From contig CADCTD010000166.1 in NCBI GenBank assembly GCA_902805545.1, positions 1 through 38,832 of the forward strand: a DNA stretch of 38,832 bases. Reading direction: 5' to 3'. Origin of the DNA: an uncultured Craurococcus sp. (lineage in GTDB: Bacteria; Pseudomonadota; Alphaproteobacteria; Acetobacterales; Acetobacteraceae). How positions within the stretch are numbered: the stretch's first letter is position 1; every line of letters begins with the position of its first letter. The notes below the pieces were generated by a model that was not told the origin of the DNA, did no database searches, and saw only the letters and a program-made list of their open reading frames with translations. Of the stretch, positions 1 through 38,832 are shown piece by piece. The position numbers were made by a program, and so were the translations under genes.

Positions 1-241
<241 letters not shown>

Positions 242-339
242 TCATTGGTTCGGCGTCCGGTCGCTGCCCGGGCGGTCTGCCCCGGCGCGGTCCCGTCCGC
301 CATTGTTGACGACGAGTGTCAGGCGGCCGACCGGGTGGA

Positions 340-651
340 TCAGGCGGCCTTGGCGACGGAAGGGTTGTCGAGGATGCCCATGATGTCGGACTCCTTCATG
401 ATGAGGAGCTCCTCGCCATCGAGCTTCACCTCGGTGCCCGACCACTTGCCGAACAGGATGCGGTCGCCGGCCTTCACGTCGAGCGGGCGCATCTCGCCCT
501 TGTCGTTCAGCGTGCCGCTGCCGACGGCGATCACCTCGCCTTCCTGCGGCTTCTCCTTGGCGGTGTCGGGGATGATGATGCCGCCGCGGGTCTTCTCCTC
601 GGCCGTCACGCGACGGACGAGAACGCGGTCATGCAGGGGACGGAAGCTCAT
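340..651 (-). CDS. groES: GroES (Hsp10) co-chaperonin
   Basis: 103 residues, the usual length, starting [14 protein letters not shown]. The mobile loop that docks on GroEL is visible around residues 18-34 ([17 protein letters not shown]), followed by the glycine- and acid-rich roof segment (GEVIAVGSG) and the conserved C-terminal [17 protein letters not shown] stretch. It caps the GroEL ring during ATP-driven folding in the cytoplasm. The ATG is preceded by a strong AGGAGAGG ribosome site. It is the first gene of the groESL operon, and the two CIRCE operators upstream indicate repression by HrcA, the regulator that binds CIRCE in other bacteria. hrcA itself is not in this window. Confidence 0.98.
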
Positions 652-717
652 ATGCGGTCCTCTCCTGGCCTATTCTCAAGGAATGGGTCCCCCCGCCGGG
701 AGGCGCCAGCGGGACCG

Positions 718-744
718 CTAGCACTCACCCCGGAGGAGTGCCAA
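718..744 (-). promoter_or_regulatory. CIRCE operator 1 (groESL, at the transcription start)
   Basis: An inverted repeat CTAGCACTC - 9 bases - GAGTGCCAA, matching the CIRCE consensus TTAGCACTC-N9-GAGTGCTAA with the exact 9-base spacer. It covers the transcription start expected from the promoter at 747-775 and lies about 65 bases ahead of the groES ATG, the usual place for HrcA repression. Confidence 0.92.
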
Positions 745-746
745 GC

Positions 747-775
747 GATCTAGGGCAGGCTCGCGCGGGCGTCAA
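747..775 (-). promoter_or_regulatory. groESL promoter (-35 TTGACG, -10 TAGATC)
   Basis: Read on the minus strand: -35 TTGACG (770-775), a 17-base spacer, then -10 TAGATC (747-752), placing the start near 740 inside CIRCE 1. The -35 is preceded by C, giving CTTGAC, so it could also be read by the alphaproteobacterial heat-shock sigma factor RpoH, whose -35 is CTTGA-like. Which sigma factor uses it cannot be settled from sequence. Confidence 0.65.
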
Positions 776-782
776 GGGATTT

Positions 783-809
783 GCAGCACTCTCGGAGTGC
801 GAGTGCCAA
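783..809 (-). promoter_or_regulatory. CIRCE-like operator 2 (upstream of the -35)
   Basis: A second inverted repeat, GCAGCACTC - 9 bases - GAGTGCCAA, with the same 9-base spacer and a right arm identical to that of operator 1. Its left arm departs from consensus at the first three bases. It sits just upstream of the -35 element, its centre about 65 bases from the centre of operator 1, so the promoter lies between two HrcA-type sites. Confidence 0.72.
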
Positions 810-929
810 CCCATTGAAATCCAACATTCTTGTTGCAACCCATCCGGAAAGACGTGGCAAGCTTCGCGTTGCACAGGCGGAGGGAAACGTCGGCCGCAAC
901 GGCTGGCACCAGAGAAAGGATCATGTTGC

Positions 930-1202
930 GTGCTGTACAGCCTCGAGCGCTTCGTCCGCATCCCCGACTGGCGGCTCACCACCGCCGAGATCCTCTACCA
1001 CATGCCGGACCATCCCGGCGTGCTGCAGACCTTCGTCTGGCAGAAGGTCGACCACGCCCCGGCCTTCCCGGAACTCTCGCGCTTCCTCGACTTCTGGCGC
1101 CGCGAGATCGAGGGGCCGCTGCACTCCGTCCGCGTCGCCTCCGCCGCGCTGACGCGCCCGGCCGAGCTGCGCTTCGCCAACGGCCAGTTCATCCTGCACT
1201 GA
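930..1202 (+). CDS. usg: Usg family protein
   Basis: A 90-residue protein starting at a GTG nine bases after an AAGGA ribosome site. The body (RLTTAEILYHMPDHP, QTFVWQKVDHAP, FPELSRFLDFWRREI, LHSVRVA, ELRFANGQFILH at the C-terminus) matches the small alphaproteobacterial Usg family, first noted beside tryptophan genes; its biochemical role is not established. Length agrees with the family. No signal peptide or membrane segment is visible, so it is probably cytoplasmic. It is divergent from groES across about 280 bases. An in-frame upstream extension back to 738 would run through both CIRCE sites and lacks family similarity, so the GTG start is preferred. Confidence 0.87.
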   Translation: MLYSLERFVRIPDWRLTTAEILYHMPDHPGVLQTFVWQKVDHAPAFPELSRFLDFWRREIEGPLHSVRVASAALTRPAELRFANGQFILH

Positions 1203-1223
1203 CCGGCGCCGGCGGCCCGGGCG

Positions 1224-1895
1224 CTACTCCTCCAGCGCCCGCCCCGCGCGGTGCCGGCGCAGCAGGGCGAAGCCGATCGCCACCGAGCCGGCGAGCAGCA
1301 CGGCCGAGAGGCCGAGCTGCCAGGCGCCGTCCACCCGCACGCCCTTGCCGAGCAGGGCGAAGACCAGCGTCTGCGGCAGGTAGCCGATCGCCGAGGCGGC
1401 GAGGAAGGGCAGCAAGGCGATTCCCGCCATCCCCGCCAGCAGGTTGAGCGCCAGGTTGTTGCCGAGGGGCAGCAGCCGGAGCGCCAGGGTCGCATTGAAG
1501 GGGCTGGCCGCCAGCAGGTCCCGCAACGGCCGGAGGCGCCGCCCGAAGCGCCCGGCCAGCCGCCGCTGCGCCCAGCCGCGCCCCACCAGCCGCGCCCAGA
1601 GGAAGGAGACCGTGCAGCCGAGCAGCTGCGCCAGCAGCGCGAGCCCGGTCCCCGCCACCGCGCCGAAGGCATAGCCGCCGAGGAAGGCGACGCCCTGGCG
1701 CGGGATCCCCACCGCCGTCGCCGCCATCCCGACGATGAGGAAGATCGCCTCCCCCCAGAGCCCCTGCCCGCGGATGGTGCGGTCCACCCATTCCGTCCCG
1801 AGCAGCCCGCCGAGCGCCCTGAGCAGCAGCCCCGCCGCCACCAGCCCCGCCGCCAGCACCAGCAGCTTGGCGACCGCCCTCGCCCGCTCGCTCAC
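1224..1895 (-). CDS. TVP38/TMEM64 family (VTT domain) membrane protein
   Basis: 223 residues, an integral inner-membrane protein with about five or six hydrophobic segments. The first spans residues ~10-30; the family core lies around residues 60-110, including GIPRQGVAFLGGYAFGAVAG and the following helix LLAQLLGCTVSFLWARLVGR, then an amphipathic stretch rich in Arg (AQRRLAGRFGRRLRPL). This pattern is that of the TVP38/TMEM64 (DedA-related) superfamily, some members of which move lipids across membranes; the substrate here is unknown. Translation starts at a GTG that overlaps the stop of the upstream glycosyltransferase (GTGA, 1892-1895), so the two are translationally coupled and may share a lipid-linked role, which is inference. 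Confidence 0.85.
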   Translation of the reverse strand: MSERARAVAKLLVLAAGLVAAGLLLRALGGLLGTEWVDRTIRGQGLWGEAIFLIVGMAATAVGIPRQGVAFLGGYAFGAVAGTGLALLAQLLGCTVSFLWARLVGRGWAQRRLAGRFGRRLRPLRDLLAASPFNATLALRLLPLGNNLALNLLAGMAGIALLPFLAASAIGYLPQTLVFALLGKGVRVDGAWQLGLSAVLLAGSVAIGFALLRRHRAGRALEE

Positions 1896-2677
1896 TCCTC
1901 GACCACCGGGCGGGAGCCGCGGCGCTGCAGCCAGGCGACGCCCAGGAGGTCGAAGATGGAGACCGCCAGCCGGTCCAGCGTCCCGTAGTTGGAGCGCCCG
2001 CGCACCCGTGGCCGGTGGTTCACCGGCTCGCTCACCACCAGCCCGCCCTGGCGCAGCACGAGGGCCGGCAGGAAGCGGTGCATGTGGTCGAAATGCGGCA
2101 GCGCGAGGAAGAGGGCGCGGGGGAAGACCTTGAGCCCGCAGCCGGTATCCGGCGTCGCATCGCCGAGCAGCCGGGCACGGATGCGGTTGGCGATGCGGCT
2201 CGAGCGCCGCTTCACCCAGCTGTCCCGCCGCGTCACCCGGTGCCCGGCCACCAGCACCGGCCGGGCCTGCCGCTCTCCCTGGGCCCGTGCCAGCAGCCGC
2301 GGTATGTCGGCCGGGTCGTTCTGCCCGTCGCCGTCGAGGGTGGCGATCCAGGCGCCGCGGGCCGCCTTCACCCCGGTGATGACCGCCGCCGACTGCCCGC
2401 AGCTCGCCCGGTGGCGGAGATGCCGGAGCGGCGCCTGGCCCGCCGCCGCGCGCAGCGCCTCCGGCGTGCCGTCGGTCGAGCCGTCGTCGACATAGACGAT
2501 CTCATGCGCCATGCCGGCCAGCGCCGCCTCGATCTCGGCGACCAGCGGCGCGATGTTCGGCGCCTCGTTCCGCACCGGGATGACCACGGAGATCAGGGGA
2601 GGGATGGCCGGGGCCGCCACGGGGGTACCTGGGGTGGCACCGGCCGGGTCACCGGCCGCGTCGGGGGCGGTCTGCAT
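1892..2677 (-). CDS. Family 2 glycosyltransferase, DPM1/dolichyl-phosphate mannosyltransferase-like
   Basis: 261 residues from the chosen ATG (MQTAPDAAGDPAG), starting with a Pro/Ala-rich leader and then a GT-A fold: ISVVIPVRNE at the nucleotide-sugar site, VDDGSTDGT, and the metal/sugar motif LDGDGQNDP. Downstream lie DTGCGLKVF and the RPRVRGRSNYG segment typical of enzymes that load sugar onto a polyprenyl phosphate. No membrane helices are present, as in DPM1-type enzymes that lean on partner membrane proteins. The in-frame extension to 2773 adds an Arg-rich stretch without similarity and nearly meets the divergent ctaA, so it was not used. The overlap with the TVP38-family gene suggests joint action at the membrane. 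Donor and acceptor are unknown. Confidence 0.88.
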   Translation of the reverse strand: MQTAPDAAGDPAGATPGTPVAAPAIPPLISVVIPVRNEAPNIAPLVAEIEAALAGMAHEIVYVDDGSTDGTPEALRAAAGQAPLRHLRHRASCGQSAAVITGVKAARGAWIATLDGDGQNDPADIPRLLARAQGERQARPVLVAGHRVTRRDSWVKRRSSRIANRIRARLLGDATPDTGCGLKVFPRALFLALPHFDHMHRFLPALVLRQGGLVVSEPVNHRPRVRGRSNYGTLDRLAVSIFDLLGVAWLQRRGSRPVVEE

Positions 2678-2775
2678 CGCGGCGTTGCGGTAGCAGCCGC
2701 GCGAGCGCGCCGCAAGCCGCGCCGATTGTTCCGCCTGGGCGGCGTTCGGTTGATGTCGCGGCCGCCTTGCCACCC

Positions 2776-2781
2776 TATACT
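2776..2781 (+). promoter_or_regulatory. Candidate -10 (TATACT) just before ctaA
   Basis: TATACT is a good -10 hexamer in an otherwise GC-rich gap. It ends only six bases before the ctaA ATG, which would put the transcription start at or next to the start codon, giving a leaderless or nearly leaderless mRNA. No strong ribosome site precedes the ATG, which fits. The nearest -35-like hexamer (TTGATG, 2750-2755) is 20 bases away, longer than ideal. Confidence 0.35.
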
Positions 2782-2787
2782 AGGCCA

Positions 2788-3861
2788 ATGCCTTTCGATG
2801 CACCCTCCGCCCGCCCGGTCGTGAGCCGGGCGGCCCCCCGCGCCATCGGCCTCTGGCTGCTCGGCGTGGCCGCCATGGTCTGGGTCATGGTCGCCCTCGG
2901 CGGCGCCACCCGCCTCACCGGCTCAGGCCTCTCCATCATGGAATGGGCGCCGCTCTCCGGCACCCTGCCGCCGCTCTCCGATGCCGAGTGGCAACGCCTC
3001 TACGACCTCTACCGCACCATCCCGCAATACCAGCTCGTCAACCAGGGCTTCGGGATCGAGGGCTTCAAGCAGATCTTCTGGCTGGAATGGGCCCACCGGC
3101 TCTGGGGCCGGCTGATCGGCCTCGCCTATGCCCTGCCGCTCGCCTGGTTCTGGCTGCGCGGCCGCATTCCGGCCGGCTACAAGGGCCCGCTCGTCCTGCT
3201 GCTGGTGCTCGGCGGCCTGCAGGGCGCGATCGGCTGGTTCATGGTCGCCTCCGGCTTCGAGGCGGACCGCACCGCCGTCTCCCCCTACCGGCTGGTGATG
3301 CATCTCAGCCTGGCGCTTGGCCTCTTCGCAGCGCTGACCTGGACCGGGCTCGGCCTGCTGCGCCCCCGCCCGGCCGAGGCGCCGCCCGCCGCCGGCAGCA
3401 TCCGTCGCCAGGCCAAGGCCGCAGCCTGGCTGCTGGCCGGGGCGATGCTCGCCGGCGGCTTCGTCGCCGGCAACCGCGCCGGGCTCGACTACAACACCTT
3501 CCCGTTGATGGAGGGCCAGCTCGTCCCGCCGGGCTACTGGCGGCTCGACTCCGCCTGGGCGAACCTCACGCTGAATGTCGCGGCGGTGCAGTTCAACCAT
3601 CGCCTGCTGGCGAGCCTCGCGGCGCTGGCCGCGCTCGGCGCTGCCTTCACCGGCTGGCGCCGTCTGCCGCCCGGCTTCGCCCGCAGCGCCTGCCTGGGCC
3701 TCGGCGGGGTGGTGATGCTGCAATACGGGCTCGGCGTCGCCACGCTGCTGCATGCCGTGCCGGTCTGGCTCGGCACGCTGCACCAGGCGACGGCGGTGCT
3801 GGTGCTGACCGCAGCGCTGCTCGCGCTGCACGGGCTTCGCGCCCCGGAGAGACGACCATGA
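2788..3861 (+). CDS. ctaA: Heme A synthase (COX15/CtaA family)
   Basis: 357 residues with eight predicted membrane helices. It oxidises the C8 methyl of heme O to the formyl group of heme A for aa3-type cytochrome oxidase in the inner membrane. Visible family marks: GGATRLTGSGLSIMEW after helix 1, the EWAHRLWGR heme-ligand histidine before helix 2, LQGAIGWFMVASGF, the second-half histidines in QFNHRLLA and GTLHQATAVL, and the internal twofold repeat. The ATG at 2788 is preferred over an upstream TTG in the same frame at 2767. Its stop overlaps the start of the PAS-array kinase (ATGA, 3858-3861). ctaB and the oxidase subunits are not in the window, so this gene is separated from the cta cluster here. 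Confidence 0.96.
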   Translation: MPFDAPSARPVVSRAAPRAIGLWLLGVAAMVWVMVALGGATRLTGSGLSIMEWAPLSGTLPPLSDAEWQRLYDLYRTIPQYQLVNQGFGIEGFKQIFWLEWAHRLWGRLIGLAYALPLAWFWLRGRIPAGYKGPLVLLLVLGGLQGAIGWFMVASGFEADRTAVSPYRLVMHLSLALGLFAALTWTGLGLLRPRPAEAPPAAGSIRRQAKAAAWLLAGAMLAGGFVAGNRAGLDYNTFPLMEGQLVPPGYWRLDSAWANLTLNVAAVQFNHRLLASLAALAALGAAFTGWRRLPPGFARSACLGLGGVVMLQYGLGVATLLHAVPVWLGTLHQATAVLVLTAALLALHGLRAPERRP

Positions 3862-6800
3862 TCGAAGGCGAGGCCGCCACCGCCCGGCGGGCGGACCAGG
3901 GGGCACTGCTGCAGCTGATCCTCGACAGCATGCGGCACGGCATCGCCCTGTTCGATGCCGAAGGCCGGCTGGTGGCGGCAAACGAGCTGGCGCGGCGGCT
4001 CGGCATCTTTCCCGGCGAGACCCTGCCGACCGGCATGACCATCATGGCGATCGTCGACGCCCAGGCCGCCGCCGGCGAGTTCGGCGATGCCGAGACCACC
4101 GCGCGGCACGTCGCTGCCGCCCGCGCCTTCGACCGCAGCATCCCGAACCGCTACAGCCGCACCCGCCCCGACGGCACCGTGCTGGAGATCACCTCCGACC
4201 CGACGCCGGATGGCGGCTTCATCGTCACCTACAGCGACGTCACCGCACGGACCCGGGCCGAGCAAGCCGCCCGCGACCGCGCCGCCATGCTGACGGCCGC
4301 GCTCGATTCGATGCAGCACGGCTGCCTGATCTACGGGCCTGACGACCGCCTCCTCGCCGCCAACGCCCTCGCCGCCTCCTGCGCTGGCCTGGCGCCGGAG
4401 GAGCTGGTCCCCGGCCGCTCCCGCGCCGAGCTCATCCGCCTGCAGCACGCCCACGGCACCTTCGGCGGCGGCGAGGCAGCCACGGCCGAGCGGGACCGGC
4501 TGATCAACCGCCCGCATGGCCGCTACAGCGAGTTCACCCGCACCGCGCCGGACGGCAGGGTGATCAAGGTCGCCTCGAACCCGATCGGGCCCGACGGCGC
4601 CGGCGGCCATGTCGTCACCTACACGGACGTCACCCCCCTCGCCCAGGCCGAGGCCGCCTCCCGCGCCCGGGCCGAACTCCTGCAGACCATGCAGGAGACG
4701 ATGAAGCACGGCATCGCCCTGTTCGGCCCCGACCAGCGGCTGGTCGTCGCCGACGACCTCGCCGCCGAGCTCGCCGGCCTCCGCCCGGGGGAAATGCCGC
4801 CCGGCGCGACCACCGCCGAGATCGCCGCCATCCAGCTCTCGCGCGGCCTGTTCGGCGAGGGGCCGGAGGCCACACGGGCCGCCGGGGTCGCCTCCCGCCA
4901 CGACCGCCGCTTGCCCCGCTTCGTCCGGCGCCGCCTGGCCGATGGCCGCATCGTCGATTCCCGCTCCGACCCGACGCCCGATGGCGGCTTCGTCATCACC
5001 TGGTCAGACGTCACGCCGCTGATCGAGGCGGAGCGCGCGGCCGAGGCCCGCGCCGCGACGCTGCAGGCCATGATCGACAACATGCGGCACGGCATCACGC
5101 TGTTCGATGCCGCGGGCCGCGTCGTCGCCACCAACCAGCTGATGCACCAGCTCGCCGGCCTGCCGGCCGGGACGGTGGCGCCGGGCCGCCACATCGAGGA
5201 GCTCATCCGCGCCCAGTGCGAGGCCGATGCCTCGGGCGACGCGGCGCTCAATGCGCTGTACGCCGCCCAGGCCCTCGCCGCCGACCGCTCGAAGCCGCAG
5301 CGCCACGTCCGCCCCTCGCGCGACGGGCGGATGCTCGACGTCGCCTCCGACCCGATGCCCGATGGCGGCTTCGTCATCACCATCACCGACATCACCGCCC
5401 TCACCCGCGCCGAGGCGGAGCTGCGCCAGCGCGCCGAGCTGCAATCGGCGATGCTGAAGGCGATCCGCCACGGCATCGCCCTCTACGACGCGGACTACCG
5501 GCTGATCGCCGTGAACCGGATCTTCGGCGGGCCGGAGAACCGCCCCTTCCCCGAGGGCCGGACGCCGATGCCGCCCGGGACGCCGATGGCCGACATCCTG
5601 CGCCGCCAGGCCGAGCTCGGCGGCCTCGGCCCCGAGCCGGAGAAGGAGCTCGAGCGGCTGCTCGCGCTCGACCGACGACTGTCGCACCGCTACATGCGCC
5701 GCACCACCGACGGGCGGCTGCTCGAGGTCCATTCCGACCCGATGCCGGCTGGCGGCTTCGCAATCACCTTCTCAGATGTCACCGCCCTTGCCGCCGCCGA
5801 GGCCGAGGCCGAATCGCGTGCCGCCATGCTGCGCGCCGCGCTCGACACCATGCGCCACGGCTTCATGCTGTTCGGGCCGGACCATCGGCTGCGCGCCTCC
5901 AACCGCCTCGCCACCGAGATCGGCGGGCTGTCGGCGGAGGAGCTGCAGCCCGGCATCCCCTTCGAAGAGCAGCTCCGCCTGCACCATGCGCGCGGCATGT
6001 ACGGCTCGCCACCGCGCAGCGACGAGACGCTGGCCCGGCTCCTGGCGGCCGACCGCAGCCAGTCCTGGCGCCGCACCCGCCGCATGCCGGGCGGCGAGGT
6101 GATCGAGATCTTCAGCGACCCGACGCCGGACGGCGGCTTCGTCGTCACCTTCACCGACATCACCGCCCGCGCCGAGGCCGAGGCCGAGGCGAAGCGCCGC
6201 GCCAATGCGCTGCAGATCACCCTCGACAGCGTCCGCCACGGGATCGCCCTCTACGGGCCGGACCGGCGGCTGATCCTCGCCAACCGCCTGGCCGGGCCGC
6301 ATCATGGCGTGCCGGACCTGCCGGAGCGTGCCGGCACGCTGTTCGACGACCTCCTCCGCGAGCAATACGCCCTCGGCTTCTTCGGCCCGGAGCCGGAGGC
6401 GAAGCAACGCTTCACCACGGCGCTCGGCCGCGACCGCTCCATCCCGGCGCAGCTGCAGCGCCGCATGCCGGACGGGCGGGTGATCGACATCGCCAGCGAC
6501 CCGACGCCCGAGGGTGGCTTCGTCATCACCCAGTCCGACGTGACCGCGCTCGAGCATGCCAAGGCCGATGCCTCGGACCGCGCCGCCATGCTCCAGCTCA
6601 TGCTGGACAACATCCAGCATGGCATCTCCTATTTCGGCCCGGACCGCCGGCTGACCGCCTTCAACCGCCTGGCCGAGGATCTGGCCGGGGAAGGCGGCAG
6701 CGTCCCGCTGCGGCGCGGCGCGACGCTCGAGGAGCTGGTGGCCGAGATCGCCGGCACCGGCGCTTACGGCGATGCCGCGCAGACCGCGTCGATGACCGAG

Positions 6801-8813
6801 GCACGGCTCGGCCTCGACCGCAGCAGGCCGCACCGCTACCTGCGCCGCACCGGCGCCGGGCGGCTGGTCGAGGTCTCGTCCAACCCGGCGCCGAATGGCG
6901 GCTTCGTCGTCACCCATTCCGACGTGACCGACCTCCTGGAGGCCCAGGCCGCTGCTGCCGAGCGGAGTGCGCAGCTCCAGGTGATGCTGGAGACCATGCG
7001 GCACGGCATCGCGCTGTTCGACCGCGACCGGCGGCTGGTGACCGCCAATGCGCTGGCCGCCACCCTCAACGGGCTCGACCAACGGGCGTTCGAGCCAGGC
7101 CGCGCCTGGGGCGAGGTGGTCGCGGACATCTCCGCCGCCGGCCTGCTCGATCCCGGGGAGATAGGGCGGATCATCGCCGACGACTACTCCCTACCGCTCC
7201 GCCTCGTCCGGCCCGGGGGGGATGGCCGGGTGATCGAGGTCACCACCAACCCGACGCCGGAGGGCGGCTTCGTCGCCACCTATACCGATATCACCGCCCT
7301 CACCCAGGCCGAGGCCGCGGCGCGCGAGCGGGCGGGCGTGCTGCAGGTGATGCTGGAGAATACCCGTCACGGCATCTGCTACTACGGCGCCGACCGGAGG
7401 GTCATCGCCGCCAATGGCCTCGCCGCCGAGTTCGGCGAATACAGCCCGGGCGCCCTCCGCCCGGGCCGCAGCATCGAGGAGCTGGTCGAGGACCAGCTGC
7501 GCCGCGAGGTCGCCGGCGAGGTGAGCGTCGAGACGGCGCAGCTCGCCCTCACCATGGATCGCAGCCAGCCCGCCCGCTACACCAGGCCGACCCGGGACGG
7601 CCGGATCATCGAGGTCACCTCCGACCCGACGCCGGGCGGCGGCTTCGTCGTCACCACCGCCGACATCACTCCCCTGGTCCGCGCCGAGCAGGAGGCGCGC
7701 AGCCGCGCCGCCATCCTCCAGGCGATGCTCGACAACAGCCGCCAGGGCATCATCCTCTTCGACCTGGAAGGCCGGGTCGTCGCCGCCAACGGCATCGCCG
7801 CCGGGCTGACCGAGCTGCCGCCCGAGGCGATCTGGCCGGGCCTCGACATCCGCGCGCTGATCGCCCGGCAGGTCGAGATCGGGCATATCCCGCGGGACGG
7901 CTTCGCCGATGCCCTGGCCCTGGTGCCGCGGGACCGGCCCTGGCCGGTGCCCTCCATGCGGCGCCGGACCCTCACCGATGGCCGCATCGTCGAGGTGCTG
8001 AGCGATGGCGTGGCGGGCGTCGGCTACATCCGCATGTACCGCGACATCACGGAGGAGCTCCGCGCCCGCGCCGAGCTGGAGCGCGCCCGTGACGCGGCCG
8101 AGACGGCGAACCGCGCCAAGTCCCGCTTCCTCGCCACCATGAGCCATGAGCTGCGCACGCCGCTCAACGCCGTCATCGGCTTCTCCGAGGCCTATCTGAT
8201 CGACAAGGACCCGGCCCGCCGGCTCGACTACGTGCAGTCGATCCACGAGGCGGGGCGCCACCTGCTCTCGCTGATCGACGACATCCTCGATGTCACCCGG
8301 TCGGAGACGACGGGCTTCCAGATCACCGAGGGCCAGGTCGCGGTGCTGCCGCTGGCCGAGGGCGCGGTGCAGATGATGCAGGCGACGGCGGCGACGGCAG
8401 GCGTCACCCTTGGGGCCAGCCTGCCGCCGCACCTGCCGCTGCTCCGCGCCGACGAGCTGCGGCTGCGCCAGGTGCTGCTGAACCTCCTCGCCAATGCGGT
8501 GAAATTCACCCCCGCCGGCGGCAGCGTCACCCTCGGCGCCGAGGTCGCGCCGGAGGGCGACCTGGTGCTCCGGGTCAGCGACACCGGCATCGGCATCGCC
8601 CCGGGGGACATCTCGCGGGCCTTCGAGCCCTTCACCCAGCTCGATTCGTCCCTGTCGAGACGCTTCCCCGGCTCCGGCCTCGGCCTATATCTGTCGCGGG
8701 CGCTGGCCGAGGCGCAGGGAGCCACCCTCCGCCTGGAGAGCACGCCCGGCCAGGGCACCACCGCCTTGCTGCGCTTCCCGAAAGACCGCCTGCTGGCCGA
8801 ACTGGCCGCCTGA
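3858..8813 (+). CDS. Soluble sensor histidine kinase with eleven tandem PAS_7-type domains
   Basis: 1651 residues, about four times a typical kinase. After 24 residues come eleven copies of one PAS module (first at residue 25, period 122-130). Each opens with (M/I/V)RHGI-LFxxDxRLxAxN, passes a DRSxPxRY-RRxxDGR segment, ends GGFVVT-(S/T)D(V/I)T, and joins the next by a helix rich in AEAxAxxRAxxLQ. A HisKA domain follows with phospho-acceptor His1430 (MSHELRTPLN), then the HATPase_c N-box (Asn1546), G1 (DTGIGI, Asp1575) and G2 (GSGLGLYLS). There is no signal peptide, membrane helix or receiver domain, so it should be a cytoplasmic autokinase passing phosphate to a separate protein; no response regulator gene lies nearby. 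The ATG overlaps the ctaA stop by four bases and tldD follows 22 bases on. The ligand is unknown. Confidence 0.96.
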   Translation: MIEGEAATARRADQGALLQLILDSMRHGIALFDAEGRLVAANELARRLGIFPGETLPTGMTIMAIVDAQAAAGEFGDAETTARHVAAARAFDRSIPNRYSRTRPDGTVLEITSDPTPDGGFIVTYSDVTARTRAEQAARDRAAMLTAALDSMQHGCLIYGPDDRLLAANALAASCAGLAPEELVPGRSRAELIRLQHAHGTFGGGEAATAERDRLINRPHGRYSEFTRTAPDGRVIKVASNPIGPDGAGGHVVTYTDVTPLAQAEAASRARAELLQTMQETMKHGIALFGPDQRLVVADDLAAELAGLRPGEMPPGATTAEIAAIQLSRGLFGEGPEATRAAGVASRHDRRLPRFVRRRLADGRIVDSRSDPTPDGGFVITWSDVTPLIEAERAAEARAATLQAMIDNMRHGITLFDAAGRVVATNQLMHQLAGLPAGTVAPGRHIEELIRAQCEADASGDAALNALYAAQALAADRSKPQRHVRPSRDGRMLDVASDPMPDGGFVITITDITALTRAEAELRQRAELQSAMLKAIRHGIALYDADYRLIAVNRIFGGPENRPFPEGRTPMPPGTPMADILRRQAELGGLGPEPEKELERLLALDRRLSHRYMRRTTDGRLLEVHSDPMPAGGFAITFSDVTALAAAEAEAESRAAMLRAALDTMRHGFMLFGPDHRLRASNRLATEIGGLSAEELQPGIPFEEQLRLHHARGMYGSPPRSDETLARLLAADRSQSWRRTRRMPGGEVIEIFSDPTPDGGFVVTFTDITARAEAEAEAKRRANALQITLDSVRHGIALYGPDRRLILANRLAGPHHGVPDLPERAGTLFDDLLREQYALGFFGPEPEAKQRFTTALGRDRSIPAQLQRRMPDGRVIDIASDPTPEGGFVITQSDVTALEHAKADASDRAAMLQLMLDNIQHGISYFGPDRRLTAFNRLAEDLAGEGGSVPLRRGATLEELVAEIAGTGAYGDAAQTASMTEARLGLDRSRPHRYLRRTGAGRLVEVSSNPAPNGGFVVTHSDVTDLLEAQAAAAERSAQLQVMLETMRHGIALFDRDRRLVTANALAATLNGLDQRAFEPGRAWGEVVADISAAGLLDPGEIGRIIADDYSLPLRLVRPGGDGRVIEVTTNPTPEGGFVATYTDITALTQAEAAARERAGVLQVMLENTRHGICYYGADRRVIAANGLAAEFGEYSPGALRPGRSIEELVEDQLRREVAGEVSVETAQLALTMDRSQPARYTRPTRDGRIIEVTSDPTPGGGFVVTTADITPLVRAEQEARSRAAILQAMLDNSRQGIILFDLEGRVVAANGIAAGLTELPPEAIWPGLDIRALIARQVEIGHIPRDGFADALALVPRDRPWPVPSMRRRTLTDGRIVEVLSDGVAGVGYIRMYRDITEELRARAELERARDAAETANRAKSRFLATMSHELRTPLNAVIGFSEAYLIDKDPARRLDYVQSIHEAGRHLLSLIDDILDVTRSETTGFQITEGQVAVLPLAEGAVQMMQATAATAGVTLGASLPPHLPLLRADELRLRQVLLNLLANAVKFTPAGGSVTLGAEVAPEGDLVLRVSDTGIGIAPGDISRAFEPFTQLDSSLSRRFPGSGLGLYLSRALAEAQGATLRLESTPGQGTTALLRFPKDRLLAELAA
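3930..8060 (+). repeat. Eleven-unit tandem PAS module array inside the kinase gene
   Basis: The RHG-type opening codons fall at 3930, 4311, 4701, 5082, 5463, 5850, 6231, 6612, 6996, 7362 and 7737, giving steps of 381, 390, 381, 381, 387, 381, 381, 384, 366 and 375 bases. Units are diverged at DNA level except for short shared stretches around the GGF and RHG motifs, so the array is old rather than a recent slippage product. Unit 11 is the most divergent: RQG replaces RHG, and GVGYIRMYRDIT replaces the PDGGFVVT-DVT ending. Confidence 0.93.
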
Positions 8814-8835
8814 TCACCCCTTGGAGAGCCCCACT

Positions 8836-10278
8836 ATGCCGCTCGACACGCCGCTTTCGGTCACCGATCGCCTTTTCTTCGCCGAGGAAGGCCTCGACCG
8901 CGCCGGCGCGGAGCGCCTGGTCCGCGAGGCGCTGGCCGGCGCCGATGACGGCGAGCTCTTCCTCGAATACCGCGAGAGCGAGGGCATCTCGCTCGACGAT
9001 GGCCGCATCCGCGCGGCCAGCTTCGACGCCACGCGCGGCTTCGGCCTGCGCGCCGTCGCGGGCGAGGCGGCGGGCTATGCCCATTCCGGCGAGATGTCGG
9101 AGGCCGCGCTGAAGCGGGCGGCGGAGACGGTCGGGGCCGTCCGCCACGGCCATTCCGGGACGCTCGACCTCGCCCCGCGCGCGACCAATGCGCGGCTCTA
9201 TGCCGACGGCAACCCGCTGACGCTGATGGATTTCGGCGCCAAGACCGCCCTCCTCGGCGAGATCGACGCCTTCGCCCGCGGGCGCGATCCGCGCGTCGCG
9301 CAGGTGATGGCCTCCATCTCCGGCGAGTGGCAGGCGGTGCAGATCATCCGCGCGGACGGCACGCGCGTCGCCGATATCCGCCCCCTCGTCCGCCTCAACG
9401 TCGCGGTGGTGGTGGAGCAGGACGGGCGGCGCGAGACCGGCAGCCACGGGCTCGGCGGCCGCTTCGACTATGCCCGCATCCTCGCCGCCCCGGTCTGGCA
9501 GGCCGCCGTCGACGAGGCGCTGCGCCAGGCGCTCGTCAACCTCGACAGCATCCCGGCGCCTGCCGGGGAGATGGAGGTGGTGCTCGGCCCGGGCTGGCCG
9601 GGGATCCTGCTGCACGAGGCGATCGGCCATGGGCTCGAGGGCGACTTCAACCGCAAGAAGACCTCGGCCTTCGCCGGGCTGCTCGGCCAGCGGATCGCGG
9701 CGCCCGGCGTCACGGTCATCGATGACGGCACCATGCCGGACCGCCGCGGCAGCCTCACCGTCGATGACGAGGGCACGCCCTCCAACCGCACCGTGCTGAT
9801 CGAGGACGGCATCCTGACGGGCTTCCTGCAGGACCGGCAGAATGCGCGGCTGATGGGCGTCGCCTCCACCGGCAACGGCCGCCGCCAGAGCTACGCCCAC
9901 ATCCCCATGCCGCGCATGACCAACACGGTGATGCTGGGCGGCCAGCATCCGCCGGAGGAAATCCTCCGCAGCGTGAAGCGCGGCCTCTACGCGGTGAATT
10001 TCGGCGGCGGTCAGGTCGACATCACCAGCGGGAAGTTCGTCTTCAGCGCCTCCGAGGCCTATCTGGTCGAGGACGGCAAGATCGGCTCGCCGGTGAAGGG
10101 CGCGACGCTGATCGGCAACGGCCCGGACAGCCTCACCAAGGTGGCGATGGTCGGCAACGACATGGCACTCGACCCCGGCATCGGCACCTGCGGCAAGCAG
10201 GGCCAGGGCGTGCCGGTCGGCGTCGGCCAGCCGACGCTGAAGCTCGCCGGGCTGACGGTCGGCGGCACGGCCGTATGA
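8836..10278 (+). CDS. tldD: TldD metalloprotease
   Basis: 480 residues, the standard TldD length. TldD with TldE(PmbA) forms a zinc peptidase that degrades unstructured peptides and matures some modified peptides. The active-site helix HEAIGHGLE is at residues 260-268 (HExxxH), and the C-terminal GTCGKQGQGVPVGVGQP signature is present. Substrate-groove features such as DDEGTPSNRTVLIEDG and NGRRQSYAHIPMPRMTN also match. The ATG at 8836 follows GGAGAG; an in-frame TTG at 8821 is less likely. It lies 22 bases after the kinase gene and overlaps the GNAT gene by four bases (ATGA). The tldE/pmbA partner is not in the window. Confidence 0.95.
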   Translation: MPLDTPLSVTDRLFFAEEGLDRAGAERLVREALAGADDGELFLEYRESEGISLDDGRIRAASFDATRGFGLRAVAGEAAGYAHSGEMSEAALKRAAETVGAVRHGHSGTLDLAPRATNARLYADGNPLTLMDFGAKTALLGEIDAFARGRDPRVAQVMASISGEWQAVQIIRADGTRVADIRPLVRLNVAVVVEQDGRRETGSHGLGGRFDYARILAAPVWQAAVDEALRQALVNLDSIPAPAGEMEVVLGPGWPGILLHEAIGHGLEGDFNRKKTSAFAGLLGQRIAAPGVTVIDDGTMPDRRGSLTVDDEGTPSNRTVLIEDGILTGFLQDRQNARLMGVASTGNGRRQSYAHIPMPRMTNTVMLGGQHPPEEILRSVKRGLYAVNFGGGQVDITSGKFVFSASEAYLVEDGKIGSPVKGATLIGNGPDSLTKVAMVGNDMALDPGIGTCGKQGQGVPVGVGQPTLKLAGLTVGGTAV

Positions 10279-10745
10279 CCATCCGCCAGGCCCGGCCCGG
10301 GGAGGCGCCGGTCCTGGCGGCCATCGTCGAGCGGGCCTATGGGCCCTGGGTGACCGTCATCGGCCGCCGCCCGATGCCGATGGAGGACGACTACGCTGGC
10401 CGCATCGCCGCCGGCGAGGCCTGGGTGCTGGAGGAGGCCGGCGTGCCCGTCGCCCTCGTCGTCATCGAGCAACACCCGGACCACCTGATGCTCGACAACA
10501 TCGCCGTCGACCCTGGCCGCCAGGGCCGCGGCGAGGGCCGGGCGCTGCTCGATTTCGTCGAGGCCGAGGCGGCGCGGCGCGGCCTGCCGGAGGTGCGGCT
10601 CTACACCAACACCCTAATGGAGCGGAACATCGCCCTCTACGCCCGGCGCGGCTATGCCGAGACCGGGCGCGAGGTGCAAAAGGGCTTCAGCCGCGTCTTC
10701 ATGGCGAAGCCGGTCAGCGGTTCCGCCGCCACAGCTCCTCGCTGA
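10275..10745 (+). CDS. GNAT family N-acetyltransferase
   Basis: 156 residues with a single GNAT fold. The acetyl-CoA pyrophosphate loop is seen as RQGRGEGRALL (residues ~78-88) after the LDNIAVDP strand, and the C-terminal part has the usual ERNIALYARRGYAETGRE segment in which Tyr closes the active site. Family members acetylate an amine of a small molecule, antibiotic or protein N-terminus; the acceptor cannot be read from sequence. It starts inside the tldD stop (ATGA) and ends 32 bases into the convergent TspO-family gene, so it closes the ctaA-kinase-tldD unit. Confidence 0.88.
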   Translation: MTIRQARPGEAPVLAAIVERAYGPWVTVIGRRPMPMEDDYAGRIAAGEAWVLEEAGVPVALVVIEQHPDHLMLDNIAVDPGRQGRGEGRALLDFVEAEAARRGLPEVRLYTNTLMERNIALYARRGYAETGREVQKGFSRVFMAKPVSGSAATAPR

Positions 10746-11244
10746 GCAGCGCCGCGAAGCCGATCCAGGCGGCATAGGGCACCGCCATCCAGGCCGCCGG
10801 CGGATCGACCTTGCGCGCCGCATCGACATAGGCGACGGCATTGGCGACCGTCACCCCCGCCTCCACCGTCGCCGCGCCGAGCTGCCGCTTCCCGAAGCCG
10901 AGCCAGAGCCAGGCGGCGTTGAGCACCTGGATGCCGAACCAATGCGCCAGCGCCCGCTCCCGCGCCGGGCCCCGCGGCGCCGTCCAGATGCGGAGGCCGG
11001 AGAGAGTCAGCAGCGCATAGAGCGGCCCCCAGATGGCGAAGGCCGGGTCGGGCGGGTTGAAGGGCGGCTTCTCCAGCCGCTCGTAGTCGCGGCGGATGCG
11101 CCCATGCACCGGCGAGGGCGAGTAGCGCGCCGACAGCAGCGCGGAGGCCAGCACTGCCCCGCCCGTCACCAGCAGGCCGAGGCCGATATCCCGCTCGCGC
11201 CCGCCCCGCGGCACCGCCGCCTGCCGTATCAGCGAACCATCCAT
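10714..11244 (-). CDS. TspO/MBR family membrane protein
   Basis: 176 residues with about five hydrophobic helices. Family marks are KPPFNPPDPAFAIWGPLYAL (loop 1 and helix 2), LNAAWLWLGFGKRQLG, and the C-terminal AVPYAAWIGFAALLSEELW. TspO proteins bind porphyrins and other hydrophobic ligands in the outer or inner membrane and modulate oxygen- or tetrapyrrole-linked regulation in alphaproteobacteria. Two in-frame upstream starts exist (ATG at 11259, TTG at 11274), but the ATG at 11244 is the only one with a proper ribosome site: GGAGG eight bases upstream, lying inside the codons of the longer version. The 3' end overlaps the GNAT gene. A tie to the heme genes in the window is possible but unproven. 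Confidence 0.85.
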   Translation of the reverse strand: MDGSLIRQAAVPRGGRERDIGLGLLVTGGAVLASALLSARYSPSPVHGRIRRDYERLEKPPFNPPDPAFAIWGPLYALLTLSGLRIWTAPRGPARERALAHWFGIQVLNAAWLWLGFGKRQLGAATVEAGVTVANAVAYVDAARKVDPPAAWMAVPYAAWIGFAALLSEELWRRNR

Positions 11245-11337
11245 TGCCCGCGCCTCCATCCCGACGGATTGCAAACCGGAGGATGCGCCGCCGGTTCCAC
11301 GCGGTCAGGGCTGGTGCCGCGGCGGCACAGGCCCCGC

Positions 11338-11538
11338 TCAGCCCTGCCGCCTGCCGGGGTGGCTCACTGGATCGACATGCGGAGCCTGCAGGCGCTGCCC
11401 GAGATCCAACACGGGCCGGTCGAGATCGCCGCCGCGCCTGGCGAGGCCGGCCCGACTGCCGACGACGCGGACCTCTCCCTCCGGCTCGAAATGCCGGGCG
11501 ATGATGCGCGTCACCGCCGCGATCTCCTCCGGCTGCAA
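11338..11538 (-). pseudogene. Decayed MNT-type nucleotidyltransferase after gshA
   Basis: 66 residues starting MQPEEIAAVTRIIARHF and reaching the nucleotidyltransferase core as VVGSRAGLARRGGDLD, which resembles the GSRxxGxxRxxSDLDL metal-binding motif of small MNT-domain proteins. The second Asp of DxD is present but Ser is replaced by Gly, and the downstream part that should run over 40 more residues collapses to DLGQRLQAPHVDPVSHP and stops. The intact domain is about 100 residues, so this looks like a remnant with an internal deletion or frameshift. It lies 18 bases after gshA on the same strand. It could instead be a very short divergent protein; I think decay is more likely. Confidence 0.5.
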
Positions 11539-11556
11539 CCGGACCGGGGACGGGCC

Positions 11557-12903
11557 TCAGAGCTCGGCATGCAGCAGCGCCCGCGCCGCATCGCCGCCCC
11601 AGGCCCGGTCGTAGAGGTGGAGCAGCCGGTCCGCCTGGGTCAGGCCGCTGCCCACGATCTCCTCGAGCGGGGCGAGAAAGACCTCCTCGCCGAGCCCGCG
11701 CGCGCGCAGCCCGTCGCGGGCGATGGCGAGCACGTCGCGCGCCACATCCTGCACGCGCCGGCCGCGGATGGTGGCGGAGAGCGCCTCGCGCGGCACCGCG
11801 GCCCGCAGCGCGCGGATCTCCTCGAGCGACCAGTCGCGGATGAGCGCCGCGGCCGCCTTCTGCGCCGCGTCGTCGTAGAGCAGCCCGACCCAGAGCGCCG
11901 GCTGCGCCACGATCATCGCCGGGCTGCCGACATCGGAGCCGCGCATCTCGAGGAAGCGCTTCAGCCGCACATCGGTGAAGGCGGTCGTCACATGGTCGGC
12001 GAAGTCGCCCATCGTCGCCCGCTCGCCGGGCAGGATGCCGAGCCGGCCGTCGAGGAAGTCGCGGAAGCTGGCGCCGGCCGCATCCAGCCAGCGCCCCTCG
12101 CGCATGACGAAATACATCGGCACGTCGAGCAGCCAGTCGGCGAAGCGCTCGAAGCCGAAGCCATCCTCGAAGACGACGCCCGGGATGCCGGTGCGCGCGC
12201 CGTCCGTATCCGTCCAGACCTGCGCGCGCATCGTGCGGAAGCCGTTCGGCCGGCCCTCGGTGAAGGGCGAGTTGGCGAAGAGCGCCGTCGCCACCGGCTG
12301 CAGCGCGAGCGAGACGCGCAGCTTCTCGACCATGTCGGCCTCGTCGCCGTAGTCGAGATTGGCCTGCACCGTGCAGGTGCGCTGCATCATGTCGAGGCCG
12401 AGCGAGCCCACGGTCGGCATGTAGCGCCGCATGATGGCGTAGCGGCCTTTCGGCATCCACGGCATCTCGGCGCGCGAATGGGTCGGGTGGAAGCCGAGCG
12501 CGGCGAAGCCGAGCGCCATCGGCCCCGCCACCTGGTGAACCTCGCGCAGATGGGCCTGCAGCTCCTGATGCGTCGCATGCAGGTCGGCCTGGAGCCCGCC
12601 CGAGAGCTCGAGCTGCCCCGCCGGCTCCAGGCTGATGGAGGCGCCGCCGCGCTTCAGCCCGATCGGCTTGCCGTCGTCGAGGATGGGCGCCCAGCCGAGC
12701 GCCGCCAGCCCCTCGAGGATGGCACGGATCCCGGCCTCGCCGTCATAGGCGGGGGTGGCGTAGCCCGCGCGGAAGAAGCCGAATTTCTCGTGCTCGGTCC
12801 CCACCGTCCACTCGCCGCGCGGCTTGCTGCCGGCGGCGAACCACCCGGCCAGCTGACGCCGGTCGGTGATGGGCGTCAGATCCGCTTCGCCAGGATTGGA
12901 CAT
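11557..12903 (-). CDS. gshA: Glutamate-cysteine ligase (plant/alphaproteobacterial type)
   Basis: 448 residues. It joins glutamate to cysteine using ATP, the first and controlling step of glutathione synthesis in the cytoplasm. The sequence shows the GCS2-type core: VGTEHEKFGF near residue 35, then SISLEPAGQLELSGG, the TCTVQANLDYGDEADM segment, ALFANSPF, and HVTTAFTDVRLKRFLEMRG. The length and the ExEKF/EPGGQ-like motifs fit the plant-type group rather than the enterobacterial GshA. It is read with rsmE, 66 bases downstream of the rsmE stop. gshB is not in the window. Confidence 0.95.
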   Translation of the reverse strand: MSNPGEADLTPITDRRQLAGWFAAGSKPRGEWTVGTEHEKFGFFRAGYATPAYDGEAGIRAILEGLAALGWAPILDDGKPIGLKRGGASISLEPAGQLELSGGLQADLHATHQELQAHLREVHQVAGPMALGFAALGFHPTHSRAEMPWMPKGRYAIMRRYMPTVGSLGLDMMQRTCTVQANLDYGDEADMVEKLRVSLALQPVATALFANSPFTEGRPNGFRTMRAQVWTDTDGARTGIPGVVFEDGFGFERFADWLLDVPMYFVMREGRWLDAAGASFRDFLDGRLGILPGERATMGDFADHVTTAFTDVRLKRFLEMRGSDVGSPAMIVAQPALWVGLLYDDAAQKAAAALIRDWSLEEIRALRAAVPREALSATIRGRRVQDVARDVLAIARDGLRARGLGEEVFLAPLEEIVGSGLTQADRLLHLYDRAWGGDAARALLHAEL

Positions 12904-12969
12904 CCTCGCCTTCCGTCATGTCCCGGCCCGGGCGGAGTTGCCCAATGCCATACGCCTAATCGATGTCGG

Positions 12970-13707
12970 CTATTCCGCCCAATCGCCCGCCAGCGCCTGG
13001 AGAAGCGCCAGCCCCGCGATGGCCGCCGTCTCCGCCCGCAGGATGCGGGGGCCGAGGGCAGCCGTCGAAACAAAGGCGCGCCGGGCGAGATCGTCAAGCT
13101 CCACCCGATCGAACCCTCCTTCCGGCCCGACAAGCCACGCCCAAGGGGCGCGGAGGCCTTGAGCGTGCAACCCCGCCGCAACACGGGCAAGCGGCGGCCG
13201 TTCCCCGCGCTCGGCGCCGACCAGCAGCGGGGTGCCGTCCCAGGCATCCAGCACGGCATGCAAGGGCCGGGGCTCGGCGATCCGCGGCAGGCCGAGGCGC
13301 TCGCATTGCTCCGCCGCTTCCTGGGCGATGGCGGCCAGCCTCGCGGTATTCACCCGGTCGGCGACGCTCCGGCGGGTGAAGACCGGCTGGATCAGGCCGA
13401 CGCCAAGCTCGGTCGCCTTCTCCACCACCCATTCCATCGCGTCGCGCTTGAGGGCGGCGACCAGCAGGCGGGTGTCGGCGGTCGGGGTTTGCGGCCGGAG
13501 CTGCCGCTCTGGGGCCAGGCTGCAGCGGTCCCTCCGGATGGCGGCGATCCGCCCCTCCCACTCCCCGTCGCGCCCGTTGAACAGCAGCACGGCATCGCCG
13601 GGGGCCCGCCGCATGACGCTGCCAAGGTAATGCGCCTGGCCCGGCGTGGCGGGCACCTCGCGCCCGGCCTCGAGCGGTTGGTCCAGGTAAAGCCGCGGGA
13701 TGGACAT
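12970..13707 (-). CDS. rsmE: 16S rRNA (uracil1498-N3)-methyltransferase RsmE
   Basis: 245 residues. RsmE methylates N3 of U1498 in 16S rRNA with SAM. The N-terminal PUA-like part (RLYLDQPLE, HYLGSVMRR, LLFNGRDGEWEG) precedes a SPOUT knot domain with LVGPEGGF and LGPRILRAETA, the SAM-binding trefoil-knot motifs. The ATG at 13705-13707 (MSIPRLYLDQ) gives the family-typical N-terminus; an extension to 13755 would run into ubiA on the other strand. It is divergent from ubiA with only about 28 bases between starts, so the promoters must overlap or lie inside the neighbouring genes. gshA is downstream. Confidence 0.94.
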   Translation of the reverse strand: MSIPRLYLDQPLEAGREVPATPGQAHYLGSVMRRAPGDAVLLFNGRDGEWEGRIAAIRRDRCSLAPERQLRPQTPTADTRLLVAALKRDAMEWVVEKATELGVGLIQPVFTRRSVADRVNTARLAAIAQEAAEQCERLGLPRIAEPRPLHAVLDAWDGTPLLVGAERGERPPLARVAAGLHAQGLRAPWAWLVGPEGGFDRVELDDLARRAFVSTAALGPRILRAETAAIAGLALLQALAGDWAE

Positions 13708-13735
13708 GGCGCCGTTTCGCTGGAACAGAGGGCGC

Positions 13736-14635
13736 ATGCAAGGCTTCACCGACATCGCGGCCGGGGGCTGGGTCGCGCGCCTGCCGCCGGGCTGGCGGCC
13801 CTATGCGCTGCTCGCCCGGTTCGACCGGCCGATCGGCTCCTGGCTGCTGGTCCTGCCGGGCTTCTGGGCCTTTGCCCTGGCCGCGCCGGGCTGGGCGGAG
13901 GGGCTGCGCCTCGCCCTGCTCTTCGGCATCGGCGCGGTCGCCATGCGCGGCGCGGGCTGCGTCGTGAACGACCTCTGGGACCGCGACATCGACCGCCGCG
14001 TGGAGCGCACCCGCGGCCGGCCGCTCGCAGCCGGGACGGTGACGCCCTTCCAGGCCCTCGTCTTCCTCGCCACGCTCTGCTGCATCGGCCTCGCCGTGCT
14101 GCTACAGCTGAACGGCACGGCGATCCTGCTCGGCGTCTGCTCGTTGCTGCCGATCCTGCTCTACCCGCTCGCCAAGCGGGTGACGAACTGGCCGCAGGCC
14201 ATGCTGGGCCTCACCTTCTCCTGGGCGGCGCCGGAGGGCATCGCCGCCGCGACGGGCCGGGTGGATGCGGTGGCGCTGATCCTCTGGGCCGCGGCCTTCT
14301 GCTGGATCCTCGGCTACGACACGATCTACGCCCATCAGGACCGCGAGGACGACGCCATGGTCGGCATCGGCAGCACCGCGCTGCGCTGGGGCGAGCGGAC
14401 GCGGCCCTTCCTCGCCGCCTGCTACGGCGCGATGCTCGCCCTGCTGGCGCTGGCCGGCTGGGTCGGCGGGCTCTCCTGGCTCTACCTGCCGGCGCTGCTG
14501 CTGCCGGCGGCGGTGCTGGCGCGGCAGGTGGTGCGGCTCGACATCCATGACCCGGCGCTCTGCCTCAGGCTCTTCCAGTCGAACCGGGAGGCCGGGCTGG
14601 CCGTGGCGCTGGCCTTCCTGATCGGCCGGCTGTGA
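13736..14635 (+). CDS. ubiA: 4-hydroxybenzoate polyprenyltransferase
   Basis: 299 residues with about eight membrane helices. UbiA attaches the polyprenyl tail to 4-hydroxybenzoate in ubiquinone synthesis at the inner membrane. Both Asp-rich sites for the Mg-pyrophosphate are present: NDLWDRDIDRRVERTRGRPL around residue 82 and DTIYAHQDREDD in the second half, with the family's SWAAPEG and GIGSTALRWG segments. The ATG at 13736 after an AGAGGG site is chosen; another ATG at 13700 in frame would overlap the rsmE start. The stop overlaps the GTG of the methyltransferase that follows (GTGA, 14632-14635). Confidence 0.94.
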   Translation: MQGFTDIAAGGWVARLPPGWRPYALLARFDRPIGSWLLVLPGFWAFALAAPGWAEGLRLALLFGIGAVAMRGAGCVVNDLWDRDIDRRVERTRGRPLAAGTVTPFQALVFLATLCCIGLAVLLQLNGTAILLGVCSLLPILLYPLAKRVTNWPQAMLGLTFSWAAPEGIAAATGRVDAVALILWAAAFCWILGYDTIYAHQDREDDAMVGIGSTALRWGERTRPFLAACYGAMLALLALAGWVGGLSWLYLPALLLPAAVLARQVVRLDIHDPALCLRLFQSNREAGLAVALAFLIGRL

Positions 14636-15276
14636 GCGGCGCCGAGGCCTTCCTCCGCGCCCATACCGGGATCGCCGCCCCCGCCCTGGTGCCGGAGATC
14701 CGCCTCCACCTCGCCACCGAGATCACGCCGATCTGGCAGGCGACGGAGGCCTGGCTGGCGCAGGAGGGGATCGAGCCGCCCTTCTGGGCCTTCGCCTGGC
14801 CCGGCAGCCAGGCCATGGCGCGGCTGATCCTCGACGCGCCGCGCCACGTCGCCGGGCGCCGGGTGCTGGATTTCGCCGCCGGCTGCGGCCTCGCCGCCAT
14901 CGCCGCGGCGCGGGCGGGCGCGGTGATGGTCGAGGCGGCGGAGATCGACCCGCTCGCCACCGCCGCCATCCGGCTCAATGCCGGGCTGAACGAGGTGGCA
15001 GTCACGCCGCTCGATGACGACGTGGTCGGCGCGCCCTGCCGCTGGGACCTCATCCTCGCCGGCGATGTCTGCTACGAGGCGCCGATGACGGCGCATATCC
15101 TCCCCTGGCTCCGCGCCATGGCGGCCGCCGGGGCGGAGGTCTGGCTGGCCGATCCGGGCCGCGCCTATGTGCCGCGCGAAGGGTTGGCGGAGATCGGCCG
15201 GTTCGACGTGCCGGTGACGCGGGAGCTGGAGGACCGCGACCGGCGCGAGGTGACGATCTCCCGCCTGCTGCCCTGA
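14632..15276 (+). CDS. Class I SAM methyltransferase, ETFBKMT (METTL20)-like
   Basis: 214 residues starting at a GTG embedded in the ubiA stop. The SAM-binding motif I is VLDFAAGCGLAAIAAARAGA near residues 80-100, followed by acidic VEAAEIDPLA, and the post-motif is LILAGDVCYE. The upstream PPFWAFAWPGSQAMAR segment is typical of the bacterial relatives of the lysine methyltransferase that modifies the electron-transfer flavoprotein beta subunit. By that relation it is probably a protein-lysine methyltransferase acting in the cytoplasm, but no ETF genes are nearby. It is often labelled a nicotinamide N-methylase-like protein, which I regard as less specific. Confidence 0.82.
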   Translation: MSGAEAFLRAHTGIAAPALVPEIRLHLATEITPIWQATEAWLAQEGIEPPFWAFAWPGSQAMARLILDAPRHVAGRRVLDFAAGCGLAAIAAARAGAVMVEAAEIDPLATAAIRLNAGLNEVAVTPLDDDVVGAPCRWDLILAGDVCYEAPMTAHILPWLRAMAAAGAEVWLADPGRAYVPREGLAEIGRFDVPVTRELEDRDRREVTISRLLP

Positions 15277-15299
15277 TTCCGCCACCAGCAGGGACCAGC

Positions 15300-15707
15300 A
15301 TGCCCGCCATGGCTCGCCTCATCCTCCTGATGCTGCTCTGGACCGCCGGCGCCGCCGCGCAGACCGAGCGGTTCTACGACGCGCAGGGCCGGAACACGGG
15401 CAGGGCCGAGACCAGCAGCGGCGTCACCCGCTTCTACGACGCGCAGGGGCGCAACACGGGGCGGGCCGAGACCAGGGGCGAAGTCACGCGCTTCTACGAC
15501 GCGCAGGGGCGGGGCACCGGCCGGAGCGAGAATGGCCGCAGCTACGACCCACAGGGCCGCTCCACCGGCCGGGCCGAGACCCGCGGCGAAACCACGCGGT
15601 TCTACGACGCAGGCGGACGCAGCGCCGGCCGAATCGAGGACCGCGGCGGCAGCGCCCGTGCCTACGACCCGCAGGGCCGCCCTACCGGGCGGATCGACCG
15701 GCGGTAG
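15300..15707 (+). CDS. Small secreted protein of six FYDxQGRxTGR repeats
   Basis: 135 residues: a signal peptide (MARLILLMLLWTAGAAAQ; cleavage likely after AAA or AAQ) followed almost wholly by repeats of about 20 residues with the core (F)YDAQGRNTGRAETRG. The six tyrosine codons start at 15375, 15435, 15495, 15543, 15603 and 15663. The mature protein is very hydrophilic and Arg/Gly-rich, probably periplasmic or surface-exposed. The motif recalls YD-type repeats of wall-associated proteins but is shorter and I do not recognise the family. The ATG at 15300 has a CAGGGA site five bases upstream; an ATG at 15309 is an alternative. The 3' end overlaps the convergent WD40-cytochrome gene by 26 bases. 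Confidence 0.78.
   Translation: MPAMARLILLMLLWTAGAAAQTERFYDAQGRNTGRAETSSGVTRFYDAQGRNTGRAETRGEVTRFYDAQGRGTGRSENGRSYDPQGRSTGRAETRGETTRFYDAGGRSAGRIEDRGGSARAYDPQGRPTGRIDRR
15369..15707 (+). repeat. 60-bp tandem repeat array (six units, one 12 bp short)
   Basis: Unit spacings are 60, 60, 48, 60 and 60 bases. Units 1-3 are nearly identical over their first 40 bases (ttctacgacgcgcagggg and onward), while units 4-6 have drifted more. The high DNA identity and the one in-frame 12-base loss fit recent copy-number change by slippage or recombination. Confidence 0.93.
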
Positions 15708-16938
15708 CGACCGCGAGGAAGCGGATGAGCGCCGCCATCTCCGCCGGGTTGCCGAGCCGCTGCACCGGCATGGTCGTCCCCGGCGTCACCACATCGGGCC
15801 CACGGGTGAAGAGGTCGGCGACCGTCTCCGGCGTCCAGGTGATGTCGCCCCGCGCCAGCCGCGGCGAATAGGGATAGCCCGGCAGGCTGCCCATCCGCCG
15901 GCCGAAGATGCCGTGCAGGCTCGGTCCCGCCATCGGCCCCGAATCGGGCGCGAGCGCATGGCAGGCGCTGCAGGCGCGGAAGACCCGTGCCCCCTCCAGA
16001 TCGGCCCCCGCCGGCAGTGTTTCCTCGATGACCGGCGCCAGCGGGCCGAGCGGAGCGCCGCTCGCCGCATCCCAGCGGCGCAGCAGGCGGTCCTGCCCGC
16101 CGGTCCAGAGCGTCCGCCCATCGGCGGCGAAGGCGACGGACCAGACCGGCAGTCCGGGCCCCTCCAGCGTGGCGAGCAGCCGCCCCTCGGCCAGCGACCA
16201 GAGGGTGACGCTGCCGCCGAGCGAGGCCGCCGCCAGCCGCCCGCCGGCGGCCGCCAGCGCCACCACCGGGCGGCTGCCGGCGCCGAGCTCCCGCACCGCC
16301 CCATCGGCGCCGATCAGCCGGACGATGCCATCCGCCCCGCCCGCGGCCAGCCCGCCGCCGGGGAGCGCGAGGAGCGCATGCTGCGGCAGGCCGAACTCGG
16401 CGAGGAGCTGGCCGCCCTGCATGTCCCAGGCCCGCACCGTGCCGTCATAGCCGGCGCTGGCCCAGCGCGTGCCGGTCCAGGCGATGCCGTTGACCGGGCC
16501 CTGGTGGCCCTCCAGCACCCGCGCCGTCCCGTCCGTGGACCAGAGGCGGACCGTCCCGTCCCAGCCCGCACTGCCCAGCGTCCCGTCCGGCCCCAGCGCC
16601 AGCCCGGCGACGGGTGCCGAGTGCCCCTCCAGCACCCGCACCGGCGCCGCCGCGCCGCCCAGCGGCCAGAAGGCGATGCGCCCATCCTCGCCCGCGCTGG
16701 CGAGGCCGCCATCCGGCAATGCGGCAAGAGCGTTCACCGCCCCGCCATGCCAACGCATGACCCGCCGCGCCTGGCCGCGCTCGGCATCCCAGAGGATCAC
16801 CGCCTGGTCGAAGCCCGCCGAGGCCAGGCCGTCCGGGAGCACGGCCAGCGCCCGCACCGGCCCGCCATGCCCGCGCAGCTCCTGCGCCCCGGCGCCGAAG
16901 CCGAGCGTCAGAAGCGCCGCCGCCAGCCAGAGCCTCAC
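15682..16938 (-). CDS. Periplasmic WD40 beta-propeller fused to a c-type cytochrome domain
   Basis: 418 residues. A signal peptide (GTG start, MRLWLAAALLTLGFGAGAQ) is followed by seven WD-like blades at residues ~20-305 (for example ELRGHGGPVRALAVL, SAGWDGTVRLWS, GHQGPVNGIAW). A short linker leads to one cytochrome c domain with heme motif CSACH at 323-327, a GPSLHGIFGRR segment and a probable axial Met390 in TTMPVQ. The cytochrome part resembles mono-heme class I cytochromes such as c552/c550. The fusion should be an exported electron carrier docked on a propeller scaffold. The start codon overlaps the stop of the flavin oxidoreductase upstream (GTGA, 16935-16938). A cytoplasmic reading is unlikely because heme c attachment needs the periplasm. 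Confidence 0.9.
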   Translation of the reverse strand: MRLWLAAALLTLGFGAGAQELRGHGGPVRALAVLPDGLASAGFDQAVILWDAERGQARRVMRWHGGAVNALAALPDGGLASAGEDGRIAFWPLGGAAAPVRVLEGHSAPVAGLALGPDGTLGSAGWDGTVRLWSTDGTARVLEGHQGPVNGIAWTGTRWASAGYDGTVRAWDMQGGQLLAEFGLPQHALLALPGGGLAAGGADGIVRLIGADGAVRELGAGSRPVVALAAAGGRLAAASLGGSVTLWSLAEGRLLATLEGPGLPVWSVAFAADGRTLWTGGQDRLLRRWDAASGAPLGPLAPVIEETLPAGADLEGARVFRACSACHALAPDSGPMAGPSLHGIFGRRMGSLPGYPYSPRLARGDITWTPETVADLFTRGPDVVTPGTTMPVQRLGNPAEMAALIRFLAVATAGRSAR

Positions 16939-17834
16939 GTCAGGTCGGCCACGGCCGCCCGGTAGCGGCGCATCGCCCCGAGGTGATCGGCGATGCTCCG
17001 CCCGGCGATGCGCGTATGATGGCGTCGCCCGAAGCTGGTGGTGAGGGTGAGGTGCGTCGCCCCCTGCGCCTTCCAATAGGCGGCCTCCTGCCGCCACTCG
17101 GCCTCGCCCCCGGCGCCGACCGAGACCCAGACCTCGAGGCCGATCTCGCCCGGGTCCCGCCCCGCCGCCTCGGTCAGCCGGCGCAGCTTGGCGAGCTCGC
17201 CCTCGACCTCCGCGCCGGGCGGATGGGCGTTCATGATCCAGCCGTCGCCGAGCCGGGCGATCCGCTCCAGCGTCTGCTCGACATGCCCGCCGAACCAGAC
17301 GGGGATGCGGCGATGGACCGGCAGCGGGTTGATCCCCGCATCCTCGATCCGGTGCCAGCGCCCCTCGAAGCTGACATGCGGCTCCGCCCAGAGGCGCTGC
17401 ATCACCTCCACCTGCTCGGCGCTGCGGCGGCCCCGGTTGGAGAAATCCTCGTTGAGCCCGGTGAACTCCACCGGGTTCCACCCGACGCCCACGCCGAGGC
17501 GGAACCGCCCGCCGCAAAGCAGGTCGAGGCTCGCCGCCTGCTTCGCCACCAGCACCGCCTGGCGCTGGGCGAGGATCAGGACCTGGGTGGAGAACTCGGT
17601 CGTCGGGCGGCACAGCGCGGCGAGGAAGCCGAAGCAGACGAAGGGGTCGTGGAACAGGTCGGCCGAGGTGTTGCGGTCGCCCCAGCCCGGCCGGCTCGCG
17701 GCATTGACGCCGAGTACGTGGTCGGCGAGGCCGAGATTGGTGTAGCCCATCGCCTCGGCCTCGAGGGCGAAGTCCCGCACCACGCCCGGCTCGCCGCCGA
17801 TATCGGCGAGCGGCAGCATCACGCCCAATCGCAT
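16935..17834 (-). CDS. Luciferase-like (LLM) flavin-dependent oxidoreductase
   Basis: 299 residues with the TIM-barrel pattern of the bacterial luciferase superfamily: MRLGVMLPLADIGGE, the LGLADHV strand, VLILAQRQAVLVAKQAASLD, and the diagnostic GRFRLGVGVGWNPVEF segment around residues 110-125, then RRIPVWFGGHVE and LGDGWIMN. Such enzymes use reduced FMN or F420 on varied substrates; the cofactor cannot be fixed here, although F420 subfamilies share the GxGWNxxEF pattern. There is no signal peptide, so it is cytoplasmic and cannot contact the exported cytochrome it is coupled to. Its ribosome site GGGGG lies in a hairpin (17843-17861). Confidence 0.9.
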   Translation of the reverse strand: MRLGVMLPLADIGGEPGVVRDFALEAEAMGYTNLGLADHVLGVNAASRPGWGDRNTSADLFHDPFVCFGFLAALCRPTTEFSTQVLILAQRQAVLVAKQAASLDLLCGGRFRLGVGVGWNPVEFTGLNEDFSNRGRRSAEQVEVMQRLWAEPHVSFEGRWHRIEDAGINPLPVHRRIPVWFGGHVEQTLERIARLGDGWIMNAHPPGAEVEGELAKLRRLTEAAGRDPGEIGLEVWVSVGAGGEAEWRQEAAYWKAQGATHLTLTTSFGRRHHTRIAGRSIADHLGAMRRYRAAVADLT

Positions 17835-17842
17835 CGCTCTCT

Positions 17843-17861
17843 CCCCCGGTTCGCTCGGGGG
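17843..17861 (-). promoter_or_regulatory. Hairpin over the ribosome site of the LLM oxidoreductase gene
   Basis: On the minus strand CCCCCG - AGCGAAC - CGGGGG can pair (6 bp, 7-base loop). The G arm is the only ribosome-site-like sequence and its last G lies exactly eight bases before the ATG. Folding would hide the ribosome site. A nearly identical arrangement occurs at 29858-29874. Confidence 0.5.
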
Positions 17862-17892
17862 GATTAACGACCAATCGGGCGGGAGGGTCCAC

Positions 17893-18120
17893 TCAGCGCG
17901 TCAAGGCGCCCACCGCCGCGCCGCCGGCGCCGCCGAGCAACGCGCCGCCCACCACCGAGCCGCCGGTCAGCGCTCCGATCGTCGCACCGCCCGCTGCGCC
18001 GAGGGCGCCCCCCGAGAGCGCCCTTTGCTGCTGGCGGTTCATCCCGGAACATCCGGCAAGGCCGAGCGCGACGACCGCGACCAGGGCAATGCGGCCGAGG
18101 CGGGGAAGGTGAGAAAGCAT
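17893..18120 (-). CDS. Small glycine-zipper lipoprotein
   Basis: 75 residues from the ATG at 18120: a lipoprotein signal (MLSHLPRLGRIALVAVVALGLAGC, lipobox LAGC with the lipidated Cys at residue 24), a short Gln/Arg linker (MNRQQQRA), then a 45-residue Gly/Ala zipper (GGALGAAGGATIGALTGG and onward). This is the form of YMGG/glycine-zipper outer-membrane lipoproteins that associate with the envelope and are often stress-induced. Upstream in-frame ATGs at 18132 and 18159 are possible, but 18120 leaves the most regular signal peptide. It stands alone between the ABC transporter and LLM genes on the same strand. Confidence 0.75.
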   Translation of the reverse strand: MLSHLPRLGRIALVAVVALGLAGCSGMNRQQQRALSGGALGAAGGATIGALTGGSVVGGALLGGAGGAAVGALTR

Positions 18121-18203
18121 GGCGTACTTCATCCATAGGTTGAAGGCCATGTCATACATCCCGCGGCCGGCGATTGTCGACCGGATATCGGCAGGGCCGC
18201 AGG

Positions 18204-18998
18204 CTAGCCCGCCGCAGCGATCGCCTTACGGACCTCCTCGCGGATCTCGCCCATGAGCCGCGCCTTGAGCGCGCCGAATTCCGGCGTCGTTTTCATGATC
18301 CAGTCGCGCGGGTAGGGCAGCGGCACCGGCACCTCCGCCTTGATCCGTCCCGGCCGGGCCGACATGACCAGCACGCGGTTGGCGAGGAAGATGGCCTCGT
18401 CGATGTCATGGGTGACGAAGAGCACGGTCTTCCGGTCCGCCTCCCAGATCTCGAGCAGCAGCTCCTGCATCAGCTCGCGCGTCTGGTGGTCGAGGGCGCC
18501 GAAGGGCTCGTCGAGCAGCAGGATCTCCGGGTCGTTGGCGAGCGCGCGGGCGAGGGCCGTCCGCTGCTGCATGCCGCCCGAAAGCTGGCGTGGCCAGTGG
18601 TTCTCGAAGCCGCGGAGGCCGGTGCGGGCGATGAAGCGCGCCGCGATCTCCGCCTGCTGCGCCTCCGGCAGGCCGCGCTCGCGGAGGCCGTAGCGGATGT
18701 TCCCCTCGACGGTGAGCCAGGGGAAAAGCGTGTAGGACTGGAAGACCATCCCCCGGTCCGGCCCCGGCGCCGCGACGGGGGCGCCATCCAGCAGCACCTG
18801 CCCCGCCGTCGGCCGGTCGAGCCCGGCGATGATCCGCAGCAAGGTCGACTTCCCGCAGCCCGACGGCCCGAGGATGGCGACGAACTCGCCCGGGGCGACG
18901 GCAAGGTCGGTCGGCTGCAGGGCGAGCGTCGGCGCACTGGCCCGCTGGCCGGGGAAGCTGCGCGTCACGCCCGCGATGCGCAGCGTCTTGGCCGACAT
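18204..18998 (-). CDS. ABC importer ATPase, nitrate/sulfonate/taurine family
   Basis: 264 residues with a complete nucleotide-binding domain: Walker A GPSGCGKST, Q-loop in MVFQSYTLFPW, signature LSGGMQQRTALARAL, Walker B ILLLDEPFGALD, and H-loop VTHDIDEA. The YGLRERG and LANRVLVMSARPGRI segments match the SsuB/TauB/NrtD group. It energises uptake through the permease encoded immediately upstream, whose stop TAG directly abuts this ATG with no spacing. The C-terminal extension ends REEVRKAIAAAG. The substrate depends on the binding protein and is not settled. Confidence 0.93.
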   Translation of the reverse strand: MSAKTLRIAGVTRSFPGQRASAPTLALQPTDLAVAPGEFVAILGPSGCGKSTLLRIIAGLDRPTAGQVLLDGAPVAAPGPDRGMVFQSYTLFPWLTVEGNIRYGLRERGLPEAQQAEIAARFIARTGLRGFENHWPRQLSGGMQQRTALARALANDPEILLLDEPFGALDHQTRELMQELLLEIWEADRKTVLFVTHDIDEAIFLANRVLVMSARPGRIKAEVPVPLPYPRDWIMKTTPEFGALKARLMGEIREEVRKAIAAAG

Positions 18999-19790
18999 CT
19001 ACAGCACCGCCCAGGGGAACAGCCGCCGGTTCGCCGCCTTGAACAGCAGGTCCGTCACCAGGCCGATGATGCCGATGACGGCGATGCCGAAGATCATCTG
19101 CCCGGTATCGAGCAGCCGCTGGCTGTCCATGATCATGTGGCCGATGCCGCTGGTCGCGCCGATCAGCTCGGCGACGATCACGTAGGTCCAGGCCCAGCCG
19201 AGCACGAGGCGCAGCGTCTCCGCGATCTGCGGCGCCGCCGCCGGGATGACGACGCGCCGGAGGATCGCCATCCGCCCGGACCCCAGCGTCCGCGCCGCCT
19301 CGACGAGGTCCGGCCGCGTCGCCCCCGCGACCCCCGCCACCATGATGACGAGCTGGAAGACGCTGCCGATGACGATGACGGAGAGCTTCTGCGCCTCCCC
19401 CACCCCCGCCCAGAGGATCAGCAGCGGGATGAAGGCGGAGGCCGGCAGGTAGCGGGCGAAGGACAGGAAGGGTTCGAAGAAGGCCTCGATCGGCTTGAAG
19501 GCGCCCATCAGCAGGCCGAGCGGCACTGCCATGAGGGCGGCGATGAGGAAGCCGCCCACGACCCGCCAGATCGTCACCGCGATGTCGCCGAGGAAGCCGA
19601 ATTCGGTCAGCAGCGACCAGCCGGCCGCCAGCGTCCGGCCGGGCGAGGCAAGGAAGAGCGGCGGCACCCAGCCGCCATAGGTCGCCGCCCCCCAGGCCGC
19701 GATGAAGACCGCGAAGAAGCCCGCCCCCAGCGCGACCCGGGCGCCGGGCGAGACCGGCTTGAGGGGTTCCATCAGGCCAGGATCGCCCAT
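18999..19790 (-). CDS. ABC importer permease, nitrate/sulfonate/taurine family
   Basis: 263 residues from the ATG at 19790, with six membrane helices and the EAA loop that contacts the ATPase (EAARTLGSGRMAILRRVVIPAAAP). The SsuC/TauC-like landmarks PASAFIPLLILWAGVGE and WTYVIVAELIGATSGIGHMI are present. It forms the inner-membrane channel of the importer, presumably as a dimer. The start is uncertain: MGDPGLMEPLKP has a second ATG at 19772, and neither has a clear ribosome site because a hairpin at 19791-19815 touches the first. The stop abuts the ATPase gene. Confidence 0.9.
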   Translation of the reverse strand: MGDPGLMEPLKPVSPGARVALGAGFFAVFIAAWGAATYGGWVPPLFLASPGRTLAAGWSLLTEFGFLGDIAVTIWRVVGGFLIAALMAVPLGLLMGAFKPIEAFFEPFLSFARYLPASAFIPLLILWAGVGEAQKLSVIVIGSVFQLVIMVAGVAGATRPDLVEAARTLGSGRMAILRRVVIPAAAPQIAETLRLVLGWAWTYVIVAELIGATSGIGHMIMDSQRLLDTGQMIFGIAVIGIIGLVTDLLFKAANRRLFPWAVL

Positions 19791-19815
19791 GCCGGTGCCA
19801 CGCGGGGGCACCGGC
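19791..19815 (-). promoter_or_regulatory. Intercistronic hairpin between binding protein and permease genes
   Basis: A perfect 9-bp stem GCCGGTGCC / GGCACCGGC with a 7-base loop, directly before the permease start and 58 bases after the binding-protein stop. No U-run follows. Such hairpins after binding-protein genes commonly protect the upstream mRNA, so more binding protein is made than permease. Confidence 0.6.
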
Positions 19816-19873
19816 GAGACGGATCGGATCGCCCGGCGGAGGCCGGGGCGCGTTCGACGAGGAAGGTCACGCG

Positions 19874-20824
19874 TCAGCCGAGGAACTGCGTGTCCAGCAG
19901 CTTCGACAGGTCGACGTCGGCGCGCACGACGCCGGTCTCCCGCTGCACCAGGAGCGCCTTGCGCTGGAACTCGGGCAGGCCGGAGGCGACATAGGCCTTG
20001 TTCATCGCCCCATCCTGCCACTCGATGTACTGCGCGCTGGCCTTGAAGGCCTCGCCGGCCTGGTTGACGCGGCGGCCCATGATCTCGAAACTGCGGTCCG
20101 GCTCCGCCTTGATCATAGCGAGCGCGTCGTACCAGCTCTTCACCACGCGCCGCACGGCCTCCGGGTTCGCCTGGATGAAGGTCGGCTGAAAGGCGAGGGT
20201 GTCGACTACGCAGGGGTGCTGCACCGTCGTCGCCAGGATGCGGCCCTTGTCCTCGCCCATGGCGCGCACCTGGGAGAGATAGGGCTCATAGGTCGAGCAG
20301 CCGTCGAACTGCCCGGCGACGAAGGCCTGCGCCGCGGGCTGCGGCGCCAGCGTCGCCGTGGTGACGTCTTTGATGGAGGCGCCGTTCTCCCGCATCATGT
20401 AGGCGAGGACGAAATAGGGCGTGGTGCCGGCGCCATCGACGGCGATGGTCTTGCCCTTCAGCGCCGGCCAGCCGCCGATGCCCGGCCGCACCGCGACGCC
20501 GTCGCCGCCCTTCGAGCGGTCGAGCACCAGCACCTGCACCAGCGGCGCCGCGCTCGCCCAGAGGATCATGGTGTCGACCGTCGTCACCACGCAGTTCAGC
20601 GCGCCCGATACCAGCGCCAGGTTGCGCTCCCGCTGGGGGACGAATTTGGTCTCGACCTCGAGGCCGTTCGCCTTGAACAACCCGGCCTGCTCGGCCAGCG
20701 TCAGCGGCGCGAAGCCCGTCCAGCCGGACATGCCGATGGTGATCTTCGGGAAGCCCTGCGCCCGGAGGAGGGCGGGGACGGCGAGGCCGGCGGCGGAAGC
20801 GGCGAGCAGGCTGCGGCGAAGCAT
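19874..20824 (-). CDS. ABC importer substrate-binding protein (SsuA/TauA/THI5-like)
   Basis: 316 residues. A signal peptide (MLRRSLLAASAAGLAVPALLRAQ) precedes a two-lobed type II binding protein: ITIGMSGWTGFAPLTLAEQAGLF, LEVETKFVPQRERNLALVSG, then the ligand-cleft segment KGKTIAVDGAGTTPYFVLAYMM, and AFVAGQFDGCSTYEP. These are marks of the NMT1/THI5-like group that binds nitrate, sulfonates, taurine or pyrimidine precursors. It delivers ligand to the downstream permease and ATPase. The start is chosen because it gives the signal peptide. No sulfonate desulfonase or nitrate reductase genes are nearby to fix the ligand. The SDR gene lies 89 bases upstream on the same strand. Confidence 0.9.
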   Translation of the reverse strand: MLRRSLLAASAAGLAVPALLRAQGFPKITIGMSGWTGFAPLTLAEQAGLFKANGLEVETKFVPQRERNLALVSGALNCVVTTVDTMILWASAAPLVQVLVLDRSKGGDGVAVRPGIGGWPALKGKTIAVDGAGTTPYFVLAYMMRENGASIKDVTTATLAPQPAAQAFVAGQFDGCSTYEPYLSQVRAMGEDKGRILATTVQHPCVVDTLAFQPTFIQANPEAVRRVVKSWYDALAMIKAEPDRSFEIMGRRVNQAGEAFKASAQYIEWQDGAMNKAYVASGLPEFQRKALLVQRETGVVRADVDLSKLLDTQFLG

Positions 20825-20913
20825 CGGCAGGTATCTCCCTCGGGTCGCGGCGAGGCTATCGAACCGCCCCGCGGGCGCAAGGCTTTCTTGCGCCGCAGCA
20901 ATCAACCCGCCGG

Positions 20914-21663
20914 TCAGGCCGTGATCCCGCCATCGACATGGATCACCTGCCCCGTCACATAGCCGGCGGCGGGCGAGGCGAGGAAGGCGATGGCCGCCGC
21001 CACATCCGCCGGCTCGCCCAGGCGCCGCAGCGGAATGCGGGCGATGCGCTCCTCGAAGGCCTTGGGGTCGAGCGCCGCATGCGCGCCCGAATCCTTCCTG
21101 GTGAAGCCCGGCGCCACCGCATTCACCGTCACCGCCGGCGCCCATTCGATGGCGAGCGCCCGCACCAGCGCCTCGAGCGCCGCCTTGGCCGCGGCGGAAG
21201 CGGGGAAGAGCGGCTGCTCCAGCCGGAAGACATGCGCGACGAAGGAGGAGACGGCGATCAGCCGCGGCTCGCGCCCGCGCGCCAGGTGCGGCCCCGCGGC
21301 CCGCGCCAGCCGCAGGAAGGCGAAGGCGATCGCGTCATGGCTCGCGGCGAAGGCGGCGTCCGAGAGGGCCCCGGCCGGCGTCCGGTCGGCGAAGCCGGCG
21401 TTCGAGACGAGCACGTCGAGCCCGCCCATGCACTCCGCGGCCTCCTGCACCAGGGCCTCGGGCGTCTCCGCCAGGGCCAGGTCGGCCAGCAGCACATGCG
21501 CCTCCGCGCCCCGCGCCCGGACCTCGGCCGCGACGCGTTCGGCCCCCTCCCGGTTCCGCCGCGTGTGCACCACCAGCGCCGCGCCCGGCGCGGCCAGCGC
21601 CCGGCAGGTGGCGGCCCCGATGCCGCTCGCCGCACCGGTGATCAGGTAATGCCGCTCGGCCAT
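20914..21663 (-). CDS. SDR-family protein lacking the catalytic tyrosine
   Basis: 249 residues with a Rossmann fold: TGAASGIG (residues 10-16), NAG at 88-90, the Ser139/140 site, and C-terminal PLRRLGEPADVAAAIAFL plus VTGQVIHVDGG typical of classical SDRs. The YxxxK motif is altered: Lys160 is present, but position 156 is Ser (FPASAAAKAA) instead of Tyr. Classical SDRs need that Tyr for proton transfer, so this is either a non-reductive member or one using another residue. It precedes the ABC importer genes on the same strand. Cofactor and substrate are unknown. Confidence 0.87.
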   Translation of the reverse strand: MAERHYLITGAASGIGAATCRALAAPGAALVVHTRRNREGAERVAAEVRARGAEAHVLLADLALAETPEALVQEAAECMGGLDVLVSNAGFADRTPAGALSDAAFAASHDAIAFAFLRLARAAGPHLARGREPRLIAVSSFVAHVFRLEQPLFPASAAAKAALEALVRALAIEWAPAVTVNAVAPGFTRKDSGAHAALDPKAFEERIARIPLRRLGEPADVAAAIAFLASPAAGYVTGQVIHVDGGITA

Positions 21664-21814
21664 GGCTTCGCCCCTCCCCTCTGCCCGGCGCCATCATGCG
21701 GCCGCCCGGGCGCCGGCGGAAGCCGCGCGCCAGATTGGCGCCGGCGGAGAGGCCATGCCAGCATCCGCGAGGCGACCGAGAGCGCCCGGACGACAACGAC
21801 ATCGGAGAGACGCC

Positions 21815-22795
21815 ATGAAGACCCTGTCACGCCGCGGCATATTCGGCGCCCTGGGATGCCTCTGCGGCACGCATCTCGGCCTGCAGGCCACCCCGGTCCA
21901 GGCCCAGACCGGCTGGCTGCCCCCGGCCCCGGCCGATCGCTGCCCCAGCCGCTGGGGCCCGAACGACCGGCGCGGCTCCATGAACCTGATGACGCCGGAC
22001 CGCGCCAAGCGCGCCGCCGGGCTGATCCGCACCGGCGAGATCGTCGAGCTCGGCCAGACCCTGTCGCAGCAGATGCCCTTCTTCGGCACCCGCCGCTTCG
22101 ACCAGCACCTGAAGCAGATGTTCATGAACCCCGAGGCCAATCGCCGCGGCTCGAACGAGGAGGTGGTGATCGCCGAGATCGGCCAGGTCGGCACCCAGCT
22201 CGACATGTTCCCGCACCAGACGATCGGCGACGAGACCTACAACTGCGTCAAGGTGCCGGGCATCTCCTCCCGCGGCGGCTTCACCGAGATGGGCGTCGAC
22301 ACCGTCGGCACCATCTTCACCCGCGGCGTCCTGCTGGACATCGCCGCGCTCAAGGGCGTGCCGGTGCTGGGCGACACCTACGAGATCACCGTCGCCGATA
22401 TCGAGCAGGCGCAGCAGCGGCAGAACATCCGCATCGAGGAGGGCGACGCGGTCCTCTTCCACACCGGCTGGGGGACGCTCTGGGGGCGCGACAATGCGCG
22501 CTACGTGCGGTCCTGCCCGGGCATCGGCATCGCCGCGGCGCAATACGTGATCCAGCGCAACCCGATGCTGATGGGCGCCGACAACTGGCCGGTGGAGGTC
22601 GCGCCGAACCCCGACCGCAACATCAGCCTGCCGGTGCACCAGATCGCGCTCGTGATGCATGGCGTGCATCTGCTCGAGAACATGAAGCTCGATACCCTGG
22701 CCCAGCGCGGACAGGGCGAGTTCGCGCTGATGGTGCAGCCGCTGAAGATCAAGGGCGGCAGCGGCAGCACCGTCGCCCCCAGCGCGATGTTCTGA
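21815..22795 (+). CDS. Exported cyclase-family (KynB-like) protein
   Basis: 326 residues starting MKTLSRRGIFGALGCLCG, a twin-arginine-like export signal ending near VQAQ. The body is the cyclase/kynurenine formamidase fold: RWGPNDRRGSMNLMTP, the metal-site region EIGQVGTQLDMFPHQ, then EEGDAVLFHTGWGTLWG and LPVHQIALVMHGVHLLEN. The family's canonical metal motif HxGTHxDxPxH appears as QxGTQxDxFPH, losing two histidines. Members hydrolyse amides or cyclic amides such as N-formylkynurenine or isatin. The ATG follows a GGAGAGA site. A 13-bp hairpin follows the stop. The substrate is not predictable. Confidence 0.86.
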   Translation: MKTLSRRGIFGALGCLCGTHLGLQATPVQAQTGWLPPAPADRCPSRWGPNDRRGSMNLMTPDRAKRAAGLIRTGEIVELGQTLSQQMPFFGTRRFDQHLKQMFMNPEANRRGSNEEVVIAEIGQVGTQLDMFPHQTIGDETYNCVKVPGISSRGGFTEMGVDTVGTIFTRGVLLDIAALKGVPVLGDTYEITVADIEQAQQRQNIRIEEGDAVLFHTGWGTLWGRDNARYVRSCPGIGIAAAQYVIQRNPMLMGADNWPVEVAPNPDRNISLPVHQIALVMHGVHLLENMKLDTLAQRGQGEFALMVQPLKIKGGSGSTVAPSAMF

Positions 22796-22801
22796 GCCTG
22801 C

Positions 22802-22834
22802 GGCCGGGGGCGGGTTGCCGGCCCGCCCCCGGCC
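22802..22834 (+). terminator. GC-only hairpin after the cyclase-family gene
   Basis: A perfect 13-bp stem GGCCGGGGGCGGG / CCCGCCCCCGGCC with loop TTGCCGG, beginning six bases after the cyclase stop. No U-tract follows, so it may be a factor-assisted or weak terminator, or a processing hairpin. It separates this gene from the dehydrogenase that starts at 22876. Confidence 0.55.
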
Positions 22835-22875
22835 CGGCATCCTCCGCCGCCACACCGGCAAGGGAGAATACGCGC

Positions 22876-23886
22876 GTGGTGCTGACGGTGCTCGAGCCCG
22901 AGGGGCTGTATCCGGACACGGTTCCAGAACAGGAGATCCTCGGCCCCGGCGTCCGCATCATCCGCGGCCATGCCAGGGCCAGCATCGCCGAGCTGCCGGA
23001 CGAGATGCTCGCCGAGGTGGACGGGCTGATGACGCTCAGGATGTGGGTGCCGGCCGAGCAGATGGCCCGCTTCCCGAAGCTGAAGGTCATCGTCCGCATG
23101 GGCGTCGGCTATGACCGGATCGACCGTGCCGCCGCGGCCGCGCGGGGGATCACCGTCTGCAACATCCCCGACTACGGCACGCAGGAAGTTGCCGAATTCG
23201 CCGTCCTGCTGGCGCTCTCGCTCCGCCGCGGCCTCATCCTCTACCACGACACCCAGCGCGGGCCGGACCCGGCGCCCTGGGCGGTGATGCAATCCCCGCT
23301 GCACCGCCGGCAGGAGGTGCAGACCTTCGGCATCCTCGGCCTCGGCCGTATTGGTTCGGCGGCGGCGCTCCGTGCGAAGGCCTTCGGCTACCGCGTCGTC
23401 TTCCACGACCCGAACCAGCCGAATGGCTGGGACCGTGCCCTCGGCATCCAGCGCGCCCGCTCGATGGACGAATTGCTCGCCCAGTCCGACGTCCTCTCCA
23501 TTCACTGCCCGCTGACCCGCAGCACGCGCGGCCTGGTCGGCGAGCGGGAGCTGCGCCTGCTGCCGAGGAATGCGGTTGTGGTGAACACCGCGCGCGGGCC
23601 CATCCTCGACATCGACGCCGTGGAGCGGTGCCTGCGCGATGGCCACCTCGCCGGTGCCGGCCTCGACGTCATCCCGGAGGAGCCGCCGGCCGAGCCCATC
23701 CCGGGCCTGCTCCGCGCCTACCGCGCCGGGGAGGAGTGGCTGCGTGGCCGCCTCGTCATCACCCCGCACATCGCCTTCCACACGCCGGAGGCCTGGCAGG
23801 ACATCCGCACCAAGAGCATCGAGACGATGCGCGACGTGCTGGTGGAGGGCCGCCGCACCAACGTCATCCCGCCCGATTCGGATTGA
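22876..23886 (+). CDS. CtBP-like D-2-hydroxyacid dehydrogenase
   Basis: 336 residues from a GTG after AGGGAG. The NAD-binding motif is GILGLGRIGSAAALRA, the substrate Arg lies in NTARGPILD, the Glu in IPEEPP, and the acid-base His in ITPHIAFHT, so the catalytic triad is complete. The CNIPDYGTQEVAEFAVLLAL segment is the hallmark of the C-terminal-binding-protein branch. It reduces a 2-keto acid (glyoxylate-, hydroxypyruvate- or phosphoglycerate-like) with NAD(P)H in the cytoplasm. An alternative GTG lies at the next codon. It sits between the cyclase-family and RidA-like genes. Confidence 0.91.
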   Translation: MVLTVLEPEGLYPDTVPEQEILGPGVRIIRGHARASIAELPDEMLAEVDGLMTLRMWVPAEQMARFPKLKVIVRMGVGYDRIDRAAAAARGITVCNIPDYGTQEVAEFAVLLALSLRRGLILYHDTQRGPDPAPWAVMQSPLHRRQEVQTFGILGLGRIGSAAALRAKAFGYRVVFHDPNQPNGWDRALGIQRARSMDELLAQSDVLSIHCPLTRSTRGLVGERELRLLPRNAVVVNTARGPILDIDAVERCLRDGHLAGAGLDVIPEEPPAEPIPGLLRAYRAGEEWLRGRLVITPHIAFHTPEAWQDIRTKSIETMRDVLVEGRRTNVIPPDSD

Positions 23887-23986
23887 GGGGCCACCGGCCT
23901 CGCAGCGCTTGAACCATGGCAGGCGTGGCGCGCATCCTCCGGGCACCGCCCCAGGGCTCGAGGGCGGACGAGGCGGAGGGAATGCC

Positions 23987-24544
23987 ATGCAGAAGCTCAA
24001 TCGCCGGTCAGCTCTCGCTTTCGGAATGGCGGCATCCGCCGCCGCGTTGGCGCCATGCCGCGCCCTTGCCCAGGCCCCTGCGCCCGGGTCCGCCGAACAG
24101 CGGCTTCGGGAGCGCGGGATAGAGCTGCCCAGGTCGAACGCCCCGGTCGCCAACTACGTCCCCGCCGTGCGCACCGGAAACCTGGTCTACCTGTCCGGCA
24201 ACGGCCCGATCAGGCCCGACGGCACCTTCGCCACCGGCAAGGTTGGAAAGGACGTCACGGTGGAGGAGGCGTACCAGCATGCGCGGCTCACCGGCCTGGT
24301 GCTGCTGTCGGCACTGCGCGCGGCGGTGGGCAGCCTCGACACCGTGACCCGGGTGGTGAAGGTGCTCGGGATGGTGAACGCAGTGCCGGAGTTCACCGAC
24401 CATCCGAAGATCATCAACGGCTGCTCGGACCTGTTCGTGGAGGTGTTCGGCGACCGCGGGCGGCATGCGCGGTCGGCCGTCGGCATGGCGTCCCTGCCCT
24501 TCGGCATCACCGTGGAGATTGAGGCCATCTTCGAAGTCGCATGA
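23987..24544 (+). CDS. RidA/YjgF-family protein with a twin-arginine signal
   Basis: 185 residues. The export signal MQKLNRRSALAFGMAASAAALA (twin Arg at 6-7) ends near RALAQA. The RidA fold follows: GNLVYLSGNGP, GKVGKDVTVEEAYQHARLTGL, VVKVLGMVNAVPEF, and the C-terminal ARSAVGMASLPFGITVEIEAI, in which the Arg corresponds to the catalytic one of RidA. RidA proteins hydrolyse reactive enamines or imines; they are normally cytoplasmic, so an exported form is uncommon. The ATG has GGAGGG upstream. It is 100 bases after the dehydrogenase gene and may share its transcript. Confidence 0.86.
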   Translation: MQKLNRRSALAFGMAASAAALAPCRALAQAPAPGSAEQRLRERGIELPRSNAPVANYVPAVRTGNLVYLSGNGPIRPDGTFATGKVGKDVTVEEAYQHARLTGLVLLSALRAAVGSLDTVTRVVKVLGMVNAVPEFTDHPKIINGCSDLFVEVFGDRGRHARSAVGMASLPFGITVEIEAIFEVA

Positions 24545-24671
24545 GGCAGGGCTGCCGGCGCCGGCGCTCGGCCGGTTGGTGGCACCGGACCGGAGCCGCG
24601 ACGAGGGCGATGGGTTGCGGGCAGACGCACCGGCCGGCGGCGCATGGCCGGCCTCCCCGGGGATGCCCGCC

Positions 24672-26087
24672 TCATGCGCCGGCGAAAGCCTTGCTGTCGC
24701 GCGACGCCTCGGAGAGCCGCCGCCAGCGCAGCAGCAGCAGCCCGGCGACCAGCCCGACGCCCGCCGCCAGGCCCAGCCAGATCCCCGCCGGCCCCACCCC
24801 CGCCCAGACTGCGAGGCCGAGCCCGACCGGCATCCCCACCCCCCAATAGCCGATCCCCGCCAGGACCATCGGCACCTGCGTGTCCTTCAGCCCGCGGAGC
24901 GCCCCGGCGGCGACCACCTGGACGCCATCGGTCAGCTGGAACAGCCCGGCGATGGTCAGCAGCGTGATGCCGAGCGCCGCGACCTGCGCCGCCTCCGCAT
25001 CGCCGTTGCTGAGGAAGGCCCAGGCGATCGGCCGCGCGCCGAGCATCAGCAGCGCCGCCATCGCCAGCATGAAGCCGGCCCCGAGCCCGATCGCCACCCA
25101 GCCCGCGCGGGAGGCCCCCGCCAGGTCGCCCCGCCCGACCATCACGCCGACCCGCGCCGTCGCCGCCTGGCCGATCCCCATCGGCACCATGAAGGTGAGC
25201 GCCGAGACCTGCAGCGCGATCGCATGCGCCGCGACGGCGACGGCGCCGAACCAGCCCATCGCCAGCGCCGCGGCGCTGAACACGCCGATCTCCATCAGCA
25301 TCTGCCCGCTGATCGGCAGGCCGATGCGGAAGACCTCGCGCAGCCGCGGCCAGTCGATCCGCCAGAACCGCCCGAGCAGGCGGAAGCGCCTGAGCCGCCG
25401 GTCGCGCGCGATCAGCCAGAGCAGCGCCAGCAGCATGAGCAGGTCGGCGAGCGCGCTGGCGAGGCCGGCCCCGACCACCCCGAGCCCCGCCCAGCCGAAG
25501 GCGCCGAAGACCAGCAGCCAGCTCAGCGGCGCATTGGCGAGCACCGCCGCCCCTGTCACCCAGAGCGCCGGCCCCGGCCGGTCCATGGCGGCAAGGAAGC
25601 CGCGCAGCACGATGAAACCGGAAAAAGGCACCAGCCCCCACATCATCGCGCGCAGATAGGTCCCGGCCCCGGCGGCGAGCGCCGGCTCCTGCCCGAGCGC
25701 CAGCAGCACCGTCTCGCCATGCCAGAGCAACAGCAGCGAGGGGATGAGCAGGAAGACCGTCGCCACCAGCGCGCTCCTCGCCCCGCGCCGCATCTCCCGC
25801 ACCCAGCCGCGCGCGGCGCCGCCGCGCCGCTGCCCCATGCCGCGTGCCTGCGCCATCACCGGCGCCGCGGCGAAGGCGGTGCCGAGCGCCGGCGCCATCA
25901 TCAGCCAGTACAGGTTGGCCCCGAGCGTGCCCGCCGCCAGCGCCTCGGTCGAGAACCAGCCGAGGATCAGCGCATGGGTCGCCGCCATCGCATGCTGGCT
26001 GACATTGGTGAGCGCCAGCGGCCAGGCGAGCCCTAACGTCGCCCTGGCCTCGCCCCGCCAGCCGAGGCCCGGTGTTTCCATCCCCAT
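24672..26087 (-). CDS. MATE-family multidrug and toxin exporter
   Basis: 471 residues with twelve predicted membrane helices in two homologous halves. Marks are SQHAMAATHALILGW, PVMAQARGMGQRRG between helices 2 and 3, the PFSGFIVLRGFLAAMDRP motif, and in the second half GLPISGQMLMEIGVFS and FQLTDGVQVVAAGALRGLKDT, which is the typical MATE loop. It exports cationic compounds in exchange for Na+ or H+ across the inner membrane. The start is uncertain among ATGs at 26090, 26087 and 26081; 26087 is used. It is convergent with the RidA-like gene and divergent from the hydrolase gene. Confidence 0.93.
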   Translation of the reverse strand: MGMETPGLGWRGEARATLGLAWPLALTNVSQHAMAATHALILGWFSTEALAAGTLGANLYWLMMAPALGTAFAAAPVMAQARGMGQRRGGAARGWVREMRRGARSALVATVFLLIPSLLLLWHGETVLLALGQEPALAAGAGTYLRAMMWGLVPFSGFIVLRGFLAAMDRPGPALWVTGAAVLANAPLSWLLVFGAFGWAGLGVVGAGLASALADLLMLLALLWLIARDRRLRRFRLLGRFWRIDWPRLREVFRIGLPISGQMLMEIGVFSAAALAMGWFGAVAVAAHAIALQVSALTFMVPMGIGQAATARVGVMVGRGDLAGASRAGWVAIGLGAGFMLAMAALLMLGARPIAWAFLSNGDAEAAQVAALGITLLTIAGLFQLTDGVQVVAAGALRGLKDTQVPMVLAGIGYWGVGMPVGLGLAVWAGVGPAGIWLGLAAGVGLVAGLLLLRWRRLSEASRDSKAFAGA

Positions 26088-26208
26088 CATCGTCGGGGGT
26101 GTAGCCGCTCCCGGCCCGCTTGGCACATGACGATACGCGGGAGGGTAGTGGAATAAAGCCGCGTCCGCGCTAGGCTGGCCACAAAGACCCATCCTGCGAG
26201 GAAGACCC

Positions 26209-27258
26209 ATGCACCGCCGCGCGCTGCTCGCCGCCCCGCCCGCCGCCCTCGCCGCCGCTTCCCTCCTGCCCGCTGCGGCCGAGGCCCAGGGGGCCCCGGT
26301 GCAGACCGAGGAGTTCATGGTCCCCTCCAAGGATGCGGGGATCGAGCTCTTCCTCCGCAACAAGCACCAGGAGGGATTGCAGCCCCGGCCGGACCGCACG
26401 CTGCTCTTCGTCCATGGCGCCACCTACCCGGCCAGCACCGCCTTCGACCTGCCGCTCGGCGGCCTGTCCTGGATGGACTACATCGCCGGACGCGGCTTCG
26501 ATGTCTGGTGCCTGGATCTCCGCGGCTATGGCCGCAGCACCCGGCCGCCGGAGATGGCTCAGCCGCCGGAGGCGAACCAGCCGCTGGTCCGCGGCGAGAC
26601 GGCGGTCGCCGACATCGCCGCCGCCGCCGCCTTCATCCGCCAGCGCCGCGGCCTGCCGCGGATCGTGCATATGGGCTGGTCCTGGGGCACCAGCCTGATG
26701 GCGCGCTTCACCGCCGACAACCCCGCGCTGGTCGAGCGCCTGGTGCTCTACGCCCCGCAATGGCTGCGCGACGGGCCGAGCCCCGCCGCCGCCGGCACCT
26801 CCGGCGAGCTCGGCGCCTATCGCTACGTGACCCAGGCCCAGGCCCGCGAGCGCTGGCTGGGCGGCGTGCCCGACGCGAAGCGCGCCGCCCTCATCCCGCC
26901 CGGCTGGTTCGAGCACTGGGCCGGCGTCACCTTCGCCTCCGACCCGGAGGGCCAGCGCCGCAACCCGCCAGCGCTCCGCGCCCCGAACGGCGTGCTGCTG
27001 GACAGCCGCGAGTTCTGGCAGGCCGGCAAGCCCTTCTACGATCCGGCGAAGATCACCGCCCCGACCCTCCTCGTCGTCGCCGAATGGGACCGGGACACGC
27101 CGCCCGCCCTGGCCAACACCCTCTTCCCGCTGCTGACCGCGAGCCCGGGCAAGCGCCTGGTCCAGCTGGCCGAGGGGACCCACAGCATCGTCCTGGAGCG
27201 CAACCGCGGCGCGCTGTTCCAGGCGGTGCAGGTCTTCCTCGAGGAAGCCATCGCCTGA
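26209..27258 (+). CDS. Exported alpha/beta hydrolase
   Basis: 349 residues. A signal (MHRRALLAAPPAALAAASLLPAAAEAQ) precedes an alpha/beta hydrolase fold: oxyanion segment LLFVHGATYPAS, the WCLDLRGYGRSTRP strand, nucleophile elbow GWSWG with Ser158, acid Asp in AEWDRDTP, and His in EGTHSIV. It should cleave an ester or amide in the periplasm; the large insertion between strands 6 and 8 (QWLRDGPSPAAAG and onward) probably forms the lid that sets specificity. No lipase lid signature is recognised. A small secreted protein gene follows 13 bases later. Confidence 0.89.
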   Translation: MHRRALLAAPPAALAAASLLPAAAEAQGAPVQTEEFMVPSKDAGIELFLRNKHQEGLQPRPDRTLLFVHGATYPASTAFDLPLGGLSWMDYIAGRGFDVWCLDLRGYGRSTRPPEMAQPPEANQPLVRGETAVADIAAAAAFIRQRRGLPRIVHMGWSWGTSLMARFTADNPALVERLVLYAPQWLRDGPSPAAAGTSGELGAYRYVTQAQARERWLGGVPDAKRAALIPPGWFEHWAGVTFASDPEGQRRNPPALRAPNGVLLDSREFWQAGKPFYDPAKITAPTLLVVAEWDRDTPPALANTLFPLLTASPGKRLVQLAEGTHSIVLERNRGALFQAVQVFLEEAIA

Positions 27259-27271
27259 CGGAGCCGCCGCC

Positions 27272-27577
27272 ATGCGCCTGCCCCTCGCCGCCCTCGCCTG
27301 CCTCCTCGCCGTGCCGGCCCTGGCGCAGGACGCCTCGGTCCGCATCACCAACCGCGGCGCCCGCGCCATCAGCGAGATCTACGTCGCCTCCTCCGGGGTG
27401 AATGCCTGGGGCGATGACCGGCTCGGCAGCAAGACGCTCGGCAATGGCGCGAGCCATCTCGTGCCGCTGCCGCCCGGGCAATGCGTGAACGACATCCGCA
27501 TCATCTTCGATGGCGGCGAGGCGAAGGAACGCCGCCGCATCAATACCTGCAGCCAGGGCGACCTCGTCTTTCCGTAA
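27272..27577 (+). CDS. Small secreted protein of unknown function
   Basis: 101 residues with a clear Sec signal (MRLPLAALACLLAVPALAQD). The mature part begins ASVRITNRGARAISEIYVASSG and contains NAWGDDRLGSKTL, VPLPPGQCVNDIRIIFDGG and NTCSQGD, with two Cys that could form a disulfide. The beta-rich, Gly-spaced pattern suggests a small immunoglobulin-like or beta-sandwich periplasmic protein. I do not recognise a named family. It lies 13 bases after the hydrolase gene on the same strand, which suggests co-transcription. Confidence 0.78.
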   Translation: MRLPLAALACLLAVPALAQDASVRITNRGARAISEIYVASSGVNAWGDDRLGSKTLGNGASHLVPLPPGQCVNDIRIIFDGGEAKERRRINTCSQGDLVFP

Positions 27578-27589
27578 CGGCACGTATCG

Positions 27590-27624
27590 TTGACAGGGAA
27601 GGTCCGCGGCACGACGTTCACGTC
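27590..27624 (+). promoter_or_regulatory. Possible promoter -35 and palindrome before the dehydratase gene
   Basis: TTGACA (27590-27595) is a perfect -35 hexamer, but the -10 region 17 bases on (GACGTT) is poor. Overlapping it is a short palindrome GACGT-TC-ACGTC (27613-27624), the size of a small regulator half-site pair, lying just before the ribosome site GGGAGAAA. Sugar-acid gene sets are commonly controlled by a dedicated regulator, but none is encoded here. Confidence 0.3.
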
Positions 27625-27640
27625 AGCGGGAGAAATCGCC

Positions 27641-29431
27641 ATGGCCAGTTCCGACCAGACCAAGAAAAGCTTCAAGTTGCGCAGCCAGCGCTGGTTCGAT
27701 GACCCGGAGGACCCGGGCATGACCGCGCTCTATGTCGAGCGCTTCCTCAACTTCGGCATGACCCGCGGTGAGCTGCAATCCGGCAAGCCGATCATCGGCA
27801 TCGCCCAGACCGGCAGCGACATCGCCCCCTGCAACCGCCACCACCTGGCGCTGGCCGAGCGCGTCAAGGCCGGCATCCGCGACGCCGGCGGCATCCCGCT
27901 CGAATTCCCGATCCACCCGATCCAGGAGACGGGCAAGCGCCCGACCGCGGCGCTCGACCGCAACCTCGCCTATCTCTCGCTCGTCGAGATCCTGCACGGC
28001 TACCCGATCGACGGCGTGGTGCTGACGGCGGGCTGCGACAAGACGACGCCCGCCGTGCTGATGGGCGCGGCGACGGTCAACATCCCCTCCATCGTCCTCT
28101 CCGGCGGCCCGATGCTCGACGGCCACTGGAAGGGGCGGCTGACCGGCAGCGGCACCATCGTCTGGGAAGGCCGCAAGCTGCTGGCCGAGGGCAAGATCGA
28201 CTATGACGGCTTCATGGAGCTGGTCGCCAGCAGCTCCACCAGCGTCGGCCATTGCAACACCATGGGCACGGCGCTTTCGATGAACTCGCTGGCCGAGGCG
28301 CTGGGCATGTCCCTGCCCGGCTGCGCCGCCATCCCCGGCCCCTACCGCGAGCGCGGCCAGATCGCGCACGCCACCGGCCGCCGCATCGTCGAGATGGTGC
28401 ACGAGAACCTGCGCCCCTCCGACATCATGACGCGCGAGGCCTTCGAGAACTCCATCGTCGCCGCCTCCGCCCTCGGCGCCTCCACGAACTGCCCGCCGCA
28501 TATCATCGCCATCGCGCGGCACATGGGCGTCGAGCTGAAGATCGAGGACTGGGACCGCATCGGCCACGACATCCCGCTGCTGGTCGACTGCCAGCCGGCC
28601 GGGCGCTTCCTCGGCGAGGCCTTCCACCGCGCCGGCGGCGTGCCGGCCGTGATGAAGGAGCTGCTCAACGCCGGCAAGCTGCATGGCGGGGTGATGACCG
28701 TCACCGGCCGCAGCCTCGCCTCCAATGTCGAGATGCTGGAGGAGCCGGACCGCGAGGTGATCCGCCACTACAGCGTCCCGCTGAAGGAGAAGGCAGGCTT
28801 CGCCATCCTGTCGGGCAACATCTTCGACAGCGCGGTGATGAAGATCTCGGTGATCGACAAGGCCTTCCGCAACCGCTTCCTCTCCAACCCGCCCAACGTC
28901 TTCGAGGGCAAGGTCGTCGTCTTCGAAGGGCCGGAGGACTACCACGACCGCATCGAGGACCCCTCGCTCGGCATCGACGAGCACACCGTCCTCGTCATCC
29001 GCAATTGCGGCCCGGTCGGCTACCCGGGCAGCGCCGAGGTGGTGAACATGCAGCCCCCTGCTGCCCTGCTGAAGGCCGGCATCGACAGCCTGCCGACCAT
29101 GGGCGACGGGCGTCAGAGCGGCACCTCGGCCAGCCCCTCCATCCTCAACGTCTCGCCCGAGGCGGCGGTCGGCGGCGGCCTCGCCCTGCTGAGGTCGGGC
29201 GACCCGATCCGCATCGACCTCAACACCCGGAAGGTCGACCTGCTGATCCCCGAGGATGAGCTGGCTGCCCGCCGGGCCGCCTGGCAGCCGCCCAAGCTGG
29301 CCAACAAGACCCCTTGGGAGGAGATCCAGCGCAGCATGGTCGGGCAGCTCGGCACCGGCGGTTGCCTGGAGCCGGCGACGCTCTACCTCGACGTGCTCAA
29401 TACGCGGGGCGAGAGCCGCCACAACCACTGA
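27641..29431 (+). CDS. IlvD/Edd-family sugar-acid dehydratase
   Basis: 596 residues. Three cluster Cys are present: Cys64 (SDIAPCN), Cys130 (TAGCDKTTPAV) and Cys203 (GHCNTMGTALSMN), the [2Fe-2S] ligands of this family. Downstream signatures are GRSLASNVEML, MGDGRQSGTSASPSILNVSP and a C-terminal extension. The length and the N-terminal SQRWFDDPEDPGMTALYVERF form match the sugar-acid branch (arabinonate/xylonate/gluconate-type) rather than dihydroxy-acid dehydratase of branched-chain synthesis. It removes water from an aldonic acid to give a 2-keto-3-deoxy acid. The ATG at 27641 is preferred to the frame extension at 27590, which would include the putative promoter. The SDR and FAH genes downstream support a catabolic role. 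Confidence 0.93.
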   Translation: MASSDQTKKSFKLRSQRWFDDPEDPGMTALYVERFLNFGMTRGELQSGKPIIGIAQTGSDIAPCNRHHLALAERVKAGIRDAGGIPLEFPIHPIQETGKRPTAALDRNLAYLSLVEILHGYPIDGVVLTAGCDKTTPAVLMGAATVNIPSIVLSGGPMLDGHWKGRLTGSGTIVWEGRKLLAEGKIDYDGFMELVASSSTSVGHCNTMGTALSMNSLAEALGMSLPGCAAIPGPYRERGQIAHATGRRIVEMVHENLRPSDIMTREAFENSIVAASALGASTNCPPHIIAIARHMGVELKIEDWDRIGHDIPLLVDCQPAGRFLGEAFHRAGGVPAVMKELLNAGKLHGGVMTVTGRSLASNVEMLEEPDREVIRHYSVPLKEKAGFAILSGNIFDSAVMKISVIDKAFRNRFLSNPPNVFEGKVVVFEGPEDYHDRIEDPSLGIDEHTVLVIRNCGPVGYPGSAEVVNMQPPAALLKAGIDSLPTMGDGRQSGTSASPSILNVSPEAAVGGGLALLRSGDPIRIDLNTRKVDLLIPEDELAARRAAWQPPKLANKTPWEEIQRSMVGQLGTGGCLEPATLYLDVLNTRGESRHNH

Positions 29432-29450
29432 GCATCACCGCTGAGCACCG

Positions 29451-29479
29451 GGGCCATATCCATTTTGTGGATATGGCCC
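29451..29479 (+). terminator. Strong hairpin after the dehydratase gene
   Basis: A perfect 12-bp stem GGGCCATATCCA / TGGATATGGCCC with loop TTTTG, starting 20 bases after the dehydratase stop. It is unusually A+T-rich for this genome. No clean U-tract follows (ATTCACCCTTT), so termination may be partial. Confidence 0.6.
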
Positions 29480-29568
29480 ATTCACCCTTTGCCATTTGCG
29501 CTGCGGCGCAACAGCCCTATCTCTTCGTGCAACGGCGGCTCCATGCCGACCACCGAGGAGAGACCCCC

Positions 29569-29814
29569 ATGCGCAACCCCATGATGCCGCTCGCCGCTGC
29601 CTTGCTGCTCGGCCTGGCTGCGCCCGCCCTGGCGCAGCAGGCCGCGAGCCCGGAGGAGGCCCGGACGATGTCGCAGAATGCCCGCGTGTCCTTCAACGCG
29701 CCGGCGGCGGCAGAGCAGCTTCGCCCTTCTGATGCCGCCCCCTCCGCGGCGGTTGGCTATCCGCGCAATGCCCCTGGCCGAGGCCTGGCGGTGGCGAGCA
29801 ACCAGACCCGCTGA
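29569..29814 (+). CDS. Small secreted protein of unknown function
   Basis: 81 residues: a strong Sec signal (MRNPMMPLAAALLLGLAAPALAQQ), then a short low-complexity mature part (ASPEEARTMSQNARVSFNAP, then Pro/Ala/Arg-rich) with no recognisable domain, no Cys and no membrane segment. The ATG follows a GAGGAGAGA site. It stands alone between the dehydratase hairpin and the SDR gene, so it may be transcribed separately. It could be an intrinsically disordered periplasmic protein. Confidence 0.66.
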   Translation: MRNPMMPLAAALLLGLAAPALAQQAASPEEARTMSQNARVSFNAPAAAEQLRPSDAAPSAAVGYPRNAPGRGLAVASNQTR

Positions 29815-29857
29815 GCAGCCCCCCGGGTTGACGCCAGCCGCCCGGCCGTGATCATGG

Positions 29858-29874
29858 CCCCCGGAACACGGGGG
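29858..29874 (+). promoter_or_regulatory. Hairpin over the ribosome site of the SDR gene
   Basis: CCCCCG - GAACA - CGGGGG (6-bp stem, 5-base loop). The G arm forms the ribosome site (GGGGGAAGG) and its last G lies eight bases before the ATG, the same geometry as at 17843-17861 ahead of the LLM oxidoreductase gene. Confidence 0.5.
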
Positions 29875-29882
29875 AAGGCGTC

Positions 29883-30632
29883 ATGGCGGGCAGGCTGGCA
29901 GGCAAGCGATGCTTCGTGACGGCGGCGGGCCAGGGCATCGGCCGGGCCTCCGCCCTCGCCTATGCGGCGGAAGGCGCCAGCGTCGTCGCCACCGACCTCA
30001 GCGCCGAGAAGCTGGCCGGCCTCGAGGCGGCGGGCATCGAGACGGTCGCGCTCAACGTCCTCGACGACGCGGCCGTCGCCGCCGCCATCCAGCAGGCCGG
30101 CCCGCTCGACGTGCTGTTCAACTGCGCCGGCTTCGTCCACCAGAACACCGTCGAGACCTGCACGGATGACGAGTGGAATTTCGGCTTCGCGCTGAATGTC
30201 CGCTCCATGTGGCAGACGATCCGCGCCGCGCTGCCGGGCATGCTCGGCCAGGGCGGCGGCGTGATCGTCAACATGTCCTCCGCCTGCTCCTCGGTGAAGG
30301 GCGCGCCGAACCGCTTCCTCTACGGCACCACCAAGGCCGCGGTGATTGGCCTGACGAAATCCGTCGCCACCGAGTACGTGACGCGCGGCATCCGCTGCAA
30401 CTGTCTCTGCCCCGGCACGGTGGACACGCCGAGCCTCGGCGACCGCATCGCCGCCAATGCCGCCGCGGCCGGGAGCGAGGAGGCGGCGCGGGCCGCCTTC
30501 GTCTCGCGCCAGGCCATGGGCCGCCTGGCCACGGCCGAGGAGATGGCGGCGCTCGTCGTCTACCTCTCCGCCCCCGAGAGCACCTTCGTCACCGGCCAGG
30601 CCATCGTCATCGATGGCGGCTGGACGCTGTAA
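29883..30632 (+). CDS. SDR-family dehydrogenase of a sugar-acid pathway
   Basis: 249 residues, a classical SDR with every catalytic element: TAAGQGIG cofactor loop (residues 13-20), Asp38 after the second strand (favouring NAD), NCAG at 80-83, Ser132/133, and Tyr147-Lys151 (LYGTTK). The C-terminal TFVTGQAIVIDGGWTL is typical. It is similar in form to 2-keto-3-deoxy-L-fuconate and 3-hydroxybutyrate dehydrogenases. Placed between an IlvD/Edd dehydratase and an FAH hydrolase, it most likely oxidises C4 of a 2-keto-3-deoxy acid to the 2,4-diketo acid. The FAH gene starts 19 bases after its stop. Confidence 0.9.
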   Translation: MAGRLAGKRCFVTAAGQGIGRASALAYAAEGASVVATDLSAEKLAGLEAAGIETVALNVLDDAAVAAAIQQAGPLDVLFNCAGFVHQNTVETCTDDEWNFGFALNVRSMWQTIRAALPGMLGQGGGVIVNMSSACSSVKGAPNRFLYGTTKAAVIGLTKSVATEYVTRGIRCNCLCPGTVDTPSLGDRIAANAAAAGSEEAARAAFVSRQAMGRLATAEEMAALVVYLSAPESTFVTGQAIVIDGGWTL

Positions 30633-30651
30633 GCACCAGGAGACGCACCCC

Positions 30652-31503
30652 ATGAAGCTGCTGCGCTACGGCCCCGAAGGCCAGGAGAAACCGGGCATGC
30701 TCGACGCCTCGGGCACGATCCGCGACCTCTCCGGCGTCATCCCCGATCTCGCCGGCGAGGCGCTCTCCGCCGCGGGCCTGTCGAAGCTCGCCGGCATCGA
30801 CCCGTCGACGCTGCCCGCCGTGCCCGGCAACCCGCGCCTCGGCCCGCCGGTCACGGGGATGAAGAACCTCATCTGCATCGGCCTCAACTATGCCGACCAT
30901 GCGGCCGAGACCGGCGCGCCGGTGCCGAAGGAGCCGATCGTCTTCCTCAAGTCGCTCGGCGCCCTCTGCGGCCCGAATGACGACGTGATCATCCCGAAGG
31001 GCAGCGTGAAGTCCGACTGGGAGGTCGAGCTCTGCATCGTCATCGGCAGCAAGGCCAAGTGCGTGAGCGAGGACCAGGCCCTCGACCACGTCGCCGGCTA
31101 TGCCGTCGGCAACGACGTCTCCGAGCGCGAGTGGCAGATCGAGCGCGGCGGCGCCTGGGACAAGGGCAAGGGCTGCGACACCTTCGGCCCCGTGGGCCCC
31201 TGGCTCGTCACCAAAGACGAGGTGCCGGACCCGCAGAACCTCAGCATGTTCTGCGACGTGGACGGCCAGCGCATGCAGGACGGCAGCACGCGCACGATGA
31301 TCTTCGGGGTGAAGACCATCGTCAGCTACGTCTCCGGCATGATCACCCTGCATCCGGGCGACGTGATCTTCACCGGGACGCCGCCGGGCGTCGGCCTCGG
31401 CAAGAAGCCGGCGCCGATATTCCTGAAGCCCGGGCAGACCATGCATCTCGGCATCCAGGGCCTTGGCGAGCAGACCCAGCGGACCGTCGCCTACGAGGGC
31501 TGA
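30652..31503 (+). CDS. Fumarylacetoacetate hydrolase-family enzyme (2,4-diketo-3-deoxy acid hydrolase candidate)
   Basis: 283 residues. The FAH C-terminal domain is complete: LICIGLNYADHAAE, SLGALCGPNDDVIIPKG, the metal-ligand SDWEVELCIVIG, GNDVSEREWQ, KGCDTFGPVGPWL, and the GDVIFTGTPPGVG motif near the end. Family members hydrolyse C-C bonds of 1,3-diketo acids. In the fucose and pentose C4-oxidation routes this family cuts 2,4-diketo-3-deoxy acids to pyruvate plus lactate or glycolate, and the neighbouring dehydratase and SDR make that the leading hypothesis. Ureidoglycolate lyase or homoprotocatechuate isomerase roles are alternatives. The stop overlaps the convergent dehydrogenase gene by 13 bases. 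Confidence 0.9.
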   Translation: MKLLRYGPEGQEKPGMLDASGTIRDLSGVIPDLAGEALSAAGLSKLAGIDPSTLPAVPGNPRLGPPVTGMKNLICIGLNYADHAAETGAPVPKEPIVFLKSLGALCGPNDDVIIPKGSVKSDWEVELCIVIGSKAKCVSEDQALDHVAGYAVGNDVSEREWQIERGGAWDKGKGCDTFGPVGPWLVTKDEVPDPQNLSMFCDVDGQRMQDGSTRTMIFGVKTIVSYVSGMITLHPGDVIFTGTPPGVGLGKKPAPIFLKPGQTMHLGIQGLGEQTQRTVAYEG

Positions 31504-32468
31504 ACCAGCTCGGGGATGACCCATAAGGGGTTTTCCCCACGCGCGACGCGCTGGCAATTGTCGAAGGCGTTGCGGAAGCGCGCCTGCTGGTTGTCCCAGG
31601 TCGGGCCGGCGAAATGGGGCGTGAGGATCACGTTCTTCAGCCGGAAGAGCGGGTTGTCGGACGCGGGCGGCTCCTGGTCGAAGACGTCGAGGCCGGCGCC
31701 CGCGATGGTGCCCGCCTCGAGCGCCGCGACCAGCGCCGCCTCGTCCACCACCGGGCCGCGGCAGGTGTTGATGAGGTAGGCGGTCGGCTTCATCCGCGCG
31801 AGTTCCGCCGCGCCGATCATGTGCCTGCTGCCGGGCGTCAGCGGCACGTGCAGCGAGACGATGTCGGCGTTGCGCAGGACCTCGCCAAGCAGCTTGAAGC
31901 GGACGCCGAGCGCATCCTCCTCCGCCTCGGAGACGCGGCGGATGTCGTAGTAGTGGACGGTCATGCCGAAAGCGTTGGCCAGCCGCGCCACCTTCCGGCC
32001 GATGGCCCCCAGCCCCACGATTCCGAGCACCTTGTCGCGCAGCTCGTAGAGCTTCACCCCGCTCGGGTCGTTGCCGCGCCAGCGGCCGGCGACGACGTTC
32101 TCATGCTGCCAGACGAGGCGGCGGCAGGTGGCGAGCATCAGCATCAGCGCATGCTCGGCGACCGCGGTGGAATTGGCGCCGCCGTTGTTGCAGACCGGAA
32201 TGCCGGCCGCCCGCGCCGCCGCGATATCGACGGTGTCGTAGCCGGCGGAGAGGAGCTGGAAAAGCTTCAGCCGCGGCGCCGTCGGGTAGAAGCCGGCATC
32301 GATCGCCTTGTTGCCGAAGCCGACGAGGAAGTCGGCCTCCGCGATCGCCGCCTTGAACGCAGGGCTGCCGAAGGGGGCGACGACCAGCTCCATCTCCGGC
32401 GGCGCGAGTTCCCGCGCGATCCCGGCCGCGCTCAGGGCGCTGTCCATCATGACGATGCGTGGCGGCAT
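31491..32468 (-). CDS. D-2-hydroxyacid dehydrogenase
   Basis: 325 residues with the family's split substrate and NAD domains. The cofactor motif is GIVGLGAIGRKVARL, the substrate Arg is in INTCRGPVVDE, the Glu in FDQEPP, and the His in LTPHFAGPT, so the triad is intact. It reduces a 2-keto acid or oxidises a 2-hydroxy acid, for example glyoxylate and glycolate, in the cytoplasm. It is convergent with the FAH-family gene and overlaps it; a 2-hydroxy acid is the predicted second product of that hydrolase, which fits. The ATG at 32466-32468 gives MPPRIVMMDSALS; an upstream extension lacks similarity. Confidence 0.91.
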   Translation of the reverse strand: MPPRIVMMDSALSAAGIARELAPPEMELVVAPFGSPAFKAAIAEADFLVGFGNKAIDAGFYPTAPRLKLFQLLSAGYDTVDIAAARAAGIPVCNNGGANSTAVAEHALMLMLATCRRLVWQHENVVAGRWRGNDPSGVKLYELRDKVLGIVGLGAIGRKVARLANAFGMTVHYYDIRRVSEAEEDALGVRFKLLGEVLRNADIVSLHVPLTPGSRHMIGAAELARMKPTAYLINTCRGPVVDEAALVAALEAGTIAGAGLDVFDQEPPASDNPLFRLKNVILTPHFAGPTWDNQQARFRNAFDNCQRVARGENPLWVIPELVQPS

Positions 32469-32893
32469 GTCCGTCCCTTCCCCCTTGTTGCGCGGGAAGA
32501 GTGTCGCGGAAGCGCGCGTCCGACCAGGGCATGATCGCCGCAGGCCGCGACAGCCGGAGGCGTGACCCGCGCGGCAAGACCGCAAGCCGCCCCCTGATCC
32601 GCGAGCCGATGATCGTGGATCATGGCCGAGGGATCAGGCGGAGCTTCGGTCCATGGCCCCCGTCCCGTGCGGGCTGCGGGCGGCGGTGAGGCGCTCCGCC
32701 TGCTCGCGGCTGATGGCGACGGGCATCACCGCGATGCCGGGCGGCCGGGTCCGGAGCGCACGGTTGCAGACGGCGCGGCCGCGCAACTCGCCAAACGCAG
32801 GGCGGCGCATCGATGCGAAACCACAGGAGCGAGGGCACGGCGTGACGGCCTCGCCAGGCCTGCCTCGACGGGTGCCGAGGCCGGGCTCCTCCC
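32469..32893. other. Non-coding interval, 425 bases
   Basis: No convincing gene. A 58-codon minus-strand frame at 32634-32810 lacks a ribosome site and a recognisable domain. The stretch holds the promoter region of the dehydrogenase at its left end and the 3' flank of the transferase gene at its right. It is also where the plus strand turns from C-biased to G-biased. I see no tRNA, repeat or clear terminator in it. Confidence 0.6.
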
Positions 32894-34546
32894 CTATGGC
32901 CGCAGTGCGTCGGGCCAGAAGCGGACGCCGGAGCGGGCGAGGCCGCCGCCCATGCCGATCGCCGTGCCGTCGGCGCGCCAGCAGGCCGCGCCTTCCAGCA
33001 GTCCGTCCGGGTGGAAGCGGATCGCCGCCATGCCGCCGCCGACATGGGGGAGCGGCGTGACGGGGTGGCCAATCGCCGCGAGGGCGGCGCGGGTCGGCTC
33101 GGGGATGGCGGGCTCGACCTCGAGCGCCTGGCCCTGGGTCCAGAGGCGGGGCGCCTCGACCGCCTCCTGCAGGCTCATGCCGTGGTCGATCAGGGCGACC
33201 AGGGCCTGCATGGCGCTGCCGAAGATGCGCAGGCCGCCGGGAAGGCCGAGGGCGACCATCGGTTGGCCGTCGCGCAGCGCGATGAGGGGGGCCTGGCTGG
33301 TGGTGATGCGCTTGCCCGGCGCGATGGAGAGGGCATGGCCGGGGCGGGGGTCGAAGAGGGCCATGTAGTTGTTGGGGATGAGGCCCGTCCCCGGGACCAG
33401 CAGGCGGGCGCCGAAGAGGCTGTTGATGGTGTGGGTCGCGCAGAGGATGTGGCCCTCGGCATCGGCGACGGTCAGGTGGGTGGTGTTGGGGGATTCGCCG
33501 GCCGCGACGCCGGCGGTCCAGGCGCGGGCGCGGGCCGGGTCGATCAGGGCGCGGCGCTCGGCGGCATAGTCTTTGGAGAGCAGGCGGTCGACGGGGACGG
33601 CGACGAATTCCGGGTCGGCGGTCGCGGCGGCGCGGTCGGCGAAGGCGATCTTCAGCGCCTCGGCGAGGAGGTGGCAGGCCGCGGGGCTGGCGAAGCCCAG
33701 GGCCCGGAGGTCGAAGCCTTCGAGGATGTTCAGCATCTGGATGACATGGACGCCGCCGGAAGAGGGGGGCGGCGGGCCGACCACCTCCACGCCGCGATAG
33801 GTGCCGCGGACGGGGGCGCGCTCGACCAGGCGGGCGGAGCGGAGGTCGGCTTCCGTCAGCAGGCCGCCGAGCCGCTGGACATGGGCGGCGATGGCGGCGC
33901 CGATCGGGCCGCCATGGAGGGCGGCGGGGCCTTCGGCCGCGATGTGGCGGAGGGTAGCGGCGGCCTCGGCCTGGATCAGGCGGGTGCCGGCGGCGAGCGG
34001 CTGGCCTCCGGGGAGGAAGAGGGCGGCGATCGGCGGGTCGAGGGCGAGGTCCGGGGCGACCTCGGCGATGCATTCGGCGAGGTAGGGGGTGACGCGGAAG
34101 CCCTCGGCGGCAAGGCGGATGGCGGGCTGCATCACCTCGGCGAGCGGGAGGCGGCCGTGCCGGCGCAGGGCCTCGCACCAGGCCAGCAGGTTGCCGGGTG
34201 TGGCGATGGCCAGCGGCCCCACGGCATTGGCGCGGCCCTCGGTCTCGAGCGCTGCGGGCCAGTCGGGCGAGAGCGGGCGGTACATGTCCGGGCGGCCGGC
34301 GGCAGGGACCGCCGAGAGCCCGTCGAGGACGGTGTGGGTGCCGTCGGGCAGGCGGAGATGCATCATGCCGCCGCCGAGCAGGCCGACCATCATCGGCTCC
34401 ACCACCGTCAGCGCGAAGAGGGCGGCGATGCCGGCATCGATGGCGTTGCCGCCGGCGGCCAGCATCTCCGCCCCCGCCGCCGAGGCGAGCGGGTGGTTGG
34501 TGACGACCATGCCGCGGGGGGCGAGGGCGGGGTGCTTCTCGGTCAT
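32894..34546 (-). CDS. Gamma-glutamyltransferase family protein
   Basis: 550 residues, the precursor form of an autocleaving N-terminal nucleophile hydrolase. The large-subunit part shows GMVVTNHPLASAAGAEML and GGNAIDAGIAA, and the cleavage site is NTTHLTVAD, whose Thr becomes the nucleophile. The small-subunit motifs are TINSLFG, NNYMALFDP and LGLPGGLRIFGS. Family enzymes cleave gamma-glutamyl bonds of glutathione or related amides. There is no signal peptide, so unlike enteric Ggt it is probably cytoplasmic, as in several glutaryl- or gamma-glutamyl-amide hydrolases. The SSMSP pair typical of glutathione-specific enzymes appears as TTSQAP, so specificity is uncertain. Confidence 0.9.
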   Translation of the reverse strand: MTEKHPALAPRGMVVTNHPLASAAGAEMLAAGGNAIDAGIAALFALTVVEPMMVGLLGGGMMHLRLPDGTHTVLDGLSAVPAAGRPDMYRPLSPDWPAALETEGRANAVGPLAIATPGNLLAWCEALRRHGRLPLAEVMQPAIRLAAEGFRVTPYLAECIAEVAPDLALDPPIAALFLPGGQPLAAGTRLIQAEAAATLRHIAAEGPAALHGGPIGAAIAAHVQRLGGLLTEADLRSARLVERAPVRGTYRGVEVVGPPPPSSGGVHVIQMLNILEGFDLRALGFASPAACHLLAEALKIAFADRAAATADPEFVAVPVDRLLSKDYAAERRALIDPARARAWTAGVAAGESPNTTHLTVADAEGHILCATHTINSLFGARLLVPGTGLIPNNYMALFDPRPGHALSIAPGKRITTSQAPLIALRDGQPMVALGLPGGLRIFGSAMQALVALIDHGMSLQEAVEAPRLWTQGQALEVEPAIPEPTRAALAAIGHPVTPLPHVGGGMAAIRFHPDGLLEGAACWRADGTAIGMGGGLARSGVRFWPDALRP

Positions 34547-34671
34547 TATTGTCCGCCTTTCGGGATGTTCGTTGCCCTTCGGCGGCTTTGCCGCGGAAGG
34601 CGTGCGAGGCGTCGGGGATCGATCGAAAGGCTTGCCCCCGCGACGCCGCGCCGCGGTGGCGTGAGGCGTTC

Positions 34672-35469
34672 CTAGCGTCCCTTGAAGACCGGCTTCCGCT
34701 TCTCGTTGAAGCTGCGGATGCCCTCGATGCGGTCCTCGGTGCCGACCAGCTGGTTGTAGGCCTCGATCTCGAAGCGGAGCGCGGTGCGGATGTCCATCTG
34801 CAGGCCGAAATGGATCGACTTCTTCGCCTGGCGGATGGAGAGCGGGGCATTGGCGGCGATGGCCGCCGCGGTCTCCATCACGGCGGGCCAGAGCTCGTCG
34901 CTCGTGCAGACGCGGTTGAGGATGCCCCAGTCGGCGGCCTGGCGGGCGGTGAAGGGCTTGCCGGTGAGGATGATCTCCTTGGCGCGGCGCTCGCCGACGA
35001 CGCGCGGCAGGGTCTGGGTGCCGCCGGCGCCGGGCATGATGCCGATGGTCACCTCGGTGAGGGCGAAGCGGGCCTCCTCCACGCCATAGGCGAAGTCGGA
35101 GGCGAGGACCATCTCGAGGCCGCCCGCATAGGCATGGCCGCTGACCGCCGCGATGACCGGGATGGGGCAGTCGATCTGGGCCCAGAAGGCGCGCTCGAAG
35201 ATCTCGTGCTGGCGGCGCCAGGCCTCGTCGGTCATGCCGTTGCGCTCCTTCAGGTCGCCCCCGCCGCAGAAGGCGCGCTCGCCGGCGGCGGCGAAGACGA
35301 CGCAGCGGATGTCGCCCGGATCCTGGAGGAGGCCGGACCAGACGGCGTGGAGGTCGAGGCCCATCTGGGTGTTCAGCGCGTTCGAGACCTGCGGGCGGTT
35401 GAGGCGCAGGACGAGGACATGGGGGCTCGGGGTTTCGAGGCTCAGGGTCTCGAGCGGGGCAAGCTTCAC
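34672..35469 (-). CDS. Enoyl-CoA hydratase/isomerase family protein
   Basis: 265 residues with the crotonase fold. The oxyanion hole segment is FAAAGERAFCGGGDLKE; both catalytic Glu positions are kept, in AGGLEMVLASDFA and LTEVTIGIMPGAGGTQ. The C-terminal NEKRKPVFKG is typical of true hydratases. It adds water to trans-2-enoyl-CoA in fatty-acid, amino-acid or aromatic breakdown. The GTG at 35467-35469 is preferred because GAGGAGG lies nine bases upstream; an in-frame TTG at 35493 lacks a site. No other beta-oxidation genes are next to it. Confidence 0.93.
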   Translation of the reverse strand: MKLAPLETLSLETPSPHVLVLRLNRPQVSNALNTQMGLDLHAVWSGLLQDPGDIRCVVFAAAGERAFCGGGDLKERNGMTDEAWRRQHEIFERAFWAQIDCPIPVIAAVSGHAYAGGLEMVLASDFAYGVEEARFALTEVTIGIMPGAGGTQTLPRVVGERRAKEIILTGKPFTARQAADWGILNRVCTSDELWPAVMETAAAIAANAPLSIRQAKKSIHFGLQMDIRTALRFEIEAYNQLVGTEDRIEGIRSFNEKRKPVFKGR

Positions 35470-35818
35470 GGGCGGAGTCCTCCTCGGGGCCAAGGGTGGA
35501 CGCTGCCGGGGCGGTTGTCAGCCCGTCCGCAGCGGGAACGGGGCAAGTGCGGCTTCCATGTGCCGCTCTGGCTGGTGCCGGCCTGCCAGGCGGCGATGGC
35601 GACGAGGATGCGGATGGGCGGCTGGCGGATCCTCCGCAGCATGGGATCGCGCATTACCCCGCTGACGCCGGTGGGCCGCTTCCAGGCGGAGACGGGCAGG
35701 GCGGATCGTCGGCGTCGGCGCGGCGGCTGATGGCGGTGCGCTGGGGGTCGCCGCCAGCCAGTCCCGTCCTCGCCCGGGCGGTGACCCGGCCGGCGGTGGC
35801 GGCGATCGGCGCGGCCGC
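35470..35818. other. Non-coding interval, 349 bases
   Basis: Frames on both strands stay open here for long stretches, as expected at this GC content, but none resembles a protein or has a ribosome site. It contains the promoter region of the enoyl-CoA hydratase gene and the 3' flank of the ATP-grasp gene. I see no hairpin with a U-run. Confidence 0.55.
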
Positions 35819-36772
35819 CTACGGGGTGCCGGGCCGGTTCCGCTGAGCCTCGGCCCAGATCCTGCCGAGCGCGAAATCCTCCTCGATGGAGCCGAGAGGG
35901 ACGGAAGACCCGCCGGAGTAATGGGTCATCTCGCCGAAGCGGGGCTCGCCGCCGATCAGGTAGAAGTCGATGCGGACCGCGTCGAACCCGGCGCCGAGGC
36001 GCATGGCGAGGTCGCAAAGCCTGACCGCTTCCGGCGGCGGGCCCGGATAGTCCGGGCAGTCGGCGGGGCGCCAGCGGCCGAGGGGCAGCGGGGCGAGCGT
36101 CACCGGGTCGTAGAACAGGTCGCTTTTCCGCTCCGTGAAGCGGTTCAGATGGGCCTGCAGCAGGTACGGGCGGCCGCCGAAGAGATAAAGCTTGTAGTCC
36201 TCCGGCGGGCCGCCGGCCGGGCCGGGGAGGAACTCCTCGACCAGCAGGCGCGGGCGGATGCTGCGGTAGCCCCATTCGCCGGTGCGCTCGCCGTAATTCT
36301 CGGCAAGCCAGGACTGCGCCGTGTCGAGGATGCGGGCGCGGCAGGCAATCCTCTTGTCGGAAACGAGGATGTTGTAGCCGCAGCCGTGGTTGGCCTTGAG
36401 GACGAAGCGGTTGGGCAGCGAGTCCCAGGGGATGTCGGCGGCACGGTCCCAGACGCCGATCAGCGGGGTGATGGCGCGCAACCCGATCCGCTCCGCGGCC
36501 CAGGGGCGCACGGCGAGCTTGTCGAGCGTCAGCGGGATCAGCGGGTTGCGGTCGTTGAGAATCTTCCAGGCGATGCGCTCGTTGAAGCTCCGCGGGTTGC
36601 GGAGGTTCGGCGCGTAGCCGAGGGCATCGCGCATCATCCGGGACCGGTGGCGGCGGAGGCGTAGGCGGTCGAGCCATTCGACGTGGCCGGCGGCTTGGTG
36701 GAAGGCCTCGCGCAACAGGGCACGGCCGGGGAGCCGAGGTCGGCCAAGTGAGAGAGTGGCTGTTTCGGTCAT
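35819..36772 (-). CDS. TupA-like ATP-grasp protein
   Basis: 317 residues with the form of the TupA-like ATP-grasp family, linked to cell-envelope polysaccharide and teichuronopeptide assembly. Landmarks are LRNPRSFNERIAWKILNDRNP, LDKLAVRPWAAERIG, NRFVLKANHGCGYNILVSDK (ATP-binding loop), PRLLVEEFL, EDYKLYLFGGRPYLLQ, and the metal-binding end DAVRIDFYLIGGEPRFGEMTHYSG. It should join an amino group or acid to a carrier in the cytoplasm with ATP. The start is the ATG at 36770-36772. It is divergent from modB and isolated from other polysaccharide genes in the window. Confidence 0.87.
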   Translation of the reverse strand: MTETATLSLGRPRLPGRALLREAFHQAAGHVEWLDRLRLRRHRSRMMRDALGYAPNLRNPRSFNERIAWKILNDRNPLIPLTLDKLAVRPWAAERIGLRAITPLIGVWDRAADIPWDSLPNRFVLKANHGCGYNILVSDKRIACRARILDTAQSWLAENYGERTGEWGYRSIRPRLLVEEFLPGPAGGPPEDYKLYLFGGRPYLLQAHLNRFTERKSDLFYDPVTLAPLPLGRWRPADCPDYPGPPPEAVRLCDLAMRLGAGFDAVRIDFYLIGGEPRFGEMTHYSGGSSVPLGSIEEDFALGRIWAEAQRNRPGTP

Positions 36773-36886
36773 TTGTCCCCCAAAGTGTGCCTGCTTCACG
36801 CGGGCGCTACGCCTGACGGGGATGGGACGTATGCCGTATTGCCTGCACCATTGCGTGTGGCGCAGTGCAACAGGAGATGGTGGCGG

Positions 36887-37579
36887 ATGGTGCTTTCGCC
36901 GGAGGAATGGGAGGCGGTGCGGCTGAGCCTCGCCGTGGCGGGGCGCTCGGTGCTGGTCTCGCTGCTGCCCGCGGTGCTGGTGGCCTGGGTACTGGCACGC
37001 GGGCACTTCCCCGGGCGGATGCTGCTCGATGCGCTGGTGCATCTGCCACTCGTCGTGCCGCCCGTCGTGGTCGGCTGGGGGCTGCTGATGCTGTTCGGCG
37101 TGCGCGGGCCGATCGGCGGGCCGCTGAACGACTGGTTCGGCGTCAGGCTCGTCTTCACCACCGAGGGGGCGGCGCTGGCCACCGCCGTGATGTCCTTCCC
37201 GCTGATCGTCCGCAGCGTGCGGCTCGGGCTCGAGGGGCTGGACCCGGGGCTCGAGGCGGCGGCGCGGACGCTCGGCGCCGGGCCGGCCGACCGGTTCCTC
37301 ACCGTGACGCTGCCGCTGATGTCGCCGGGCATCCTGGCAGGGGCGGTGACCGCCTTCGCGGCGGGGCTCGGGGAATTCGGGGCGGTGATCACCTTCGCCT
37401 CCAACATCCCGGGCGAGACGCAGACCCTGCCGCTCGCCATCTACAGCGCGACGCAGAGCCCGGGGGGCGAGGCCATGGCGGCGCGGCTGGCGCTCGTCTC
37501 CTTCAGCCTCGCGCTCGCGGGGCTGCTGCTGGCGGAGCTGCTGGGGCGGCGGCTCGGGCGTTGGCTCGGGCGCCCCTGA
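36887..37579 (+). CDS. modB: Molybdate ABC transporter permease
   Basis: 230 residues with about five membrane helices. The EAA loop is LEAAARTLGAGPADRFLTVTLPLMSPG, and the family marks LPLVVPPVVVGWGLLMLFG and GLGEFGAVITFASNIPGETQTLPLAIY are those of ModB. It forms the inner-membrane pore for molybdate. The ATG follows AGGAG; upstream in-frame codons lack similarity. Its stop overlaps the modC start by one base (TGATG, 37577-37581). No modA binding-protein gene is seen just upstream, where the divergent ATP-grasp gene lies, so modA must be elsewhere. Confidence 0.95.
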   Translation: MVLSPEEWEAVRLSLAVAGRSVLVSLLPAVLVAWVLARGHFPGRMLLDALVHLPLVVPPVVVGWGLLMLFGVRGPIGGPLNDWFGVRLVFTTEGAALATAVMSFPLIVRSVRLGLEGLDPGLEAAARTLGAGPADRFLTVTLPLMSPGILAGAVTAFAAGLGEFGAVITFASNIPGETQTLPLAIYSATQSPGGEAMAARLALVSFSLALAGLLLAELLGRRLGRWLGRP

Positions 37580-38667
37580 TGCTGGAGGTCGCGTTGCGGC
37601 ATCGCTTTTCCGGCTTTGCGCTCGATGCAGCCTTCGACTCGCCGGGGGTGGGGGTGACGGCGCTGTTCGGGCCCTCGGGCTGCGGGAAGTCGACCATCCT
37701 CGCGGCCGTCGCCGGCTTGTTGCGGCCGGAGGCGGGGCGGGTGGTGCTCGGGGGGGAGATGCTGCTGGACACGGCGCGCGGGGTGGCGGTGGCGCCGGAG
37801 CGGCGGCGCTGCGGGGTGGTGTTCCAGGACGCGCGGCTGTTCCCGCATCTGACCGTTGAGAATAATCTCCGCTACGGGCTGCGGCGGGCGCCGCGCGGGG
37901 CGGCGGGGCCGGGCTTCGGCGAGGTGGTCGAGTTGCTGGGGCTCGGGGCCCTGCTGGGGCGGCGGCCGCTGGGGCTCTCGGGCGGCGAGCGGCAGAGGGT
38001 CGCGCTCGGGCGGGCGCTGCTGGCGAGGCCGAGGCTTCTGCTGATGGACGAGCCGCTGGCGGCGCTCGATGCGGCGCGGCGGGGGGAGGTGCTGCCCTTC
38101 CTGGCCCGGCTGCGCGATGCGGCGGGGTTGCCGATCCTCTACGTCACCCATGCTCTCGACGAGGTGGATGCGCTGGCGGACCGGCTGGTGCTGCTGGAGG
38201 CGGGGCGCGTGCTGGCGGCCGGGCCGCTGGAGGCGCTGGCGGCGCGCGCCGACCTCCCTGCCCTCGCCCGGCGGCGGGATGCGGGGGCGCTGATCGCCTG
38301 CACCGTGGTGGAGCAGGATGGCGTGCGGGGGCTGACGCGGCTCGGCTTCGAGGGCGGGGAGCTGGTGGTGGCGCAGCGGCCGGGGCTTTCGGTCGGGGCA
38401 CGGCTCCGCCTGCGGCTCAGGGCGCGGGATGTGGCCGTGGCGCTCGAGGCGCCGCGGAGCCTTTCGATGCACAACATCCTCGGCGCGCGGCTCGAGGCGA
38501 TCGTCCCGGCGGGGGAGGCGGAGGTGATGCTGCGGCTGCGGATCGGGCCGACGGCGGTGCTGGCGCGGGTGACGCGGGACAGCGTCGGGCGGCTCGGGCT
38601 GGCGCCGGGGATGGCGGTCTTCGCGCTGGTGAAGTCGATCGCCTTCGACCATGCGGGGGCGGCATGA
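37579..38667 (+). CDS. modC: Molybdate ABC transporter ATPase with C-terminal TOBE domain
   Basis: 362 residues. The nucleotide-binding domain has Walker A GPSGCGKST, Q-loop VVFQDARLFPHLTV, signature LSGGERQRVALGRALL, Walker B LLMDEPLAALD and H-loop VTHALDEV. The C-terminal Mop/TOBE part (residues ~295-360) begins SMHNILGARLEAIVP and can bind molybdate to inhibit transport. It powers molybdate import with ModB in the cytoplasm. The start overlaps the modB stop by one base and the stop overlaps the next gene by four (ATGA). Codons strongly favour G in the third position (GGG, GCG, CGG), unlike most earlier plus-strand genes. Confidence 0.96.
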   Translation: MLEVALRHRFSGFALDAAFDSPGVGVTALFGPSGCGKSTILAAVAGLLRPEAGRVVLGGEMLLDTARGVAVAPERRRCGVVFQDARLFPHLTVENNLRYGLRRAPRGAAGPGFGEVVELLGLGALLGRRPLGLSGGERQRVALGRALLARPRLLLMDEPLAALDAARRGEVLPFLARLRDAAGLPILYVTHALDEVDALADRLVLLEAGRVLAAGPLEALAARADLPALARRRDAGALIACTVVEQDGVRGLTRLGFEGGELVVAQRPGLSVGARLRLRLRARDVAVALEAPRSLSMHNILGARLEAIVPAGEAEVMLRLRIGPTAVLARVTRDSVGRLGLAPGMAVFALVKSIAFDHAGAA

Positions 38668-38832
38668 GCGGGGCGCTGCGGCTGGCGCCGGTGGAGGAGG
38701 CGCGGGCGCTGCTGCCGGGGGCGCCGGTCGCGGCGGAGGTCGTGCCGCTGGCGCGGGCGATCGGGCTTGTGCTGGCAGCGCCGGTGCGGGCGGCGGCGGC
38801 GGTGCCGGCGGCGGCTGCCGCGCTGCGCGAGG
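38664..38832 (+). CDS. MoeA-like molybdopterin-binding protein, N-terminal part
   Basis: The first 56 codons (MSGALRLAPVEEARALLPGA, then an ARAIGLVLAAPVRAAAAVP segment) resemble the N-terminal domain of MoeA, where the helix before the gate reads like EALGRVLAEDV. The gene runs off the right edge, so the catalytic domain is not visible. MoeA inserts molybdate into adenylated molybdopterin, which fits co-transcription with modBC (four-base overlap). The gene could instead be another MoeA/CinA-domain protein; the visible part is Ala-rich and not decisive. Confidence 0.6.
   Translation, partial: MSGALRLAPVEEARALLPGAPVAAEVVPLARAIGLVLAAPVRAAAAVPAAAAALRE

Follow-up and report, generated by a model that had tools for sequence, protein, structure and literature searches.

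The window analyzed here, the whole stretch of 38,832 nucleotides from an uncultured Craurococcus sp., carries a histidine kinase gene that is one length state of a variable-length gene in a single operon slot, between ctaA and tldD. Judging from sequence, the best reading of its long sensor array is growth by repeated tandem duplication of one PAS_7 module, the kinase-proximal D type. Comparison of the orthologous sequences shows that the surplus modules are of the D type, that linker length is fixed, that the D-x-T signal motif is kept, and that the modules are separately preserved between close congeners. Tentatively, and at somewhat less than an even chance, we favor a model in which the PAS modules, multiplied by D-module duplication, form a helical rod in register that feeds several inputs into one cytosolic kinase.

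Domain structure of the kinase

The kinase gene is complete on the forward strand (3858..8813, from the ATG at 3858 to a stop codon ending at 8813) and encodes a soluble protein of 1651 amino acids. Pfam divides it into eleven PAS_7 stretches, one HisKA domain (residues 1420-1484), and one HATPase_c domain (residues 1532-1643). Coordinates, Pfam matches, and per-module scores thus bear out the layout given by the first-pass annotation, that is, eleven consecutive PAS modules and one HisKA-HATPase unit. The HisKA dimerization and phosphoacceptor domain is encoded at 8115..8309 (+; PF00512, E=3.3e-18), and the HATPase_c domain at 8451..8786 (+; PF02518, E=2e-27). In all 15 aligned sequences, the window included, the H-E-L-R-T-P stretch of HisKA is unchanged, as are the N, D-x-G-x-G, and G-x-G-L-G columns; we take these to be the H, N, G1, and G2 motifs of HisKA-type kinases. 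With both domains and intact motifs, the protein has the features of a HisKA-type histidine kinase, and its activity is predicted.

The modules, all on the forward strand, lie at 3921..4265 (module 1, 97.9 bits), 4302..4652 (module 2, 65.2 bits), 4695..5033 (module 3, 71.7 bits), 5073..5414 (module 4, 97.2 bits), 5454..5801 (module 5, 75.9 bits), 5841..6182 (module 6, 89.2 bits), 6222..6560 (module 7, 60.4 bits), 6603..6947 (module 8, 72.6 bits), 6987..7313 (module 9, 73.2 bits), 7353..7691 (module 10, 74.7 bits), and 7728..8066 (module 11, 59.8 bits). Each of the eleven singly passes the PF12860 (PAS_7) gathering score of 27 bits (range 59.8-97.9 bits). Module 11, which adjoins the kinase, is the most divergent, with 27-37% identity to the others. 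By our own cutting, a module with its linker measures 122-131 residues. The common consensus proposed earlier stands, but in a looser form than had been stated: HG opens ten of the eleven modules (RHG in seven, QHG in two, KHG in one), the last one opens with RQG, and all eleven end with D-[VI]-T. Against solved structures, the module profile gave only two weak matches (E=0.0059 and 0.0096). Inspected by eye, the modules showed no conserved residue recognizable as a ligand of heme or flavin; in the module column table, also read by eye, Cys is the commonest residue at no column and His only at columns 17 and 87.

No membrane segment was found in the kinase, the highest 19-residue hydropathy being 1.25 versus 2.36 for the neighboring CtaA. 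A receiver domain is absent from its Pfam hits, no response regulator lies beside it, and its contig yields no receiver match, with 65 elsewhere in the genome. The earlier claim that membrane segment, receiver, and adjacent regulator are all missing is therefore correct, and the protein is rightly called an orphan kinase whose soluble PAS_7 modules form a homogeneous chain.

Since these repeats come from a draft genome of 192 contigs, an array produced by duplication during assembly has to be considered. The modules, however, share only 27-47% amino acid and 49-66% DNA identity, the low DNA identity also explaining why Tandem Repeats Finder reported no array. Congeners hold positional orthologs and arrays of their own (eleven modules in five and ten in two of the seven congeners), and arrays of 11-12 modules also occur in assemblies whose listed contig count is one or two (G235, G380, G337). 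Module divergence, congener arrays, and positional orthologs together contradict an artifact, whose probability we regard as negligible, and they answer the artifact question raised in the first-pass annotation.

The operon slot and array length

The kinase is preceded by ctaA/COX15, encoding heme A synthase (2767..3861, +; PF02628, E=1.4e-98). The ctaA stop and the kinase start overlap by four nucleotides (ATGA at 3858-3861), and the same four-base overlap with the start codon is found in 58 of the 71 kinases having ctaA upstream, the window included. Downstream lies a gene for a tldD-like metallopeptidase (8821..10278, +; PF19289, E=2.2e-68), whose first listed start is 7 nt past the kinase stop; at 67 loci, the distance from the kinase stop to the first aligned TldD base has a median of 8 nt (range -19 to 338). 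A GNAT acetyltransferase gene follows (10275..10745, +; PF00583, E=3.7e-13), overlapping tldD by 4 nt. We defined the orthologous group by its co-directional flanking genes, with ctaA before the kinase and tldD after it; this arrangement is found in the window, in 67 of 76 kinases of one set, and in 29 of 40 of another. A further search with kinase peptides, which were too general as queries, gave both flanks at one locus (L159) among the 80 matches listed. The plasmid search returned no match at E<=1e-60.

Kinases in this slot contain from 0 to 16 detected modules, orthologues with 0, 2, 3, 4, and up to 16 being seen. The counts come from our own profile built from the window modules, which weak or foreign PAS domains can escape, so zero means that none was detected. 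The commonest short form has four modules, A-B-C-D, and the longer arrays mostly consist of A-B-C with many copies of D, nearly all surplus modules being of the D type. Some slot kinases are intermediates without A, B, or C, some genera lack whole modules, even all of A-B-C, and the genus of the window has none of these three. The homogeneity of the window chain is explained by this absence together with the D-type nature of the surplus. Hence, the earlier description of a homogeneous, soluble chain stands, but not its treatment as a singular object, given the range among slot orthologues. As the array has 10 or 11 modules within the genus of the window, no exact module number is essential.

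Recent duplication is visible in one genome, where neighboring modules are 74% identical. A single origin of all long arrays is disfavored (p-AU 0.0168 without the four-module kinase G012a); the p-AU of 0.0105 obtained with G012a comes from an unfair test, because this kinase sits inside one long group. In both cases the long-array groups were named after viewing the tree, whose deep branches are weak.

Linkers and predicted structure

An alignment-based count of linkers, each measured from the D-x-T aspartate up to the glycine of the following HG, gave 28 residues (four heptads) at 489 of 496 junctions, whereas the span inside the modules varies from 76 to 104. Linker hydrophobicity has its period peak at 3.4-3.5. 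The AlphaFold2 models (pTM about 0.5) contain single helices between modules (H120-142 and H249-271, mean pLDDT 89.9) and a 51-residue helix, H245-295, running from the last PAS to the kinase. The best structural matches of predicted modules 10-11 with the kinase are a WalK model, SB2F1, and YF1 (4gcz). The linker length was considered as a special mark of the window array and rejected, since other PAS_7 tandems share it (19 of 24 junctions); such a length is just as compatible with a passive rod.

The same PAS-helix-HisKA layout with a heptad-spaced helical linker is found in YF1/YHF and FixL-type kinases, which, as far as the accessible text of PMC6798134 goes, have one or two sensors with known chromophores, in contrast to the eleven modules here. 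The same text reports that kinase response varies with linker length with a seven-residue period, and that two PAS sensors engineered into one tandem respond cooperatively to two signals. In a PleC chimera, changes of D-x-T in either PAS abolish the response (PMC8980812, as far as its accessible text goes).

Comparison with known kinases

Very long PAS arrays on histidine kinases are not new: the part of PMC10468136 available to us describes kinases, cyanobacterial and others, with up to 19 PAS domains (e.g., UniProt A0A1Z4MZL8). The window array is a variant of these, and eleven is no record. The published counts, however, sum all Pfam PAS families, unlike the single family of the window, and that part does not describe a single-family variable-length array in one conserved operon slot. 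In the open-licence PMC literature we saw no account of this PAS array. Closer at hand, a C94 paralog in the same genome (L047) and a C116 kinase of G001 (L065) have four to five PAS_7 modules in tandem with 28-residue linkers; both lie outside the ctaA-tldD slot, and the C94 frame holds a receiver, unlike the window kinase.

Compared as a whole with NCBIfam, the protein matches NahK/ErcS' best (NF041831; 316.8 bits in 8 stretches), raising the possibility of a NahK/ErcS' relative regulated by a NO/heme FIST protein. NahK/ErcS' of Pseudomonas aeruginosa (PA1976) also has several PAS domains, three being listed in the accessible text of PMC8694187. The hit, however, is far under the curated score of 1500, and what the model represents is a hybrid that includes a response regulator part, in contrast to the window kinase and its contig. 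NahK is co-cistronic with NosP, according to the part of PMC11784011 available, whereas no NosP (FIST) gene adjoins the window kinase; the genome has a single FIST match, on contig C58, roughly 1 kb ahead of a different kinase match. Finally, the NahK/ErcS family domain model gives the window core 106 bits, versus 181 for DivJ. Low score, missing receiver, a FIST match on another contig, and the higher core score with DivJ contradict membership in the NosP/NahK system, and regulation of this kind is very improbable.

Kinases of the DivJ/PdhS/PleC type phosphorylate DivK and PleD. The window core scores 181.1 bits with DivJ (NF050805) and 171.8 with PdhS (NF041593), compared with 146/102 and 122/112 bits for two hybrid kinases of the same genome, the only two controls. 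TorS gives the core its highest score (208 bits, more than DivJ), and all scores are far below cut-offs (1000 for DivJ, 2000 for PdhS). As a weak guess, the output of the window kinase might run through receivers of the DivK/PleD kind encoded at other loci of the genome. The long PAS_7 array and the ctaA-tldD operon set it apart from DivJ, PdhS, and PleC.

PleC suggests a scenario in which the modules form a multivalent rod binding a scaffold or client protein, with copy number setting avidity or localization. In the accessible part of PMC8980812, the tandem PAS of PleC binds a disordered region of the scaffold PodJ, and PodJ alters PleC kinase activity. This precedent and the higher DivJ and PdhS scores on the window core speak for such a rod, but an identity of 27-47% between modules is low for eleven copies of a single binding site, and we consider such a rod rather improbable.

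Preservation of individual modules

For every module of congeners G002 and G005, the closest window module is the one at the same position (70-85% identity; second best 37-51%). Same-position modules are thus far more alike than modules within an array, and homogenization of repeats in this genus is rejected. In G003, G004, and G007, certain modules have no clear counterpart. Across genera, window modules 3-10 pair in order with modules 8-15 of an array from another genus, and the reciprocal comparison agrees. The comparison shows, at the sequence level, that modules have been preserved separately between close congeners. In three comparisons, dN/dS per module is 0.23-0.71, versus 0.12-0.25 for the kinase core, so the modules evolve faster than the core.

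These data bear on a passive array, in which most modules sense nothing and serve as a stiff arm or ruler off an anchor, or merely as tolerated growth, with one or a few modules signaling. The 0 to 16 modules detected in one slot, the genera without whole modules, the excess of module dN/dS over that of the core, and the in-register linkers common to other PAS_7 tandems are all in line with it. Against it, modules retain their individuality among close congeners and, in part, from genus to genus, D-x-T/S is retained in 537 of 572 modules, and every module has a dN/dS under 1. We regard a passive array as possible but doubtful.

Models of array function

In the favored integrating rod, two array chains would run parallel in the dimer, each module would pass its state to the next via the continuous helix, and the summed inputs would set kinase or phosphatase activity at the one HisKA. 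Such helix-coupled summing would make the array an integrator that can gain or lose whole modules with its register unbroken. A possible input is the respiratory state, as hinted by the tight coupling of the kinase gene to that for heme A synthase.

A second scenario, which we consider unlikely, is a sensor accordion: whole D modules would be added or deleted in register, tuning sensitivity, threshold, or cooperativity, and each copy would acquire its own input. The array would therefore record the history of signals added in the family. Integrator, lever, and rod, the roles named in the first-pass annotation, are all sound as candidates.

In summary, what the sequence comparison adds to the first-pass annotation is the ctaA-tldD setting, the range of 0-16 modules in one slot, and the D-type origin of the surplus. 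The basis of signal integration in a designed two-sensor kinase is said to await elucidation in the accessible part of PMC6798134. In this slot, nature offers a graded series of array lengths on which the joint working of stacked sensors could be tested. If the modules are active, the series would let kinase output be measured against sensor number; if they are passive, it would show a large signaling protein growing without effect.

Domain Composition and Operon Context of the Kinase

The histidine kinase at positions 3858-8813 (+ strand) is an open frame of 1651 residues in which Pfam finds eleven PAS_7 stretches ahead of one HisKA and one HATPase_c domain, the architecture proposed in the first-pass annotation. 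Each module taken singly reaches the PAS_7 cut-off, and the kinase motifs are intact in aligned sequences. That the protein has no receiver domain and no membrane segment, as also proposed, agrees with its Pfam assignments and hydropathy. Pairwise identity between the modules is 27-47% in protein (mean 39%) and 49-66% in DNA. Because these values are low, the array is evidently old and did not result from recent duplication; assembly error as its source is ruled out on the same ground.

In the window, the kinase start codon and the ctaA (heme A synthase) stop overlap by four bases, and 7 nt separate the kinase stop from the first listed tldD start. Then follow a GNAT gene and, on the opposite strand, TspO and GCS2 ligase genes; the TspO/MBR gene (10717-11274, - strand) is convergent to the operon and close to the heme A synthase gene. 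The four-base overlap recurs in 58 of the 71 kinases, that of the window among them, that have ctaA upstream, and thus the kinase looks like a member of a translationally coupled operon, a feature absent from the first-pass annotation. In genus g113 (L130, L133, L134, L144, L145, L148), there is an extra N-terminal part: some 150 residues separate the first PAS module from the ctaA stop.

Variation of Module Number in the Slot

A kinase-core search of 397 same-family genomes (E ≤ 1e-58) gave a match in at least 144, and two sets of loci, 76 (window included) and 40, were examined out of the matches listed. The kinase is flanked on the same strand by both ctaA and tldD at 67 of the 76 first-set loci, by ctaA alone at four, by tldD alone at four, and by neither at one; both flanks were found for 29 of the 40 second-set kinases. 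The ctaA-kinase-tldD order was present in 14 of 20 loci examined, the other six having a kinase outside the slot or no kinase. Of 24 genomes for which the matches listed include no strong one to the kinase, 17 contain ctaA and seven gave no ctaA match at E ≤ 1e-30. After ctaA, 12 of these 17 have tldD within about 190 nt and two have a more distant kinase, one with a single weak module; in three, neither tldD nor a kinase was seen in the examined stretch.

Module number was counted in 72 first-set arrays, the four cut by contig ends being left out. It ranges from three to 16, with four modules in 27 arrays, ten in 10, eleven in 13, at least eight in 35, and 16 in one. Second-set kinases have zero to eight detected modules, zero being the count for two slot kinases with both flanks (G165, G050), and a slot kinase from a metagenome-assembled genome (L159) has two. 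At L054, from the congener G007, the match to the kinase core in ORF 227-5329 is split in two near residue 1602, perhaps by a frameshift or insertion in the draft.

Long PAS kinases are already known, one cyanobacterial example being described with up to 19 PAS domains (PMC10468136). We found no open-licence paper describing a PAS array that is of a single type and differs in number within one conserved operon slot.

Origin and Growth of Long Arrays

Long arrays occupy two regions of the kinase tree, one of which also contains G012a, a four-module kinase outside the slot (L058, G012 C1:193000-210000; the slot copy of that genome is L059). A single clade for all long arrays was rejected at p-AU 0.0168 with G012a left out and 0.0105 with it included, for groups chosen after the tree was seen. 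With 71 arrays scored, the tree requires a minimum of four switches between long (at least seven modules) and short, and of five with G012a.

Profiles of the positional types A, B, C, and D (D being kinase-proximal) were made from 26 four-module arrays and assigned 101 of 104 modules correctly in leave-one-out calls. Outside the window's genus there are 36 arrays with at least five modules; of their 249 modules at position 4 or later, 239 are D-like, eight C-like, and two A-like. Since these modules are nearly all D-like, arrays grew mainly through copying of D-type modules. The most alike pairs are often neighbors (74% in G275, 70% in G128, 63% in G317, 60% in G408), with DNA identity of 71-82%; an exception is the congener G003, where the most alike modules are the non-adjacent 1 and 6 (63%) and 1 and 9 (61%).

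The A-B-C opening is present in 29 of the same 36 arrays and absent in seven. It occurs in no array of the window's genus, where 81 of 86 modules are D-like, four A-like, and one B-like. All eleven window modules are of type D; the homogeneity noted at first reading thus accompanies the lack of the three distinct N-terminal modules. Judging from neighboring genera, four modules may be the ancestral state and A-B-C was probably lost in the window's genus. Intermediates with A followed by D only are found in genus g41 (G289, G047, G134), and one other array, in G206, is all D.

Conservation of Modules and Linkers

Each module of the congeners G002 and G005 is most similar to the one that has the same position in the window kinase (70-85%, second best 37-51%), showing by sequence that modules are individually kept between close congeners. 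Window modules 3-10 correspond in order, in both directions, to modules 8-15 in the more distant G085, whose array numbers 16, some margins being slim. In G003, G004, and G007, part of the modules lack a clear counterpart; that of module 3 is absent in G001 and that of module 10 in G004. The D-x-T/S motif is kept in 537 of 572 modules. In three crude dN/dS comparisons, modules gave 0.23-0.71 versus 0.12-0.25 for the kinase core, and therefore purifying selection on modules is weaker. That most modules sense nothing, the array being a stiff arm or tolerated growth, is a possible but rather doubtful explanation.

The distance between the D of D-x-T and the G of the following HG is exactly 28 residues at 489 of 496 junctions (five differ in length, two were not measurable), and the span inside a module varies from 76 to 104. 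The last D lies 34 residues from the H-box histidine in all 65 measurable kinases, 11 more being not measurable. This regularity favors helical coupling. The rule is not special to the locus, because PAS_7 tandems elsewhere have 28 residues in 19 of 24 control junctions; the other five gave 21, 35, 42, 31, and -75, the last an apparent artefact of overlapping hits. In AlphaFold2 models, single helices connect PAS domains of ordinary fold, with relative module placement not established because pTM is about 0.5. The best solved matches include the tandem PAS proteins DosP, PpsR, FixL, NifL, and MmoS, and those of the C-terminal part include a WalK model, YF1-type kinases, HK853, DivL, and GacS.

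Output and Input

No receiver match lies on the contig, although the genome has 65, which bears out the earlier remark that a partner regulator is missing nearby. Four close-set receiver matches at C149:10187-11726 of this genome (frames of 2103 and 870 aa) indicate either a protein with several receivers or a broken frame. With the DivJ and PdhS models, the kinase core reaches 181 and 172 bits, and two hybrid kinases from this genome 146/102 and 122/112. A DivK/PleD-like output is only hinted at, because TorS is the best model of the core (208 bits) and of both hybrids, and all these scores are far below model cut-offs. The genome also encodes another kinase with tandem PAS_7 modules (L047, C94:22000-38000, ORF 7656-11279, +), a hybrid that carries four to five of them together with a receiver.

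In ErcS', the ligands predicted for the three PAS domains are heme, fatty acid, and cytokinin (PMC8694187). Input through NosP is highly unlikely, because the only FIST match of the genome is on another contig and near another kinase. At C58:35033-38699, a FIST (NosP-like) match, two receivers, and a 582-aa kinase frame occur together, possibly a NO-sensing kinase locus.

Proposed Signal Integration Along the Array

Tandem PAS domains can also bind proteins: the two PAS domains of PleC bind the scaffold PodJ, and a D-x-T change in either abolishes the response of a chimera, with lost colocalisation as the authors' alternative (PMC8980812). A multivalent rod whose modules bind a scaffold or client protein is accordingly conceivable here, if improbable; by analogy, the PleC/PodJ results would count for signal integration as well. 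Regular spacing of PAS tandems is taken to point to such integration, and the engineered tandem PAS kinase YHF responds cooperatively to two signals (PMC6798134). Established here from aligned sequences are the persistence of module identity among close congeners, fixed linkers, retained D-x-T/S, and intact kinase motifs. Our tentative preference is for integration: the window kinase would be a parallel dimeric rod, in which the states of the modules may be summed at one HisKA.
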